DNA from: Quisquiliibacterium transsilvanicum
Lineage (GTDB): Bacteria; Pseudomonadota; Gammaproteobacteria; Burkholderiales; Burkholderiaceae_E
Assembly: GCF_014202215.1 (NCBI RefSeq)
Contig: NZ_JACHGB010000004.1
Span: 285,255 to 349,254, forward strand
Length of the DNA: 64,000 nucleotides
Direction: 5' to 3'
This document shows positions 1 through 64,000 of this stretch, piece by piece. How positions within the stretch are numbered: position 1 is the stretch's first letter; every line of letters begins with the position of its first letter. The notes under the pieces were generated by a model. The model was not told the origin of the DNA, did no database searches, and was given only the letters and a program-made list of their open reading frames with translations. The position numbers and the translations under genes were made by a program.

Positions 1-999
1 GGCGACGCCTTCGCCGGCAAGTTCGACGCCATCGCGGCGCACAGCCCGCGCGAGGCGGTCATCGAGGGCGCCCGCCGCATCCGCGACGCGCAGGCGGACC
101 TGGTGGTCGCCATCGGCGGCGGCTCGGTGATCGACGCGACCAAGGTCATGCTCCAGGCAGTCTGGTATGGCGTCGACTCGGTCGAGGGGCTCGATGCCAT
201 CGTCGGCGGTGCGCATCGCGGCGGCGCGGATCCCGGCGCCTGGGACGCCGATCCGCAGTCGCTGCGGATGATCGCGGTGCCCACCACCTTCTCGGCCGCC
301 GAATTCAGCAACGTGGCCGGCGTCACCGACGTGGCGCGCAGGCTCAAGCAGATGTACACCCACCCGCTGGCGGTGCCCCGCGCAGTGATCCTCGACCCGG
401 CGGCCACACTGGACACCCCCGAGCGCCTGCTGCTGTCGACCGGCATGCGCTCGATGGATCATGCCGTCGAGCGCTGGTGCGCGATCCGGTCGCTGCCCTT
501 CGGCGACGCGCTGTCGCTGCATGCGATGAAGATGCTCGCGGACGCGCTGCCGCGGGTCAAGGCGTCCCCGCAGGACCTGCAGGCCCGCTCCGACTGCCAG
601 GTGGCGATGTGGCTGTCGCTGCTGCCGCAGAGCGCCGGGGTGCCGTTCGGCGCGAGCCACGGCATCGGCTACATCCTGGGCGGCGCCTACGGGGTTCCCC
701 ATGGCGAGACCTCCTGCGTGATGCTTGCATCGGTGCTCGAATGGAACGAGGCGGTGAACGCCGAGCGCCAGCTGGCGGTCGCGCAGGCGCTGGGCCGGCC
801 GGGCGAGCGCGCGGGGCCGGCAATGCGGGAGTTCGTCCGCGGCCTCGGCCTGCCCTGGCGCCTGCGCGACGTGGGCATCGAGCGCGAGCGTCTCGCCGAG
901 ATCGCCGGCCGTTACGACGGCACCGGACCGATCGCGACCAACCCGCGCCGGGTCGGGTCGGCGGCGGACATCGTCGAGATCCTCGAACTCGCCTGGTGA
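1..999 (+). CDS. Iron-containing alcohol dehydrogenase family protein (5' end outside window)
   Basis: The reading frame is open from base 1, so the N-terminus lies upstream of the window. The visible part contains the nucleotide-binding glycine run VAIGGGSVIDA and the metal-site region of group III (iron-type) dehydrogenases: DHAVE, then GASHG and VPHGE. These enzymes reduce aldehydes or ketones (or maleylacetate) with NAD(P)H in the cytoplasm. The substrate cannot be read from the sequence; maleylacetate-reductase-like and general alcohol dehydrogenase are both possible. The usual length is near 370-400 residues, so perhaps 40-70 residues are missing. A universal stress protein gene follows 128 bases downstream on the same strand. 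Confidence 0.85.
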   Translation, partial: GDAFAGKFDAIAAHSPREAVIEGARRIRDAQADLVVAIGGGSVIDATKVMLQAVWYGVDSVEGLDAIVGGAHRGGADPGAWDADPQSLRMIAVPTTFSAAEFSNVAGVTDVARRLKQMYTHPLAVPRAVILDPAATLDTPERLLLSTGMRSMDHAVERWCAIRSLPFGDALSLHAMKMLADALPRVKASPQDLQARSDCQVAMWLSLLPQSAGVPFGASHGIGYILGGAYGVPHGETSCVMLASVLEWNEAVNAERQLAVAQALGRPGERAGPAMREFVRGLGLPWRLRDVGIERERLAEIAGRYDGTGPIATNPRRVGSAADIVEILELAW

Positions 1000-1127
1000 G
1001 CCCCGCGGCCCCGGCGGCTGCGGAATGGACGAAAATCAATGCATGATCCGCGGCATATCGCGGACCATGACATGCAGACTGGCAGGCGGCCGGTGCCACC
1101 GGCCCGGAACACGACAGAGGAGACCCC

Positions 1128-1571
1128 ATGTTCAGACGCATCCTGGTGCCCATCGACGGCTCCGAGCTCTCCACCGAGGCGCTGAAGTCGGCGATCCGGC
1201 TGGCCGAGGAGAACGGCGCCGCGATCATCGCGCTCAACGTCCAGCCGGTGTACCGGCCGCCAGTGGTGGCCGAAGTGCCCGTGGCGGACATCTACTCGCA
1301 GGAGGAGTACGAGTCGGGTGCGCTGCAGGTCGCGGACAAGGTGCTCGCAGACGCGAGCGCGCTCGCGGCTGCGGTGTCGGTGCCCTGCAAGACGGTCGCC
1401 CAGCTGGATGCGAGCCCCTGGGAGGCGATCATCCGGGTGGCCCGCGAAGAGGGCTGCGACCTGATCTTCATGGCCTCGCACGGCCGCAGGGGCGTGGCCG
1501 GCCTGCTGCTGGGCAGCGAAACCCAGAAAGTGCTCACCCACTGCAAGATCCCGGTGCTCGTGCATCGCTGA
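1128..1571 (+). CDS. Universal stress protein, UspA family
   Basis: A single Usp domain of 147 residues. It begins MFRRILVPIDGSE, the usual first strand and Asp of the fold, and ends with the ATP-binding signature G-x2-G-x9-G-S (GRRGVAG...LLGSET) followed by the terminal strand IPVLVHR. The ATP-type signature suggests an ATP-binding UspFG-like member that acts as a soluble stress or energy-status protein. The start is supported by GAGGAG just upstream. It stands alone, with two strong hairpins between it and the convergent hemN. Confidence 0.9.
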   Translation: MFRRILVPIDGSELSTEALKSAIRLAEENGAAIIALNVQPVYRPPVVAEVPVADIYSQEEYESGALQVADKVLADASALAAAVSVPCKTVAQLDASPWEAIIRVAREEGCDLIFMASHGRRGVAGLLLGSETQKVLTHCKIPVLVHR

Positions 1572-1580
1572 TCGCGCCGG

Positions 1581-1610
1581 CCGGCCGCCGCCCGTGGGCG
1601 GAGCGGCCGG
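1581..1610 (+). terminator. G+C-rich hairpin after uspA
   Basis: Ten bases after the uspA stop, CCGGCCGCCGCCC (1581-1593) pairs with GGGCGG-A-GCGGCCGG (1596-1610) with one bulged A and a two-base loop. There is no T tract, so this is terminator-like rather than a classical intrinsic terminator. Confidence 0.4.
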
Positions 1611-1643
1611 GCGGCGGGCCGGGCAGGCGGTGTGGAAACGCGG

Positions 1644-1670
1644 CGGCGGGCAGTTGCGGCCTGCCCGCCG
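1644..1670. terminator. Perfect 10-bp hairpin between convergent uspA and hemN
   Basis: CGGCGGGCAG (1644-1653) and CTGCCCGCCG (1661-1670) are perfect reverse complements with a 7-base loop. The element ends 3 bases before the hemN stop codon and can serve both converging transcripts. It has no T run. Confidence 0.5.
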
Positions 1671-1673
1671 GCT

Positions 1674-3062
1674 TCAGGCGATCTTGGAGTAGGTGCCCGC
1701 CGCGGGCGCGTGCTTCAGGTAGCGGTCGAAGGCCATCGCCACCGCGCGCACCAGCAGGCGGCCGCGCGGCAGCACCTCGATGCCGTCATCGAGGATCCGG
1801 ATGGCGCCTGCATCGTGCATCGGCGCCAGTTCCGCGAGCGCGTCAGCGAAGTAGCCCGGCGCGGAGATCCGGTGGCGGGCCTCGATCTCCGGCCACCAGA
1901 CCCGGAAGTTGCACATCAGCGACTGGATCACGTCGCGACGAAGGAAGTCGTCGTTGCCGAGCGCGATGCCGCGGATGATCGGCAGCTCGCCCTCTGCGAT
2001 CCGGCGGTAGTAGGCGTCCAGCGATTTCTCGTTCTGCGCCTGCACCGAGCCCACGGCCGAGATCGATGACACGCCCAGCGCGATCAGGTCGCCGGAGTCG
2101 TGCGAGCAGTAGCCCTGGAAGTTGCGGTGCAGCCTGCCTTCGCGTTGCGCAACCGCCAGTTCGTCGTCGGCGCGCGCGAAGTGATCCAGGCCCAGGTAGG
2201 CATAGCCGGCCTCACGGAACATCGACACTGCCATGTCGAAGAGCCTGGCGCGGATCTCGGCCGAGGGCAGCTCTTCCTCGTTGATGCGCCGCTGCGGCTT
2301 GAAGAGCTGCGGCAGGTGCGCGTAGTGGTAGAGCGCTACCCGGTCGGGGTTGGCGTCGATGGTGAGCTCGAGGGTGCGCCGGAAGCCCTCGACGGTCTGC
2401 TTGGGGAGGCCGTAGATGAGGTCGACGTTGATTGACCTGAAGCCGGCGTTGCGCGAGGTCTCGATCAGCTCGCGCGTGTCCTCGTAGGACTGGATCCGGT
2501 TGACCGCCCGCTGCACCGCGGGGTCGAAGTCCTGGATGCCGAGGCTCACGCGGTTCAGGCCCAGGCCGCGCAGCGTCCACAGGCGCGCGGGCGTGACCGT
2601 GCGCGGATCGATCTCGATCGAGTACTCGCCGTCCTCGGAGAACTCGAAATGCCGGGAAATGGCATCGAAGATCTCAACGAACTCCTCGTCGAGCATGAAG
2701 GTGGGCGTGCCGCCGCCGAAGTGGAGGTGGCTGATCCGCTGGCCGCGCCCGGTCAGCAGCGTCACCAGCTCCATCTCGCGCTTGAGCGCCTGGATGTACT
2801 CGCCGGACTTGCCCTGCTGCTTGGTGCCGATCTTGTTGCAGCCGCAGTAGTAGCAGATGGTCCGGCAGAACGGAATGTGCAGGTAGAGGCCGAGCGGATC
2901 CTGCCGGCGGCCGGCGCGCTCGAGCAGCGCCTGCGTGTACTGGGCCGGGTCGAAGCCCGGGGTGAAGCGGTCGGCCGTCGGGTACGAGGTGTACCGGGGG
3001 CCGCGGCCGCCGAATCGCTCGATCAGGGTGGGGTCGAGCTCGATTTCGCCGAAGGCCTGCAT
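1674..3062 (-). CDS. hemN: Oxygen-independent coproporphyrinogen III oxidase
   Basis: A radical SAM enzyme that oxidatively decarboxylates coproporphyrinogen III to protoporphyrinogen IX without oxygen. The N-terminal part carries PRYTSYPTADRF, typical of true HemN, and the cluster motif CRTICYYCGC (C-x3-C-x2-C-x-C), which separates HemN from HemW. GGGTPTF and the C-terminal HemN domain follow. I take the ATG at 3062 (MQAFGEIELD, 462 residues) rather than the longer frame to 3119, because the extra 19 residues are atypical and the region contains a regulatory site. It is a single gene, convergent with uspA. The FNR/Anr-like box at 3119-3132 fits induction when oxygen falls. Confidence 0.95.
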   Translation of the reverse strand: MQAFGEIELDPTLIERFGGRGPRYTSYPTADRFTPGFDPAQYTQALLERAGRRQDPLGLYLHIPFCRTICYYCGCNKIGTKQQGKSGEYIQALKREMELVTLLTGRGQRISHLHFGGGTPTFMLDEEFVEIFDAISRHFEFSEDGEYSIEIDPRTVTPARLWTLRGLGLNRVSLGIQDFDPAVQRAVNRIQSYEDTRELIETSRNAGFRSINVDLIYGLPKQTVEGFRRTLELTIDANPDRVALYHYAHLPQLFKPQRRINEEELPSAEIRARLFDMAVSMFREAGYAYLGLDHFARADDELAVAQREGRLHRNFQGYCSHDSGDLIALGVSSISAVGSVQAQNEKSLDAYYRRIAEGELPIIRGIALGNDDFLRRDVIQSLMCNFRVWWPEIEARHRISAPGYFADALAELAPMHDAGAIRILDDGIEVLPRGRLLVRAVAMAFDRYLKHAPAAGTYSKIA

Positions 3063-3118
3063 TGGGTGGTTCCGTGTTCGTGACGCCGCGAGTGTCGGCG
3101 CGCATGCCTCGCGCGGCA

Positions 3119-3132
3119 TTGAGAAAGGTCAA
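3119..3132 (-). promoter_or_regulatory. FNR/Anr-type box upstream of hemN
   Basis: TTGA-N6-TCAA is a perfect symmetrical core of the FNR/Anr/CRP-family half-sites (consensus TTGAT-N4-ATCAA). Its centre lies about 63 bases before the hemN ATG. An activator at -41.5 would put the transcript start near 3084. hemN genes are known FNR/Anr targets in many proteobacteria; binding here is inferred. Confidence 0.55.
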
Positions 3133-3180
3133 TGACTTGGCCGGCGGGCCATCCTGCCGGCGGTTGCGGGCCGGGGCGCT

Positions 3181-3951
3181 TCAGTCGTCGACCGGCACTG
3201 TGTAGTTCAGCGCAAGCCGGCCGCCGTCCGGGTAGACGGTCTGGCCGGTCATGTAGGAGGCGTCGTCGCCGGCCAGGAAGACCGCGACCTTGGCGATCTC
3301 GTCGGGCTCTCCGAGCCGCTTCATCGGCGTTCTCGACAGCAGCTTGCGGCGGGCCGCATCCGAGCCCAGCACCGCCTTGCGCGCCAGCTCGGTGGCGATG
3401 GTGCCGGGGCCGATCGCGTTGACGCGGATGCCGTGCTCGGCGAGCGCCATCGCCATCACTTTCGTTAGCTGGTTGACGCCGCCCTTGGAGACGACATAGG
3501 GCACCTGGTCGGGGATGGCCAGCACCGCGTTCACGCTGGACATCAGCACTATCGCGCCGCCGTCGCCCTGCGCGACCATGCGGCGCGCGGCGGCCTGGCC
3601 GAACAGGAAGTAGGACTTCAGGTTCACTGCCAGCACCCGGTCGAAGTCGGTCTCCTCGAGCTCGAGGAAGGACGCGGCATGCACGATGCCGGCGTTCGCG
3701 AGCAGGATGTCCAGCCGGCCGAAACGCTCGACCGCCACCCGGACCGCTTCGTTCGCGACTGACTTGTCGGTCACGTCGCCGGCCAGGAAGAGGGCGCGCG
3801 CCCCCAGCTCCCCTGCCAGCCGCGCGCCCGCCTCGGCGTCGAGGTCGACGATCAGCACCCGCGCGCCTTCGTCGACGAAGCGCCTTGCGCAGGCCTCGCC
3901 GATCCCGTTCGCCCCTCCGGTGACGATCGCCACCTTGTCATTCAGCCGCAC
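3181..3951 (-). CDS. SDR-family oxidoreductase
   Basis: A classical short-chain dehydrogenase of 256 residues. Visible motifs are the cofactor loop TGGANGIGE, the Asp at the end of strand 2 (LIVDLD, which favours NAD(H)), the NAG motif, the Ser in MSSVN and the YVVSK catalytic Tyr-Lys pair, then PGTIAT. I chose the GTG start at 3951 because a clear GGGAGG precedes it by about 7 bases; the open frame runs further but with no sensible N-terminus. The substrate is not predictable; it resembles 3-oxoacyl-ACP reductase or sugar-alcohol dehydrogenase members. Confidence 0.85.
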   Translation of the reverse strand: MRLNDKVAIVTGGANGIGEACARRFVDEGARVLIVDLDAEAGARLAGELGARALFLAGDVTDKSVANEAVRVAVERFGRLDILLANAGIVHAASFLELEETDFDRVLAVNLKSYFLFGQAAARRMVAQGDGGAIVLMSSVNAVLAIPDQVPYVVSKGGVNQLTKVMAMALAEHGIRVNAIGPGTIATELARKAVLGSDAARRKLLSRTPMKRLGEPDEIAKVAVFLAGDDASYMTGQTVYPDGGRLALNYTVPVDD

Positions 3952-4093
3952 CTCGAGTCCCTCCCGGATCAACGGGCCACGCCTGCATGGCCCGACGCAA
4001 GGATAACGCCGCGCGTCACGCGGGCCCGCGCGACGCAAGATAGCGTCCCGCCTGGTGGTGGCGCGCAGGCCGCGCCGGGCAGGGCCGGCGGAC

Positions 4094-4099
4094 TAGAAT
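4094..4099 (+). promoter_or_regulatory. -10-like hexamer very close to the dacB start
   Basis: TAGAAT sits 7 bases before the dacB ATG at 4107 and there is no Shine-Dalgarno sequence in between. If it is a real -10 box the transcript would begin at or near the ATG, i.e. a leaderless mRNA. No good -35 is visible. Confidence 0.35.
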
Positions 4100-4106
4100 C
4101 CCGGCG

Positions 4107-5549
4107 ATGCGTCAGATCATCGCCCTTGCTGTCTGCCTCGTCCTCTATTCCTTCGTGCCGGGTCCCGCTGCGGCCCAGGGCGCGGCCGCCGCGCCGCCGG
4201 CCGCCGCGCTTCTCGACGGCTGGCTGCAGGGCACCGGGATCGCGCCCAGCGACGTGGGGATCTACGCGGTGCCGGTCGACGGGGGGCCGCCGCTGCTGGC
4301 CCACGACTCGGGGCAGGCGTTCAACCCGGCTTCGACGATGAAGGTCCTGACCACGCTGGCGGCACTCTCCGTGCTGGGGCCGGAGCACCGCTGGCGCACC
4401 GGCGCGCACCTGCGCGGCGAACTGCGCGACGGGATCCTGCACGGCGACCTAGTGCTGCGCGGCGGCGGCGACCCGAAGCTTGTCATCGAGGACCTCAGCG
4501 CCTTCATCGAAGCGATGCGCCGTGCCGGCCTGCGCGAAATCCGCGGATCGCTGGTCATCGACGACTGGCGCTACGACGTCGGCCGCGACAGCGTCGAGCG
4601 TTTCGACCTGGATCTCTCCCAACCCTACAACGTTCTGCCGCACGCGATGCTGATGAATTTCAAGGCGACGCGGGTGGTGGTGCAGCCGGGGGCCGGTGGG
4701 GCGCAGATCGCGCTCGATCCGCCGCTGTCCGGGGTGCCGGTGGAGAACCACCTGAGGATCGCGCGCGGCGCCTGCCGCCACGGCGCGGCGGGCCTGACCG
4801 TGCGCGACGACGACACCGACCTGCGCGGCCCCCGGATCCGGGTGTCCGGCCCCTATTCGCCAGCCTGCGGCGAGCAGGGGATCTTCGTCTCGGTGCTGAC
4901 CCACGAGCAGTTCATCGGCGCGCTGTTCCGCGCCGCCTGGCAGGCTGCTGGCGGCACCTGGGACGGCAGGGTGCGCGTCGAGGCGGGCGCGGCGCGTGGG
5001 GCGCCCTGGCTGGAGTGGGTGTCCCCCAGGACGCTGGCCGACGTGGTCCGCGACGTGAACAAGTTCAGCAACAACGTGATGGCGCGCCAGCTCTTCCTGG
5101 AACTCGCCGTGGCAAGCGGAGTGCGCCCAGCGACGGTGGCCGGGGCCCGCGCGGTGCTGGCGCGCTGGCTGGCGGCACAGGGGCTGGACCTTCCTGGCCT
5201 GTTCGTCGAGAACGGATCGGGACTGTCGCGCCGCGAGCGCGTCGGCGCGGCCGGCCTGGCGCGCGCGCTCCAGCACGCGGCTGCCGGCCCCTACGCTGAC
5301 CTGCTGCGGAATTCGCTGCCGGTCGTCGGGGTCGACGGGACGATGAAGCGAAGACTCGTCGACGATCCGGTCGCCGGCCGCGCATGGATCAAGACCGGCA
5401 GCCTCGCCGACGTCCGGTCGATCGCAGGTTATGTGGATGCCGTCTCCGGCCGGCGGCACGCGGTGGTGTTCATCGTGAACGGGCCGCGCGCGACTGCGGC
5501 GCCGGCCGCGCAGGACCGCTTCCTGAGGTGGGTGCATGCCAACGGCTGA
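4107..5549 (+). CDS. dacB: D-alanyl-D-alanine carboxypeptidase/endopeptidase, PBP4 type
   Basis: A periplasmic penicillin-binding protein of 480 residues that trims or cleaves peptidoglycan peptides. It has a signal peptide (about residues 1-24, ending PAAAQ), the nucleophile motif STMK at 76-79, SNN (within KFSNNVMA) and the KTG box in WIKTGSLAD. The long insertion between the STMK and SNN boxes is the PBP4/S13 family hallmark, and the length is normal. The VanZ-like gene downstream starts 14 bases before this gene ends, so the two are probably co-translated. Confidence 0.93.
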   Translation: MRQIIALAVCLVLYSFVPGPAAAQGAAAAPPAAALLDGWLQGTGIAPSDVGIYAVPVDGGPPLLAHDSGQAFNPASTMKVLTTLAALSVLGPEHRWRTGAHLRGELRDGILHGDLVLRGGGDPKLVIEDLSAFIEAMRRAGLREIRGSLVIDDWRYDVGRDSVERFDLDLSQPYNVLPHAMLMNFKATRVVVQPGAGGAQIALDPPLSGVPVENHLRIARGACRHGAAGLTVRDDDTDLRGPRIRVSGPYSPACGEQGIFVSVLTHEQFIGALFRAAWQAAGGTWDGRVRVEAGAARGAPWLEWVSPRTLADVVRDVNKFSNNVMARQLFLELAVASGVRPATVAGARAVLARWLAAQGLDLPGLFVENGSGLSRRERVGAAGLARALQHAAAGPYADLLRNSLPVVGVDGTMKRRLVDDPVAGRAWIKTGSLADVRSIAGYVDAVSGRRHAVVFIVNGPRATAAPAAQDRFLRWVHANG

Positions 5550-6801
5550 GCGGCCGGCGCGCGCCGGGCTGGTCGCCGCGGTGGTCGTCTACATGATCGG
5601 CCTCGCCTGGCTCTCGCTTTCCAGGGGAGGCGCGCCGGCGTGCGGCGCTTCCTGGCTGATGGAGAGCGGGGCCCTGTCCCGGGCCGATCTCGTGGTCAAC
5701 GTCGTCGCCTACGTCCCGCTCGGCGCGCTGATCGCCGCCGGCGGGGCTCCCGGCGGGCAGGTGCGGCGGCGCATCCTCCTGGCCGCGGCGACCGGGGCGC
5801 TCCTATCGCTCGCGATAGAGACAATCCAGGTCTGCCTACCGGCCAGGACTTCCGCCTGGTCGGACCTCCTTGCCAACGCGTCCGGGGCTGCGATCGGCGC
5901 GATCTTCCCGGGGGTGGTGCTGCGGGCGCACCGTGCGGTCGAGGCGGGCGGGGTGCCCGGCCTGCCTGCCGGATCGACCGCGCCCCAGCCGCTGCTGGCG
6001 CTGGCCTTGCTGACGCTGTTCTTCTGGATCGGCGAGCGCAGCCTGCCCTGGGCGCTGACCCTGGACGTCGACCGGCTCCGCGCGAACCTCGCGTTCCTCA
6101 AGCCCGCTCTTGCGGGGATGCCGACGCTGGATCCCTGGCGCCTCGCGAGCCATGTGGCGGCGTGGCTGGTATTCGGGCTGGCGATCCGTGCCGGCCTGCA
6201 GTCCTGGGCGCCGGTGCTGCGGATCACCGCGATCGGGGTGTTCACCGTCCTGCTGCTCCAACTGCTGCTGGTCGTCCCGTCGCTGTCGCTGGAACAGCTC
6301 GTCGGGCTGGCGATCGCTGCGGTAGGCTGGATCCTGCTCCGCCTGCCCGCGATGTCGCGCTGTCTGCCGCTCGCTCTCTGCGCCGCCACCCTCGCCTGGG
6401 TCACGCTCTACGAGTTGCGGCAGGGCATGGGAGAGCTTGCCACGGGCTTCTCCTGGCTGCCGATCTTCGGGGCCGGAAACCCCCTGGGCGCGCTGCAACT
6501 CGGTCTGTATTTCTTCGCGGTCGCCCTTGCCTTCGCGCTTGCGCGCGCGTGGCAGTCGGCGCTGCGCCACCGCCAGCGGGCGCGACAGCCAGGGCGTCAG
6601 ACCCCCCGCGGTGCCAGCCTCGCCGTGGCCGCGACGGTCGCCTGGATTGCGCTCCTGGAGGTCGCGCAGCTCTGGATCCCCGGGCGATCGCCTGACGTCT
6701 CGCCGCCGCTCCTGGTGGGGCTCGGCTGGATGATCGCGCTGGCGGTGCAGGCGCGGGTCAGAGCCCCAGTTCGCGCCACAGCGAGTCGATCCGGGTCTTG
6801 A
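5536..6801 (+). CDS. VanZ-like multi-pass membrane protein
   Basis: 421 residues with roughly ten hydrophobic segments. The N-terminal third matches the VanZ domain: a first helix, then [18 protein letters not shown] and [14 protein letters not shown], the conserved Glu/Gln and Asn/Gly positions of the family. The rest is additional membrane segments of no assigned function. VanZ proteins are known from teicoplanin resistance but most members have no defined role. It overlaps dacB by 14 bases, which suggests an envelope role, and its 3' end overlaps the convergent ubiD by 44 bases. Confidence 0.7.
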
Positions 6802-8314
6802 CCTGCGGGTCCATCGAGATCGCGCGGCCCCATTCGCGGCTGGTCTCGCCGGGCCACTTGTTGGTGGCGTCCAGCCCCATCTTCGATCCCAGCCCCGACA
6901 CCGGTGAGGCGAAATCCAGGTAGTCGATCGGGGTGTTCTCGACCAGGGTGGTGTCGCGCGCCGGGTCCATGCGGGTGGTGATGGCCCAGATCACTTCCTT
7001 CCAGTCGCGGGGATCCACGTCGTCGTCGACCACGACGATGAATTTCGTGTACATGAACTGCCGCAGGAAGCTCCAGATGCCGAACATCACCCGCTTGGCG
7101 TGCCCCGGGTACTGCTTGCGGATCGACACCACCGCCATCCGGTAGGAGCAGCCCTCGGGCGGAAGGTGGAAGTCGACGATCTCGGGGAACTGCTTCTGCA
7201 GGATCGGGACGAACACCTCGTTGAGCGCCACGCCCAGCACCGCGGGCTCGTCCGGCGGCTTGCCGGTATAGGTGGAGTGGTAGATCGGGTCGCGCCGCAT
7301 CGTGATGCGGTCGATCGAAAACACCGGGAACCAGTCCTGCTCGTTGTAGTAGCCGGTGTGGTCGCCGTAGGGCCCTTCCAGCGCCATCTCGAAGCCGGTG
7401 CGCGCCGCCGGCGGCAGTTCGCCCGTCCAGCCCAGGGCGGCGGCGTTGGCGCGGGTGGCGCTGCCGTCGGGATCGGGCCGGATGCTGCCTTCGAGAACGA
7501 TCTCGGCGCGCGCCGGCACCCGCAGGTCGCTGCCGATGCATTTCACCAGTTCGGTCCGCGCGCCGCGCAGCAGCCCGGCGAACTGGTACTCGGACAGACT
7601 GTCGGGCACCGGCGTGACTGCGCCGAGGATGGTGGCGGGGTCTGCGCCCAGCGCGACCGCGATCGGGAAGGGCTTGTCCGGCGAGGCCTGCGCGTGCTCC
7701 CGGAAATCCAGCGCGCCGCCCCGGTGCGCGAGCCAGCGCATGATGGTCTTGTCCGGCGCGATCACCTGCTGCCGGTAAATGCCCAGGTTCTGCCGCGGCC
7801 GCGTCGGGCCGCGGGTGATGATCAGCCCCCAGGTGATCAGCGGCGCGGCGTCGCCGGGCCAGCAGGTCTGCACCGGCAGCTCCCCGAGATCGACCGCGCT
7901 GCCCTCCCGAACGATCTCCTGGCAGGGCCCCGAGGACAGCTCCTTTGGCGCCATGTTCAGCACCTGCTTGAGCACCGGCCACTTCTCCCATGCGTCGCGG
8001 AATCCCTTCGGGGGATCCGGCTCCTTCAGGTAGGCGAGCAGCCGGCCTACCTCACGCAGCGCCTCGGTCGATTCCTGGCCCATGCCGAGCGCGACGCGCC
8101 TGGGCGTTCCGAAGAGGTTGGCGAGCACTGGCATCCGGTACTCCCGGCCTGCGTCCGTCGGGCGCTCGAAAAGCAGCGCCGGTCCGCCGGTCCGCAGCAC
8201 CCGGTCTGCGACCTCGGTCATCTCCAGCCGCGGGGACAGCGGGGTCGAGATGCTTTTGAGCTCACCAAGCGCACCGAGTTGGTGCATAAAGTCTCTCAGA
8301 TCGGTGTATTTCAT
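6758..8314 (-). CDS. ubiD: 4-hydroxy-3-polyprenylbenzoate decarboxylase (UbiD family)
   Basis: A prenylated-FMN-dependent decarboxylase of the ubiquinone pathway, 518 residues, close to the usual length. It starts [13 protein letters not shown], the standard UbiD N-terminus, and contains the family region [10 protein letters not shown], the Glu-rich active-site part [12 protein letters not shown] and the C-terminal [13 protein letters not shown] and DYLDFASP. The ubiX partner that makes the cofactor is not in this window. Its 3' end overlaps the VanZ-like gene on the other strand. Confidence 0.94.
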
Positions 8315-8367
8315 CGTCTGGCGCCAAGATCAGTGCAATATACTGCCGAATCCGTCGCTCATCCCCG

Positions 8368-8396
8368 TTGACCGACCGTTCGTCGGTACCTAGAAT
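8368..8396 (+). promoter_or_regulatory. Sigma-70-type promoter with an inverted-repeat operator in its spacer
   Basis: TTGACC (8368-8373), exactly 17 bases, then TAGAAT (8391-8396): five of six consensus positions in each box. The perfect inverted repeat ACCGAC-N5-GTCGGT (8371-8387) overlaps the -35 box and fills most of the spacer, where a bound repressor would block polymerase. The repeat looks like operators of TetR-family repressors. Transcription would begin near 8403 and leave a leader of about 180 bases before the lytic transglycosylase gene. Confidence 0.6.
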
Positions 8397-8584
8397 CCGC
8401 CGAAATTCACGGGGTTCGCAGCTCAGAGCCCCTTCCAGATCAGACTCGGCGAGCAAGGGCTCGCAAACGAGCGTCTTACTGGGCCCAGCCGCTTGGCGGG
8501 TCCGACCGGGTCAAGGCATCGAGATCGCTGCACGGCGTCCGTCGTCCAGCGTGCCGGCCCGGTCTCGCGCCTCAGGGAGTCGCC

Positions 8585-9565
8585 ATGCTTAAGCAGCATC
8601 GAAACAGATTCAAGTTGGGAAAGCTCGCGCGCGCCATTCCGGCCGCGCGGCTGGCGAGGGCAAGCGTGCCGCTGGTCGTCACGCTCGCGTTCGTCGTCGG
8701 GAGCAGCGCCGTGCATTATGCCCCCGAGCTCGACGGTGCCGTCGAGACGGTCGCCATCGGCGCGGTTGAGCCCGCCGGCGACGCATTGTCAGGCGCGGCG
8801 CCGGTCCTCGCGTCGAAGACCGCATCGCACAAGCGCAACGCCTCCTCGCTGACGGCCGAGCAGGAGAAGATCGCGCTCTTCATCGCGCGCCGGTACCGGG
8901 TGGCGATGGACCATACGCAGATGGTCGTCGCCCATGCCTATCAGATCGCACGTGAAGCCAAGCTCGATCCGCTCCTGGTGCTCGCGGTGATCTCGGTTGA
9001 ATCGTCCTTCAATCCCAAGGCCCAGAGCAACATGGGCGCGCAGGGCCTGATGCAGGTCCTCACGCGGGTGCACAAGGAAAAGTTCGCTCCGTTCGGCGGG
9101 GTGTCCGCAGCCTTCGATCCGCTGGCCAACATGCGGGTGGGCACGCAGATCCTGAAGGAATACGTCAAGCGCACCGGCAGCGTCGAGAGCGGGCTGAAGT
9201 ATTACGTGGGCGCGGCACTGCTGCCGCATGACGGTGGCTACGGGGCCAAGGTGCTGTTCGAGCGCGAGCGCATCGCCGCGGCTGCGACCGGACGCGCGCA
9301 GCCGTCCAGAGGTCCGCAGCTGATGGCCCGCGCCGAGCCGGCGCGGATGATCCAGGCCTCCACTGCCGGGACCGCTGCGCGGGCCGGCGATGCCGGCGCG
9401 CCGCAGGGCGGGCAGGCCGAAGCCGACAGCGCGGCGTCGCGCACCGCAGACGTCACGTTCCGTCCCTGGGTGGACGTCAGCACGAAGCCGTCGGGCGACG
9501 AGCGCCCGGCGCTGGCGCCGGATCCGGTGGGTGCGCTCGACGGCGGGGCCGTGCGCGACATCTGA
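8585..9565 (+). CDS. Membrane-anchored lytic transglycosylase (SLT domain)
   Basis: 326 residues. An N-terminal hydrophobic segment (about 28-45) follows a basic stretch and would export or anchor the protein. The SLT domain (about 115-215) has the catalytic Glu at 139 (ISVESSF), then NMGAQGLMQV and GLKYYVGAA, so it should cleave peptidoglycan glycan strands to anhydro-muropeptides. The last 100 residues are Ala/Gly/Pro rich and low in complexity. GGGAG precedes the ATG. The strong promoter and inverted repeat at 8368-8396 suggest regulated expression. Confidence 0.85.
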   Translation: MLKQHRNRFKLGKLARAIPAARLARASVPLVVTLAFVVGSSAVHYAPELDGAVETVAIGAVEPAGDALSGAAPVLASKTASHKRNASSLTAEQEKIALFIARRYRVAMDHTQMVVAHAYQIAREAKLDPLLVLAVISVESSFNPKAQSNMGAQGLMQVLTRVHKEKFAPFGGVSAAFDPLANMRVGTQILKEYVKRTGSVESGLKYYVGAALLPHDGGYGAKVLFERERIAAAATGRAQPSRGPQLMARAEPARMIQASTAGTAARAGDAGAPQGGQAEADSAASRTADVTFRPWVDVSTKPSGDERPALAPDPVGALDGGAVRDI

Positions 9566-9585
9566 TTTGCGCGGGCGGGTCGGTC

Positions 9586-10764
9586 TCAGGCCCGTTCGCG
9601 GTCGCCGAGATAGCGACGAAGCCTGTCCACGGCCTCCTCGAGGTTTTCCATCGAGGTGGCGTACGACAGGCGCAGGTACCGCTTGGGCTGGTTTTCGCCA
9701 AAATCGTCGCCCGGCACCAGCGATACCCATGCGTTGCGCAGCAGCTCGTCTGCGAAGGCCGAGCTGTCGTCGCTGAAGCGGCTGCAATCCACGTACACAT
9801 AGAAGGCGCCGTCCGGCTCGACCGGAACCTCCAGGCCGAGCTCGCGCAGCGCCGGCACGATGTAGTCGCGCCGCCGGCGGAACTCCTCGCGCCGAGCCTC
9901 GAAGATCTCGGTCGCCTCGGGCGTGAAGCAGGCCAGCGCAGCATGCTGAGCGAGGGCCGAGGGGCAGATGTAGAGGTTCTGCGACAGCTTCTCGAAGACC
10001 GGCGCGAGCGCCTCCGGCACCACCATCCAGCCCAGGCGCCAGCCGGTCATGTGGAAGTACTTGGAGAAGCTGTTCACGACGATCACGTCCTCGCCGAGCG
10101 CCAGCGCCGTGCGCGGCGCGTCGTCGTAGGTCAGCCCGAGATAGATCTCGTCGACGATCGTGAAGCCGCCGCGCCCGCGGATCTCGTCGACGATGCCGCT
10201 CAGTTCGTCGAATGGCAGCGAGGTGCCGGTGGGGTTTGCGGGTGAGGCGAGCAGGGCGCCCTTGACGCCGTCGCGCCAGTGCTTGCGCACCAGCTCCGCA
10301 GTCATCTGGAACCGGGTCTCGGGTCCGACCGGCACCAGTTCCGGAATGCCATCGTAGGCCGCGACGAAGTGACGGTTGCAGGGGTAGCCGGGGTCGGTCA
10401 TCAGCACCCGGTCGCCGGGGTTCACCAGCGCGCAGCAGCCGAGCGACAGCGCGCCCGACGCGCCGGCCGTCACCAGGATCCGCGACGGTGACACTTCGAC
10501 CCCGTAGCGCCGCGCATAGTCGCCGGCGATCGCGCGTCGCAGCGCTTCGGTGCCGTTGGCGCCGGTGTAGTGGGTGTGTCCGGCGCGAGTTGCCCGCTCG
10601 AGCGCGTCGAGCACCAGTGCGGGCGCGGTGAAATCCGGCTCGCCGATGCTCAGGTGCAGCACCGGCTTGCCGGTTGCCGCAAGCGCATGGGCCCGCTTGA
10701 TCAGCTCCATCACCTGGAACGGGCGGATGCGATCGGTGCGGTAGGCGAGGGGCGGCAGGGGCAT
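9586..10764 (-). CDS. Pyridoxal-phosphate aminotransferase, class I/II
   Basis: 392 residues, fold type I aminotransferase of the aspartate-aminotransferase-like group. Visible signatures are SIGEPDF, the cofactor-contacting ASPANPTG, DEIYLGL, the Schiff-base lysine in NSFSKYFHMTGWRLGW, and the substrate-carboxylate-binding Arg near the end (RYLRLSYA). The ATG at 10764 (MPLPPLAYR) is chosen because upstream residues in the open frame are low complexity. The amino acid substrate cannot be told from sequence alone. Convergent with the transglycosylase gene and divergent from the FAD/Fe-S oxidase. Confidence 0.88.
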   Translation of the reverse strand: MPLPPLAYRTDRIRPFQVMELIKRAHALAATGKPVLHLSIGEPDFTAPALVLDALERATRAGHTHYTGANGTEALRRAIAGDYARRYGVEVSPSRILVTAGASGALSLGCCALVNPGDRVLMTDPGYPCNRHFVAAYDGIPELVPVGPETRFQMTAELVRKHWRDGVKGALLASPANPTGTSLPFDELSGIVDEIRGRGGFTIVDEIYLGLTYDDAPRTALALGEDVIVVNSFSKYFHMTGWRLGWMVVPEALAPVFEKLSQNLYICPSALAQHAALACFTPEATEIFEARREEFRRRRDYIVPALRELGLEVPVEPDGAFYVYVDCSRFSDDSSAFADELLRNAWVSLVPGDDFGENQPKRYLRLSYATSMENLEEAVDRLRRYLGDRERA

Positions 10765-10841
10765 TTCGGTTCCGGGAGGGGCTGGGGCGTGGGCGCGCCG
10801 CTCGATGCGGCAAGCCGTAATTCTATCGGCTGGCCGGAGGC

Positions 10842-10847
10842 GATAAT
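10842..10847 (+). promoter_or_regulatory. -10-like hexamer just before the FAD/Fe-S oxidase start
   Basis: GATAAT lies 6 bases before the ATG at 10854, an arrangement like that at dacB, and would give a leaderless or near-leaderless transcript. The only GGAGG upstream is 14 bases or more from the ATG, longer than the normal spacing. No convincing -35. Confidence 0.35.
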
Positions 10848-10853
10848 GCCCGC

Positions 10854-13800
10854 ATGAAGCCAGCCGAGCCTCCGATCTCCCCCCGTGCGCAGTCGGGCGA
10901 GCGCAGCCGCCTTGCGCAACGCCTGCGGCGGGTGATCCGGGGCGAGGTGCTCTTCGATGCGGCCTCGCGCGGCCGCTATGCCACCGATGCGTCCATCTAC
11001 CGGGTCGAGCCGGTCGGCGTCGTCGTCCCCGTCGACGAGGCCGACCTCCTGGCGGCGCTCGAGCTGGCACGCGAGCTCGGCGTGCCGGTGGTGCCGCGCG
11101 GCGCGGGCAGCAGCCAGTGCGGCCAGGCGCTCGGCTCCGGACTGGTCATCGACACCAGCCGCCATCTGAACCGGATCCTCGCCTTCGATCCCGCCGCGCG
11201 TACGGTCGAGGTGCAGCCCGGCATCGTGCTCGACCGGCTGAACGCGCAGCTCGCCCCGGCCGGCCTCTGGTTCCCGGTCGACGTGTGCAGCTCGGCCCAG
11301 GCGACGCTCGGCGGCATGGCCGGCAACAACGCCAGCGGCGTGCGCTCGGTCGTATACGGCAACATGGTGCACAACGTCGTGGGCATCGACGCGATCCTCG
11401 CCGACGGCACCCCGGAGCATTTCGGACCCTTCGGCGTCGGGGCCACGCGTGCGCTGGGCTCGGCGCGCGCCAGTGCGATGGTCTCGCGGCTCTTCCAGCT
11501 CGCTGCGCGCGAGCGCGAGGAAATCGAGCGTGTCTGGCCGCGCGTGCTGCGGCGGGTCGGCGGCTACAACCTGGATGTGTTCCATCCGGTCTCCGTGCGG
11601 CCCTACACCGGAGACGGTTCGGTCAATCTCGCCCACCTGCTCGTGGGCTCCGAGGGCACCCTGGCCCACTTCCGCAGGCTGCACCTGAAACTGGCGCCGC
11701 TGCCGGGGCACCGGCTGCTGGCAGTGCTGAGCTTTCCTTCGCTGCCGGCCGCGATCGCTGCGGTGCCCGAGATCGCCTCACTGGGGCCGAGCGCGGTGGA
11801 ACTGCTCGATGCTTCGATGCTGGTGCCGCTGCGCGGCGTCCGCACCCTTCGGCCGCTGGTCGACACACTGCTGGCCGGCCGCCCTGCGGCGCTGCTGCTG
11901 GTGGAGTTCGCCGGCGACGAGCGCGGCCCGCTGCTGCGGCGGCTGCGCGCGCTCGAGGAAGGCGTGGCCGGGCCGGGCGCTCAGGCGGCCTTCCTGGAAG
12001 TGGCGGATCCCGGCCGGCAGCGCCTCGTCTGGGCGCTGCACCGGGCCGCGATCGAGGGCGCGCTCGTGGGCGCGCTCGTGGGCGTCGGCGCGCGCAGGCC
12101 GGTCAGCTTCATCGACGAGTGCGCGGTGCCGCTGCCGCGCCTTGCCGAGTACGTCGAGGCGATCGAGGAGACGATGCGGCGCCACAGGGTCGCCGGCGTG
12201 TGGCACGGACGCGCCTCGGTCGGCGCGCTGAGCCTGAGGCCGTTGCTGGCCCTGCGTGCAGGCGAGGCCGCGAAGATGCGGCCGATCGCCGAGGAGGCGG
12301 CGGCGCTGGTGCGCCACTTCGGCGGGGCATTCTCGGGCGGGCAGGGAGACGGGCTGGCCGGGAGCGAGTGGATCGAGCGGGACTTCGGGCCTCGGCTGGC
12401 GCGGGCCTTCGAGGAGGTCAAGGCGATCTTCGACCCCGACGGCCTGATGAATCCCGGCAAGATCGTCCATCCCCTCCGCATGGACGACGGGGTGCGGATG
12501 CGCGTCGCGCCCGGCCCGGCGCGAGCGCCCGCGGACGGTGTCGAGGCGGCGGTCGCGCGCTGCGACGGCAACGGGCGCTGCCGCGCGCTGGACTCCGGGG
12601 CAATGTGCCCCAGCTACCGGATCACGCTGGACGAGCGCGACAGCCCGCGCGGCCGCGTCAACACCCTCCGGCTGGCCCTCGAGGGCCGGTTCGGGCCGGA
12701 GGGCGTCGGCGCCAGCGAGGTGGCGCAGGCAATGGCGCTGTGCGTCTCGTGCAAGGCCTGCCGCAGCGAATGCCCGTCCGCAGTCGATGTGGCCCGGCTG
12801 AAGATCGAGGCGCTGAGCCGCCGGCCCCAGACGCTGTCGCGCGGGGAGCGCCTGTTCGCGAGCCTGCCGGCCTGGGCGCCGATGGCGTCGCGCCTGCCCT
12901 GGCTGCCCAACCTGCGCGACCGCGTGCCCGGAATGGCGGCGCTCACCGGGCGCCTGCTGGGACTGGCGCGACGGCCGCTGCCGCGCTGGCGCCGGGATAC
13001 CTTCCTGCGCGCCTGGTCGCAGCGCGCGCAGCTCGGGCAGGGGCGTGGCGCGCCGGCAGCGGACGGCGACGGGCGGGTCGTGCTGTTCGCCGACTGCTTC
13101 AGCAATCATTTCGAGCCGGAAGTCCCGCATGCCGCCGTGCGGGTTCTCGAGGCTGCCGGCCTGCGGGTGGAGGTGGCCCGGCCCGCGCCGAACGATCCGC
13201 AGCCCGGCCGGCCGCTGTGCTGCGGCCGCAGCTACCTGTCGGCGGGGCTGCTGGACCGCGCGCGGGCGGAAGCGGCGCGCACCGTTGCCGCCCTGGCGCC
13301 GCTGATCGAGGAGGGCGCCGACGTGGTCGGTCTCGAGCCCGCCTGCCTGCTGACCATGCGCGACGAATTCCGCTGGCTGGGCCTCGGGGACGCCGCGCAG
13401 GCGCTGGCCGGGCGTGCCCTGCTGTTCGAGGAATTCCTGGTTCGCGAGCGCGCTGCGCGACGGCCGATGCCCGCGTTCCTGACATCGCCGTGGCAGCGCG
13501 CGCTGCTGCACGGTCATTGTCACCAGCAGGCGTTCGACGCGGTCCCCGACCTCGTGCAGGTGCTGTCCTGGGTGCCCGGGCTCGAGGTCGCATCGGCGCC
13601 GGCGGGCTGCTGCGGGATGGGCGACGGGTTCGGCTATCGCGCCGACGGGCACGGGGCCTCGCTGCGAATGGGCGAGCTAGGCCTGCTGCCCGCGGTGCGC
13701 GACGCTGACGCGTCCACCGTCATCGTCTCCGACGGCTTCGGCTGTCGCCGCCAGATCGCCGACGGCGCGCAGCGCGGCGCGCTCCACGTCGCCCGGGTCC

Positions 13801-13862
13801 TCGAGGCGGCCCTGCCGGCGGGCGGCGTTCCGATTTTGCGGCCCGGGGGCGCGGGCGGATAA
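10854..13862 (+). CDS. Fused FAD-linked and Fe-S oxidase, D-lactate dehydrogenase-like
   Basis: 1002 residues, a single-chain version of what is often split into a flavin subunit and a GlpC/GlcF-type iron-sulfur subunit. Domain order: PCMH-type FAD-binding domain (about 40-270, with RGAGSSQCGQA and GNNASGVRS), FAD-oxidase C-terminal domain (about 270-540), a ferredoxin-like region with CVSCKACRSECP, then two cysteine-rich CCG modules (PLCCGRSYLS and GCCGMGDGFGY). Enzymes of this layout oxidise D-lactate or other 2-hydroxyacids and feed electrons to the quinone pool at the inner membrane. D-2-hydroxyglutarate is another possible substrate. The malic enzyme gene follows closely. Confidence 0.88.
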   Translation: MKPAEPPISPRAQSGERSRLAQRLRRVIRGEVLFDAASRGRYATDASIYRVEPVGVVVPVDEADLLAALELARELGVPVVPRGAGSSQCGQALGSGLVIDTSRHLNRILAFDPAARTVEVQPGIVLDRLNAQLAPAGLWFPVDVCSSAQATLGGMAGNNASGVRSVVYGNMVHNVVGIDAILADGTPEHFGPFGVGATRALGSARASAMVSRLFQLAAREREEIERVWPRVLRRVGGYNLDVFHPVSVRPYTGDGSVNLAHLLVGSEGTLAHFRRLHLKLAPLPGHRLLAVLSFPSLPAAIAAVPEIASLGPSAVELLDASMLVPLRGVRTLRPLVDTLLAGRPAALLLVEFAGDERGPLLRRLRALEEGVAGPGAQAAFLEVADPGRQRLVWALHRAAIEGALVGALVGVGARRPVSFIDECAVPLPRLAEYVEAIEETMRRHRVAGVWHGRASVGALSLRPLLALRAGEAAKMRPIAEEAAALVRHFGGAFSGGQGDGLAGSEWIERDFGPRLARAFEEVKAIFDPDGLMNPGKIVHPLRMDDGVRMRVAPGPARAPADGVEAAVARCDGNGRCRALDSGAMCPSYRITLDERDSPRGRVNTLRLALEGRFGPEGVGASEVAQAMALCVSCKACRSECPSAVDVARLKIEALSRRPQTLSRGERLFASLPAWAPMASRLPWLPNLRDRVPGMAALTGRLLGLARRPLPRWRRDTFLRAWSQRAQLGQGRGAPAADGDGRVVLFADCFSNHFEPEVPHAAVRVLEAAGLRVEVARPAPNDPQPGRPLCCGRSYLSAGLLDRARAEAARTVAALAPLIEEGADVVGLEPACLLTMRDEFRWLGLGDAAQALAGRALLFEEFLVRERAARRPMPAFLTSPWQRALLHGHCHQQAFDAVPDLVQVLSWVPGLEVASAPAGCCGMGDGFGYRADGHGASLRMGELGLLPAVRDADASTVIVSDGFGCRRQIADGAQRGALHVARVLEAALPAGGVPILRPGGAGG

Positions 13863-13863
13863 T
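13836..13863 (+). promoter_or_regulatory. Possible maeB promoter overlapping the preceding stop codon
   Basis: TTGCGG (13836-13841), 16 bases, GATAAT (13858-13863). The TAA stop of the oxidase gene is inside the -10 hexamer. The start point would be near 13870, giving a leader of about 70 bases before maeB. The -35 match is only moderate. Confidence 0.35.
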
Positions 13864-13938
13864 CCCGGCCCCGATCGATCCGGATTCCGATCCTCCCCAG
13901 GGCAGGCACTGCCAGCCCGCAGACGGAAGACACAAGGC

Positions 13939-16215
13939 ATGGATTCCCAGCTTCGCAAGGCCGCCCTCGAGTATCACGAGCAGGGCAGCCCCGGCAAGAT
14001 TGCCGTCACCCCGACCAAGCAGCTGATCAACCAGAGCGACCTCGCGCTGGCCTATTCGCCCGGCGTGGCGGCAGTCTGCGAGGAGATCGTCCGGGATCCT
14101 GCCACGGTGTCCCGGTTCACCAGCCGGGCGAACCTGGTGGGGGTGGTCACCAACGGCACCGCGGTGCTGGGCCTGGGCGACATCGGTCCGCTGGCATCGA
14201 AGCCGGTGATGGAGGGGAAGGCGGTCCTGTTCAAGAAGTTCGCCGGCATCGACGTCTTCGACATCGAGCTCAACGAGCGGGACCCGGACCGGCTGGTCGA
14301 GATCATCGCTGCGCTGGAGCCGACCTTCGGCGGCATCAACCTCGAGGACATCAAGGCCCCCGACTGTTTCCTGGTCGAGCGCAAGCTTCGCCAGCGGATG
14401 TCGATTCCGGTCTTCCATGACGACCAGCACGGCACGGCGATCGTCGTCGGCGCCGCGATCCTCAACGCGCTGGCCATCGTCGGCAAGGACATCGGCAGCG
14501 TGAAGCTGGTGTGCAGCGGGGCCGGTGCGGCTGCGCTGGCCTGCCTGGACCTGCTGGTCGACCTGGGCCTGTCGGTCGAGAACATCTGGGTCTCGGACCT
14601 CGCCGGGGTGGTGTACCGCGGCCGTGCCGAGCTGATGGATCCCGACAAGGCCCGCTTCGCGCAGGACACCGGCAAGCGGACCCTCGGCGAGATCATCGAC
14701 GGCGCGGACATCTTCCTCGGGCTGTCGGCGGGCGGGGTGCTCAAGCCCGACATGGTCGCCAGGATGGCAGCGCGTCCGCTGGTGTTCGCCCTTGCAAACC
14801 CGACCCCGGAGATCCTGCCCGAGGAGGTGAAGGCGGTCCGCGACGACGCGATCATCGCCACCGGACGCACCGACTACCCGAACCAGGTCAACAATGTCCT
14901 GTGCTTCCCCTACATCTTCCGCGGCGCGCTGGATGTCGGCGCCACCACGATCACTCGGGAGATGGAAGTGGCCGCGGTGCGCGCGGTGGCCGACCTCGCG
15001 CGCGCCGAGCAGTCCGAGATCGTCGCGCTCGCCTATGGCGCGCAGGGCCTGAGCTTCGGCCCCGAATACCTGATCCCCAAGCCCTTCGACCCGCGCCTGA
15101 TCGTCCAGATCGCGCCGGCGGTGGCCAGGGCCGCGATGGACTCGGGCGTGGCCACCCGACCGATCGCGGATTTCGACGCCTACCGCGCCCAGCTCGAGCA
15201 GTTCGTCTATCACTCCGGCGGCTTCATGAAGCCGATCTTCGCGGCGGCGCGCGCCGCTGACCGCCAGCGGATCGTCTATTCGGAGGGCGAAGAGGACCGC
15301 GTGCTGCGCGCGGTGCAGGCGGTGATCGACGCCAAGCTCGCCAGGCCGGTGCTGGTCGGGCGCCCCGCAGTGATCGAGAAGCGGCTCGAGACCCTCGGCC
15401 TCAGGATCCGGCCAGGGGTCGATTTCGAGCTGATCAATCCCGAGTGGGATCCGCGCTACCGTGAGTACTGGCAGGAGTACCACCGGCTCACCGAGCGCAG
15501 GGGCATCACCGAGCACTATGCGAAGATCGAGATGCGCCGGCGCCTGACCCTGATCGGTTCGATGCTCGTGCGAAAGGGCGAGGCCGAGGGCCTGATCTGC
15601 GGCACCTTCGGCACCCACGCGCTGCACCTGCGCTACATCGACCAGGTGATCGGGCGGCGGCCGGGCGCCACCGTGTATGCGGCGATGAACACGCTGATCC
15701 TGCCCAACCGCCAGCTGACGCTGGTCGACACGCACGTCAACGTGTCGCCCACCGCGGAGCAGCTCGCCGAGATCACGCTGATGGCGGCGGACGAGCTGCG
15801 CCGCTTCGGCATCCTGCCGAAGGTGGCGCTGCTTTCGCATTCCAACTTCGGCACCCACGAGGGCGGCTCGGCGGAGACCATGCGACGCGCGCTGGCGCTG
15901 ATCCGCGAGCGGGCGCCGGACCTGAACATCGACGGCGAGATGCATGGCGACGCGGCGCTCGAGCCCAAATACCGTCGCGAGATCATGCCGCGCTCCACCC
16001 TGGACGGCGAGGCCAACCTGCTGGTGCTGCCCAACCTCGAGGCGGCGAACATCTCCTACAACCTGCTGAAGGCGGCGGCGGGAAACAACGTCGCGATCGG
16101 CCCGGTGCTGCTGGGCGCGGCGCGACCCGTTCATATCCTGACCCCGTCGGCGACGGTCCGCCGGATCGTGAACATGACGGCCTGGACGGTGGTCGACATC
16201 CTGGCCGGGCAGTAG
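13939..16215 (+). CDS. maeB: NADP-dependent malic enzyme, MaeB type
   Basis: 758 residues. Residues 1 to about 430 are the malic enzyme (YSPGVA near the N-terminus, [10 protein letters not shown], then the NAD(P)-binding CSGAGAAAL); the remainder is a phosphotransacetylase-like domain ([11 protein letters not shown] to [15 protein letters not shown]), usually a regulatory module that senses acetyl-CoA. It decarboxylates malate to pyruvate with NADPH formation in the cytoplasm. Full length, no oddities. It probably has its own promoter inside the end of the upstream gene. Confidence 0.95.
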
Positions 16216-16361
16216 CGGCGCGGGCGACCGGCGGCCGTTCGTCGGCGCGCCGGCGCCGGCCGGTCGGCGGGGAAAGGGGCGACATTGACCTCGCAAACTC
16301 CGCCGCTTAGCCTGACGTCGAGGAAAAGCGTCCTGCGTTTCCCGCGACACGGTCCGACCAA

Positions 16362-18644
16362 GTGAGCACCGCGCCAACCACCACTCCAGATGCCGACGCG
16401 CCGCGCGCTGCGCCGGACGACATGCGCAAGCGCATGGAGCTGCTGCAGGACTGCCGCGAGCTCGTGGTGTCCCGGCTGTCGCGGGTGGTCGGCGAGGCCC
16501 TCGCGAAAATGAGCGAGGAGCTGTCCGCGCTGGCGCTGCGCTCGCGCGACCAGGACGAGCAGCATGCGCTGATGGATGCCGTGTCCGTGGTCCGGCAGCA
16601 TCGCACCGAGATCGAGCTGCGGTTCCGCCGCTCCTTCAGCGAAGTCTTCGAGCGCAGGATGCACGACGACCGCCCGGCGGCCGCCCACGACGGCCCGGCG
16701 CCGGGCGAACTCGCCCTGGTCGACGATTCGGTGCTGCAGGCGAAGCTCGCGGTCGACCGGCTGGTGAGCCGGGCCCGCGGCCGGCTCGATCCGGACGAGG
16801 TGCTCGGCGTGCGCGCGCGGCTTGCCGCACTGCTCGAGCGCGACTGGTTCGAGGAGGAGCGTCACCCCGCGTCGCCCGAGGCGGTCTTCGAGGCGCTCAA
16901 GAACGCGCTGGCGGAGCTGGCGCCGCGGGCCGACGTCCAGACGGCCCTGCTCGACGCCTTCGAGCCGCACGTCACCGCGAACCTGAACACGGTCTACAAC
17001 ACGGTCAACGAGCGACTGAAGGCGGGCCACGTGCTGCCCAGGCTGCGTCCGCAGGTCGTCGTGCGGGACGGCCAGCAGCCGCGCGGCACGAGCCCAGAGG
17101 CTGGCGATGCGCCGCAGTCCGCAGGTCAGCGAGCCGGAGGCGCTCAGTCCGCTGGCCAGCGGGGCGGAGCCGGCCAGTCCGCAGGCCAGCGCGCGGGAGC
17201 AGCGGGCGCCGGCCATGCGCCGCATCCGCATCCGCGGGCGCGCGAGCTTGGCTCGGTGCTTTCCCTGCTGGCGCAGGGTGCGCCGGCAGCGCGCGCCAGC
17301 GCCACCCGCATACTGGCGGACCCGGAGACCTTCGCGGTTGCCGACCTGCCGATTCCCGATGTCCAGCCGCCGCTGCTGGATGCGCTCAGCGGCCTGCAGG
17401 CCTCGACCGTCGGCGGCGGGGCTGGCGCGGAGCTGGTCTCCGACATCGCCGAGCGCGCCCGCGAGAACGGGTCGCCGCTCGACCAGCTCACCGTCGAGAT
17501 CGTCTCGATGGTGTTCGACTACATCTATGCGGACAAGCGCCTCGCGGACGTCATAAAGCAGCAGTTGTTGCGCCTGCAGGTGGTGGCGGTCAAGGCGGCG
17601 CTGATCGACCGCAGTTTCTTTGCACGGCGCACGCATCCGATGCGCCGCCTGATCGACCGGATCTCGGAACTCGCCGCGGATGCCGACGCTGATCTCGGCG
17701 CGGGCTCGCCGCTGGTGAGGGGCGTCGAAGAGGTCGTCGAGTCCGTGCTGCTGCAGTTCGACCGGGATTTCGGCGTGTTCGAGGAGGCGCGCGAGCGCGT
17801 CGAATCGCTGGCCGCGGACGAGACGGCGCGCCGGGCCGAGCGGCTCGCCAAGGTGACCCGCGAGGCGGAGCGCGCCGAGTCCGTCGTCCATGCGCGCGGT
17901 CTGGCGATGGCCCGGCTCTCGGATCGCATGGACGCCGAGTCGCCCCGCTTCATCCGCGACTTTCTCGCCGACTGGTGGTCGCTGGTGCTCGCCGAGGCGC
18001 AGGTGGGCGGCGGCGTGGCGCCGATCGATCACGCCGAGGCCATGGCGATCGGCGAAAGCCTGATCTGGAGCGTGCAGCCCAAGCAGGCCGACGAGGTGCC
18101 GCGGCTCGCCGCGCTGCTGCCGCGGCTGATCAACGGGCTGATGCGGGGCGTGCGTCTCGTGTCGATGCCCGACGAGCGCCGCGAGGCCTTCTTCAACGAT
18201 CTGCTCCAGGCGCACACCCGGGCCATCGAGGCGGCCAAGCAGTCGGTCGCCGCAGCGCGCCGGCCGACCAACCTGCGCATGCGCCCTGATGGGCGCATCC
18301 AGTTCGTTCCGGTGGCGCCGCCCTCGGAAGCGGTGCGCATCGACCCGCCCACCGTGGAGGCGCGCTCCATTCGTCTCGCCGAGCTTCGCAGGGGCGACTC
18401 GATCGAGGTCGACGCCAATGGCGACGGCCAGTTCCGTTCCTACCGGCTCGCCTGGATCAGCCCGGCGCAGAAGATCTTCGTTCTCAGCCGCTTTCCCGAG
18501 GGTGCCACCTCCCTCGACCGCGCGCAGCTCGCGGCGATGTTCGACGGCGGGCGTGCGCGCTTTGCCGACAGCGGCTCCGCCCTCGACAAGGCGATCGAGG
18601 CGGTTGCGGCTGCATCGGGCGCAGTCGCTGGCGCTGCGCGCTAG
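16362..18644 (+). CDS. DUF1631 family protein
   Basis: 760 residues starting with GTG. The sequence matches the large, mostly helical DUF1631 family found in beta- and gammaproteobacteria; no catalytic motif is visible and no function is established. Low-complexity, Ala/Gly/Gln-rich sequence at about 240-295 separates the N-terminal half from the rest and includes a three-copy, ten-residue repeat (QSAGQRAGGA-like). The C-terminal 140 residues, after RRPTNLRMRPDGR, form a separate beta-rich-looking region (RLAELRRGDSIEVD), which might be a PilZ-like or ligand-binding module; that is a guess. It stands alone between maeB and the RNase/inhibitor pair. Confidence 0.8.
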   Translation: MSTAPTTTPDADAPRAAPDDMRKRMELLQDCRELVVSRLSRVVGEALAKMSEELSALALRSRDQDEQHALMDAVSVVRQHRTEIELRFRRSFSEVFERRMHDDRPAAAHDGPAPGELALVDDSVLQAKLAVDRLVSRARGRLDPDEVLGVRARLAALLERDWFEEERHPASPEAVFEALKNALAELAPRADVQTALLDAFEPHVTANLNTVYNTVNERLKAGHVLPRLRPQVVVRDGQQPRGTSPEAGDAPQSAGQRAGGAQSAGQRGGAGQSAGQRAGAAGAGHAPHPHPRARELGSVLSLLAQGAPAARASATRILADPETFAVADLPIPDVQPPLLDALSGLQASTVGGGAGAELVSDIAERARENGSPLDQLTVEIVSMVFDYIYADKRLADVIKQQLLRLQVVAVKAALIDRSFFARRTHPMRRLIDRISELAADADADLGAGSPLVRGVEEVVESVLLQFDRDFGVFEEARERVESLAADETARRAERLAKVTREAERAESVVHARGLAMARLSDRMDAESPRFIRDFLADWWSLVLAEAQVGGGVAPIDHAEAMAIGESLIWSVQPKQADEVPRLAALLPRLINGLMRGVRLVSMPDERREAFFNDLLQAHTRAIEAAKQSVAAARRPTNLRMRPDGRIQFVPVAPPSEAVRIDPPTVEARSIRLAELRRGDSIEVDANGDGQFRSYRLAWISPAQKIFVLSRFPEGATSLDRAQLAAMFDGGRARFADSGSALDKAIEAVAAASGAVAGAAR
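17115..17204 (+). repeat. Three 30-bp in-frame tandem repeats inside the DUF1631 gene
   Basis: Units begin with CAGTCCGC at 17115, 17145 and 17175, each 30 bases, encoding QSAGQRAGGA, QSAGQRGGAG and QSAGQRAGAA. Codon-level variation between units shows they are not a very recent expansion. They lie in a flexible linker. Confidence 0.85.
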
Positions 18645-18783
18645 AGCGAGACCGGCGAAGCGGCGGTTCGAGGGCGCCCGGCAGCGGCGGGCCCGGGGCG
18701 GGCTTCGCCGCGGCGCACGGCCAGCTTCCGCTCCTTCCCCCGAGGGCTTCCACGCCCCGGTGCAGTGCCGTAGGATGGCGCGC

Positions 18784-19158
18784 ATGCTTTCGCGCCTTCT
18801 TCCCGTCCTGCTGCTGGCGTTCGCTGCGCTGATCTCCGCTGCGCACGCACGTGAGGCGCCCGCGCGCCACATCCGCGAAGTGGCAATGTCGCAACTGCCG
18901 CGCGAGGCGCGTGAAACCCTCGCGCTGATCCGCGCCGGGGGGCCGTTCCCATACGCGAAGGACGGCACCGTCTTCTTCAACCGGGAGCGGTTTCTGCCGG
19001 CGCAGCCGCGGGGCTACTACAGGGAGTACACGGTGTCCACGCCGGGCGCGCGCGACCGAGGCGCTCGCCGGATCGTCGCCGGCGGCGATCCGCGCTGGTC
19101 GGGGGAGTACTACTACACGCGGGATCACTACCGGAGTTTCCGCCGCATTCGCGAGTGA
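18784..19158 (+). CDS. Secreted barnase-like ribonuclease (N1/T1 family)
   Basis: 124 residues with a signal peptide (MLSRLLPVLLLAFAALISAAHA) and a small microbial RNase domain. The barnase catalytic triad can be placed: Glu81 in YYREYTV, Arg96 in ARRIVAG and His115 in TRDHYRSF, matching barnase Glu73, Arg87 and His102 in order and spacing. It should cleave RNA endonucleolytically with guanine preference in the periplasm or outside the cell. I prefer the ATG at 18784 because TAGGA lies 8 bases before it; an in-frame ATG at 18775 has no such site. A barstar-like inhibitor gene overlaps or abuts its stop codon. Confidence 0.85.
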   Translation: MLSRLLPVLLLAFAALISAAHAREAPARHIREVAMSQLPREARETLALIRAGGPFPYAKDGTVFFNRERFLPAQPRGYYREYTVSTPGARDRGARRIVAGGDPRWSGEYYYTRDHYRSFRRIRE

Positions 19159-19163
19159 GCCCG

Positions 19164-19601
19164 ATGAGCGCCTTCAGCAACATCCCGCCTCAAGCCGTGC
19201 TTCCGCTCGGCGCCTATGACCTGGCCGAACTGCGCAGGGCTGCGCTGCGGGCGGACCAGCGGCTGCTCCACGCCGACTGCAGCCAGGCGACGGACAAGGG
19301 CGGGGTGATGGATGCGCTCGCCAGCGCCTTTGCGCTCCCCGCCCACTTCGGCCGGAACCTCGATGCGCTCTACGACTGCGTGACCGACCTGGCGCCTCTG
19401 CCGGAGGCGGACCAGCCGGGCTTCGTGGTGATCCTGGAGGAGCTTCCGGCCGAGTCCGATGGGGGTTTCGATCGCGATGCGCTGCTCGATGTGTTCCGCG
19501 ACGCGGCGGACTTCTTCTTCGACAAGGGCACCGCGTTCAGGGTGTTCTACTCGGTCCGCAAGCAGGCGCCGCCGCGCGCCCAGGGCGCAAGGTCCGACTA
19601 G
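19164..19601 (+). CDS. Barstar-family ribonuclease inhibitor
   Basis: 145 residues from ATG 19164; a GTG at 19155 overlapping the RNase TGA as GTGA would add three residues. The barstar core is clear: LLHADCSQATDKGGVMDALASAF and FGRNLDALYDCVTDL, the helix that in barstar supplies Asp35/Asp39 to plug the RNase active site, then FVVILEELP. It has no signal peptide, so it would act in the cytoplasm and protect the cell from unexported RNase. Directly translationally coupled to the RNase gene. Confidence 0.85.
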   Translation: MSAFSNIPPQAVLPLGAYDLAELRRAALRADQRLLHADCSQATDKGGVMDALASAFALPAHFGRNLDALYDCVTDLAPLPEADQPGFVVILEELPAESDGGFDRDALLDVFRDAADFFFDKGTAFRVFYSVRKQAPPRAQGARSD

Positions 19602-20371
19602 GAGGCGCGGCCCTGCCAGGGCGCGCCGGTGGCGCCGAGGTCACCGAAGCGCGCCTGCAGAACGGCAAGCGCCGCCAGGCCTGCGGTCTCGGTCCGCAGG
19701 ATCCGCGGGCCCATCGACACCGCGACGAAGCCGGCCTGCCGCGCCTGCGCCAGTTCTTCGTCTGCGAGGCCAGACTCGGGGCCGACCAGCACGACCGCCG
19801 GTCCGACGCCGCCCGCGGGGACGGCGAGCTCGCCGATGGTGATGGCGGCGCCGGGCGCAAGCACCAGCCTCGGCGCTCCGGCCACCGGTGCCGCCAGCCA
19901 GTCCTCGAGGGTCCGCACGGGCGCGAGCTCGGGCAGCCGGTCGCGGCCGCACTGCATGCAGGCCGCGACGACCAGCCGCTGCCAGTGCTCGGCGCGCCGG
20001 CGCGCGCGGTCCTCGTCGAGCCGCACCAGCGAGCGCCGGGACTGCAGCGGCACGATCGCCGACACGCCGAGCTCCACCGCCTTCTCGATCGTCCAGTCCA
20101 TCTTCTCGCCCGCCGACAGGCACTGGGCAAGCACGACCCGGAAGGGGCTCTCGGCAGGCGAGGGCAGGCGCGCGCCGAGCAGCAGCACGCAGCGGCGCGG
20201 GTCGGCTTCGCGGATCGTCGCGGCGTGCCGGGCGCCAGCGCCATCGAAGACCTCCAGGGCGTCGCCCGGCCGCAGGCGCAGCACGCGGCTGGCGTAATGC
20301 GACTGCTCGCGCTCGAGCGTCGCGGTGGCGCCCGCCGCGAGCGGGCCGGGCAGGTGAAGCCTGGGGGTCAT
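19598..20371 (-). CDS. rsmE: 16S rRNA (uracil(1498)-N3)-methyltransferase
   Basis: 257 residues, a SPOUT-class methyltransferase. N-terminal PUA-like part MTPRLHLPG, then VVLAQCLSAGEKMDWTIEKAVELGV, the SAM-binding knot with VVLVGPESGLADEEL and MGPRILRTETA. These are diagnostic for RsmE, which methylates U1498 of 16S rRNA. The ATG at 20371 is chosen over the longer open frame because the MTPR start is typical. Its stop overlaps the end of the convergent barstar gene by 4 bases. speDE lies upstream on the same strand, 19 bases away, so the two may be co-transcribed. Confidence 0.93.
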   Translation of the reverse strand: MTPRLHLPGPLAAGATATLEREQSHYASRVLRLRPGDALEVFDGAGARHAATIREADPRRCVLLLGARLPSPAESPFRVVLAQCLSAGEKMDWTIEKAVELGVSAIVPLQSRRSLVRLDEDRARRRAEHWQRLVVAACMQCGRDRLPELAPVRTLEDWLAAPVAGAPRLVLAPGAAITIGELAVPAGGVGPAVVLVGPESGLADEELAQARQAGFVAVSMGPRILRTETAGLAALAVLQARFGDLGATGAPWQGRAS

Positions 20372-20390
20372 CGGCGCCGCCCGTTGCCGC

Positions 20391-21626
20391 TCAGGGCAGC
20401 AGCCTGCGATAGAAGTTGGGCAGCGCGAACAGCGCGCGGTGCATCTCGCCGTTGTACAGATCGAGGTCGCCGATTCCGCGCAAGGCGATGCGCGCCTCGA
20501 TCGTGGCCTCGTCGACCGCCAGCGGGTCGAGGCTGTCCGAGGCCACGGCCAGGCCCCAGTAGGCGCCGTAGAGCGGGATGTACAGGCCCAGCGGCCGGAC
20601 GACGCGGAACACCGCGGCCAGGTCGGCCAGCGTGCTGCGCACCCGTTCCTTGTCGAACACCGGCGAGCCGATGTGCAGCGACACTGCACCGCCGGGATTC
20701 AGCGAGCGTCTGACCATCTCGAAGAACTCGCGCGCGTACAGCTTCTGCGCGGGTGTGTCCGGGTCGGTGAGATCGAGCACGATCAGGTCGAAGCGCTCGC
20801 CCATTTCCTGCACGAAGCGGAAGCCGTCGCCGATGTGCACCTCGAGGCGCGGGTCGTCGAATGCGCCGCGGTGCACCGAGCCGAGATACTGCTTCGACAC
20901 GCGCACCACCTCGGGGTCGAGCTCGGCCATCACGACGCGGCCGATGCCCGGGTGCTTGAGGAGTTCCTCGCTCGAGCCGCCGTCCCCGCCGCCGATCACC
21001 AGCGCCGACCGCGGCGACTCGTGGGCCAGCGCGGCGCAGTGGACGATGGGCTCGTGGTAGAAGAACTCGTCCTTCTCCGAGGTCATGTACGCGCCGTCCA
21101 GGCGGAACAGCCGGCCCCACTGCGGGGTGTCGAAGACCTCGATGGTCTGGAACTCGGAACGAGTGGTCTCGAGACGCCGGCTGGCGCGGTAGCCGTAGGC
21201 GCTCTGCTCGTTGAGCCACTCGAGCAGCAGTTCGTCCGCTTTCGTGACCGGATCGGCCGACGCGCGCAGGATGCGGTTGGTGATCTGCTCGGCAGGCCTG
21301 AACGCGATGATCAGGTCGTCCATCAGGCGCTCGGCCTTGCCCGAGTTGTCCGTCGTGAAGTTGCACACGTAGACGTCGAGCGTGACGCCGGCGCGCTCCG
21401 GCCAGGTGTGCAGCGCAACGTGCGACTCGGCCAGCAGCACTGCGCCGGTGACGCCGCCGGGCTCGCCCTCCCAGTATGGAAACGTGAAGAACTTCTCGGC
21501 GACCAGGGTCAGGCCCGATTCGGCGACCGCCTTGCGGCAGAGCGCGGCGAGGCGTTCCGCGTCGATGAGCAGTTCACGTTCGCAACTGCAGCCGAAGATG
21601 TCCGCAGTGAGATGCAGTCCTTGCAT
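20391..21626 (-). CDS. S-adenosylmethionine decarboxylase-spermidine synthase fusion
   Basis: 411 residues combining two polyamine enzymes. Residues 1 to about 115 are a prokaryotic-type SpeD: LLAESHVALHTWPE contains the self-cleavage site Glu67-Ser68, whose Ser becomes the pyruvoyl group, and CNFTTD follows. Residues about 140-411 are SpeE, with the SAM-binding GGGDGGSSEE (212-221), ELDPEVV and DLTDPDTPA. Together they would turn putrescine and S-adenosylmethionine into spermidine. SpeD-SpeE fusions are known, for example from Delftia acidovorans. Self-cleavage at Ser68 would release the first 67 residues as a beta chain and leave the alpha chain joined to SpeE. A leader of about 210 bases precedes it. 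Confidence 0.92.
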   Translation of the reverse strand: MQGLHLTADIFGCSCERELLIDAERLAALCRKAVAESGLTLVAEKFFTFPYWEGEPGGVTGAVLLAESHVALHTWPERAGVTLDVYVCNFTTDNSGKAERLMDDLIIAFRPAEQITNRILRASADPVTKADELLLEWLNEQSAYGYRASRRLETTRSEFQTIEVFDTPQWGRLFRLDGAYMTSEKDEFFYHEPIVHCAALAHESPRSALVIGGGDGGSSEELLKHPGIGRVVMAELDPEVVRVSKQYLGSVHRGAFDDPRLEVHIGDGFRFVQEMGERFDLIVLDLTDPDTPAQKLYAREFFEMVRRSLNPGGAVSLHIGSPVFDKERVRSTLADLAAVFRVVRPLGLYIPLYGAYWGLAVASDSLDPLAVDEATIEARIALRGIGDLDLYNGEMHRALFALPNFYRRLLP

Positions 21627-21842
21627 TCGGTCCCAACCCAGTGTCAGTCCACGACCAGATCAGCGGAAAGGTCCCGCAGGCCGGGCGTGCCAGCGCGGCG
21701 CCGGCACATGAACCACAGGCGGGGGGGCTTTTCGAGATCGGCCCCGCGCCATTTGAACCACCGGCGTCAGCCCGGCAGCTTCCCGCGGTATCAGTGCATC
21801 GTCCTTGCGAACGGTGCAGCACAAGACGCGGAAAAGCCCTCG

Positions 21843-21848
21843 ATTATA
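21843..21848 (-). promoter_or_regulatory. Consensus -10 box for the speDE transcript
   Basis: A perfect TATAAT on the minus strand, 217 bases before the speDE ATG, in the speDE/tkt divergent intergenic region. No good -35 match is present at 16-18 bases. If used, it leaves a leader of about 210 bases. Confidence 0.4.
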
Positions 21849-21890
21849 GCGAAAAGCGATTCGAACCGTGCCGTTTCCCGTGCGCTTTGG

Positions 21891-21896
21891 TAAAAT
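21891..21896 (+). promoter_or_regulatory. -10-like hexamer upstream of transketolase
   Basis: TAAAAT, 25 bases before the ATG at 21922, inside the only A+T-leaning stretch of the divergent region. The start would be about 21903, giving a very short leader. The -35 region is poor. Confidence 0.4.
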
Positions 21897-21921
21897 CCAA
21901 GGTTTTCCCCGGCACCGAGCG

Positions 21922-24000
21922 ATGACATCCAACGAACGTTCCAGCGGGGCGCATGACGTCCGGCCCGACCTGACTACCGCTCGCATGGCCGACGCCATCC
22001 GCGTGCTTGCCATGGACGCCGTCCAGCAGGCCAATTCGGGGCATCCCGGCATGCCCATGGGCATGGCGGAGATCGCCCTGGCGCTCTGGTCGCGGCATCT
22101 CAAGCACGACCCCGCCCAGCCGGGCTGGTTCGACCGTGACCGCTTCGTGCTGTCCAACGGCCACGGGTCGATGCTGCTCTACGCGCTGCTGCACCTCACC
22201 GGCTACGACCTCCCGCTGCAGGAGCTCAGGAACTTCCGCCAGCTGCACTCGAAGACTCCGGGCCACCCGGAAGTCGGCGTCACCCCCGGTGTCGAGACCA
22301 CCACCGGTCCGCTCGGCCAGGGGCTGGCCAATGCGGTGGGCATGGCGCTGGCCGAGCGGCAGCTCGCGGCGGAGTTCAACCGCGAGGGATTCCCGCTGGT
22401 CGACCACCTGACCTGGGTCTTCGTCGGCGACGGCTGCCTGATGGAAGGCATCTCGCACGAGGTCTGCTCGCTGGCAGGCACCCTGCGCCTGTCGAAGCTG
22501 GTTGTGCTCTACGACGACAACGGCATCTCCATCGACGGCGAGGTCAGGCACTGGTTCGCCGACGACAGCGTGCGCCGTTTCCAAGCCTACGGCTGGCATG
22601 TGATCGCCGACGTCGACGGCCATGACGTCGAGGCGCTCGATGCCGCCATCGCGCTGGCGCGCGACTGGTCCGCCAACGGCCGCGACGGCCGCTTCGCCCC
22701 CACCCTGATCCAGTGCCGCACCGTGATCGGCAAGGGCTCGCCGAACCGGGCGGGCACGGCCAAGGCGCACGGTGAGCCCTTCGGCGCCGATGAGATTCGC
22801 GCCACTCGCGATGCGATGCTCGCCGCTGACGGCATGGGCGAGCCCTGGCAGATCCCCGACGACGTCCGCCAGGCATGGGATGCGCGCGAGCAGGGTGCGC
22901 GAGTGCGCGGCGCCTGGGACGGGATTTTCGACGCCTACCGGGCACGGTTCCCCGCGGAGGCGGCGGAGTTCGCGCGGCGCATGCGGGGCGAGTTGCCCGC
23001 CGACTGGCTCGACATCGTCGACCGCATGGTCGACGACACGGTCGCCAAGGCGGAGAAGATCGCCACCCGGAAGGCCTCGCAGAACGCGCTGAACCATCTG
23101 GGCCCGGCGCTGCCGGAGCTGCTCGGCGGCTCGGCCGACCTCACTGGCAGCAACCTCACCGATTTCAAGGATGCGGGCGCGCTGCGCGTGTCCGACGAGG
23201 GCTTCGTTGCGGGCCGCCATATCAACTACGGCGTGCGCGAGTTCGGCATGAGCGCGGTGATGAACGGCATCGCGCTGCATGGCGGCTACATTCCGTACGG
23301 CGGCACCTTCCTGACCTTCTCCGACTACTCCCGCAACGCGCTGCGCATGGCGGCGCTGATGAAGCAGCGCGTGGTGTTCGTGTTCACGCACGACTCCATC
23401 GGCCTGGGCGAGGACGGCCCCACCCACCAGTCGGTGGAGCATGCCGCCACCCTGCGGCTGATCCCGCAGATGGACGTCTGGCGTCCGGCCGACCCGGTCG
23501 AATCCGCGCTCGCCTGGGCCTCGGCGATCGAGCGTGCCGACGGTCCGTCCTCGCTGCTGTTCACCCGGCAGGCCGTGCCCTTCCTGACCCGTTCCGAAGG
23601 GCAGGTCGAAGCGATCCGCCGCGGCGGCTACGTGCTGCGCGACGCCGGGCAGGCGCAGGCCGTGATCATCGCCACCGGTTCCGAGGTCGGCATCGCGCTC
23701 GAGGCGCGCGAGCGGCTGCTGCAGGACGGAATCGAGGTTCGCATCGTGTCGATGCCCTCGACCAGCGTCTTCGACCGCCAGGACGCGGCCTGGAAGGCCT
23801 CGGTGCTGCCCGCCGGCGTGCCGCGGGTCGCGATCGAGGCGGGCGTCACCGGCGGCTGGTGGAAGTACCGCTGCGACGCGGTGCTCGGCATCGACAGCTA
23901 CGGCGAGTCCGCGCCGGCCGGCGTGCTGTTCGAGCACTTCGGCCTCACCGCGGCGAAGCTCGCCGACACCGTTCGCTCGGTGATCGCCGGCAGGGACTGA
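21922..24000 (+). CDS. tkt: Transketolase
   Basis: 692 residues, thiamine-diphosphate enzyme of the pentose phosphate pathway or Calvin cycle that moves two-carbon units between sugar phosphates. Visible: [28 protein letters not shown], the ThDP motif [10 protein letters not shown] through [11 protein letters not shown], and [16 protein letters not shown] in the pyrimidine-binding domain. The ATG at 21922 (MTSNERSS) replaces a longer open frame whose extra residues overlap the promoter. First gene of a run tkt-gap-pgk-pyk, all on one strand with short gaps. Confidence 0.95.
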
Positions 24001-24014
24001 ACCAGACCACCGCT

Positions 24015-24031
24015 GCGGGGACGGTCCCCGC
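24015..24031 (+). terminator. Small perfect hairpin between tkt and gap
   Basis: GCGGGGAC and GTCCCCGC are perfect complements around one G, a stem of about 7 bp with a minimal loop. It is too weak to be sure of termination; it may stabilise or separate the tkt and gap messages. Confidence 0.3.
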
Positions 24032-24071
24032 GGCATCGACCGATCCTTCATTCGACCCAGGGACCATCGCC

Positions 24072-25082
24072 ATGACCATCCGTGTAGCCATCAACGGTTA
24101 CGGCCGCATCGGCCGCAACATCCTGCGTGCCCACTACGAAGGCGGCAAGAAGCATCCGATCGAGATCGTGGCGATCAACGACCTCGGCGACGCCAGCACC
24201 AACGCCCATCTCACGCAGTACGACACCGCGCACGGCAAGTTCCCCGGCACGGTCAAGGTCGACGGCGACAGCATCGTCGTCAACGGCGACCGCATCCGGG
24301 TGCTGGCCAACCGCAACCCGGCCGAGCTGCCGTGGGGCGAGCTGGGCGTGGACGTGGTGCTCGAGTGCACCGGCTTCTTCACCAGCAAGGAGAAGGCCTC
24401 GGCGCACCTGAAGGGTGGCGCGAAGAAGGTCATCATCTCGGCACCCGGCGGCAAGGACGTCGACGCCACCGTGGTCTACGGCGTCAATCACTCGGTGCTG
24501 AAGGCCTCCGACACCGTGATCTCCAACGCCTCGTGCACCACCAACTGCCTGGCGCCGCTGGTCAAGCCGCTGCACGACCGCATCGGCGTGGTCAACGGCC
24601 TGATGACCACCATCCACGCCTACACCAACGACCAGGTGCTCACCGACGTCTACCACGAGGACCTGCGCCGCGCGCGCTCGGCCACGATGTCGATGATTCC
24701 CACCAAGACCGGCGCAGCCGCCGCGGTCGGCCTGGTGCTGCCCGAGCTCAACGGCCGCCTGGACGGCTACGCGATGCGCGTGCCCACGATCAACGTCTCG
24801 ATCGTCGACCTGTCCTTCATCGCTGCGCGCGACACCTCGGTCGAGGAGATCAACGCCATCATGAAGGAAGCCTCGGAAGGCGCGCTCAAGGGCGTGCTCG
24901 AGTACAGCGATGCGCCGCTGGTGTCGGTGGACTTCAACCACAACCCGGCTTCGTCCAACTACGACTCCACGCTGACCAAGGTTTCGGGCCGGCTGGTCAA
25001 GGTGTCGAGCTGGTACGACAACGAGTGGGGCTTCAGCAACCGCATGCTGGACACCACCACGGCCCTGATGGTAGCGAAGTAA
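24072..25082 (+). CDS. gap: Glyceraldehyde-3-phosphate dehydrogenase, type I
   Basis: 336 residues. NAD-binding GYGRIGRN at the N-terminus, the active-site [12 protein letters not shown] with its nucleophilic Cys, and the C-terminal [13 protein letters not shown] are all present. It interconverts glyceraldehyde 3-phosphate and 1,3-bisphosphoglycerate. The residue after strand 2 is Asp (INDLGD), favouring NAD over NADP. AGGGA precedes the ATG. The pgk gene follows after 11 bases. Confidence 0.97.
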
Positions 25083-25093
25083 GCGGAGGCGGC

Positions 25094-26278
25094 ATGCAGT
25101 TCAAGCGGCTCACCGACCTCGAAATCGCAGGAAAGCGCGTCTTCATCCGCGCGGACCTCAACGTCCCGCAGGACGACAAGCTCGCGATCACCGACGACAC
25201 GCGCATCCGCGCGTCGATCCCGGCGATCGAACACTGCCTGAAGGCCGGTGCGGCCGTGATGGTCACTTCGCACCTGGGCCGGCCCACCGAGGGCGAGCTG
25301 CGCCCCGAGGACTCGCTGGCGCCGATCGCGGCGCGGCTGGCCGAGCTGCTCGGCCGCAAGGTGCCGCTGGTGCGCGACTGGGTCGACGGCGGCTTCTCCG
25401 TCGGCCCGGGCGAGGTGGTGCTGCTCGAGAACTGCCGCTGCAACAAGGGCGAGAAGAAGAACGACGAGGCGCTTTCGAAGAAGATGGCCGCGCTCTGCGA
25501 CGTCTACGTGAACGACGCCTTCGGCACGGCCCACCGCGCAGAGGCCACCACGCACGGCATCGCGAAATACGCTCCGGTGGCCTGCGCGGGCCCGCTGCTG
25601 GCGGCCGAGCTCGACGCGCTGGGCCGCGCGCTGGGCAATCCGCGGCGGCCGCTGGTGGCCATCGTGGCGGGCTCCAAGGTCTCCACCAAGCTCACCATCC
25701 TGAAGAGCCTGTCGGACAAGGTCGACCAGCTGATCGTCGGCGGCGGCATCGCCAACACCTTCCTGGCTGCCAGCGGCCGGCCGATCGGCCGCTCGCTCGC
25801 CGAACCCGACCTGCTCGCCGAGGCCCGCGCGATCATGGATGCGATGGCGGCGCGGGGCGCCTCGGTGCCGCTGCCGGTCGACGTCGTCGTGGCCAACGAG
25901 CTTTCCGCGCATGCGCGCGGCAACAAGGTGGCGGCAGAGGACGTGGGCCCCGACGACATGATCCTCGACATCGGCCCCAAGACCGCGGCCATGTTCTCCG
26001 CGGTGATCGCCGAGGCCGGCACCATCGTCTGGAATGGCCCCGTCGGGGTGTTCGAGTACGAGCAGTTCGCGGGCGGCACGCGCGCGCTGGCGGCGGCGAT
26101 CGCGCATTCGCCCGGTTTCTCCATTGCCGGCGGCGGCGACACCCTCGCGGCGATCGCCAAGTTCGGCATCACCGACCAGGTCGAATACATCTCCACCGGC
26201 GGCGGCGCCTTCCTCGAGTTCCTCGAAGGCCATGTGCTGCCCGCGGTGGCGGCGCTCGAGGCGCGCGCGGCCGGCTGA
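25094..26278 (+). CDS. pgk: Phosphoglycerate kinase
   Basis: 394 residues. RADLNVPQD, the substrate-binding SHLGRPT, the hinge and nucleotide region [21 protein letters not shown] and the C-terminal GGGDTLAAI are all in place. It makes ATP from 1,3-bisphosphoglycerate. GGAGG lies 4-9 bases before the ATG, and the 11-base gap to gap indicates one operon. Confidence 0.97.
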
Positions 26279-26330
26279 CGCAGGTGCCGGGCCTGGCGGG
26301 CGGCGTGGCGGGTGGTGTGGTGGGCCGCGC

Positions 26331-26370
26331 GCCGGGCGTTGCCGGGCGTTGCCGGGCGGTGCCGGGCGGG
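26331..26370. repeat. Four tandem 10-bp repeats between pgk and pyk
   Basis: Units gccgggcgtt, gccgggcgtt, gccgggcggt and gccgggcggg in direct succession, within a G+C-rich 174-base intergenic region. No coding frame uses them. Confidence 0.8.
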
Positions 26371-26452
26371 GGCGCCCGGTAGCGGGGCAGGGGTTGGCGC
26401 GGCTTCGGCTGCGCTACGCTAGGGGCTGATCAAGACCCTGGAGCCCGCCCCG

Positions 26453-27886
26453 ATGTTCTCACCCCGCGCCACCAAGATCGTCGCCACTCTCGGGCCCGCG
26501 AGCGCGGACCCCGCGGTACTCGAGCGGATGATCGTCGCCGGCGTCAACGTCGTGCGGCTCAATTTCTCGCACGGCAGCGCCGAGCAGCACGCACAGGCGG
26601 CGCGCCAGGTGCGCGAGATCGCAGCGCGGCTGGGGCGCGACATCGGCGTTCTGGCCGACCTGCAGGGCCCGAAGATCCGCATCGGCCGCTTCGAGCACGG
26701 CAGGATCGAGCTTGCCGCGGGCGATCCCTTCGTCTTCGACACGAGCCTCGCGGTGGGCGACCAGGGCCGCGTCGGGCTCGACTACGCCGAGCTGGTGCAC
26801 GACGTGAAGCCCGGCGACACGCTGCTGCTCGACGACGGACGCATCACCATGCGCGTCGTGCGCGTGGGCGCGCGGACGATCGAAGCCACGGTGCTGGCCG
26901 GCGGGGTGCTCTCGGACCGCAAGGGCATCAACCGGCAGGGGGGCGGGCTGTCGGCGCCGGCGCTCACTGCCAAGGACCTCGAGGACATCCGGCACGCGGT
27001 GGCGCTGGAGGCGGACTTCCTCGCGGTCTCCTTCCCGCGCAATGCGAGCGACATGTACATGGCCCGCGAGCTGATGCGCGCGGCGGGCGGGCGCATGCTG
27101 GTGATCGCCAAGATCGAGCGCTACGAGGCGATCGGCAACCTCGACGAGATCCTCAAGGCCTCCGATGGGATCATGGTCGCGCGCGGCGACCTCGCGGTCG
27201 AGGTCGGCGACGCTGCGGTGCCCGCGCTGCAGAAGCGGATGATCCGCATGGCGCGGGAGCTGAACCGGCTGACCATCACCGCCACCCAGATGATGGAGTC
27301 GATGATCGGTTCGCCGGTGCCCACGCGGGCCGAGGTGTCGGACGTGGCCAACGCGGTGCTCGATGGCACCGATGCCGTGATGCTGTCCGGGGAGACCGCG
27401 GCCGGCCGCTACCCGGTCGAGACCGTCGAGGCAATGGCGCGCGTCTGCCTGGAGGCGGACCAGTCGCAGTCGGTGCCGATGGCCAGCGAGTTCCTGAACC
27501 GCACCTTCACGCGCATCGACCAGTCGCTTGCGATGAGCGCGCTGTTCATCGCGCATCACATGAAGATCAAGGCGATCGTCGCGCTGACGCAGTCCGGATC
27601 CACCGCGTTGTGGATGTCCAGGATCGACTCGGGCGTGCCGATCTACGCGCTGACGCCGGAGGAGGGCACGCGACGGCGGATGAGCCTGTACCGGGAGGTG
27701 CACCCGATCCTGTTCGCCTACCGTTCGCTCGATCGCGAGGCGTTGCTGCTGGAGGCGGAGCAGAAGCTGGTCGATGCCGGCGTCGTCGCGCGCGGCGACC
27801 TGGTAATCATCACGACCGGCGAGCCGATCGGCATGGCCGGCGGGACCAACACGATGAAGATCCTGCGCGTCGGCGAGCACGGCTGA
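26453..27886 (+). CDS. pyk: Pyruvate kinase
   Basis: 477 residues. TKIVATLGPAS at the start, VVRLNFSHG, DLQGPKIR, the catalytic-lysine region VIAKIERYEA, MVARGDLAVEVG and ITATQMMESM are all present, as is the C-terminal domain that usually binds effectors. It converts phosphoenolpyruvate and ADP to pyruvate and ATP. GGAG precedes the ATG. The 174-base gap to pgk, with tandem repeats, could hold its own promoter; a strong hairpin follows its stop. Confidence 0.96.
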   Translation: MFSPRATKIVATLGPASADPAVLERMIVAGVNVVRLNFSHGSAEQHAQAARQVREIAARLGRDIGVLADLQGPKIRIGRFEHGRIELAAGDPFVFDTSLAVGDQGRVGLDYAELVHDVKPGDTLLLDDGRITMRVVRVGARTIEATVLAGGVLSDRKGINRQGGGLSAPALTAKDLEDIRHAVALEADFLAVSFPRNASDMYMARELMRAAGGRMLVIAKIERYEAIGNLDEILKASDGIMVARGDLAVEVGDAAVPALQKRMIRMARELNRLTITATQMMESMIGSPVPTRAEVSDVANAVLDGTDAVMLSGETAAGRYPVETVEAMARVCLEADQSQSVPMASEFLNRTFTRIDQSLAMSALFIAHHMKIKAIVALTQSGSTALWMSRIDSGVPIYALTPEEGTRRRMSLYREVHPILFAYRSLDREALLLEAEQKLVDAGVVARGDLVIITTGEPIGMAGGTNTMKILRVGEHG

Positions 27887-27900
27887 GGGCGGCCGCGCCT

Positions 27901-27923
27901 TCCGGCACCGCAGCGGTGCCGGA
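27901..27923 (+). terminator. Hairpin after pyk
   Basis: TCCGGCACCGC, A, GCGGTGCCGGA: perfect 11-base arms beginning 15 bases after the pyk stop. There is no T tract, so this is a terminator-like or 3'-stabilising stem. Confidence 0.5.
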
Positions 27924-28058
27924 GCGCAACGGCGCGCGCCGCAGCTGCTCCGCCGCAGGGCGGCAGCCTGCGATCTGCCGGTCTTCGAAACGCCACGGCC
28001 CCCGGCCGGGCGCCAGGCCTTTGACGCGTCCCAGCCTGTCGCCTATCCTCGCCCGACC

Positions 28059-28448
28059 ATGGCCATCAAAGACCAGAGCCGCGCTCTCGCGGAGCAGACG
28101 CCCTTCTCGCTGGCCGACGAGCCCACTGCGCGCGCGGTGGCGCTGCTGAAGGTCCTGTCGCATGAGCACCGGCTTCGCATCCTCTGCGAGCTGGTTCCCG
28201 GCGAGCTCAGCGTTGCCGCGCTCGGCGATCTCACCGGCATCGCCCAGCCGTATCTGGGACGCCACCTCCGGATGCTGCAGGCTCAGGGCCTGGTTGCCGC
28301 GCGGCGCCGCGGGCAGGAGTCGCGCTACGCCCTCTGCAGCCCGGCCGCTGCGGCCGTGATCGGCGCGCTGCATGACGCCTTCTGCGACGACGACGCAGAC
28401 CCGGAGCGCGCGCGCGGGGCTTCCGGCCGGTCCGACACCGCCTGGTAG
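28059..28448 (+). CDS. ArsR-family repressor, BigR/SqrR-like (sulfide/persulfide type)
   Basis: 129 residues, a winged helix-turn-helix protein. It lacks the metal-binding ELCVCDL of arsenic sensors. Instead it has one Cys in LRILCELVPGELSV (Cys43) and one in LHDAFCDDD (Cys109), the same positions, context and 66-residue spacing as Cys42 and Cys108 of BigR, whose pair forms a disulfide or polysulfide link in response to sulfide species. A third Cys is at 93. The recognition helix is IAQPYLGRHLRML. No sulfide dioxygenase or quinone reductase gene is nearby; it sits alone between pyk and fba. The family call is firm; the sensing role is inferred. Confidence 0.8.
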   Translation: MAIKDQSRALAEQTPFSLADEPTARAVALLKVLSHEHRLRILCELVPGELSVAALGDLTGIAQPYLGRHLRMLQAQGLVAARRRGQESRYALCSPAAAAVIGALHDAFCDDDADPERARGASGRSDTAW

Positions 28449-28573
28449 CCGCGCAGCGGGCCGGCATGGCCCCGCCTCGTGGCGCCGGGCGAGCCGCGAC
28501 CCGGGGTCGGGCATCGTAAGCGCAGTCGGGCGCCAGGCGCGATATGTCACTGCGCCCGGGCAGCCGACTGGCG

Positions 28574-28579
28574 CATAAT
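28574..28579 (+). promoter_or_regulatory. -10-like box upstream of fba
   Basis: CATAAT (five of six matches), 159 bases before the fba ATG, in the 290-base region after the ArsR gene. The -35 region (TGCGCC at 17 bases) is poor. I see nothing else of note in this intergenic region. Confidence 0.3.
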
Positions 28580-28738
28580 TCGCTTCCGGGAGCTTCGCCG
28601 ATCCGATCGAGACGCCATCTGCGCGCCAGCCACCGATCCCATGCGCCTGCCTGCGGCCGGGAGGTCGCCATCGGGGGGGCCGGTGCCGGTGAGCGACCGG
28701 CCGGATGGGCCAAGTTTCCACCATCCAGGAGTCGAACG

Positions 28739-29803
28739 ATGCCCCTCGTTTCCATGCGCCAGTTGCTGGACCACGCCGCCGAGAACCGCTACGGGATCCC
28801 GGCCTTCAACGTGAACAACCTCGAGCAGGTGCAGGCGATCATGTCGGCCGCCGCCGAGCTCGACGCGCCGGTGATCATGCAGGCGTCCGCCGGCGCCCGG
28901 AAGTATGCTGGCGAGGACTTCCTCAAGCACCTGATCCAGGCGGCAGTCGAGGCCTATCCCAAGGTGCCCGTGGTGATGCACCAGGACCATGGGCAGTCGC
29001 CCGCGGTGTGCCGCGGCGCGATCGACCTCGGCTTCTCGTCGGTGATGATGGACGGGTCGCTCGAGGAAGACGGCAAGACCATCGCCAGCTACGAGTACAA
29101 CGTCGACGTCACCCGCACGGTGGTCGACATGGCCCACGCGGTGGGCGTCACCGTCGAGGGCGAGCTGGGCTGCCTGGGTTCGCTCGAGACGATGAAGGGC
29201 GACAAGGAGGACGGTCACGGCACGGACGCCACCATGACCCGCGACCAGCTGCTGACCGATCCGGAGCAGGCCGCCGACTTCGTCAAGCAGACCCAGGTGG
29301 ACGCACTGGCGATCGCCATCGGCACCAGCCACGGCGCCTACAAGTTCTCGCGCAAGCCCACCGGCGACATCCTCGCCATCTCCCGCATCAAGGAGATCAA
29401 CGCCCGCATCCCGAACACCCACCTGGTGATGCACGGCTCGTCCTCGGTGCCGCAGGACCTCCTCGAGGAGATCCGCAAGTACGGCGGCGACATGAAGGAG
29501 ACCTACGGCGTGCCGGTCGAGGAAATCCAGGAAGCGATCAAGTACGGTGTGCGCAAGATCAACATCGACACCGACATCCGCCTGGCGATGACGGCTGCCA
29601 TCCGCCGCTTCTTCGCCGAGAACCCCTCCAAGTTCGACCCGCGCGAATACCTGAAGCCCGCCCGCGAGGCCGCCAAGGCCATCTGCCTGCAGCGCTACCA
29701 GCAGTTCGGCTGCGCGGGGCAGGGCAGCAGGATCAAGGGCGTGCCGCTGGCGGTGATGGTCGAGCGTTACCGGACGGGCGAGCTGGCGCAGCGCGTCAAC
29801 TGA
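28739..29803 (+). CDS. fba: Fructose-bisphosphate aldolase, class II (Calvin-type subgroup)
   Basis: 354 residues. [27 protein letters not shown] is the usual start. Zinc ligands are visible in VVMHQDHG, in EGELGCLG and in [10 protein letters not shown], and there is INIDTDIR near the phosphate site. The length and sequence match the CbbA/FbaA type common in betaproteobacteria. It cleaves fructose 1,6-bisphosphate. It ends with an 8-base overlap with the convergent epimerase gene, followed by a 21-bp perfect hairpin. Confidence 0.96.
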
Positions 29804-30869
29804 GATCCGCCGCAGCGCCCCGCCGGCCGCGCACCTGCGCCGCGGCCGGCGGGGCGCTGCGCTGGACTCGCGCCCTCGGCTCGGGAAGCGCCAGCAGCGC
29901 CTGCGACAGGGCTTCGTCGAGCGGGGTGCCGGGAAGTTCGCCCACGGCCTCGCGCAGCGCGGTGCCGTCCAGCGCGTGCGGCACCCGCCACAGGTAGGAC
30001 ATTTCGGCAATTTCCCGCCACATCGGCAGCGCCAGGCCGATCAGGCGGATCAGGCCCCAGGGCATTCCCTTCACCCTGAATTCTCCTGCGGGCGCCAGTC
30101 CCGCCGCGCGCGCCGCACGCCCGATCCCTTCCAGCAGCTGTGACCCGGTCAGCGTGTGGCCGGGGAAGTGCAGCCGCGTGAAGCGGGGCAGGTCGTCGCG
30201 CTCCGCCAGCGCGACGAAGGCGCGCGCCAGGTCGGGAAGATAGGCCCAGGCATGGGGCTGCCCGAGCGGACCCGGGTAGACCAGGCGTCCCGCTCCGATC
30301 GACTTGGCGATCGCGAGGTCCAGCCAGGTACCCTCGGCGGCGCCGAAGAAGTCGCCCGCCCGCAGCAGCACGCCGCGCAGCCCCCGAGCTGCGCGCAACT
30401 CGAGCTCCGCCTCCATTGCAGCCCGGATCCGCCCCTTGCGGGTGGACGGGCGCTGCGGCGTGGACTCCGCAAGCAGCGCTGGCATGCTCTCGCCGAAGTT
30501 GTAGACGTTGCCGGGCATCAGGAAGGTGGCGTCCAGTGCCTGGGCGATGTCCATCCCGGCCCGCGCGAAGGGCAGCGCGTCCTGCTGCCAGCGCGTGTAG
30601 ACCGGATTCACCGCGTACAGCACCGCGCGGGCTCCGGCGGCCTGTGCCGCGATCGATCCAGTCTCGCGGATGTCGGCAACCAGCGCGCGCGCGCCGGTGG
30701 GCAGCATGGATGGCAGCCGTCGGGCCTGGGCCAGCACCCGCCAGCCCGCGTTGGCGAAGGCCTGCACCGCGGCCGTGCCGAGCCGGCCGTTGGCACCGAG
30801 AATCAGGACGGTGGGGGCGGAGGCGCAGTTGCTGCTCGAGCTGGGGCTGGAGATTGGGCGGTCGTTCAT
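29796..30869 (-). CDS. NAD(P)-dependent epimerase-like protein (extended SDR)
   Basis: 357 residues. A Ser-rich N-terminus precedes the Rossmann motif ILGANGRLG, followed by [25 protein letters not shown] (in place of the YxxxK context) and [11 protein letters not shown], as in atypical extended SDRs related to NmrA or sugar epimerases. The catalytic Tyr/Lys pair is not clear, so the reaction is unknown. GGAGA precedes the ATG. A LysR regulator is divergent, 207 bases away, and may control it. The last 20 residues (Arg/Ala rich) are encoded by the 21-bp hairpin that follows fba. Confidence 0.75.
29811..29861. terminator. 21-bp perfect inverted repeat between fba and the convergent epimerase gene
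   Basis: Bases 29811-29831 and 29841-29861 are exact reverse complements, separated by 9 bases. The left arm begins 8 bases after the fba stop. The whole element is inside the epimerase coding sequence (C-terminal residues). No T tract. Likely role: bidirectional termination or message protection. Confidence 0.65.
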
Positions 30870-30932
30870 CGGAGTCTCTCCATCGTGGTTGATTCTCGAT
30901 GACCGGACTCTGAGCGTTTTCGTCCAATCTGG

Positions 30933-30973
30933 GAATTGCCTGGATTCGGATTCCAGCCATACACTTTCGTATG
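30933..30973. promoter_or_regulatory. Inverted repeats in the epimerase/LysR divergent region
   Basis: GAAT-N7-ATTC (30933-30947) and CATAC-N6-GTATG (30958-30973) lie in the relatively A+T-rich middle of the 207-base intergenic region. They are candidate operators for the adjacent LysR-type protein; neither is an exact T-N11-A box. Confidence 0.35.
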
Positions 30974-31076
30974 AAGCACGGAGTAGGGTCTGGCACGTGG
31001 AAATGACGGGTCATGCGCAGGAACTGCAGCGGCGCCAAGGGCGCGGAGCACGGGCTGCGGCACGCGGGCGGCGGCA

Positions 31077-32003
31077 GTGATCCCGCCGGGCTTCGACTGG
31101 CAGCTGGTGCGCAGCTTCCTGGCGGTGCTGGACGCCGGCAGCGTCACCGCGGCGGCGCGCCGCACCGGTGCCCGGCAGCCGACGCTCAGCCGACACCTCG
31201 CCGATCTCGAGGCGCAACTGGGCACGCCGCTGTTCGAGCGCACCGGCCGCGGCGTGGTGCCGACCGCGGCGGCGCTCGCGATCGCAGCGGCGGCGCGCCG
31301 GATGGAGGAGGGCGCCCGCGCGATCGAGAGCAGCATCGCCGGGCGCCGGCAGGAGGCCGCCGGGACGGTGCGGATCACCACCAGCCAGGTCGCCGCAGTG
31401 CATCTGCTGCCCCCTGTGCTGGCCGCGCTCCAGGCCGCGGAGCCGGCGATCGCGCTCGAGCTGGTGGCGTCCAATCGCGTTGACAACCTGCTGCGCCGCG
31501 AGGCGGACATCGCGGTGCGCATGGCCCGTCCGGTGCAGGGCTCGCTGGTCGCGCGTCGCATCGGCGACGTCGCTGTCGGGGCCTTCGCCCACCAGAGCTA
31601 CCTTGCGCGGGCCGGCGTTCCGCGCGAGCCTGCCGACCTGCTCGGCCACCGGCTGATCGGCTATGACACCGACGAGCTGATCCTGCGCGCCTTCGCCTCG
31701 CTGGGCCTGCCGGTGGCGCGCGAGCAGTTTGCGCTGCGCACCGACGACCACGTCGCTTACGGCCGCCTGCTCGCCGAGGGCGCGGGAATCGGCTTCGTCG
31801 CGCGCTACTGCGTGGCCGACTGGCCCGGGGTGGTGCCGGTGCTGGCGAAGCTGCGCATCCCGCCGATGCCCTGCTGGCTCGCGGTCCATCGGGAGATCCG
31901 CGGCAACCGGGCGGTGCGAACCGTGTTCGATTTCCTCGCGCAGGAACTTCCGCACCGCCTGGCCGCCGCCGAGGGCTGGAAGCTCGAGGGTCCGCGGGGC
32001 TAA
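31077..32003 (+). CDS. LysR-family transcriptional regulator
   Basis: 308 residues from a GTG start. N-terminal helix-turn-helix: FLAVLDAGSVTAAARRTGARQPTLSRHLADLEAQLGTPLFER is textbook LysR. The effector domain runs from about residue 95. A few members with this short N-terminal extension regulate a divergent neighbour, here the epimerase-like gene. No effector can be named. The stop is TAA; the DUF2853 gene follows after 36 bases. Confidence 0.88.
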   Translation: MIPPGFDWQLVRSFLAVLDAGSVTAAARRTGARQPTLSRHLADLEAQLGTPLFERTGRGVVPTAAALAIAAAARRMEEGARAIESSIAGRRQEAAGTVRITTSQVAAVHLLPPVLAALQAAEPAIALELVASNRVDNLLRREADIAVRMARPVQGSLVARRIGDVAVGAFAHQSYLARAGVPREPADLLGHRLIGYDTDELILRAFASLGLPVAREQFALRTDDHVAYGRLLAEGAGIGFVARYCVADWPGVVPVLAKLRIPPMPCWLAVHREIRGNRAVRTVFDFLAQELPHRLAAAEGWKLEGPRG

Positions 32004-32039
32004 ACTCGCGGAGGGAATTGACCCGCCAACGGAGGAACC

Positions 32040-32351
32040 ATGAGCGACTACTCGGCAGACATCGCGAAGTACACCGCCAGCGTCGACGCGAAAGCGGTCG
32101 AATCCATCGTCAAGTACTGCGGCATCGCGCTGCGCAACCGCGACTCCTCCCTGGTGTCTTCCTCGGATCCGGACGAGCTCGCACGGGTGCGCGACGGTTT
32201 CGCCGCGAAGAAGCTGGGCCTGGACGCTGCCGCGGCGGACGCCGGCATCAGGAAGGTCGTCGAGCGGATGAAGGGCGACCGGTCGAAGGAGCGGGTCACC
32301 TTCTACTACCTGCTGGCAGAAGAGACCGGCAGCATGGCCAAGCTCGCCTGA
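32040..32351 (+). CDS. DUF2853 family protein
   Basis: 103 residues, helical, no signal peptide, no Cys-based motif. MSDYSADIAKYTASVDAKAVESIVKYCGIAL and the central SSDPDELARVR match the small DUF2853 family, of unknown function. A strong GGAGGAACC precedes the ATG. It is likely its own unit, although it is only 36 bases after the LysR gene. Confidence 0.8.
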   Translation: MSDYSADIAKYTASVDAKAVESIVKYCGIALRNRDSSLVSSSDPDELARVRDGFAAKKLGLDAAAADAGIRKVVERMKGDRSKERVTFYYLLAEETGSMAKLA

Positions 32352-32477
32352 GCCTGGCCGCGGCGGGTCCCCGCAGGCGGGCGAAGGCGCCGCCGCTTCG
32401 GGGAACCCGCCGCAGATGCTGCGGGCGCAGGCCATGCGCCCGCAGCCTCGCACCGGGCGGAATGCCCGGCCGCCGGT

Positions 32478-34085
32478 TCAGAAGCCGGCCGCCATCCCGT
32501 CTCCGGCCGGGTCCGCACCGCCGTCGAGGCGGCCGTCGACGATCCGGATCGCGTGCACCAGCGGCGCCATGTGGCTGAACGCGTGGCGCACCACCGGGTA
32601 GCCGCGTGCCTCCAGCGCCCGCTGCGTGGAGCGCAGGATGCGGTTGGTGAGCTCGATGGTGTCGGAGGTCGCGCAGAAGCGCGGCGCGCTCACTGCCTGC
32701 TGGGCGTCCATCCCGAAGTCGACCGCGTTCAGGATCGCCTGCAGGTTGCCCATCGTGATGGTGGTGCCGCCCGGCGCGCCGACCAGGAAGAAAGGCGCGT
32801 CGCCGCGGAACACGATGGTCGGGGACATCGCCGAGAAGCGTGCCTTGCCCGGCGCCAGCGAGCCCGGCCGGCCCGGACGCGGGTCGAAGACCATCATGCA
32901 GTTGTTGTACATGAAGCCGAGACCCTCGGTGACCACGCCGGAGCTCGACCCCAGCGAATGAGTCATCGTCACGCAGGCGCCGCTGGCGTCGGCCACGCAG
33001 ATGTGGGTGGTTTCACGGCTCTCCTTGCCGCCCGGATTGATCCGCGGCACCGAGGTCTTCTCGCCGCGCCGGATACGGTCCGCCATCCTCGCGGCCCATT
33101 CCTTCGAGGTGAACTCTGCCACGGGCACGTCGACGAAGCGCGGGTCGCCCATCCGGGTGTCCTTCGCGACGGTGGCGATCTTCATCGCCTCCGACACCGC
33201 GGCGATGTACTCCGGCGAGTCGTGGCCCATCGCGGCCAGGTCGAAGTGCTCGAGGATGTTGAGCATCATCACGATCAGCAGGCCGCCGCCGGGCAGCGGG
33301 TTGGTCGCCACCCGGTGGCCCCGATAGGTGGTCCACAGCGGCTGCGCGGTCTCGGTGGCGCAGCGCGCCAGGTCCTCGAGGATGATCAGTCCGCCGTGCG
33401 CCGCCATGTCCGCCGCGATCCGGTGGCCGATCTTGCCCTCGTAGAAGTCGTCGACGCCGTGTTCCGCGATCCGCCGGTAGGTGCGCCCCATGTCGGGGTT
33501 GCGCAGGATCTCGCCGATCTTGTGGATCGACCCGTCGGGCCTGGTGTAGATCTTCGCGGTGGCGGGGAAGTCCTTCAGCACCCGCACCCGCTCGATGCGG
33601 CCGCTCATCGCCGGTTCGGTCCAGAAGCGATGCACGTGCGGGCGCACCGGGAAGCCTTCCTCGCAGTAGGCGATCGCCGGCTCGATGAGTTGCGAGAGTG
33701 GGCGGCTGCCGAAGCGCGACAGCGCCTGGTCGAAGGCCTTGATCGTGAGCGGCGTGGTCATCGACTGGTAGCCGAGCTCGCTGACCTGGCCGCGCAGCAT
33801 GAAGCCGAAGCCGTCGTCGCACTCACCGACGATCCGGTCGGACCACATGTCCGGCCGCGTGGCCAGCGGCGCGCGGCCGTGGAAGTCGATCAGCTCGTGC
33901 ACGCCCCGGTCGGGCAGGTGCAGGTGCATCGAGCCGAAGCCTGCGATGCCGCACATCTGCGGATCGACCGCGGTCTGCACCAGCGCGGCGCCGATCGCCG
34001 CATCGACCACGTTGCCGCCGGAGGCGAGGATGTCGAGGCCGGCTTCGACCGCCTCGGGCTGGGGGGCGCTGACCATTGCACGCAT
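32478..34085 (-). CDS. Gamma-glutamyltransferase-like Ntn hydrolase, no signal peptide
   Basis: 535 residues. Starts MRAMVSAPQPEAVEAGLDILASGGNVVDAAIG, the family N-terminus, but without the export signal of periplasmic GGT. The autocleavage site is the first Thr of TTHICVADASG (about residue 366), giving large and small chains, followed by GSSSGVVTEGLGFMYNN and APGGTTITMGN. Classical GGT uses glutathione; leaderless family members can act on other amides. Likely cytoplasmic. GGGAG precedes the ATG. The esterase gene lies 103 bases upstream on the same strand. Confidence 0.85.
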   Translation of the reverse strand: MRAMVSAPQPEAVEAGLDILASGGNVVDAAIGAALVQTAVDPQMCGIAGFGSMHLHLPDRGVHELIDFHGRAPLATRPDMWSDRIVGECDDGFGFMLRGQVSELGYQSMTTPLTIKAFDQALSRFGSRPLSQLIEPAIAYCEEGFPVRPHVHRFWTEPAMSGRIERVRVLKDFPATAKIYTRPDGSIHKIGEILRNPDMGRTYRRIAEHGVDDFYEGKIGHRIAADMAAHGGLIILEDLARCATETAQPLWTTYRGHRVATNPLPGGGLLIVMMLNILEHFDLAAMGHDSPEYIAAVSEAMKIATVAKDTRMGDPRFVDVPVAEFTSKEWAARMADRIRRGEKTSVPRINPGGKESRETTHICVADASGACVTMTHSLGSSSGVVTEGLGFMYNNCMMVFDPRPGRPGSLAPGKARFSAMSPTIVFRGDAPFFLVGAPGGTTITMGNLQAILNAVDFGMDAQQAVSAPRFCATSDTIELTNRILRSTQRALEARGYPVVRHAFSHMAPLVHAIRIVDGRLDGGADPAGDGMAAGF

Positions 34086-34188
34086 CTCGGGGCTCCCAGT
34101 TCAATGAAACCTAGGGAAAACTCGCTCTCAGCCGCCGGGCAGGGAAGGCGGGGTGCCGTCGCCCCGCGCTGACCCGCCCGCCAGAGGC

Positions 34189-35130
34189 TCAGGGGCTGAG
34201 CTCCCTGCGCAGCGTGCTTGCGCACAGCAGCACTGCGGCGTTGGCCTCGTCGATCACCTTGCCCATCGTGACAAACCCGTGGATCTGGCGCTCGAAGCTG
34301 ACGTGCGTGGCGCGGTTGCCGGCTTCGCTCAGGCGCTGCGCGTAGTGCAGTCCCTCGTCGCGCAGCGGGTCGTAGCCCGCGGTGATCACGAGCGCCGGCG
34401 GCAGCCCCGCCAGGTCCTCGCGGCGCAGCGGCGAGGCGCGCCAGTCATCCTTGTGCGCAGCGTCGGCGATGTAGTGGCTGTAGAAATAGGCCATCGTCTC
34501 TTTCGTGAGCAGGTAGCCGGCGCCGTTGCGGTGGTAGGAATCGGTGCCGCAGTGCGCGTCGGTGGCGGGGTAGATCAGCAACTGGAAGGCGATCGGCAGG
34601 TCGCCAGCGTCGCGCGCGGCGATCGCGACCACCGCGGCGAGGTTGCCGCCCGCGCTGTCGCCGCCGACGGCGAGCCGGTCGGCGTCGATGCCCAGCGCGC
34701 CGGCGTTCCTGCGCACCCAGTAGGCGGCGGCGACGCAGTCGTCCACCGCCGCCGGGAAGCGATGCTCCGGTCCCATCCGATAGTCGGTCGACATCACTGC
34801 GCAGCCCGACAGGTTGGCGAGCTCGCGGCACAGCGTGTCGTGGGTGTCGAGGTCGCCGATGACCCAGCCGCCGCCATGGAAGTAGACCAGGACCGGGAGT
34901 ACCGCGTCCTTCGCCGCGCCCCTGGGCCGGATCAGCCGCATGGGGATCGTGCCGTGCGGGCCCTCGGCCTGCAGCTCGCGGGTCTCGGCCACCTCGGGCG
35001 AAGCGGGCTGCGTCGCGAAGCGGCGCTCGCGGTAGATCTTGCGCGCTTCCTGCGGCGTGAGCTCGTGGGTGGGCGGCGCGCCGATGCTCTCGATCAGCTC
35101 CAGCAGTGCGCGGGCATGGGGATGCAGCAT
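34189..35130 (-). CDS. Alpha/beta hydrolase, hormone-sensitive-lipase-type esterase
   Basis: 313 residues. Oxyanion motif HGGGW, nucleophile elbow GDSAGG, acid Asp in YDPLRDEG and His in QIHGF complete the family IV esterase triad. It should hydrolyse short acyl esters in the cytoplasm. I take the ATG at 35130 because AAGGAG lies about 7 bases before it; the frame extends to 35175 with no ribosome site. Downstream of the SDR gene by 48 bases, so probably in one unit with it. Confidence 0.88.
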   Translation of the reverse strand: MLHPHARALLELIESIGAPPTHELTPQEARKIYRERRFATQPASPEVAETRELQAEGPHGTIPMRLIRPRGAAKDAVLPVLVYFHGGGWVIGDLDTHDTLCRELANLSGCAVMSTDYRMGPEHRFPAAVDDCVAAAYWVRRNAGALGIDADRLAVGGDSAGGNLAAVVAIAARDAGDLPIAFQLLIYPATDAHCGTDSYHRNGAGYLLTKETMAYFYSHYIADAAHKDDWRASPLRREDLAGLPPALVITAGYDPLRDEGLHYAQRLSEAGNRATHVSFERQIHGFVTMGKVIDEANAAVLLCASTLRRELSP

Positions 35131-35178
35131 CCGGATCTCCTTCGTTGTCAATTCTGGGCTCGTCTTGCGGCTCATTCC

Positions 35179-36000
35179 TCAGACCATCAGCATGCCGCCG
35201 TCGACCAGGATCGACTGGCCGGTCATTCCGCCCGCGGCGCGCGACGCGAGGTGCACCGCAAGGTCGGCGATCTCGCGCGGCTCCAGCACCCGCCCGATCG
35301 GCACGCGCGCGGCGATCGTCGCCGCCAGCGCGGCGTCGGGGTCGACGCCCATCACCGCCGCCTGGCCCCGCTTGAGGCTGTCGGCCATGTCGGTGCCGAC
35401 GATGCCCGGGCAGATCGCGTTGACGGTGACGCCCTTCGATGCGGTCTCGAGCGCAATGCAGCGCGTCAGGCCCACCACTGCGTGCTTGCTGACGTTGTAG
35501 CCGCTCTGTCCGCGCGAGCCCCAGCGCCCCGCGGTGGAGGCGATGTTGACGACGCGGCCGTAGCCGCGCGCGAGCATGCCGGGCAGGGCGGCCTGGGTCA
35601 GGTGGATGACGCCGAAGAGGTTGACGTCGAGCAGCCGCTGGAACTCCTCCGGCGAGTGCTCGAGGAAGGACTTGCCCAGGTAGACGCCCGCGTTGTTGAC
35701 CAGCACGTCCAGGTGGCCGAAGTGCGCCTGCGCTTCGGCCACGACGTCGAAGCAGGCGCTGCGGTCGGTGACGTCGGCCTGCAGGCAGAGCGCAGGCTCG
35801 GGCGTGCCCGCCAGTCCTTGCGCCACCTCGCGCAGCCGCGCGGCGTCGGTGGCGACCAGGCAGAGCTTGGCGCCCTCGGCCGCGAAGGCCTCGGCGATCG
35901 CGCGGCCGATGCCGCGGCTCGCGCCCGTGACCAGCGCCACCGAACCCTGCAGCCGGCCGGCGTGCGTCGCCGGGCCGGCGCCCGTCCGATGCTTCGTCAT
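35179..36000 (-). CDS. SDR-family dehydrogenase, 3-hydroxybutyrate dehydrogenase-like
   Basis: 273 residues. TGASRGIG, NNAGVYLG, the Ser in NIASTAG, YNVSK and PGIVGTDMAD. The region between YNVSK and the C-terminal GGMTGQSILVDGGML is typical of 3-hydroxybutyrate dehydrogenase or 3-oxoacyl-ACP reductase members; the substrate is open. ATG at 36000 preceded by GGAGA. Upstream is a 271-base intergenic region in which I see no clear element. Confidence 0.85.
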   Translation of the reverse strand: MTKHRTGAGPATHAGRLQGSVALVTGASRGIGRAIAEAFAAEGAKLCLVATDAARLREVAQGLAGTPEPALCLQADVTDRSACFDVVAEAQAHFGHLDVLVNNAGVYLGKSFLEHSPEEFQRLLDVNLFGVIHLTQAALPGMLARGYGRVVNIASTAGRWGSRGQSGYNVSKHAVVGLTRCIALETASKGVTVNAICPGIVGTDMADSLKRGQAAVMGVDPDAALAATIAARVPIGRVLEPREIADLAVHLASRAAGGMTGQSILVDGGMLMV

Positions 36001-36271
36001 TGCGTGTCTCCGTGGTTCTTTCCGAGGCGTGGCGCTCTCCCGGCGCCTTGCCCTGGCGCGGCGGGACCAGCCCGCCGCGCGCGATGGTTTCGAGTGTAAC
36101 CGCCGTGACGCGGGCTCCCCGGGCGCCCGCGGAAATCCGGAACGGCCGGCCCGACCCGGGGCTGCGGTCCAGCCGGGCGGGGCGCCTGCGCCGGCGCCGC
36201 GGCACCGCGCATCCGGTATCCTCGCTTCCTCGTGCGGCCGCGGGGCCGCTGCCAACGCGCAGGAGCGTCCC

Positions 36272-36580
36272 ATGATCCATGTCATCGCGGTCATCACGGC
36301 CAAGCCGGGCCGCCGGGGAGAGGTGCTCGAGGCGTTCCGAGCCAACATCCCGGCGGTGCGCGCCGAGGACGGCTGCATCGAGTACGTCCCCGTCGTCGAC
36401 GCCGAGGGCATGGGCAGCTGGCAGGCCCGCATCGGCGAAGACAGTTTCGTGGTCGTCGAGAAATGGCGCGACGCTGCCGCGCTGGCGGCGCATGCGAAGG
36501 CGCCGCACATGGCCGACTACTCCGCGAAAACCAGGGAACTGGTCGCCACCCGCACGATCCATGTGATGTCGGCCGCCTGA
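36272..36580 (+). CDS. Antibiotic-biosynthesis-monooxygenase-fold (ABM) protein
   Basis: 102 residues, one ABM/YgiN-type ferredoxin-like domain: MIHVIAVITAKPG, EDGCIEYV, then FVVVEKWRDAAALAAHAKAPHM. Members act as cofactor-free monooxygenases or heme/quinone-related proteins, usually as dimers. AGGAG lies 7 bases before the ATG. The acyl-CoA dehydrogenase pair starts 74 bases downstream on the same strand. Confidence 0.85.
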   Translation: MIHVIAVITAKPGRRGEVLEAFRANIPAVRAEDGCIEYVPVVDAEGMGSWQARIGEDSFVVVEKWRDAAALAAHAKAPHMADYSAKTRELVATRTIHVMSAA

Positions 36581-36654
36581 GCGCGCCCGCATCAGTCCAT
36601 CGGCCGGTCGCGGCGACGCGCGCCGGCCCCATCCTCTGACGAGGTGATACCCGG

Positions 36655-37794
36655 ATGAATCTTCAGTTGACGAGCGAGCAGCAGATGCTGCGCGAGAGCG
36701 CGGTGCGCTGGGTGGCCGAGCGCGGCCGCCCCGCCCATGCCGGCGAGGCGCAGCCTCCCGCGGGCGAGCGCTGGCGCGAGATGGCCGACATGGGCTGGCT
36801 GGCGATGACGCTTCCCGAGCGCGACGGTGGCCTGGGCCAGGGCGTGGCCGAGACCTGCGTGCTGGCCGAGGCGCTCGGCGCCGGCCCGGTGGTCGAGCCC
36901 TTCCTGCCCGCCGCAGTGATGGCCGGCGGGCTGCTGGCCGATGCCGGCAGCGACGCGCAGCGCGAGCGCTGGCTCGGCGCGCTGGCCTCCGGCGAGGCGG
37001 TGGTGGTGCCGGCGACGATCGAGCGCGGCACCGGCCATGACGTCTCGCGCACCGCGACCAGCGCAACCCGCGACGGCGGCGGCTGGCTGCTCGAGGGCGA
37101 CAAGAGCATGGTGCCCTCGGGGCCGGCGGCGCAGGCCTGGATCGTGTCGGCGCGCACCAGTGAAGGCGAAATCGCCTTCTTCCTGGTCGAGCGCGGCGCT
37201 GCGGGCGTCGCCACCCGCGACTTCCCCTCGGTCGACGGTGCGGGCGCCTGCTCGCTTGCGCTGCGCGGGGTGCGCGTTGACGACTCGGCCCGGCTGCCGG
37301 GCGCCAGCCTCGAGTCCTTCCAGCGGGTGCTCGACCATGCGCTGGTCGCCGCCTGCGCGGAGTCGGTCGGCGCGATGGATACGCTGGTGAAGGCCACCGT
37401 CGACTACACGAAACAGCGCAACCAGTTCGGCCGTCCGCTGTCGGCCAACCAGGTGCTGCGCCATCGGATGGCCGACATGTCGATCCATGCCGAGGAGGCG
37501 CGCTCGATCACGCTTGGCGCGGTGCTGGCGCTGCAGGACGCGGAGCGCACCGGCGACGCGCAGTCGCGCTCCCGCGCTGCCGCTGCGGCGCGCGCCAAGG
37601 TCGGGCTCGGCGCGCGCCGCGTCGCCGAGGAGGCGGTCCAGCTGCACGGCGGCATGGGCGTCACCGACGAACTCACCATCGGCGTGTACATGCGCCGCCA
37701 GATGGCGCTCGACGCCATGTTCGGACCCGCGGAGTGGCATCTGCGCCGCCATGCACAGATGCGCCGGCCGCTGGCCGCCGGATCGGAGAACTGA
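36655..37794 (+). CDS. Acyl-CoA dehydrogenase (first of a pair)
   Basis: 379 residues, acyl-CoA dehydrogenase fold: N-terminal helical domain starting MNLQLTSEQQMLRES, beta domain, and a C-terminal domain with QLHGGMGVTDE. It lacks an obvious catalytic Glu in the usual C-terminal position (there is no clear YEGT/YGGS-type motif), which is common for one member of paired, heteromeric acyl-CoA dehydrogenases. AGGTGA precedes the ATG. The second member starts one base after its stop, so the two are almost certainly co-translated. Confidence 0.85.
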   Translation: MNLQLTSEQQMLRESAVRWVAERGRPAHAGEAQPPAGERWREMADMGWLAMTLPERDGGLGQGVAETCVLAEALGAGPVVEPFLPAAVMAGGLLADAGSDAQRERWLGALASGEAVVVPATIERGTGHDVSRTATSATRDGGGWLLEGDKSMVPSGPAAQAWIVSARTSEGEIAFFLVERGAAGVATRDFPSVDGAGACSLALRGVRVDDSARLPGASLESFQRVLDHALVAACAESVGAMDTLVKATVDYTKQRNQFGRPLSANQVLRHRMADMSIHAEEARSITLGAVLALQDAERTGDAQSRSRAAAAARAKVGLGARRVAEEAVQLHGGMGVTDELTIGVYMRRQMALDAMFGPAEWHLRRHAQMRRPLAAGSEN

Positions 37795-37795
37795 G

Positions 37796-38998
37796 ATGAA
37801 GCTTTCCTTCGGCCCCGATGAACTGGCCTTCCGCGACGAAGTGCGCGCCTTCCTGGGCGAGAAGCTGTCGCCGGAGATGAGCCGCGCCACCCACCTCACC
37901 ACTTCGGTCTTCTCCGAGCCCGAGATCGGCCGGGTGTGGAACCGCATCCTGAACGACAAGGGCTGGTCCGCGCCCGCCTGGCCCAGCGCGTTTGGCGGCA
38001 CCGGCTGGAGCCTCGTGCAGCGCTGGATCTTCGCCACCGAGCTGGCCCGCGCGGGCGCTCCCTCCCTGTCGCCGATGGGCCTGAAGATGGCCGGCCCGGT
38101 GATCATGAAGTTCGGTTCGCCCGAGCAGAAGTCGTACTACCTGCCGCGCATCCTGGCCGGCGACGATTACTGGTGCCAGGGCTACTCCGAGCCGGGCTCG
38201 GGCTCGGACCTGGCTTCGCTGGCGACGCGCGCGGTGCGCGACGGCGACCATTACGTCGTCAACGGCACCAAGATCTGGACCACCCACGCTCATCACGCGA
38301 ACATGATGTTCGCGCTGGTGCGCACCGGCGGCGAGGATACGCCGAAGCACAAGGGAATCAGCTTCCTGCTGGTCGACATGAAGACGCCGGGAATCACGAT
38401 CCGCCCGATCCGCACGATCGGCGGCGACCACGAGGTCAACCAGGTGTTCTTCGACGACGTGCGCGTGCCGGTCTCGCAGCGCGTCGGCGAGGAGGGCGAG
38501 GGCTGGACCATCGCCAAGTACCTGCTCGAGTTCGAGCGCGGCGGCTCGATCACTTCGGGCGACCTGCGCTCCACCTTCGAGTGGCTGCAGCGGCTCGCCC
38601 AGGAGACGCCCGGCGGCGAGGGCAGCGTGCTGGACGACCCGGATCTCGCGCTGGCCTTCTCGACGGTGGAGATCGACATCGACGCCCTCGAAATGACCGA
38701 ACTGCGCGTGATGTCCTCGCTGCAGACCGGGCAGAACCCCGGCGCGGTGTCGTCGCTGATGAAGCTGCGCTGGAGCGAGATCGAACAGGCGCTGACGCGG
38801 CTGGGCGTGCGGGTGCTCGGTCCGGATGCGCTCGCCTGGGAAACGACGCGCCCGCTCTACGCGGAGGGCGCCGACCCGGTGCTGGACGATCTGGCCCGCC
38901 CGGTCACCGCCAAGTACCTGAACACGCGCGCCTTCACCATCTTCGGCGGCGCTTCCGAGATCCAGCGCGAGATCATCTCGCGCGAGCTCATCGGTTGA
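37796..38998 (+). CDS. Acyl-CoA dehydrogenase (second of a pair)
   Basis: 400 residues. CQGYSEPGSGSDLASL (FAD/substrate region), KIWTTHAHHANMM, and the C-terminal IFGGASEIQREIISRELIG. The pair of one shorter and one full-length member in tandem resembles the two-gene FadE systems that form heterotetramers on bulky CoA-thioesters such as sterol side chains. The substrate is unknown. Its stop is followed at once by a 13-bp hairpin. Confidence 0.87.
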   Translation: MKLSFGPDELAFRDEVRAFLGEKLSPEMSRATHLTTSVFSEPEIGRVWNRILNDKGWSAPAWPSAFGGTGWSLVQRWIFATELARAGAPSLSPMGLKMAGPVIMKFGSPEQKSYYLPRILAGDDYWCQGYSEPGSGSDLASLATRAVRDGDHYVVNGTKIWTTHAHHANMMFALVRTGGEDTPKHKGISFLLVDMKTPGITIRPIRTIGGDHEVNQVFFDDVRVPVSQRVGEEGEGWTIAKYLLEFERGGSITSGDLRSTFEWLQRLAQETPGGEGSVLDDPDLALAFSTVEIDIDALEMTELRVMSSLQTGQNPGAVSSLMKLRWSEIEQALTRLGVRVLGPDALAWETTRPLYAEGADPVLDDLARPVTAKYLNTRAFTIFGGASEIQREIISRELIG

Positions 38999-39004
38999 GC
39001 CCGC

Positions 39005-39034
39005 GGGGCGGCCCGGCTCCGGCCGGGCCGCCCC
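39005..39034. terminator. 13-bp perfect hairpin between acyl-CoA dehydrogenase and pirin genes
   Basis: GGGGCGGCCCGGC (39005-39017) and GCCGGGCCGCCCC (39022-39034) are exact reverse complements with a TCCG loop, placed between two convergent stops. No T tract. Confidence 0.6.
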
Positions 39035-39052
39035 TGCCGCGCCCGCAGGCTC

Positions 39053-39913
39053 TCAGGGCAGCGGGATCCAGTCGGTTTCGCCCGGGATCCTGCCGAGCCG
39101 CTGCGCGCTCCAGTCCCGCTCGGCCTGGCCGATGCGCTCCCGCCGGCTGGACACGAAGTTCCATGACAGCGCGCGCGGCGCGTCCAGCGGCGCCCCGCCG
39201 AGCAGCATCGCGAGGGCCCCGTCCGGGGCATCCACGATGCATTCGCGGCCCGGCGACAGCAGCCCGAGCGTGCGCTCCGGCAGTGGCACGCCGTCCACCT
39301 CGAGCCCGCCCGTGACCGCGTAGAGCGCCCGCTCCTCGTGTTCCGGGGGCAGGGTGAGCCGTCCACCCGCGGGCAGTTCCAGCGCGCAGTACAGCGTGGG
39401 CCCGAACACCCCCGCCGGCGAGCGCCGGCCGAAGGCCTCGCCCGCGATCACCGTCACCGTCGCGTCGCCGCTGCGCAGGCGCGGCAGGCTGTCGGCAGGC
39501 CAGTGCTCGAAGGACGGGGCAGTTTCTTCGTGGGCGATCGGCAGCGCCACCCAGGACTGGATTCCGTGCAGGCGGTGGCCGGCCTCGCGTTCCGGCGCAG
39601 GCGTGCGCTCGGAATGCACGATGCCGCAGCCGGCGGTCATCCAGTTGAGGTCGCCGGGCCGGATCACCTGCCGGCTGCCCAGGCTGTCCCGGTGCAGCAG
39701 CGCGCCCTCGAACAGCCAGGTGACCGTTGCCAGGCCGATGTGCGGGTGCGGTCGCACGTCCAGGCCCGTGCCGGGCGCGAACACCGCCGGCCCCATGTGG
39801 TCGAGGAACACGAAGGGCCCGACGGCGCGCAGGTCCTTGTGCGGCAACAGCCTGTGTACTTCCAGGCCTCCTACGTCCTTCCCTCGTGCGGTGACGGTGC
39901 GCTCGATCGGCAT
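39053..39913 (-). CDS. Pirin family protein (bicupin)
   Basis: 286 residues. FVFLDHMGPA, RPHPHIGLATVTWLFEGALLHRDSLG and GIVHSE contain the His and Glu iron ligands of the N-terminal cupin; a C-terminal pirin domain follows. Bacterial pirins are quercetinase-like or regulatory iron proteins; the role is not predictable. It is the last of a run of minus-strand genes from 45500 down, but 115 bases separate it from the GTPase gene. Confidence 0.88.
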   Translation of the reverse strand: MPIERTVTARGKDVGGLEVHRLLPHKDLRAVGPFVFLDHMGPAVFAPGTGLDVRPHPHIGLATVTWLFEGALLHRDSLGSRQVIRPGDLNWMTAGCGIVHSERTPAPEREAGHRLHGIQSWVALPIAHEETAPSFEHWPADSLPRLRSGDATVTVIAGEAFGRRSPAGVFGPTLYCALELPAGGRLTLPPEHEERALYAVTGGLEVDGVPLPERTLGLLSPGRECIVDAPDGALAMLLGGAPLDAPRALSWNFVSSRRERIGQAERDWSAQRLGRIPGETDWIPLP

Positions 39914-40028
39914 GGCGGACTCCCCGTGTGCGATGTGCCTGGGGTCAACCTTAGCGCACGCCGCCCGGGCAGAGCGCGCGGACCGCGCGGACCGGGCGGG
40001 CGGGGGCGATTCCTGCCGCGCCGAGGGC

Positions 40029-41540
40029 TCAGGGACGAAAGCCCGGGTAGAGACGGGCCAGCGCCTGCCGGGCAGCGGTGGCCAGCAGGCGCTCCAGCGC
40101 GGGCTCGAATTCCGTGCTGGACGGGCGCTGTGCCCGGCCCGCCCAGAGCGCCTTCAGGGCGCCACGCTGCGGTTCGAGCGCCTCCCTGACCACGGCCTCC
40201 CAGTGCGGCGGGTGCTCGGATGCGCTCCAGTCGCCGCGTCCGCGGCCGTAGTGCGCCACGGCCAGGTAGCCCAGCAGCGCTGACGATGCAAGTCCGTCCA
40301 GCACCTCGTCGGACCAGGTCACCGAGGCCACGTCCTTGCCGCGCACCAGGTTGTAGCCGCGCGCCAGGCCGGCCGCGCCGAGCGCGCCGAGCAGGCCGCC
40401 AGCGAGCAGGCCGCCGCCCAGCGTGAGGCCGCCGGTGGCGATGTCCGCCTTCAGCCCGGCCAGCGATCCCGCGACCAGGCCGCCGAGGATCGCTGCCCGC
40501 CCTTCGTCCACCGGTGTCTCGACCGCGTAGTGCTCCGCCAGGCGCTCGAGGACGACCTGAGCCGCGCGGCCCTGCAAGCCGTGCAATTCGATCAGGCGGT
40601 CGGTGCTGGCGCGGATGTCGGCGTCCAGCCGCTCGGCGAGCGCCCGCATCGCCGCGCGGCGCGCGGTGTCGACCCGTTCGCCGTCGTCGGGCGCGCGGCC
40701 AGGGCGCAGCGAACTGCCGAGTTCGCGCAGCGTGTCGCGCAGCCGTCCGGGCGGGAGGTCCTGCGCGTCGGCCGCCGCCCGCGCAATGCGCCTGGCCAGC
40801 TCGTGGATCGACGCCGCGAAAGTCCGCTCGCGCCGCGCCTGCCAGGCGCCGAGCAGGCGCGAGAATCCAGGGCGCTTGTCCGCCGGCAGTACATCCTCGA
40901 CCGCCTCGAGCAGCGCGATTTCCTGCACCCAGCAGCGCGCGAAGGCGTCCAGCGCAAGCACCTTGCGCACCGTGCGCGTGCCACGCAGCCGGGCCTCCCA
41001 GCGTGCGATCTCGGCGGCTTCCTCGGCGGGCGGGCGGGGCGCGCCGGTCTGGTTGAGCAGCGCGATGACCGGCTTGCCCATCCAGTCGAGGATGCGCAGC
41101 TCGGGGTCGACGTAGGCCGCATCGGCCGGATCCTCGGCCGCGTTGACCAGGTAGAGCACCACGTCGGCGCGGTCGCGCACGTTGCGGATCGCCTGCTGGC
41201 TGGACCACAGGGGGCGGTCGCGGAAGCGGTCCCAGACCTGCGCGAGCATCCAGATCACCGGATTGGCGGACTGCTCCAGCCGGCGCGCCAGGCGGTGGCT
41301 GTCGCCGAAGCCGGGGGTGTCCCAGAGCGAGAGCCGGTCGCCTTCGGCGCTGTCGATCAGCACGTGCCCCTCGGCGAGGTCGGTCACGTGGGCGGCGTCG
41401 CGCACCTCGCCGATCTCGCGGCCGAGCAGGGTGCGCGCGAGCGTGGTCTTGCCTGCGTTGGTGTGCGAGACCAGGCTCAGCGAGACCTGGGTGGCGTCCG
41501 GTGCGCCGCGCGACGGCGCCTGCGCGGGATCCTGGCTCAT
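40029..41540 (-). CDS. GTPase with DUF3482 domain
   Basis: 503 residues. N-terminal small-GTPase domain: P-loop SHTNAGKTTLA (G1), DTPGFGDS (G3), ALLNQTG (the G4 position, with Gln for Lys in NKxD-like). The C-terminal half is DUF3482, with a glycine-rich hydrophobic stretch (LTLGGGLLAGGLLGALGAAGLA) that may insert into or span the membrane. Its ATG overlaps the stop of the DUF2868 gene as ATGA, so the two are coupled. DUF2868 and DUF3482 genes are regularly neighbours in betaproteobacteria; function unknown. Confidence 0.85.
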   Translation of the reverse strand: MSQDPAQAPSRGAPDATQVSLSLVSHTNAGKTTLARTLLGREIGEVRDAAHVTDLAEGHVLIDSAEGDRLSLWDTPGFGDSHRLARRLEQSANPVIWMLAQVWDRFRDRPLWSSQQAIRNVRDRADVVLYLVNAAEDPADAAYVDPELRILDWMGKPVIALLNQTGAPRPPAEEAAEIARWEARLRGTRTVRKVLALDAFARCWVQEIALLEAVEDVLPADKRPGFSRLLGAWQARRERTFAASIHELARRIARAAADAQDLPPGRLRDTLRELGSSLRPGRAPDDGERVDTARRAAMRALAERLDADIRASTDRLIELHGLQGRAAQVVLERLAEHYAVETPVDEGRAAILGGLVAGSLAGLKADIATGGLTLGGGLLAGGLLGALGAAGLARGYNLVRGKDVASVTWSDEVLDGLASSALLGYLAVAHYGRGRGDWSASEHPPHWEAVVREALEPQRGALKALWAGRAQRPSSTEFEPALERLLATAARQALARLYPGFRP

Positions 41541-42769
41541 CGTGCGGTCTCCTGCCGTTGGCCGAGCGCGGCGAAGCGGGGCGCGACGCCGAGATCCTCG
41601 AAGACCGCGCGCCAGGCGGCGCGGCGCTCCGCGGCCCGCTGCGGGGAGTTGCCGAAGCGCTCGAGGAAGGCGGTCTCGTCGACCAGTACCCGCAGCTCGG
41701 CGCCGGGGGCGAGCCGGCGCTTCAGTTCGGCGGCGAAGGCGGCGTGCGTTTGCGGCTCGGGTGTGGCGCTCATCTGGAACAGCGCGATCAGCAGGCGGGC
41801 GCGCGGATCCAGCAGGCGGCCAAGGCCTTCGGTCTCGGCCAGCTCCGGCGAGGTCGAGGGCGACAGCTCCAGTGTGACCGCGGGTCCGAGCTCGCGCGCG
41901 AGCAGCGTTTCGAGGCCACGCCGGCTGGCCTCGGGCGGCGCGAAGCTGTAGGGCATCGCCTGGACGCGGATCGAACCGTCGGCATCCGCCGGCACCCTGG
42001 GCAGGGGGGCGTCATCGCCGGGGGTGCGGCCCGGGCCGCCGCCGGGCGCGTGGACTGCGCGCGCTTGCGGCGCCATGGCTTCGAGCCGGCGGGCCAGTCT
42101 CGCGCTGCGCAACGCAAGCAGGATCCGGGGCAGGATCACCAGCAGCGCCACGGTGATCGCGTAGAGGTGGATCCAGCGCGCAGCGCTTTCGCCCGGGCCT
42201 GCTCCGAAGCGCAGCGACCCGAGCGCCTGCGCGTCGGGCAGTGCGATGCCGGACAGCGCGCTTGCGGGACCGAGCACCAGGCCGAGCAGCAGGTGCACAC
42301 CCGAAGCATCCAGGAAAGTGCTCTCCCAGCCGGCCCGGTACTCGAAGGCGAGGCCGCGCAGGTAGAGGCCCGCGAGCATTCCCGCGGCCAGCGCCGCGGA
42401 GGCGGCATGCAGCGCCGCCGAGGCGCGCGCGAGGTCCGCCGGCGCTGGCGCCGACAAGGGCAGCGGCGAGGGACCGGCGAGGCGGCCCGCGCGCAGCATC
42501 GCCCGTTCGATCGGCCCGGGGGCCGCGGCGCTCCGTCCGGATGCCGCGGCGATGCGGCGGGCCAGCAGCGCCAGGTAAACCGCGAGGTTCCAGGCGATCA
42601 GCCCGAGCATCGGCGCGGCGAGCAGATTGACCTGGCGCTCGGCGCTCAGCGCGTCGGTGGCGAGCCCGGCGAGGAAGGCGAGCACGACGGCAACGGGGCC
42701 GACCCAGGCGCGCCAGCCGTCGGTCCGTCCGTGCGCGGCGTTCCGCGCAGCGGAAGGACCCGCGCTCAT
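41537..42769 (-). CDS. DUF2868 family membrane protein
   Basis: 410 residues with about four membrane segments in the first 210 residues (VGPVAVVLAFLAGLATDAL, LAAPMLGLIAWNLAVYLALL, HAASAALAAGMLAGLYL, ITVALLVILPRILLAL) and a soluble C-terminal part of about 180 residues. The first possible start in frame after the upstream gene is ATG 42769. It forms a translationally coupled pair with the GTPase gene, which suggests a membrane-recruited GTPase complex. No catalytic motif seen. Confidence 0.8.
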   Translation of the reverse strand: MSAGPSAARNAAHGRTDGWRAWVGPVAVVLAFLAGLATDALSAERQVNLLAAPMLGLIAWNLAVYLALLARRIAAASGRSAAAPGPIERAMLRAGRLAGPSPLPLSAPAPADLARASAALHAASAALAAGMLAGLYLRGLAFEYRAGWESTFLDASGVHLLLGLVLGPASALSGIALPDAQALGSLRFGAGPGESAARWIHLYAITVALLVILPRILLALRSARLARRLEAMAPQARAVHAPGGGPGRTPGDDAPLPRVPADADGSIRVQAMPYSFAPPEASRRGLETLLARELGPAVTLELSPSTSPELAETEGLGRLLDPRARLLIALFQMSATPEPQTHAAFAAELKRRLAPGAELRVLVDETAFLERFGNSPQRAAERRAAWRAVFEDLGVAPRFAALGQRQETAR

Positions 42770-42840
42770 GCGGCGCGCACCCCGCGGCGGACGCAGGGGC
42801 GAAGGGGGGGAGGGAGGGAGGCGTTCATCGGCGGCCCATG

Positions 42841-44190
42841 CTACCAGCGTCGGGTGCGCGGCCGCTCGGGGCTTTTCCCGCTGCGTTCGGGCCCGGACGT
42901 GGCGGGAAAGGCCCTGTCGCCTGTCGCGGCCTGGCGCGCGGGCCCGGCCTCGAGGCTGTGCAGGAAGGCCAGCAGGTCGTCGGTCTCGGCCTCGCTCAGG
43001 CGCAGCGGGCGCAGGATCGCCTCGCCGTCGACATGCAGGCGATCCTCGTCGAGCTCCGAGTAGTGCCGGAGCACGTCGCGCAGGCTGGCGAGGCGGCCGT
43101 CGTGCATGTAGGGCGCGGTTGCCGACAGGCCGCGCAGCGTGGGCGTGCGCCATTCGCCCCAGTTGCGGTGCTCCTGGCGGACGGTACGGGTCTTCAGCGC
43201 CGGATCGCCGCCGCCGCCGTCTCCGGAGCGGCGGTCGACCCAGCGGCCCAGCAGGTTGTAGGGGTCGCTGCGCAGCCGGCGCAGCCCGGCGTGCCTGCCG
43301 GGGTCCACCCGGCCCGGCGCGGCCAGGAAGGGCATGCCCACGTCATGGAACTCGTCGTTGGTGAAGCCCGGGCCGAGGTGGCACATCCAGCAGTTGCCCT
43401 TGCCGACGAAGATCTTCAGCCCGCGCAGCGCGGCGGCGGGGTAGCGGGCCGCCGCCGGGGCGTCGCCGCGCGCCAGCGCGTCCCGGAAGTCGTCGAAGGG
43501 GGTGCGCGGCGAGCGCAGCGTCTCCATCCAGGCGGCGAGCGCCTTGCCCGCCCGCACCAGCAGGCGCTCGTCTTCCGTCGTGCTGCCGGGCGCGAGGCCC
43601 CGTTCCGCAGCGAGGCCCGGGCCCGCACCGAGCGCCGGGCCCGCACCGAGCACCGGGCTCGCACCGAGCGCCAGGTCCGCACGGAGCGCCGGGTCCGCGC
43701 GCAGGCGCCGGGCGACCAGAGCGGCGTCGGCGCCCATTTCCGTCGGCGACAGCAGCGGCCGGATCGCCGCCGCCCACAGGCTGTCGGCGCCGCCGTCCCA
43801 GCCGAACCAGCGCCGGTCGGCCACGTCGAGCAGGCCCTGGGTGTTCCGGTCGTGGGCCGCGAGGCCCTGGGCCCGGGGGCGCCCGTCAGTGAAGCCGCGG
43901 GCGGGGTCGTGGCAGCTGGCGCAGGCCAGGCGCCCGTCGCGCGAAAGCCCCTTGTCGAAGAACAGCCGCCGGCCCAGTTCGATCGCCTGCGGGTCGCAGG
44001 AAAGCCAGCTGGTCGGATCGCAGGCCGCGGCCGGCGGCCAGGGGCCCAGCGAGAGCACCCGCTGGAGCTGCTCGGCGGTGAGGGTGGCGGCCGGGTCACC
44101 CGCGGCGAGCGCACCGCCCATGGCCAGTCCGCAGGAGAGGGCGAGCGCGCAGGCGAGGCTGCGCGCCCCGCGGGTCGCCGAAGTGCGCAT
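42841..44190 (-). CDS. MauG/cytochrome-c-peroxidase-type diheme protein
   Basis: 449 residues. A signal peptide (to about residue 30) and two c-type heme sites, CASCH (90-94) and CWMCH (267-271), with FFDKGLS before the first and [12 protein letters not shown] (possible Met ligand 362) near the end. It would act in the periplasm, either reducing hydrogen peroxide or, like MauG and MbnH, oxidising side chains on a partner protein. The partner candidate is the amidohydrolase encoded immediately upstream: the two genes overlap by one base (TGATG). A linker at 165-200 carries a six-residue repeat encoded by the 18-bp tandem repeat. Confidence 0.85.
43622..43693 (-). repeat. Four 18-bp in-frame repeats inside the MauG-type gene
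   Basis: On the plus strand the units are CCCGCACCGAGCGCCGGG and variants, at 43622, 43640, 43658 and 43676, with a decayed fifth copy after. They encode a run of six-residue units (AxPxLG-like) in the inter-heme linker. Not a conserved feature of the family as far as I know. Confidence 0.85.
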
Positions 44191-45500
44191 CAGCGCACCA
44201 TCAGCAGCCGGGACAGGAGTTCGCGGTGGCCGTCGACCTGTGCCTCGAACACGATCGCCCAGCGGCCGGGCATATGGAACAGCAGCCCCTCGGCGCGCCA
44301 GCGGCCGTCCGGCATCCGGCGGACCTGCGGGACGTAGTTCATGCCGTGCCGGTGCTCCGGCATCGTCGCGTCGATCGCCAGCGAGCGCACCTCGGCGCCC
44401 TTGGCCTGGCCCAGCGGACACACGGCGGCGACGATCGCGAAAGGACTGCCCACCGTCACCTGCGCAGGCTCGGTGTGCCAGACGATCGCCGCGCCGTCGG
44501 AATCGATCCGCTCGCTGCCGGCGGGCAACTGCGCGCAGGGATCGGCCGTCGGCGTGTCGCCGCGGGCCCGGTTCGCTTCCCATGCCGGCAACAGCAGCGC
44601 CTCGGCGTTGCGCCACGCGATGCGTTCGGCCAGCGCCGCGGGCAGGTCGGCCAGCCAGGCGCGGCTCCAGGCGGCGTGCTCCGGGATGTAGTGAAGCCGC
44701 TCCGGAGTGAAGGTGTCGGTGCCCACCATGAACCGGTCGGGGAAGGCTGCGAAGAGCTCGCGCCAGGCCGGATCGACCCTGCCGCCCGCGCCATGCTCGC
44801 TGCGGAAGGCGAGGTCGGCCCAGAGCGTGCGGTGCCTCTGGAGCAGCGCGCGCACGTTCTCTGGCCGGTCGAAGCCGGCATGCGCCCACAGCACCCGGGC
44901 GCCGGGATCCTGCCGGAAGATACGTTCCACGGCATCGGCGTCGGAGTGCGCATGCAGCACGAGCCTGTTATCGCGGGCCAGCTGCACGAGGCGCCTGGGC
45001 ACCGGCAGGTCGGCGTCGGCCCCGTAGAGGTGGAACTCGCCGATCGCGGCGTAGCGATGCCTGGCGAGGCGGTCCTCGACGTGCCGGGCGACGTCCGGGT
45101 CGTGCATCCAGGTCTGGAGCTCGCCGCGGCGCCGGTAGGGACGCAGGCTGGGGATGACCAGGTCCGGGGCGGCCGCCAGCAGCCGCTGCGTGCCTTCGTC
45201 GTCGGAACTGGAGACCAGCGCCCGGCGCAGCCCGGCCTGGCGCATCAGCGCGATCACCGCGGCAGTCGGGACCACGTCCCAGGCGTCGTGGCTGTAGTGA
45301 ATGTGCGCATCGAAGATCGGCAGCGCCCCGCCCGGCGCCTGCGCGGCGGGCGTCTGCGCAGTGGGAGTCTGCGCGGCGGGAGTCTGCGCGGCGAGCGGGC
45401 CCGCTGCGGCAAGCGCGAGCCCGGCGGCGCAGGCGAGCCGAAGGAAGGCGCGCCGGGGGACGCCGCGCACGAGGTCGTCGATTCCGGTGTGCCGGTTCAT
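44190..45500 (-). CDS. Tat-exported amidohydrolase with C-terminal YtkA/FixH-like domain
   Basis: 436 residues. The N-terminus has a twin-arginine signal ([13 protein letters not shown]...AAAGPLAAQ), then a repetitive QTPAA linker, then an amidohydrolase-2 TIM barrel (about 60-320): [32 protein letters not shown] and GTDTF are the metal-site positions. The last 95 residues look like a small beta-sandwich of the YtkA/FixH type, with [14 protein letters not shown] and [10 protein letters not shown]. The substrate is unknown. Cofactors and folding inside the cytoplasm before export would explain Tat. It is translationally coupled to the MauG-type gene. Confidence 0.78.
45337..45396 (-). repeat. 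Four 15-bp in-frame repeats in the amidohydrolase linker
   Basis: Units of 15 bases at 45337, 45352, 45367 and 45382 (GTCTGCGCGGCGGGA-like on the plus strand) encode five-residue QTPAA-type repeats just after the Tat signal, forming a Pro/Ala/Gln tether. Confidence 0.85.
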
Positions 45501-45647
45501 GTCGCGTGCCTTTCCGGTCGGCTTCCCGAGGGTAGGGTCGATGCTACACCGGCCCCGGGAGCGGGAACGATCGTGCATCATCCGCCTGGCGAGCCCCGCG
45601 CCGCGCCGCCTCGCGCACTCCCAGCCCCCGAACGACCGGTCCGAGCC

Positions 45648-46430
45648 ATGCCCCGCTTCGCCGCCAACCTGACGATGATGTACAACGAGCACCCCTTCCT
45701 GGAGCGGTTCGGCGCCTGCGCCGCCGATGGATTCGAGGCGGTGGAGTGCCAGTTCCCCTACGTCCATGGCGCCGCCGAGATCCGCGACGAGCTCGACCGG
45801 CACGGCCTGAGGCTGGTGCTGATCAACGCGCCGGCCGGCGACTGGGCCGCGGGCGAGCGGGGCGTGGCCGCGCTGCCCGGCCGGCGCGAGGAGTTCCGGC
45901 GGGGGGTGGACCTGGCGATCGAGTACGCGACGGCACTCGACTGCCCGCGCATCCACCTGATGGCGGGAATCGTCGGGCGGGGCGCAGAGCGGGTCGCGCA
46001 CCTCGAGGCCTACGTCGACAACCTGGCCTGGGCCGCGCAGCGGCTCGGCGACCATGGCCTGGAGGCGCTGATCGAGCCGATCAATCCGCGCGACTTCCCC
46101 GGCTACCTGCTGAACCTCCAGGCCGAGGCGCATGCGATCGTCGAGCGCATCGGTGCGCCCAACCTGAAGGTGCAGATGGACCTGTATCACTGCCAGGTCG
46201 TCGAAGGCGACCTGGCGACCAGGATCCGCCGCCACTTCGCCCGGATCGGTCACGTCCAGGTCGCCGGCGTGCCGCACCGGCACGAGCCCGACCTGGGCGA
46301 GGTCCACTATCCCTACCTGTTCGAGCTGCTCGATGCGCTGGGCTACGAGGGCTGGATCGGCTGCGAGTACCGGCCGCGCGCGGGGACGTCCGCCGGGCTG
46401 GGCTGGCTGCGCGCGCTGCGCGGCGGCTGA
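45648..46430 (+). CDS. Hydroxypyruvate isomerase family protein
   Basis: 260 residues, TIM barrel of the sugar isomerase/AP-endonuclease-2 superfamily. [72 protein letters not shown] and EYRPR match Hyi-type enzymes, with the Glu and Asp/His metal ligands in place. Hyi interconverts hydroxypyruvate and tartronate semialdehyde; relatives such as OtnI act on other keto acids. The neighbouring gcl/glxR genes are absent, so the exact substrate is open. Divergent from the amidohydrolase/MauG operon, 147 bases apart. Confidence 0.85.
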
Positions 46431-46476
46431 CGCGCTCCCGGCTTCGGGCAAAATAGCGTTTTAAGGAGCCCGCCCG

Positions 46477-47385
46477 ATGCCGGCGACCGCACGTCCAGCT
46501 CTCTACGAATCCAGCCTCCGCTCGCTGCCCCTGGTCGGCCGCGGCAAGGTGCGCGACAACTACGCCGTCGGCGAAGACAAGCTGCTGATCGTCACCACCG
46601 ATCGGCTGTCCGCCTTCGACGTGGTGATGGGCGAACCGATCCCGGACAAGGGACGGGTGCTCAACCAGATGGCGCTCTACTGGTTCGAGAAGCTCGCCGA
46701 CCTGGTGCCCAACCACCTGACCGGCATCGCCCCGGAGTCGGTGGTGGCCGCCGACGAGGTCGACCAGGTGCGGGGCCGCTCGATGGTGGTGAAGCGCCTG
46801 CAGCCGATCATGGTCGAGGCGGTGGTGCGCGGCTACGTGATCGGTTCCGGCTGGAAGGACTACCAGGCCACGGGTGCGATCTGCGGCATTGCACTGCCGC
46901 CCGGGCTGCTGCAGGCGGCCGAGCTGCCCGAGCCGATCTTCACCCCCGCTGCCAAGGCGGCGGTGGGCGAGCACGACGAGAACATCTCCTTCGACGACAT
47001 GGCGTCGCGCGTGGGCCGGCTGCTTGCCGAGCGCATTCGCGAGATCAGCATCGAGCTCTACCTGCGGGCGCGCGAGCATGCCGCCCGGCGCGGCATCATC
47101 ATCGCCGACACCAAGTTCGAGTTCGGCCTTGACGACGAGGGCGTGCTGCACCTGATGGACGAGGCGCTCACCGCCGATTCCTCTCGTTTCTGGCCGGCCG
47201 ACGCCTACCGGCCGGGCATCTCGCCGCCATCGTTCGACAAGCAGTTCGTGCGCGACTACCTGGAGACGGTGCCGGGCTGGAACAAGAAGGCTCCTGCGCC
47301 GACCCTGCCGCCCGAGGTGGTGGCGGCGACGGCCGAGAAATACCGCGAGGCACTGCGCCGGCTGACCGGCCGCGAACTCGACTGA
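46477..47385 (+). CDS. purC: Phosphoribosylaminoimidazole-succinocarboxamide synthase
   Basis: 302 residues, SAICAR synthase of the purine pathway. [32 protein letters not shown], the IADTKFEFG region and [15 protein letters not shown] are standard. The length matches the longer (yeast-like) bacterial form. AAGGAG lies about 8 bases before the ATG. First of purC-purE-purK. Confidence 0.96.
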
Positions 47386-47398
47386 CCGGAGAGCAACG

Positions 47399-47896
47399 AT
47401 GAGCGAGGCCTCGCCGCTGGTCGGCGTGCTGATGGGCAGCAGCAGCGACTGGGAAGTGATGCGGAACGCGGTCGCCATCCTCGAGGAGTTCGAGGTTCCG
47501 CACGAGGCCCTGGTGGTCTCCGCGCACCGCATGCCCGACGACATGTTCCGCTACGCCGAAGAGGCGCGCGGGCGCGGGCTGAGGGCGATCGTCGCCGGCG
47601 CCGGCGGCGCCGCCCACCTCCCCGGGATGCTCGCCGCCAAGACCATCGTCCCGGTGTTCGGCGTTCCCGTGCCTTCGAAGTACCTGCGCGGCGAGGATTC
47701 GCTTGCGTCCATCGTGCAGATGCCGCGCGGCGTGCCGGTGGCCACCTTCGCGATCGGCGAGGCTGGCGCGGCGAATGCCGCGCTGCACGCGGTCGCCATG
47801 CTGGCCACCACCGACGAGGCACTCGCCGCCCGCCTGCTGGCCTTCCGTTCCCGCCAGACCGAGGCCGCGCGCGGCATGACGCTGCCGCGCGGCTGA
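47399..47896 (+). CDS. purE: N5-carboxyaminoimidazole ribonucleotide mutase
   Basis: 165 residues. [18 protein letters not shown] and [11 protein letters not shown] form the active site. It moves the carboxylate made by PurK to give CAIR. GGAGA precedes the ATG; only 13 bases separate it from purC. A 10-bp hairpin with a TGAA loop is formed across its stop codon. Confidence 0.96.
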
Positions 47897-47906
47897 AGCC
47901 GCGCGG
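47883..47906 (+). terminator. Hairpin spanning the purE stop codon
   Basis: GCCGCGCGGC, TGAA, GCCGCGCGGC: perfect 10-bp stem with the TGA stop in the loop. It may attenuate transcription into purK or protect the purCE message; no T tract. Confidence 0.4.
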
Positions 47907-47985
47907 CGCCCGCGGTTCCCCGCGGTTTCCGTCCGCCGACGGCATCTCCTTCCTCTCACGGTTCGCATCCACGGAGTCCTGGCGC

Positions 47986-49176
47986 ATGTTCGAGTCGCCG
48001 ATTGCAAGACACCTGCCGCTTCCGCCCCTGCAGCCCGGGGACTGGCTCGGCCTGCTCGGAGGCGGCCAGCTCGGCCGCATGTTCTGCATGGCGGCGCAGA
48101 GCCTCGGCTTCAGGGTCTGTGTTCTCGACCCGGGCGCCGACAGTCCGGCGGGCGCGGTCGCGGACCGCCACCTGTGCGCCGGCTACGAGGATCCGCAGGC
48201 GCTGGCCGAACTCGGTCGGCTGTGCCGGGCGGTCACCACCGAGTTCGAGAACGTGCCCGCGAGCGCGCTCGACCTGCTGGCTGCAGGCATGGTCGTGAGC
48301 CCTGCCGGCGCGAGCGTGGCGGTTGCCCAGGACCGCATCGTCGAGAAGGCCTTCGTGCGCGACTGCGGCACCCCGGTGGCCCCGTACGCCGAGATCCGCA
48401 GCGCGGCCGATCTGCGCGCAGCGGACCCCGGTCTGTTCCCCGGAATCCTCAAGGCGGCGCGGCTCGGCTACGACGGCAAGGGGCAGGCCCGCGTCGCCGA
48501 CGTCCACGAGGCGCTCGCCGCCTTCGATCGCTTCGGCGGCGTTCCCTGCGTGCTGGAGCGCAGGCTCGATCTCGCGATGGAGGTTTCGGTCGTCGTCGCC
48601 CGCGGCTTCGACGGGCTGCAACTCGCCTACCCGGTGTCCGAGAACGTCCATCGCGACGGCATCCTGGCCCTCTCGACGGTGCCGGCGCGGGTTTCGCAGG
48701 ACGTCGCCTGGCGGGCGACCGACGCCGCGCTGAAGATCGCGCAGGCGATGGACTACGTCGGCGTGCTCTGCGTCGAGTTCTTCGTGCTGTCCGACGGCTC
48801 GCTGGTGGTCAACGAGATGGCGCCCAGGCCGCACAACTCCGGCCACTACTCGATCGACGCCTGCGTCAGCAGCCAGTTCGAGCAGCAGGCGCGGGTGATG
48901 GCCGGACTGCCGCTGGGGTCGGTGCGCCAGCTCGCCCCGGCGGTGATGATCAACCTGCTCGGCGACATCTGGTTCGAGGACGCGCAGGCGCGCACCCCGC
49001 GCGAGCCGGACTGGGCGGCGGTGCTGCGCCACCCGCAGGCCAAGCTGCACCTGTACGGCAAGACCGAGGCCCGGCGCGGCCGCAAGATGGGCCACGTGAC
49101 CGTGCTCGGCGACTCGCTGGATGAGGCGATGAGCGTCGCGATCCAGATCGAGCGCCAGCTCGGCATCACCGGATGA
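47986..49176 (+). CDS. purK: 5-(carboxyamino)imidazole ribonucleotide synthase
   Basis: 396 residues, ATP-grasp enzyme. GLLGGGQLGRMFCMAA, LKAARLGYDGKGQ, the VVNEMAPRPHNSGHYSIDAC metal/ATP region and TRMGH-like GHVTVLG at the end. It carboxylates AIR with bicarbonate and ATP. GGAG precedes the ATG. Follows purE by 89 bases; sua5 follows by 67. Confidence 0.95.
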   Translation: MFESPIARHLPLPPLQPGDWLGLLGGGQLGRMFCMAAQSLGFRVCVLDPGADSPAGAVADRHLCAGYEDPQALAELGRLCRAVTTEFENVPASALDLLAAGMVVSPAGASVAVAQDRIVEKAFVRDCGTPVAPYAEIRSAADLRAADPGLFPGILKAARLGYDGKGQARVADVHEALAAFDRFGGVPCVLERRLDLAMEVSVVVARGFDGLQLAYPVSENVHRDGILALSTVPARVSQDVAWRATDAALKIAQAMDYVGVLCVEFFVLSDGSLVVNEMAPRPHNSGHYSIDACVSSQFEQQARVMAGLPLGSVRQLAPAVMINLLGDIWFEDAQARTPREPDWAAVLRHPQAKLHLYGKTEARRGRKMGHVTVLGDSLDEAMSVAIQIERQLGITG

Positions 49177-49243
49177 CGGCTGCGGCCCGGTCCGGCAGGC
49201 GGCGGCGCAGCCGCGGGACGTCTGCGCGACAGGACTGCCCGGC

Positions 49244-50251
49244 GTGCTGAGCGTCCGGCCTGCGGACCCGATGGCGATCGAGGAGGCCGCGGCCCGGCTC
49301 GCGCGCGGCGAACTCGTCGCGTTCCCGACCGAGACCGTCTACGGCCTCGGAGCGGACGCTTCTTCCGGCCCGGCAGTGGCGGCGATCTACCGGGTCAAGG
49401 GCCGCCCTGCGGATCACCCGCTGATCGTACACGTCGCCGACGCCGCGCAGGCGCAGTGGTGGGGCGAGCTCGGCGCGCAGGGGCTCGCGCTGGCGCAGGC
49501 CTTCTGGCCCGGACCGCTCACGCTGATCGTGCGGCGCAGCGCGCAGGCCCCCGGCTTCGCCTGCGGTGGCGAGCCCACGGTGGGGCTGCGCTGCCCGGCG
49601 CATCCGGTGGCGCTCGCGCTGCTGCGCGCGTTCGCTCGGCTGGGCGGTCACGGCGTGGCAGCGCCCTCGGCGAACCGCTTCGGCCGGGTCAGCCCGACGC
49701 GGGCCGCGCACGTCGCCGCCGATCTGGCAGCGCATGCGGCGGGCGCGCTCGGGCTGGTGCTCGACGGCGGTCCCTGCGAGGTCGGTCTCGAGTCCACCAT
49801 CGTCGACCTGTCACGAGGCGCGCCGGTGCTGATGCGCCCGGGCGGCGTCGCGGCCGACCGGATCGAACGCGTGCTCGGCTGCCCGCTGCTGCCGCGCGAT
49901 GCGCAGGCACCGCGCGCATCCGGAACCCTGGCCGCGCACTATGCGCCCCGCACCCCGGTGGAGCTGGTCGACGGCGATGCGCTGGCTGCGCGCCTCGCCG
50001 AGCTCGCCGGCCAGGGCCGGCGGGCAGCGGCCTGGTGCCGGCATCGCCCCGACGCGCCCGGATCGGCGCACTGGGAGCAGGCCGAGGACGACCCGGCGCT
50101 GTTCGCGCGCGACCTCTACGACGGGCTGCGCAGGCTGGACGCGCTGGGGCTGGACCGCATCCTGGTCGAGCGCCTTCCGGCCGGCGCGGCCTGGGATGCG
50201 GTGAGAGACCGCCTGGAGCGCGCCGCGGCGACCTTCGCCGGCAGCGCCTGA
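49244..50251 (+). CDS. L-threonylcarbamoyladenylate synthase (Sua5/YrdC)
   Basis: 335 residues from a GTG start. The YrdC domain (1 to about 200) has FPTETVYGLGA, KGRPADHPLIVH, PGPLTLI, PSANRFG and LESTIVDL. The C-terminal 110 residues are the extra Sua5 domain, beginning SGTLAAHYAPRTPVELV, so this is the two-domain type. It makes the threonylcarbamoyl-AMP used for t6A37 in tRNAs decoding ANN. Placement after purK is common in Burkholderiales. No clear ribosome site. Confidence 0.93.
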   Translation: MLSVRPADPMAIEEAAARLARGELVAFPTETVYGLGADASSGPAVAAIYRVKGRPADHPLIVHVADAAQAQWWGELGAQGLALAQAFWPGPLTLIVRRSAQAPGFACGGEPTVGLRCPAHPVALALLRAFARLGGHGVAAPSANRFGRVSPTRAAHVAADLAAHAAGALGLVLDGGPCEVGLESTIVDLSRGAPVLMRPGGVAADRIERVLGCPLLPRDAQAPRASGTLAAHYAPRTPVELVDGDALAARLAELAGQGRRAAAWCRHRPDAPGSAHWEQAEDDPALFARDLYDGLRRLDALGLDRILVERLPAGAAWDAVRDRLERAAATFAGSA

Positions 50252-50296
50252 GGGCCCCGGGCCGCTTGCCGGCGCCGTCCCGGCGGCCCGTGGCCC

Positions 50297-50350
50297 GCGG
50301 CCATCTTGTGGCCGTCCTGTGGCCGTCCTGTGGCCATCTTGCGGCCGTCA
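50297..50350. repeat. Five 11-bp tandem repeats just upstream of the BoxR-like gene
   Basis: GCGGCCATCTT, GTGGCCGTCCT, GTGGCCGTCCT, GTGGCCATCTT and a partial GCGGCCGTCA, in register. One helical turn per unit would put each copy on the same DNA face. The array ends 30 bases before the ATG at 50381, so a regulatory role is plausible. Confidence 0.75.
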
Positions 50351-50380
50351 CCGCCACGGCAGTATCGTGCGCTGGAGACC

Positions 50381-51178
50381 ATGACCGCCAAGACTCCCGA
50401 TGAAACCGCCTTCCTCGCGCAGCTTGGCATGCGGGTGCGGCGCGCACGCGCCAGGACTGGCCTGACCCGCCGCCGGCTGGCGGCGCTGTCGGGTGTGTCC
50501 GAGCGCTATCTCGCGCAGCTGGAGGCAGGCGACGGCAACGGCTCGATCCTGCTGATCCGGCGGGTGGCGGCGGCGCTGGCCGTCGAACTCACCGAGCTGA
50601 TCGGTCAGCCGGTCGACGTCTCCCGGCACGGCCGGATCGCCCTGGTCGGCGTGCGCGGCGCCGGCAAATCGACGCTCGGCGCGCGGCTTGCCGACCGGCT
50701 CGGCATGCCCTTCATCGAGCTGACCCATGAGATCGCGCGCGACCTGGGCGCGCCGCTGGAGTCCTTCATCGCGCAGGAGGGCCAGCACGCCTACCGCGAG
50801 GCGGAGCGCCGGGCGCTGTCGCGCGTGGTGGACGCCCACGAGCGCTGCGTGATCGCCGCGGGGGGCTCCCTGGTCCTGGAGCCGCAGGCCTACCAGCTGC
50901 TGCGCAGCCGCTGCTTCACCGTGTGGCTGAAGGCGACGCCCGAGGACCACATCGCGCGGCTGATCGCGCAGCGCGACCTGCGCCCGCTGCAGGGCAGGGA
51001 GAACGCACCTGCGGAGCTGCGCATGCTGCTCGCCCAGCGCGAACGCCTCTACGCGCTGGCCGACTTCACGATCGACACCAGTGCCAACGACGAGGCGACC
51101 TGCCTGACGCTGCTGCTCGAGGCGGTCCGGGAGGCGGGCATCGCCGCCCCGCCGTCGGAACCGGGGCCGCCCGGCTGA
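50381..51178 (+). CDS. BzdR/BoxR-type regulator: HTH fused to shikimate-kinase-like domain
   Basis: 265 residues. An XRE helix-turn-helix (about 12-75: TRRRLAALSGVSERYLAQLE) is fused to a shikimate-kinase-like domain (85-255) with Walker A GVRGAGKST at 90-98. The shikimate-contacting Asp of true kinases is replaced (FIELTHEIA in place of FxDxD), so it is unlikely to be an active kinase. BzdR and BoxR share this architecture and repress benzoate degradation genes until benzoyl-CoA binds. No bzd or box genes are here. I take the ATG at 50381 (TGGAGACC before it). A five-copy 11-bp array lies directly upstream. Confidence 0.85.
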   Translation: MTAKTPDETAFLAQLGMRVRRARARTGLTRRRLAALSGVSERYLAQLEAGDGNGSILLIRRVAAALAVELTELIGQPVDVSRHGRIALVGVRGAGKSTLGARLADRLGMPFIELTHEIARDLGAPLESFIAQEGQHAYREAERRALSRVVDAHERCVIAAGGSLVLEPQAYQLLRSRCFTVWLKATPEDHIARLIAQRDLRPLQGRENAPAELRMLLAQRERLYALADFTIDTSANDEATCLTLLLEAVREAGIAAPPSEPGPPG

Positions 51179-51193
51179 GCGCAGGCGAAGGGG

Positions 51194-52252
51194 TCAGTCG
51201 ACCGTTGCGCCGCTGCGCTTGACGATCGGGGTCCAGATCTCGAGCTCGCGGGCGAGGAAACGCCGCAGTTCCTCCGCGGTGCCGCCGCCCGGCTCCATGT
51301 AGAAGCCTGCGAGCCGTTCCCGGATATCGGGCTGGCGCAGGATTTCATTGATCTCCCGGTTCATGCGCTCGACGATCTCGCCCGGCGTGCCGGCCGGCGC
51401 CATCACCGCCATCCATGCCTCGTTCTCCGCATCCGGAATCCCGGACTCCCGCATCGTCGGCACTTCGGGCATCAGCGGGCTGCGTTTCGGAGTCGAAACC
51501 GCCAGCGCATTGAGCCGGCCAGCCTTCACCTGCGGCATCACCGCCACCGCGGGCACGCAGGCGAAGTGGACGTCGCCCTGCAGGATCGAGGTGATCGCCG
51601 CTGGCGACGACGGGTAGGGGATGTGGACCGCGAAAGTGCCGGTGCGCGCCTTGAGCAGCTCGACGCCGAGATGGGACAGGCTGCCCACGCCCACCGACGA
51701 GAAGTTGAACCTGCCGGGCTCGCGGCGCATCGCCGCCACCAGTTCGCGCATCGAGCGGATGCCGGAGTCGGCGCGGACCGCGCAGACACTGGCCTGCGAG
51801 CCGCCCATCACGACCGGCGCCAACTGCCGGAAGGGGTCGTAGCCGAGCTTCGGATTGAGCGCGACGTTGTTGACCAGCGGGCCGTTGGTGCTGACCAGGA
51901 AGGTGTGCCCGTCGGGCGCGGCCCGGGCGACCGCCCCGGTGCCGAGGTTGCCGCCCGCGCCGGCGCGGTTCTCGACCAGCACCGGCTGTCCCAGGCGCGG
52001 CGTGAGCCGCTCGGCGAGCAGGCGCGCGAACACGTCCGGCGACGAGCCTGCGCCGTAGGGGATGACGATCTTCACCGGCCGCTGCGGCCATTCCTGCGCC
52101 GTTGCTGCGCCGGGGGCGGCCAGGGCCAGCGCGGCCGCGGCGAGCAGTCCGCCGAGGGCAGCGCGCCGGCGCACCGCCCCGTTCGCGGCAGGAGTGGCGC
52201 GGCGCGAGGATGCGTCGTGCCGGCGGGTGGGGAAGCTCGTTCTGTCGTTCAT
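51194..52252 (-). CDS. Tripartite tricarboxylate transporter (Bug) substrate-binding protein
   Basis: 352 residues. A long N-terminus with [26 protein letters not shown] (signal peptide, with arginines that could be Tat), then [49 protein letters not shown]-like [12 protein letters not shown] and [11 protein letters not shown], the Bug family signatures. It would bind an organic acid in the periplasm. No TctAB membrane partner is adjacent, as for most Bug proteins. Convergent with the BoxR-like gene (15 bases apart). Confidence 0.9.
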
Positions 52253-52422
52253 GTCGGAAGCGCCGCGCGTGGCAGCGGAGAGGGAGTTCGTCGAGGGAGG
52301 ACCCCGCCGGGAGCGCGCCGCAGGCGCTGCCCCGGACGGGCACGGAGGTGCGCCGCAGGGCGACCGCATGCGCACCTGCCGCTACACTAGCGCGATTGTC
52401 CCCCGGTCGCGCGAGCGGCCCC

Positions 52423-53088
52423 ATGCCCGCCCACGCCATGCGCCAGGATCCCCGCTTCCCCAACCTGTTCATCCTGGATCACCCGATGATCCAGCACAAG
52501 CTCACGCACATGCGCGACCGGCGCACCTCGACGCGCACCTTCCGCGACCTGCTGCGCGAGCTCACGCTGCTGATGGGCTACGAGATCACCCGCGACCTGC
52601 CGCTGACCACCGAGCGAATCGAGTCGCCGCTGACTGCGATGGACGCGCCGGTGATCGCCGGCAAGAAGGTGGCCGTGGTGCCGGTGCTGCGCGCCGGGCT
52701 CGGCATGGCCGAGGGGCTGATGGACCTGATTCCTTCGGCGCGGCAGGGGCACATCGGCCTGTACCGGGGCGACGATGCCCGCCCGGTCGAGTACTACGTC
52801 CGCCTGCCCGACGTGGAGGGGCGCATGTTCATCGTCTGCGATCCCATGCTCGCCACCGGCTACTCCGCGGCGCACGCGGTACGGGCGCTGGTCGAGCGCG
52901 GCGTGCCCCCCGCACACATCCGCTACCTGGCACTGGTGGCCGCTCCCGAGGGGATGGAGGTCTTCCAGCGCGAGCATCCCGCGGTGCGGGTCTACGTCGC
53001 GGCGCTCGACAGCCACCTCGACGCGGACTCGTACATCGTTCCCGGCCTCGGCGACGCCGGGGACCGCATCTTCGGTACCAAGAACTGA
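52423..53088 (+). CDS. upp: Uracil phosphoribosyltransferase
   Basis: 221 residues from ATG 52423; an ATG at 52438 (MRQDPRFPN) is equally possible. [31 protein letters not shown], the PRPP loop [14 protein letters not shown] and the C-terminal [14 protein letters not shown] are standard. It salvages uracil to UMP. The maoC gene follows after 28 bases, preceded by a strong ribosome site. Confidence 0.95.
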
Positions 53089-53116
53089 GAACCTGCAGGG
53101 GTTCCAAGGAGGAAGC

Positions 53117-53575
53117 ATGAAGAAGACCTTCGAATCGCTGGCCGAGCTCAAGTCGCTGGTCGGCGAGGAAGTGGCCGTCAGCGACTGGGAGCGGGTCACC
53201 CAGGAGCGGATCGACCGCTTCGCCGAGGCCACCGGCGACTTCCAGTGGATCCACTGCGACCCGGAGCGCGCTGCGCTCGGCCCCTTCGGGACCACGATCG
53301 CGCACGGCTATCTAACGCTGTCGATGCTGCCGATGTTCATGGAGCGCAGCATCGAGCTGAAGAACGTGCGGATGGGCGTGAACTACGGCCTGAACCGGGT
53401 GCGCTTCACCGCGCCTGTGCCGGTCGACAGCGAACTGCGCGCCCGCATCCGCCTGCTCGCGGTCGAGGAACTTCCCGACAACGGGGCGCAGATGGTGTGG
53501 CAGTACACGGTGGAGCGCAACGGCAGCGACCGGCCGGTGTGCGTGGCGGAGTCGATCTCGCGCCGCTACGCCTGA
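53117..53575 (+). CDS. MaoC-family dehydratase
   Basis: 152 residues, a single hotdog domain. SDWERVTQERIDRFAEATGDFQWIH and GTTIAHGYLTLSMLP hold the catalytic Asp and His of R-specific enoyl-CoA hydratases. It would hydrate enoyl-CoA thioesters. A near-perfect AAGGAGGA precedes the ATG. It sits between upp and the convergent glutaryl-CoA dehydrogenase gene. Confidence 0.9.
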   Translation: MKKTFESLAELKSLVGEEVAVSDWERVTQERIDRFAEATGDFQWIHCDPERAALGPFGTTIAHGYLTLSMLPMFMERSIELKNVRMGVNYGLNRVRFTAPVPVDSELRARIRLLAVEELPDNGAQMVWQYTVERNGSDRPVCVAESISRRYA

Positions 53576-53591
53576 ACCGGTCGCGGGCCGA

Positions 53592-54806
53592 TCAGGAGAA
53601 GGCCTGGATGCCCGTCTGCGCGCGTCCAAGGATCAGCGCGTGGATGTCGTGGGTGCCCTCGTAGGTGTTGACCACCTCGAGGTTGACCAGGTGGCGCGCA
53701 ACTCCGAACTCGTCCGAGATGCCGTTGCCGCCCATCATGTCGCGCGCCATGCGGGCGATGTCCAGCGACTTGCCGCAGGAATTGCGCTTCATGATCGAGG
53801 TGATCTCCACCGCCGCCGTGCCTTCGTCCTTCATCCTGCCTAGCCGCAGGCAGCCCTGCAGGCCGAGCGTGATCTCGGTCTGCATGTCGGCCAGCTTCTT
53901 CTGGATCAGCTGGTTGGCGGCCAGCGGGCGCCCGAACTGCTTGCGGTCGAGCACGTACTGGCGGGCCCGGTGCCAGCAGTCCTCGGCGGCGCCGAGCGCA
54001 CCCCAGGCGATGCCGTAGCGCGCCGAGTTCAGGCAGGTGAACGGGCCCTTCAGGCCCTCGACGCCGGGCATCAGCTGCTCGTCGGAAACGAACACCTGGT
54101 CCATGACCACCTCGCCGGTGATCGATGCGCGCAGGCCCACCTTGCCGTGGATCGCCGGGGCCGAAAGGCCCTTCATTCCCTTCTCGAGGATGAAGCCCTT
54201 GATGCGGCCGTCATGGTCGCCGCCGGCGCACTTGGCCCACACCACGAAGACCGTTGCGATCGGCGAGTTGCTGATCCACATCTTGCTGCCGCTGAGCTCG
54301 TAGCCGCCGGATACCTTCTTCGCCCGGGTCTCCATCGAGCCCGGGTCGGAGCCGTGGTTCGGCTCGGTCAGGCCGAAGCAGCCGATCCACTCCCCGGTGG
54401 CCAGTTTCGGCAGGTACTTGCGTTTCTGGTCCTCGGTGCCGAACTCGAAGATCGGCACCATCACCAGCGAGCTCTGCACGCTCATCATCGAACGGTAGCC
54501 GGAGTCGATGCGCTCGACCTCGCGCGCGATGAGGCCGTAGCTGACGTAGTTCAGCCCCGGGCCCCCGTACTCGGCGGGGATGGTCGGCCCGAGCAGACCG
54601 AGTTCGCCCATCTCGCGGAAGATCTCCGGGTCGGTCTTCTCGTGGCGGAAGGCCTCGATGACGCGCGGCGCCAGGCGGCCCTGGCAGTAGGCGGCAGCCG
54701 CCTCGCGCACCATCCGCTCGTCCTCGGTGAGCTGCGCGTCGAGCAGCAGGGGATCCTCCCAGTTGAACGAGGCCTTGGCGGGGGCGTGTGTGGCTTTGGC
54801 GGTCAT
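53592..54806 (-). CDS. gcdH: Glutaryl-CoA dehydrogenase
   Basis: 404 residues. [22 protein letters not shown] is the typical GcdH start; [21 protein letters not shown] binds FAD and substrate, and [20 protein letters not shown] holds the catalytic Glu. It oxidises and decarboxylates glutaryl-CoA to crotonyl-CoA in lysine, tryptophan or aromatic acid breakdown. I take the ATG at 54806 (MTAKATHAP, with AGGAGA before it), not the longer frame. A LysR gene is divergent, as is usual for gcdH. Confidence 0.95.
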
Positions 54807-54870
54807 CGTGCTCTCCTGGTTCGTGTTGCGGTTGATGGTAACGCCGGGGCAGGCGCCGGGACAAACGACG

Positions 54871-54884
54871 ATTGGGAACCCAGT
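54871..54884. promoter_or_regulatory. Inverted repeat in the gcdH/LysR divergent region
   Basis: ATTGGGAACCCAGT: TGGG (54873-54876) and CCCA (54879-54882) around AA, roughly central in the 151-base region. A possible operator of the LysR protein; short, so weakly supported. Confidence 0.3.
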
Positions 54885-54957
54885 CATGCAATAAACTCAA
54901 GGCTGGAGGCGCGAGATCCGGGGTCGAAGACCGCATCGATGCGCCGGAGGAAAGTCC

Positions 54958-55857
54958 GTGCGCAGGAAACTTCCCAGCACGCAGGCGCTGGCCTGCTTCG
55001 AGGCCGCGATGCGGCACGAGAGCTTCACCAGGGCCGCCGTGGAGCTCTCGCTCACGCAGAGCGCGGTCCATCGCCAGGTCACCGGGCTCGAGCGCTTCCT
55101 CGGCGTGAAGCTGTTCCGGCGCTCGCGCCATGGCATCTCGCTGACCGACGCCGGGCTCGGCTACGGCCGTCTGGTCGCGCGCAGGCTGGATGCGATCGAG
55201 CGCGACACGCTCGCGGTGATCGGGCGCGGCGGGGCGTCCGGGTCGATCGAGCTCGCGGTGGTGCCCACCTTCGCTGCCCGCTGGCTCGTGCCGCGGCTCG
55301 CCGACTTCCGCGCTGCGCATCCGGAGATCGTGGTCAACCTCGAGACCAGCACAAGGCCCTTTCTGTTCGCCGATTCCGACTTCGACGCGGCGCTGTACGC
55401 AGGCACGCCCGCCGACATCGCCAACTGGCCGGGGACGATCGCAATTTCCCTGCTCCCCGAACGCGCCGTCCCGGTCTGCTCGCCGGCGTTGGCAGGGCCG
55501 CGGCGCAGGCTCTCCCCGGCACGCATCGGAGCCTTGCCGCTGCTGCAGCAGTCGACCCGCCCCTACGCCTGGCGTCGGTGGTTCGAGGCCCAAGGGGTCG
55601 AAGGGGTGCGCGACCTTGACGGGCCGCGCTTCGACCTGTTCTCGATGCTGGCGGTGGCCGCGGCGCGCGGCATGGGGGTCGCGCTGGTGCCGAGGATGCT
55701 GGTCGAGGCGGAACTGGCGCGCGGCGAGCTGGTGGTGCCCTGCGATCGGCCGCTCGACGAGGGGCGCGCGTACCACCTGGTATTGCCCGAACGCAAGGCG
55801 GGCAACCCGGCGCTCGAGCGCTTTCGCGACTGGCTGCTCGCCGAAGCCGGGCGATAA
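54958..55857 (+). CDS. LysR-family regulator, GcvA-like, divergent from gcdH
   Basis: 299 residues from a GTG start with GGAGGAAAG before it. LPSTQALACFEAAMRHESFTRAAVELSLTQSAVHRQVTGLERFLGVKLFRR is the GcvA-type helix-turn-helix. The effector domain follows from about residue 90. By position it should control gcdH, like GcdR-type regulators. The stop codon TAA is inside a GATAAT hexamer that may be the msrA -10 box. Confidence 0.9.
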   Translation: MRRKLPSTQALACFEAAMRHESFTRAAVELSLTQSAVHRQVTGLERFLGVKLFRRSRHGISLTDAGLGYGRLVARRLDAIERDTLAVIGRGGASGSIELAVVPTFAARWLVPRLADFRAAHPEIVVNLETSTRPFLFADSDFDAALYAGTPADIANWPGTIAISLLPERAVPVCSPALAGPRRRLSPARIGALPLLQQSTRPYAWRRWFEAQGVEGVRDLDGPRFDLFSMLAVAAARGMGVALVPRMLVEAELARGELVVPCDRPLDEGRAYHLVLPERKAGNPALERFRDWLLAEAGR

Positions 55858-55858
55858 T
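55853..55858 (+). promoter_or_regulatory. -10-like box for msrA overlapping the LysR stop codon
   Basis: GATAAT contains the TAA stop of the LysR gene and lies 51 bases before the msrA ATG. No good -35. The same arrangement occurs at the oxidase/maeB junction (13858-13863). Confidence 0.3.
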
Positions 55859-55909
55859 CGCTGTGCGCGCCGCCCCGCCCCGGGACGGCCCGCGGCAAGG
55901 GAGACACCG

Positions 55910-56461
55910 ATGGATCGAAGGACGGCAGTGCTGGGCGGCGGGTGCTTCTGGTGCACGGAGGCGGTGTACCTGGATCTCGACGGCGTGCTTGCAGTCGAGC
56001 CCGGCTACGCGGGCGGACACGTTGCGTCCCCGACCTACGAGCAGGTGTGCGGCGGCGAGACCGGGCACGCGGAGGTGGTGCGCATCGAATACGATGCCGA
56101 CCGCATCTCTTATCGCGACCTGCTGCAGGTGTTCTTCTCGATCCACGATCCCACCACCCTGAACCGTCAGGGCGCCGACGTCGGCACGCAGTACCGGTCG
56201 ACCGTGATGACCCTGGACGATGCCCAGCGGGAGGAGGCCGAGGCTTTCATCGCCGCGCTCGGCCAGGAGAACGTCTTCGGCAGTCCGATCGTCACCGAGG
56301 TGGTGCCGCTGTCGGCCTGGCATGCGGCCGAGGACTACCATCGGCGATACTATGAGCGAAATCCGCACCAGGGCTATTGCATGGTCGTGGTCGGCCCCAA
56401 GGTGGCGAAGTTCCGCAAGCAGTTCGCGGGCCGCCTGAAGGCGGCGGGAACCGCCGGCTGA
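55910..56461 (+). CDS. msrA: Peptide methionine (S)-S-oxide reductase
   Basis: 183 residues. The active-site GGCFWCTEAVY has the nucleophilic Cys12, with Cys15 close by; GYAGGHVASPTYEQVCGGETGHAEVV and the DVGTQYRS substrate region are standard. It repairs S-form methionine sulfoxide in proteins using thioredoxin. No signal peptide, so cytoplasmic. GGGAGA precedes the ATG. Confidence 0.95.
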   Translation: MDRRTAVLGGGCFWCTEAVYLDLDGVLAVEPGYAGGHVASPTYEQVCGGETGHAEVVRIEYDADRISYRDLLQVFFSIHDPTTLNRQGADVGTQYRSTVMTLDDAQREEAEAFIAALGQENVFGSPIVTEVVPLSAWHAAEDYHRRYYERNPHQGYCMVVVGPKVAKFRKQFAGRLKAAGTAG

Positions 56462-56524
56462 ACGCAGCGCGCCGGGCCCCCGCCGGGCGCCGCGCCGGAT
56501 CGAATCTTCATGGAGCACTCACGC

Positions 56525-57130
56525 ATGTCCATTCGCTGGCTCAATCGCATCCTCCTGGCTGCCCTGTTCGCGGTCGGGCTGTCCGGCTGCGGCTACAACG
56601 ACATCCAGTCCTCCGACGAGGGCACCAAGTCCGCCTGGTCCGAGGTCCTCAACCAGTACCAGCGCCGCGCCGACCTGATCCCGAACCTGGTCAACACGGT
56701 GAAGGGCTTCGCCGAGCAGGAGAAGGAGGTGTTCACGCGGGTCACCGAGGCGCGCTCGCGGGTCGGGCAGATCCAGGTCAACCCCGGCGACCCCGAATCC
56801 CTGAAGAAGTTCGAGCAGGCGCAGCAGGAGGTCGGCAGCGCACTCTCCAGGCTGCTGGTGGTGGCGGAGAACTACCCCCAGCTCAAGTCGGACGCGAACT
56901 TCCGCGACCTCCAGGCGCAGCTCGAGGGCACCGAGAACCGCATCGCGGTGGCCCGCAAGCGCTACATCGAGTCGGTGCAGGGCTACAACGTGCTGGTCCG
57001 CCAGTTCCCCGTGAACCTCACGGCGATGGTCTTCGGCTACGGCCCCAAGCCGCAGTTCTCGGTCGAGAACGAACGCGAGATCTCCACCGCGCCCAAGGTC
57101 GACTTCGGCCGGCCGGCGGAGTCAAAGTAA
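56525..57130 (+). CDS. lemA: LemA family lipoprotein
   Basis: 201 residues. MSIRWLNRILLAALFAVGLSGCGYN is a lipoprotein signal with lipobox LSGC, so the protein would be lipid-anchored. LNQYQRRADLIPNLVNTVKGFAEQEKEVFTRVTEARSR is the LemA core, largely helical and coiled coil-like, ending with the conserved FPVNLTAMVFGY. I prefer the ATG at 56525 because GGAG is 9 bases upstream; 56510 would add five residues. LemA genes are commonly next to a TPM-domain gene; here that gene is 6 kb away at 63168. Confidence 0.9.
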   Translation: MSIRWLNRILLAALFAVGLSGCGYNDIQSSDEGTKSAWSEVLNQYQRRADLIPNLVNTVKGFAEQEKEVFTRVTEARSRVGQIQVNPGDPESLKKFEQAQQEVGSALSRLLVVAENYPQLKSDANFRDLQAQLEGTENRIAVARKRYIESVQGYNVLVRQFPVNLTAMVFGYGPKPQFSVENEREISTAPKVDFGRPAESK

Positions 57131-57147
57131 AGCGCCACGGATGAACC

Positions 57148-57169
57148 GCGGGCGCGCTGGCGCGCCCGC
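57148..57169 (+). terminator. Perfect hairpin after lemA
   Basis: GCGGGCGCGC (57148-57157), TG, GCGCGCCCGC (57160-57169): a perfect 10-bp palindrome pair 18 bases after the lemA stop. It implies that the next gene starts at 57189 or 57207, not at the ATG at 57141. Confidence 0.55.
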
Positions 57170-57188
57170 CTTCCCTCGACTTCCCCAG

Positions 57189-58070
57189 ATGCCCGAGAAC
57201 TCCGGCATGGCAAGCGCTGCCGCGCCCGCCGTGGGCTTCCTCCACCCCGGCGAGATGGGCGCCGCCCTCGCGGCGCTCACGCGAGCGAACGGGCACCGGG
57301 CGCTCTGGGCCTCGGCGGGGCGCAGCGCGGGGACCGGGGTCCGGGCGCGCGCCGCCGGCCTGGCCGACTGCGGCACCCTGCCGGCGCTCTGCGCGCAGTC
57401 CGGGATCCTGGTCTCCATCTGCCCGCCGCACGCCGCGCTCGAGCTCGCGCGCGCGGTCGCCGCCGAGGGCTATCGCGGCATCTACGTCGATGCGAATGCG
57501 ATCTCTCCCCGGCATGCGCGGGAGATCGCCGGCATCGTCGCTGCCGCAGGAGCCGAGTTCGTCGACGCAGCCGTCGTCGGTCCCCCGCCGCTGCGCGGGA
57601 GGGATACGCGCCTCTACCTGTCCGGGCCATCCGCCGCTGCGGTGGCCGCATGCTTCCCGGCGGACCGGCTGATCCTCGAACTGGTCGGCGCGGAGCCCGG
57701 CAGGGCCTCGGCGATCAAGTCCTTCCATTCGTCGATGCACAAGGGGTCGCTTGCGCTGCTGTTCGCCACGCTGGCGGCGGCGGAAGGCGCCGGCGTGCGC
57801 GCTGAGCTTGAGCGGCTCTTCGCGAGCCGGCCCGCGACCGCCGCCTACCTCGACGGCCTCGATGGGAGCGTGCGCCGCGCCTCGAAGTCCTGGCGCTTTG
57901 CCGGCGAGATGGACGAGGTGGCGGACGCCCTGGGCGAGTTCGGGCTCCCGCGGGGCTTCCACGCCGCTGCGGCGGAGATCTACCGCCGGCTCGCCGGCCT
58001 GCGCGGCGCGGCTTCCGAAGTCGAGCTCGCGGCGGTGCTCGATTCGCTGCTCGGTGAGCGGGGCCGCTGA
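57189..58070 (+). CDS. NAD(P)-binding 6PGDH-like protein with DUF1932 domain
   Basis: 293 residues from ATG 57189 (another in-frame ATG is at 57207). AVGFLHPGEMGAALA is the cofactor loop of the DUF1932 branch of 3-hydroxyisobutyrate/6-phosphogluconate dehydrogenase relatives; IYVDANAISP and the helical C-terminal DUF1932 domain (KSFHSSMHKGSLALL, with a plausible catalytic Lys) follow. The substrate is unknown. Its stop is one base before the next ATG (TGAGATG), making it the first gene of a tightly packed run of four. Confidence 0.82.
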   Translation: MPENSGMASAAAPAVGFLHPGEMGAALAALTRANGHRALWASAGRSAGTGVRARAAGLADCGTLPALCAQSGILVSICPPHAALELARAVAAEGYRGIYVDANAISPRHAREIAGIVAAAGAEFVDAAVVGPPPLRGRDTRLYLSGPSAAAVAACFPADRLILELVGAEPGRASAIKSFHSSMHKGSLALLFATLAAAEGAGVRAELERLFASRPATAAYLDGLDGSVRRASKSWRFAGEMDEVADALGEFGLPRGFHAAAAEIYRRLAGLRGAASEVELAAVLDSLLGERGR

Positions 58071-58071
58071 G

Positions 58072-59982
58072 ATGACGCAGGTCGAATCGCCCGTCGACGT
58101 GATACAGACAGTGCTGACGCTGGAGCGCCGGCTGGGGGCGCTGCGGGGCATGGCCTGGGGCCTCTGGCAGCCCGCGCTTCCTGTCCTTGTATCGGTGGCG
58201 GCGGACCTTGCCGGTTCTTTCGAGGCGCTGGACCGCGCGATGCTCGCGCTGGTCGTCACGCCGCTGGACGTGGCCGCCGACGCGGGCCTGGCCGCGGCCG
58301 GGCCCAGGGCGCTGCTGGCGCGGGTGCATCACTGGCAGGCTGCGGTGCAGCGGGAGGCGGACGTGCCGGTGTTCGGCCCCTGCCATGTCGCCGAGCTCGC
58401 GTCCGGCGGATCGCCGGGGCGCTCGCGGATGCTGCTGGCGCTGCCCTGCGCGGACCAGCGCGCCACGGCGGGCGCCCTCGACTGGGTGATCGGCGCGGTC
58501 AACACGCTGCTGGCGCCTGGCGGCTCGGCGGCATCTGTGCAGGGGTCTTTGCAGGCATCTCTGTCGCGGCTCAGGACGGCGCTGAAGCCTGCGGCGGTGC
58601 GCGGGGTCAACTCGATTCACTTCCTCGCCGCAGCGCACCGCCTCGGGATGCAGGTGGGCGAACTCGCGCCCGGCATCCACGCGATCGGCGTGGGGCGCCG
58701 CAGCCGTCGGCTGAACAGCTCGGTCACCGACGAAACCCGGCTGATCGCTGCCGGGATCGCGCAGGACAAGGCGAACACCGCGAAGGTGCTGGCCCTGCAC
58801 GGCCTGCCGGCGCCCGCTCACCGGCTGGTCGTTTCCGAGGAGGATGCCGTCGCGGTGGCGGCGTCGCTTGGCTATCCGGTGGTCGTCAAGCCGGCGGACC
58901 TGGACGGCGGGCGCGGCGTGTTCGCCGGGCTGCAAAGCGAGGCGGTGGTGCGCAGCGCCTGGCGAGAGGCGTCCCGGATGTCGCGTCGGATCCTGGTCGA
59001 GCGACACGTCGAGGGCGATGATTTCCGCTTCACGGTGGCCGGTGGCGAGGTGGTGAAGATCATGCAGCGCCGCGCGGGCGGGGTGACCGGCGACGGACAG
59101 GCCGACGTGGCGGCGCTGCTGGCGCGGGTGCAGGCCACCGAGCCGCACCAGCGGGCGCTGCGGCGCGAGGGCAAGTTGCGGCTGTCGCTCGACCGGGATG
59201 CGCTGGAGCTGCTGGACGAGCAGGGGCTGGACGCGGCCAGCGTGCCAGCGCCCGGGCGCTTCGTGCGCCTGAGGAGGAAGGCCAACATCTCCGCCGGGGG
59301 CGAGCACTGGGTGGTCGCGCCCGCTGCCGTCCATCCCGACAACATCGAGCTGGCTCTGTGTGCGGCGCGGGCGATCGGCCTCGACATCGCCGGCGTCGAC
59401 CTCATCATCGACGATGTGCGCCGGCCCTGGCACGAGACCTTTGCAGTGATCTGCGAGGTCAACGCGAAGCCGCAGATTGGGCTGCGTGACACCCCCGAGG
59501 TCTATGCCGGCATCCTGCAGCGGCTGCTGCCCGAGGGCGGCACGATCCCGCTCCACCTGATGGTGCTGGCCGAATCGTCGGACGGCGCGTCCGACGCCTT
59601 GCGCACCCTCTCCGGGCGGCTCGGCTGCAATGCGGTCTCCTGCGCGCAAGGGGTCTGGGTCGACGAGCGGCGCAGCGTTTGGCGGCCGGCCGACGCTTTT
59701 GCGGCGGCGCAGGCGATGCTGCTCGATGCGCGGGTGGAAGCGGCGGTCGTCGCGATGACCATGGACGAGATCGTCCGCTGCGGACTGCCCGCGCGCCGCT
59801 TCGTCAGCGCAACGCTTGCGCGCGAGGCTGTGGACCGGCTGCCCGCGCCGCGCCGCGCGATCCTGGCCGCGATGCTGCGCGGCCAGTGCGACACGATCCG
59901 CGTGTCCGGACCGCCGCGGGCGGGCACGGAACGCGCCGGCGGCAGCGACAGAGAGGCGGGCGTCGCGCCCGTGACCGGATGA
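58072..59982 (+). CDS. Cyanophycin-synthetase-like ATP-grasp ligase with a degenerate Mur-ligase domain
   Basis: 636 residues, against about 870-900 for cyanophycin synthetase CphA. Residues 1-180 resemble the CphA N-terminal domain only loosely; 180-235 (GVNSIHFLAAA, AIGVGRRSRRLNSSVTDET) and the ATP-grasp domain (232-475: QDKANTAKVL, GYPVVVKPADLDGGRGV, KANISAGGEH, GLDIAGVDLI, CEVNAKPQIG) follow CphA closely. In the region where CphA has the Mur-ligase P-loop GTNGKTT, this protein has AESSDGASD (500-508); VEAAVVAMTMDEIVRCGL still matches the next CphA block (VxxAVLExxRGGILRxGL), then the domain stops. The second ATP site is therefore lost. It should join amino acids to a carboxylate using only the ATP-grasp site; the substrates are unknown. 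Confidence 0.82.
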   Translation: MTQVESPVDVIQTVLTLERRLGALRGMAWGLWQPALPVLVSVAADLAGSFEALDRAMLALVVTPLDVAADAGLAAAGPRALLARVHHWQAAVQREADVPVFGPCHVAELASGGSPGRSRMLLALPCADQRATAGALDWVIGAVNTLLAPGGSAASVQGSLQASLSRLRTALKPAAVRGVNSIHFLAAAHRLGMQVGELAPGIHAIGVGRRSRRLNSSVTDETRLIAAGIAQDKANTAKVLALHGLPAPAHRLVVSEEDAVAVAASLGYPVVVKPADLDGGRGVFAGLQSEAVVRSAWREASRMSRRILVERHVEGDDFRFTVAGGEVVKIMQRRAGGVTGDGQADVAALLARVQATEPHQRALRREGKLRLSLDRDALELLDEQGLDAASVPAPGRFVRLRRKANISAGGEHWVVAPAAVHPDNIELALCAARAIGLDIAGVDLIIDDVRRPWHETFAVICEVNAKPQIGLRDTPEVYAGILQRLLPEGGTIPLHLMVLAESSDGASDALRTLSGRLGCNAVSCAQGVWVDERRSVWRPADAFAAAQAMLLDARVEAAVVAMTMDEIVRCGLPARRFVSATLAREAVDRLPAPRRAILAAMLRGQCDTIRVSGPPRAGTERAGGSDREAGVAPVTG

Positions 59983-61658
59983 CGAGCGCATCGCCAGGAA
60001 GCAGGGTCACCTCCATCGGCATCGATGGGCCCAACATGCCGCTGCTGAAGGCATGGATCTCCGACGGCAGGCTGCCGAACCTCGCCGCCATCGCCAGGGA
60101 CGGGGCGACCGGCCATTACACCCATCACAAGGCCTTCAGGAACGAGCGCTGCTGGGAGACATTCCTCGACGGCCGGCCTTCGCAGGGCTGCGGCGCGGTG
60201 TTCGACCCCGAGCACTACGCCTTCCGCAACGAGTCGCTGCAGGACGAGCGGCCGCAGGCGCCTTTCCATGCGCTGGGCGAGGGCTTCGAGGTCTGCGCCT
60301 TCGACCTGCCGGCACCGCTGTCGCCGCAGGTCAGGGGCCTGCAGGTGGCCGGCTGGGGCAGCGAGCTGAACAGCTCGGTGCCGATGTCGATGCCGCCCGG
60401 GCTGCTCGGCGAGCTGACCGCAAAGCACGGCGGCGACCCGAAGTTCGAGCGTTCGATGGCGGTGCTCGACCAGGCCTCGGGCCGCCAGGAGCGCTCGTTC
60501 CGGCTGCCCAGTCTCTACGACGCCGAGGGACTGTGCCGGTTCAGGGGCGACCTGCTGCTGGCGATCGAGCGGCGCACCGCGATCTGCGAGGACCTGATGT
60601 CGCGCGGCGAGTGGAACCTGTTCCTCGCGCTCTACACCGAGAGCCACAGCGCCAATCACGTGCTGTGGCATCTCGGCGAGCCCTTCCCGGTGGCGCCCGA
60701 GGGCGCCCCGCACGGCCATGCGCTGCTCGAGGTCTGCCAGGCGATCGACCGGGGCATCGGCCGGATCCGGCGCCGCGCGCCCGCTGACGGGAGCCTCGTC
60801 GTCTGGACGATCGACCACACGCTGGCGAACACGATGGACGTGCCCAGCCTGGTGCTGCTCCCGGAGCTGCTGTACCGCTGGAGTCATCCTGGCGCGCGCG
60901 CGCTCGCCCCCGCCGAGGCCGACGGGCCGGTGCCGCCGATGCGCACCGACTACCGACGGCACTGGAAGCACGAGATCTGGAGCCTGGTCACCGCGACCGG
61001 GGCGGCCGAGCTGGAGTCGCCCGCGAGCCAGGAGGCGCGCGGCGATCCGTTGAGCTGGCATCCCGCGAACTGGTACCGGCCGCTGTGGCGCGGCATGAAG
61101 GCCTTCGCGCTGCCCAGCGTGTCCGACGGCCACGTGCGCCTGAACGTGCGCGGCCGCGAGGCGGGCGGCATCGTCGAGCCCGCGGACTTCGATCGCGTGC
61201 TGGACGAGCTCGCCGCGCTGCTGCGCTCGGCCACCGATCCGCGCACCGGCAGGCCCCTGGCCGCGCGCGTTCTGCGCACCCGGCAGGCGCCCGCCGACGA
61301 GCCCCGCATGCCGCCCGACCTGATCGTGTGCTGGGACGACGCGCGGCCCGCCGACACGCTCGACTGCCTCGGCTTCGGGCGCGTGGGACCCGTGCCCTTC
61401 TTCCGCTCGGGCGGGCACGTGGCGCACGGCACGCCGGTCGAGAACCTGCTGCTGGCCTGCGGCCCCGGCATCGAGGCGGGCGGCACGCTTCGCGCCGGCG
61501 TGCTCGAGGACCTGCCGGCCACGCTGCGGGCGCTGGCAGGGGCGCCGCGCGGGCCGGGAATGACCGGCCGCAGTCTGTTCGAGCCCGGCGAACCGTCTGG
61601 CGCAGGCGCGGCAACGGGCGCAGGCGCAGGCGCGGCAGCGGTCGGCCGGCCGGCGTGA
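59979..61658 (+). CDS. Alkaline-phosphatase-superfamily protein
   Basis: 559 residues; ATG overlaps the previous stop as ATGA. The fold is suggested by SIGIDG (Asp16), RLPNLAAIARDG, LYTESHSANHVLWHL (Glu221, His223, His227), TIDHTL (Asp279, His280) and SGGHVAHGTP near the end, i.e. most metal ligands of phosphodiesterase/phosphoglycerol-transferase-type members. The usual nucleophilic Thr/Ser region (Thr-x-Pro-x-Trp-like) reads RNERCWETFLDG, where I cannot identify a convincing nucleophile except perhaps Thr61. No signal peptide, so cytoplasmic. The C-terminus ends in a Gly/Ala/Thr-rich tail. Second member of the cassette. Confidence 0.75.
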   Translation: MTSASPGSRVTSIGIDGPNMPLLKAWISDGRLPNLAAIARDGATGHYTHHKAFRNERCWETFLDGRPSQGCGAVFDPEHYAFRNESLQDERPQAPFHALGEGFEVCAFDLPAPLSPQVRGLQVAGWGSELNSSVPMSMPPGLLGELTAKHGGDPKFERSMAVLDQASGRQERSFRLPSLYDAEGLCRFRGDLLLAIERRTAICEDLMSRGEWNLFLALYTESHSANHVLWHLGEPFPVAPEGAPHGHALLEVCQAIDRGIGRIRRRAPADGSLVVWTIDHTLANTMDVPSLVLLPELLYRWSHPGARALAPAEADGPVPPMRTDYRRHWKHEIWSLVTATGAAELESPASQEARGDPLSWHPANWYRPLWRGMKAFALPSVSDGHVRLNVRGREAGGIVEPADFDRVLDELAALLRSATDPRTGRPLAARVLRTRQAPADEPRMPPDLIVCWDDARPADTLDCLGFGRVGPVPFFRSGGHVAHGTPVENLLLACGPGIEAGGTLRAGVLEDLPATLRALAGAPRGPGMTGRSLFEPGEPSGAGAATGAGAGAAAVGRPA

Positions 61659-61678
61659 CCGGGCCGGCCAGGCATCCC

Positions 61679-63091
61679 ATGCGCGTCACGCTGCACGACT
61701 ACGCGACCGACCCCTCGCTGCCGCAGAAGGACGGGGTCAACCTCGCCCACGAGAACATCGCCGCGCTGCTGAAGGAGAGCGGGGATTCCGGCCTGGACGT
61801 CAGCTTCCACGACTTCACGCGCCTGCTCGTCGACGAAGACTACGCAAGGCGGGTGCTGGCCGAGGTCGACTGCGTGGTCAGCAACGTCGGGCCGCATGCG
61901 CACTACTACTTCTGGCTCAGGCAGCGGCTCCGGCTGGACTTCCGCATCCTGCGCGACGTCCGGACGGCCATCTGGAGCAGCTACCTTCTGCAGGAACACC
62001 TGTGCCGGGCATGGCTGCGCCCGGACGACGTGCTGCTGGTGGCCAGCCACTACACGCGCGGCGTGTACGAGCGGATCTTCCCGCACCTGGCGGGTCTGCC
62101 GACGGTTCGCTGCTATCCGCTGTCCGTGGGCTTCCCCGCCGCCGAGGGTTTCCGCGCGCGCGACGCGCGCGCGGGCGCCCGGCCGAGGGTCATCGGTTAC
62201 ATCGGCCGGCTCTCCGAAGACAAGAATTTCCCGGATCTCGTCGAACTGCTGATCCGCCTGAACCGGGCGGACCCCGGCGGCTATCGGTTGCGCGCCTGTG
62301 GCGACGTCCATTCGCCGAGCTGCGACCCCGCGCTCGTGCGGCAGCGCATCGCCGCCGAACTGGGCGACGGCGACTGGTTCGAGTACCTGCCCGCGCGGCC
62401 CAACAGCGGCGTGTGGGAGCTCTACGACCGCTTCGACGTGCTGGTCTTTCCGAGCACCTCCAACCTGGAGACCCTGGGCCGGGTGCTTGTCGAGGCCAGC
62501 CACGCCGGCGTGCCCATCGTCTGCGGCGAGCATGCGGCCGCGCCGGAACTGGTGCCGGCGGGCGCCCTGTGCCGGGTGCACTACGCGCAACGCCGCGACT
62601 ACAGCGCGCACTTCGACCATTCGCTCGGGCGCGTGAGCCTCGATGACATGCAGCGGGTGCTGGCCGGCGCAATTCTCGAGCGCTCGACCTGCCACCTCGA
62701 GTACCTGACCCACCCGGACAAGTTCATGCGCATCCTGCGCGCCTGCGCCGCGGGCGGGCGCCCGGAGCCGGAGCCGCTCGAACTCGCGCCCGCGCAGCGG
62801 GCCTTCATCGGCGCCCTCGCGGTGGACCTGCCGGCGCCGCTCGAGGCCAGGGCGGCGGATGCGCTGCTCGCCCGGCTGGCGCGCTGGTTCGTGTCGCTGC
62901 AGCGGCAGGGAACGCCGGAGCGCGAGGGGCTGATCGCGCGCCTTTCCGAGATGTCGCAACATCCGGAGCGCACCTCGCGCTTCGTCCGCAAGACCCTCGG
63001 GACCAGTGCGGACTTCACCGACGTCGGCGGCATCGACATCGAGCTGTGCCACGTGGCGGGCTTCTACCCCAGCTTCCGCCTGCAGGCCTGA
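61679..63091 (+). CDS. Glycosyltransferase, GT4-like
   Basis: 470 residues with two Rossmann halves. The C-terminal half has GYIGRLSEDKNFPDLVELL (donor-site loop, from residue 173) and the E-x7-E motif ETLGRVLVE (264-272) of retaining GT4 enzymes, then AGVPIVCGEHAAAPEL. The last 110 residues are an extra helical region of no known type. No signal peptide; it would use a nucleotide-sugar in the cytoplasm. It starts 20 bases after the phosphatase-like gene and closes the cassette; a TPM gene follows. Confidence 0.85.
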   Translation: MRVTLHDYATDPSLPQKDGVNLAHENIAALLKESGDSGLDVSFHDFTRLLVDEDYARRVLAEVDCVVSNVGPHAHYYFWLRQRLRLDFRILRDVRTAIWSSYLLQEHLCRAWLRPDDVLLVASHYTRGVYERIFPHLAGLPTVRCYPLSVGFPAAEGFRARDARAGARPRVIGYIGRLSEDKNFPDLVELLIRLNRADPGGYRLRACGDVHSPSCDPALVRQRIAAELGDGDWFEYLPARPNSGVWELYDRFDVLVFPSTSNLETLGRVLVEASHAGVPIVCGEHAAAPELVPAGALCRVHYAQRRDYSAHFDHSLGRVSLDDMQRVLAGAILERSTCHLEYLTHPDKFMRILRACAAGGRPEPEPLELAPAQRAFIGALAVDLPAPLEARAADALLARLARWFVSLQRQGTPEREGLIARLSEMSQHPERTSRFVRKTLGTSADFTDVGGIDIELCHVAGFYPSFRLQA

Positions 63092-63167
63092 TCCGCGCGC
63101 GGTGCGCGGGGCCCGCGTCGCGGTCGGGTACGATGGAGCTTCCGTTTCACCATTGCGATTCCCGCAG

Positions 63168-64000
63168 ATGCCTGCATTGACCAGATCGGGAACCGTCGCC
63201 TTCGCGCATGTGCGGGCGCGGGTCCCTGCGGCGAACCTCGCTGCCGCCCAGGCGGGCCGGCTCGGCGGGCTTGCGCGCCGCTGGATCCTGTCCCTGCTGC
63301 CGCTGCTCGCGCTGCTGCTTCTGCATGCCACTGCCGGGGCTCAGCCGCTGCAGGCGGTCCCGCAGCTGAGCGCCAGGGTCACCGACCTCACCGGCACGCT
63401 CGATGAAGGCCAGCGCCGGGACCTCGAGGCCCGGCTGGCCGCGATCGAACAGCGCAAGGGCGCCCAGGTGGTGGTGCTGATGGTGCGGAGCACCCAGCCC
63501 GAGACCATCGAGGACTACAGCATCCGCGTCGCCGAGGCCTGGAAGATCGGCCGCGGCCGCGTCGACGGCAAGCAGGTCGACGACGGGGTGATCCTGCTGG
63601 TCGCCAAGGACGACCGCAAGGTGCGCATCGAGGTCGGCTACGGCCTCGAGGGTGCGATCCCCGACGCTTACGCGCGGCGCATCATCGCCGAAGCGATCAC
63701 GCCGCGCTTCGCCCAGGGCGACTTCAACGGCGGACTGCAGGCAGCCGTCCAGTCGCTGGGCCGGCTGATCGACGGCGAGGATCTCCCTGCGCCTGCCCGG
63801 GGCGCGCCCCAGTCTGCGGGCGAGGGGGACTGGCTCTCCGGCCTGCTGGTGGTGTTCGTCGGCGGCATGATCGCCACCGCGGTGCTGGGTCGGCTGCTCG
63901 GCTCCATGGCCGGCGGCGCCGGAGCCGGGGTCTTCGCAGCGCTCAAGGGGGCCCCTCTACTGATGGCCGGCGGCGTGGGCTTCGTGGTCTTTCTGCTGTT
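63168..64000 (+). CDS. TPM-domain (YgcG-like) membrane protein (3' end outside window)
   Basis: The frame is open to the window end; 277 codons are visible. A basic N-terminus with a hydrophobic signal (RWILSLLPLLALLLLHATAGAQ, about 38-58) is followed by the TPM domain (about 65-205: RVTDLTGTLDEGQRRDLEARL, QVVVLMV, IGRGRVDGKQVDDGVILLVAKDDRKVRIEVGYGLEGAIPDA). A Pro/Gly linker and membrane segments at the end (WLSGLLVVFVGGMIATAVL and a second glycine-rich one) complete the usual YgcG plan. TPM proteins are usually encoded beside lemA, from which this copy is separated by the four-gene cassette. No clear ribosome site precedes the ATG. Confidence 0.85.
   Translation, partial: MPALTRSGTVAFAHVRARVPAANLAAAQAGRLGGLARRWILSLLPLLALLLLHATAGAQPLQAVPQLSARVTDLTGTLDEGQRRDLEARLAAIEQRKGAQVVVLMVRSTQPETIEDYSIRVAEAWKIGRGRVDGKQVDDGVILLVAKDDRKVRIEVGYGLEGAIPDAYARRIIAEAITPRFAQGDFNGGLQAAVQSLGRLIDGEDLPAPARGAPQSAGEGDWLSGLLVVFVGGMIATAVLGRLLGSMAGGAGAGVFAALKGAPLLMAGGVGFVVFLL

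Follow-up and report, generated by a model that had tools for sequence, protein, structure and literature searches.

A four-gene cassette between lemA and a TPM-domain gene as a candidate undescribed module for amide-decorated glycoconjugates

A cassette between lemA and TPM

In the 64,000-nucleotide stretch of DNA that was analysed as a whole (the window), part of the 4.26-Mb, 15-contig genome of Quisquiliibacterium transsilvanicum (G000), four genes lie on the plus strand between lemA and a gene for a TPM-domain protein. The left flank, lemA (56525..57130, +; reading frame open from an ATG at 56510), encodes a LemA-family protein (PF04011, 195 bits), and the TPM gene on the right (63168..63998, +; PF04536, 139.5 bits) runs past the window end. 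Between them stand, in order, a DUF1932 or beta-hydroxyacid-dehydrogenase-like NAD(P) enzyme (57189..58070, +; PF09130, 37.2 bits), whose gene start is uncertain (57141, 57189 or 57207); a CphA-type ATP-grasp ligase of 636 amino acids (aa) that has no Mur-ligase half (58072..59982, +); a 559-aa protein with the fold of the alkaline phosphatase (AP) superfamily (59979..61658, +); and a 470-aa GT4 glycosyltransferase (61679..63091, +; PF00534, 54.6 bits). The successive spacings are 1 base, a 4-base overlap and 20 bases, and gene calls and family matches agree that the closely spaced cassette named in the original prediction is real. That prediction also had a hairpin cutting the cassette off from lemA. 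The 9-bp GC stem-loop at this place (57148..57169, +) is no more stable than shuffled sequences (z −0.38) and has no T-run, and we dropped the idea of a terminator.

The two flanking genes are neighbours in every relative in which lemA was found. A lemA match (E up to 1e-30) is present in 44 of the 60 relatives searched, and a TPM match lies beside it in all 44, as the original prediction had assumed and set as a check. The 46 pairs have −83 to 305 bp between the matched stretches; the count omits the window genome, weak second lemA copies (G051 C7:75394, G027 C5, G041 C2, G016 C29) and second or partial TPM matches (G058 C30, G008 C159, G004 C124:3599). Set against the 44 relatives with lemA, only the window genome has 6 kb in this position. 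When the lemA–TPM stretches of six relatives were compared with the window, they aligned to its flanks inside lemA and TPM and gave short, chance-like matches elsewhere; neither a precise insertion junction nor a target repeat emerged from this comparison. The cassette does not have a foreign base composition, its GC content being 0.71–0.75 against 0.66–0.75 around it.

The ligase and the AP-fold protein are both scarce among related genomes. A trio-type ligase (that is, one like those of the nine recurrent loci described below) was absent from the 60 relatives among the best 20 or fewer candidates per genome: the best matches score no more than 178 bits (35% identity), compared with 360–526 bits for the nine trio ligases, and many of them lie in tandem pairs resembling a cphA pair. 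An AP match (E up to 1e-40) was found in 3 of the 399 genomes of the order, with the window genome counted and the best three candidates considered per genome, and in 4 of the 61 genomes of the relatives set. A near relative of the window AP protein, 89% identical, is encoded on an 84.6-kb contig. G174, of the same order as the window genome, is apparently the Burkholderiaceae record of the trio locus L016 (G174/G424 and L016 being apparently one record). Taken together, this rarity and the 6-kb gap found only here make the cassette look like a lineage-restricted arrival, although a close AP relative exists.

Protein families and active-site residues

The ligase scores well below the NCBIfam cut-offs (272 bits against 877 for NF010623, and 233.9 against 850), has a RimK match of 53.2 bits and gives no Pfam match to Mur_ligase at E up to 1. 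Its family profile nevertheless aligns to CphA1 structures, positions 157–587 to 7lg5 and positions 80–583 to 7wac. Residues K233, K273, E310, E462 and N464 are invariant in all 12 aligned ligases (alignment A3), and we take them to be the ATP-grasp site, made up of the Lys residues and an E-x-N Mg site. The features of an ATP-grasp amide ligase (ATP-grasp domain, conserved Lys, E-x-N) are thus present, and amide-forming activity is predicted. According to the extracts of PMC9262961, mutation of CphA1 His267 was the authors' way of inactivating the G domain; the corresponding position holds Gly279 in the window ligase, and the remaining 11 of the 12 aligned ligases have Gln there. The same extracts give the full N-domain form Cx19HxxEH for 83% of CphA1 proteins, and the HxxEH core was found in the first 250 residues of none of the 12 ligases. 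Identity as a cyanophycin synthetase consequently failed four tests: the Mur half, the NCBIfam cut-off, His267 and HxxEH. As far as the extracts of PMC9262961 and PMC10206079 describe CphA1 and CphA2, their ATP-grasp core is homologous to that of the cassette ligase, which differs from them in having no Mur half and no HxxEH, in the replacement of His267 and in its AP and glycosyltransferase gene neighbours. The window genome has a separate cphA/cphA′ pair (L096; 1247 and 1056 bits) that lies above the NF010623 cut-off. From its sequence, we read the cassette ligase as a putative single-site enzyme with a changed substrate pocket and not as a cyanophycin synthetase, so that the CphA kinship seen in the original prediction stands but does not extend to that activity.

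The window AP protein, which matches no Pfam family itself, has an AP-superfamily fold of the phosphodiesterase type (PF01663 group), as judged from a structure comparison by VIA re-ranking of a Foldseek search; PF01663 matches 12 of the 18 members of alignment A1. An alignment with 3szy and with the 3t02 variant of that structure located the nucleophile column. AP phosphodiesterases and phosphonoacetate hydrolase (3szy, 2gsn) have a Thr nucleophile there, whereas all 11 trio-type members (the window, nine further loci and the cut locus L023) have Asn, which is Asn55 in the window protein; the column is Thr in five of the six members from the GT2 variant described below. The adjacent Glu56 is nearly invariant (the 200 sequences behind the AP residue counts are partly redundant), and four residues ahead of His227 stands a His, where the canonical superfamily residue is Asp. 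Thus, the fold proposed for phosphoryl transfer is present but the catalytic Thr is not, and phosphoryl transfer should not be assumed.

For the GT4 protein, E264 and E272 of the E-x7-E motif, presumably with the roles usual for this motif in GT4 enzymes, are invariant in the 10 aligned proteins (alignment A4). Its best NCBIfam match, to MshA, is weak (26.4 bits against a cut-off of 462.5), and the best PDB matches are 3c48/3c4q, which we take to be MshA structures. The solved chains nearest to the DUF1932 protein are 1i36 and 4ezb; its solved relatives are uncharacterised 6-phosphogluconate-dehydrogenase-like proteins, followed by imine reductases and hydroxyacid dehydrogenases. A Lys, whose functional role we presume, is conserved in all four DUF1932 proteins compared.

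Recurrence of the set and its gene neighbours

A scan with the AP alignment gave 77 loci in named genomes. In nine of them (L016, L017, L018, L019, L020, L021, L022, L024 and L027), ligase, AP and GT4 genes are adjacent in the same order and on the same strand, in records whose titles name Burkholderiales, Sphingomonadales, Synechococcus and Cyanobium; the three genes therefore do co-occur elsewhere, as the original prediction had required. Leaving the DUF1932 gene out of the co-occurring set, as it did, was not borne out: in three of the nine loci (L016, L021 and L022) the ligase has this gene upstream of it, just as it does in the window, and for this reason we count the gene as belonging to the set. 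A variant with ligase, GT2 and AP occupies 6 of the 77 loci (L028–L031, L070 and L088), the GT2 of L030 having been scanned against Pfam and the remaining GT2s assigned by BLAST cluster; in L029 the ligase is split into two reading-frame pieces. L023, cut at one end, retains AP, the glycosyltransferase and a 29-bit ligase fragment, and L025 has AP and GT4 in a different order and no ligase. The other 60 AP loci, many of which have short flanks, show neither partner or a weak match only (L061, glycosyltransferase, 24 bits; L064, ligase, 32 bits).

Across the window and the nine trio loci, the pairwise identity matrices of the three proteins correlate strongly (ligase/AP, r = 0.87; ligase/GT, 0.84; AP/GT, 0.95), and for each pair none of 5,000 permutations gave a correlation as high. 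This matched divergence indicates that ligase, AP and GT4 travel together. Among the matches listed, 26 of 120 AP relatives agree exactly with a GT relative (118 of 120 used) in the longest-sequence size of the source assembly, compared with an expectation of about 0.7 (mean of 1,000 jittered controls); two of the 26 shared records, Inhella and Cyanobium, were already known as loci.

Several observations concern the scan itself. Codon-based recall led us to discard open reading frames of 863, 661 and 960 aa that had appeared as neighbours in L022 and L024 and that looked like wrong-frame calls in GC-rich DNA; some of the neighbour genes scanned against Pfam came from the first, rough gene calls. 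L029, L030 and L031 share an identical gene-cluster run around ligase–GT2–AP in records titled as Rhizobium, Kuenenia and Sphingomonadales MAGs, of which the Kuenenia title could reflect misbinning. The relative G015 (L098, L099) has three AP-fold copies, two of them in tandem; around these and one copy of G008 (16–19 kb each), no ligase, GT4 or DUF1932 match was found.

The strongest functional clue lies outside the window, in Inhella gelatinilytica (L021). There, 13 gene calls on the same strand (+), with gaps of −4 to 97 bp, run in the order RTX protein, PF12000 glycosyltransferase, DUF1932, ligase, AP, GT4, a 223-aa protein, ABC, ABC, HlyD, TolC, cyclophilin and an unidentified gene, and would probably form one transcript. 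The RTX protein matches PF00353 and has 22 motif hits. The 223-aa protein (L021:11452-12123) has no Pfam match; relatives of it occur in two other genomes (L104, L111), ahead of both ABC genes. Inhella is the only one of the 10 loci (window plus nine) with an RTX gene beside the trio, which counts against RTX as a general rule. The window, the other eight trio loci and L023 have at most one RTX-type motif per open reading frame, and the ABC–HlyD–TolC genes that adjoin the cassette in Inhella are absent beside the window cassette and at the other eight trio loci.

The PF12000 glycosyltransferase is itself RTX-linked. Of 29 regions around this gene (3 to 20 kb each; one match, on a 537-base stretch of G001, was left out), 16 contain an open reading frame with at least three RTX-type motifs, or 14 of 27 when the previously known L021 and L095 are removed; among AP loci spanning 11 kb or more (L021 left out), the figure is 1 of 65. 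The 13 regions that have none include some short contigs. A PF12000 glycosyltransferase was found in 8 of 11 trio genomes (one of which, G431, is counted through the cut locus L023 only) versus 14 of 60 relatives, which differ in taxonomy from the trio genomes (Fisher P = 0.0025); smaller trio sets gave 7 of 10 (P = 0.006) and 6 of 9 (P = 0.014). The match is missing in G425, G428 and G430 (3 of 11), and is present in one of five further genomes with the GT2 variant.

The window genome has related loci of its own. At C4:165-185 kb, on the same contig as the window (L104), stand RTX, PF12000 glycosyltransferase, a relative of the 223-aa protein, ABC, ABC, HlyD and TolC genes, the PF12000 gene being on the opposite strand and the four cassette genes not being there. 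In a second locus, at C7:106-125 kb (L095:887-18767), a ligase paralog lies next to the gene for a 2611-aa RTX protein. An AMP-binding enzyme and a PF12000 glycosyltransferase come next, with TolC–HlyD–ABC secretion genes on the opposite strand. G003, of the same genus (L111), has an RTX fragment, a PF12000 glycosyltransferase, a 223-aa relative, ABC, ABC, HlyD and TolC.

A candidate pathway and its alternatives

Searches of literature titles and abstract openings returned no description of the four-gene set and no characterised locus that matches it one to one, in agreement with the original prediction; Iyer et al. (2009), a survey of amidoligases, lay outside this search and may contain an earlier description. 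The nearest parallel in logic is capsule amidation in Campylobacter jejuni, for which the extracts of PMC11800379 describe a glycosyltransferase, an ATP-grasp amidoligase and a phosphatase combined in Cj1438 and Cj1435; like the cassette, it brings together sugar transfer, ATP-grasp amide ligation and a phosphatase-type step. The families differ. According to the same extracts, Cj1438 combines a TupA-like ATP-grasp ligase and a GT2 in one fusion protein, and the phosphatase Cj1435 belongs to the HAD group. In the cassette the ligase is of the CphA type, the GT4 is a protein of its own and the third partner has an AP fold; the window proteins match families other than those of C. jejuni. We treat the resemblance as an analogy that need not imply homology; it indicates that such activities can work together, with other protein families. 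For secreted RTX proteins, the extracts of PMC3034196 report the surface proteins SwmA and oscillin as glycosylated. The Inhella run resembles that case in pairing RTX with glycosyltransferases and type I secretion genes, and no amide ligase or AP-fold partner is mentioned in those extracts.

We propose that the four genes form an undescribed mobile module whose product is an amide-decorated glycoconjugate, destined in some cases at least for a secreted RTX protein; we give this reading a probability of about 0.45. Its core, amide ligation plus sugar transfer, is somewhat better than an even bet, and the RTX protein as a general target is doubtful. In the mechanism that we infer, for every chemical step as for the acceptor and the export, the module would act in the cytoplasm and would move horizontally as a four-gene unit. 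The DUF1932 enzyme would supply the amino or hydroxy acid by reducing a precursor; next, a carboxylate would be activated with ATP by the CphA-type ligase, which would form one amide bond; and the GT4 would place a sugar on the ligase product or its acceptor. The AP-fold protein may bind a phosphorylated or sugar-nucleotide-derived intermediate in its rebuilt site without the Thr nucleophile. In Inhella, and perhaps in trans in the window genome, the product might be placed on, or exported with, an RTX surface protein through type I secretion. A bolder form, in which a mobile DUF1932–ligase–AP–GT module places a peptide- or amino-acid-bearing glycan on giant RTX proteins before type I secretion and the AP protein with its swapped nucleophile performs new, non-phosphatase chemistry, seems unlikely. 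The amino-acid-decorated glycan, glycopeptide or phospho-glycoconjugate of the original prediction is still a fair guess as to product, although the phosphoryl transfer that it invoked cannot be taken for granted, given the absence of the Thr in 11 of 11 members.

Some of the data pull against this proposal: 60 of the 77 AP loci have no ligase or GT4 partner or a weak match only, the RTX and secretion loci of the window genome lie elsewhere, and in the cyanobacterial loci scanned the AP gene stands in polysaccharide clusters. Copies of the set, for which we found no name, turn up in proteobacterial as well as cyanobacterial records and diverge in parallel. If the proposal is right, the set would be a compact pathway candidate uniting amide ligation and sugar transfer. 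It includes an AP-fold group that has lost the catalytic residue and kept many invariant ones, and would offer a lead on how bacteria may decorate secreted RTX proteins.

The alternative that survives best, as a minority view worth keeping in sight, is a small-molecule pathway in which a GT4 glycoside built on a sugar or polyol phosphate, a phosphatase-fold step at that phosphate and ATP-grasp addition of an amino acid would yield a soluble metabolite, osmolyte or cofactor. Its model is mycothiol synthesis, whose step order follows a GT4, phosphatase-type and ATP-grasp logic. Four genes are a suitable size, the best NCBIfam and PDB matches of the GT4 (26.4 bits; 3c48/3c4q) point towards MshA, and the GT2 variant of L030 has P450, MFS, SDR and TonB receptor genes nearby, a setting that a small molecule fits better. 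The MshA match, however, is far under its cut-off and spans the general GT4 core, the four genes include no deacetylase or acetyltransferase, the Thr nucleophile is missing in every trio-type AP protein, and the Inhella run connects the set with a secreted protein.

Decoration of a capsule or exopolysaccharide, with an amino acid or peptide placed on a lipid-linked or free glycan and no dedicated protein target, is improbable enough that we would not favour it, although C. jejuni employs the same three kinds of activity on its capsule (PMC11800379, in the extracts cited above). Wzy, flippase, Poly_export and glycosyltransferase genes accompany the cyanobacterial AP relatives among the genes scanned in L036, L061, L065 and L069, and in L017 two sulfotransferase-type genes lie 3′ of the glycosyltransferase. 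Those four cyanobacterial loci, however, have no ligase match, and the subset of trio neighbours scanned includes no flippase, polymerase or polysaccharide-export gene.

A short cyanophycin-like polymer, capped or tethered by the other gene products, would suit a CphA-derived ligase, and directly upstream of the trio ligase of L018 lies a CphA-like protein that has a Mur domain, with a ligase match at the equivalent place in L019. We consider it a long shot, given the cassette ligase itself (no Mur half, HxxEH in 0 of 12, His267 replaced by Gly here and by Gln in 11 of 12) and the cphA/cphA′ pair above the cut-off elsewhere in the window genome. A chance cluster of unrelated accessory genes between lemA and TPM would fit the rarity of the AP match (3 of 399 genomes), but is hardly credible when the trio recurs in the same order at nine further loci, with matched divergence and 26 of 120 shared assemblies.

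Apart from the proposed module, CphA-type ligases occur in other arrangements. The window genome encodes, at C3 ~399-402 kb (L094:8063-11305), a 1081-aa fusion of an AMP-binding enzyme to a CphA-type ATP-grasp ligase, with a second AMP-binding protein adjoining it, and at C5 (L093:7457-11211) a CphA-like ligase next to a 601-aa protein with a DUF2939 domain. In L016:1728-14451, four CphA-like ligases, including that of the trio, lie within 13 kb together with a methyltransferase-like gene.
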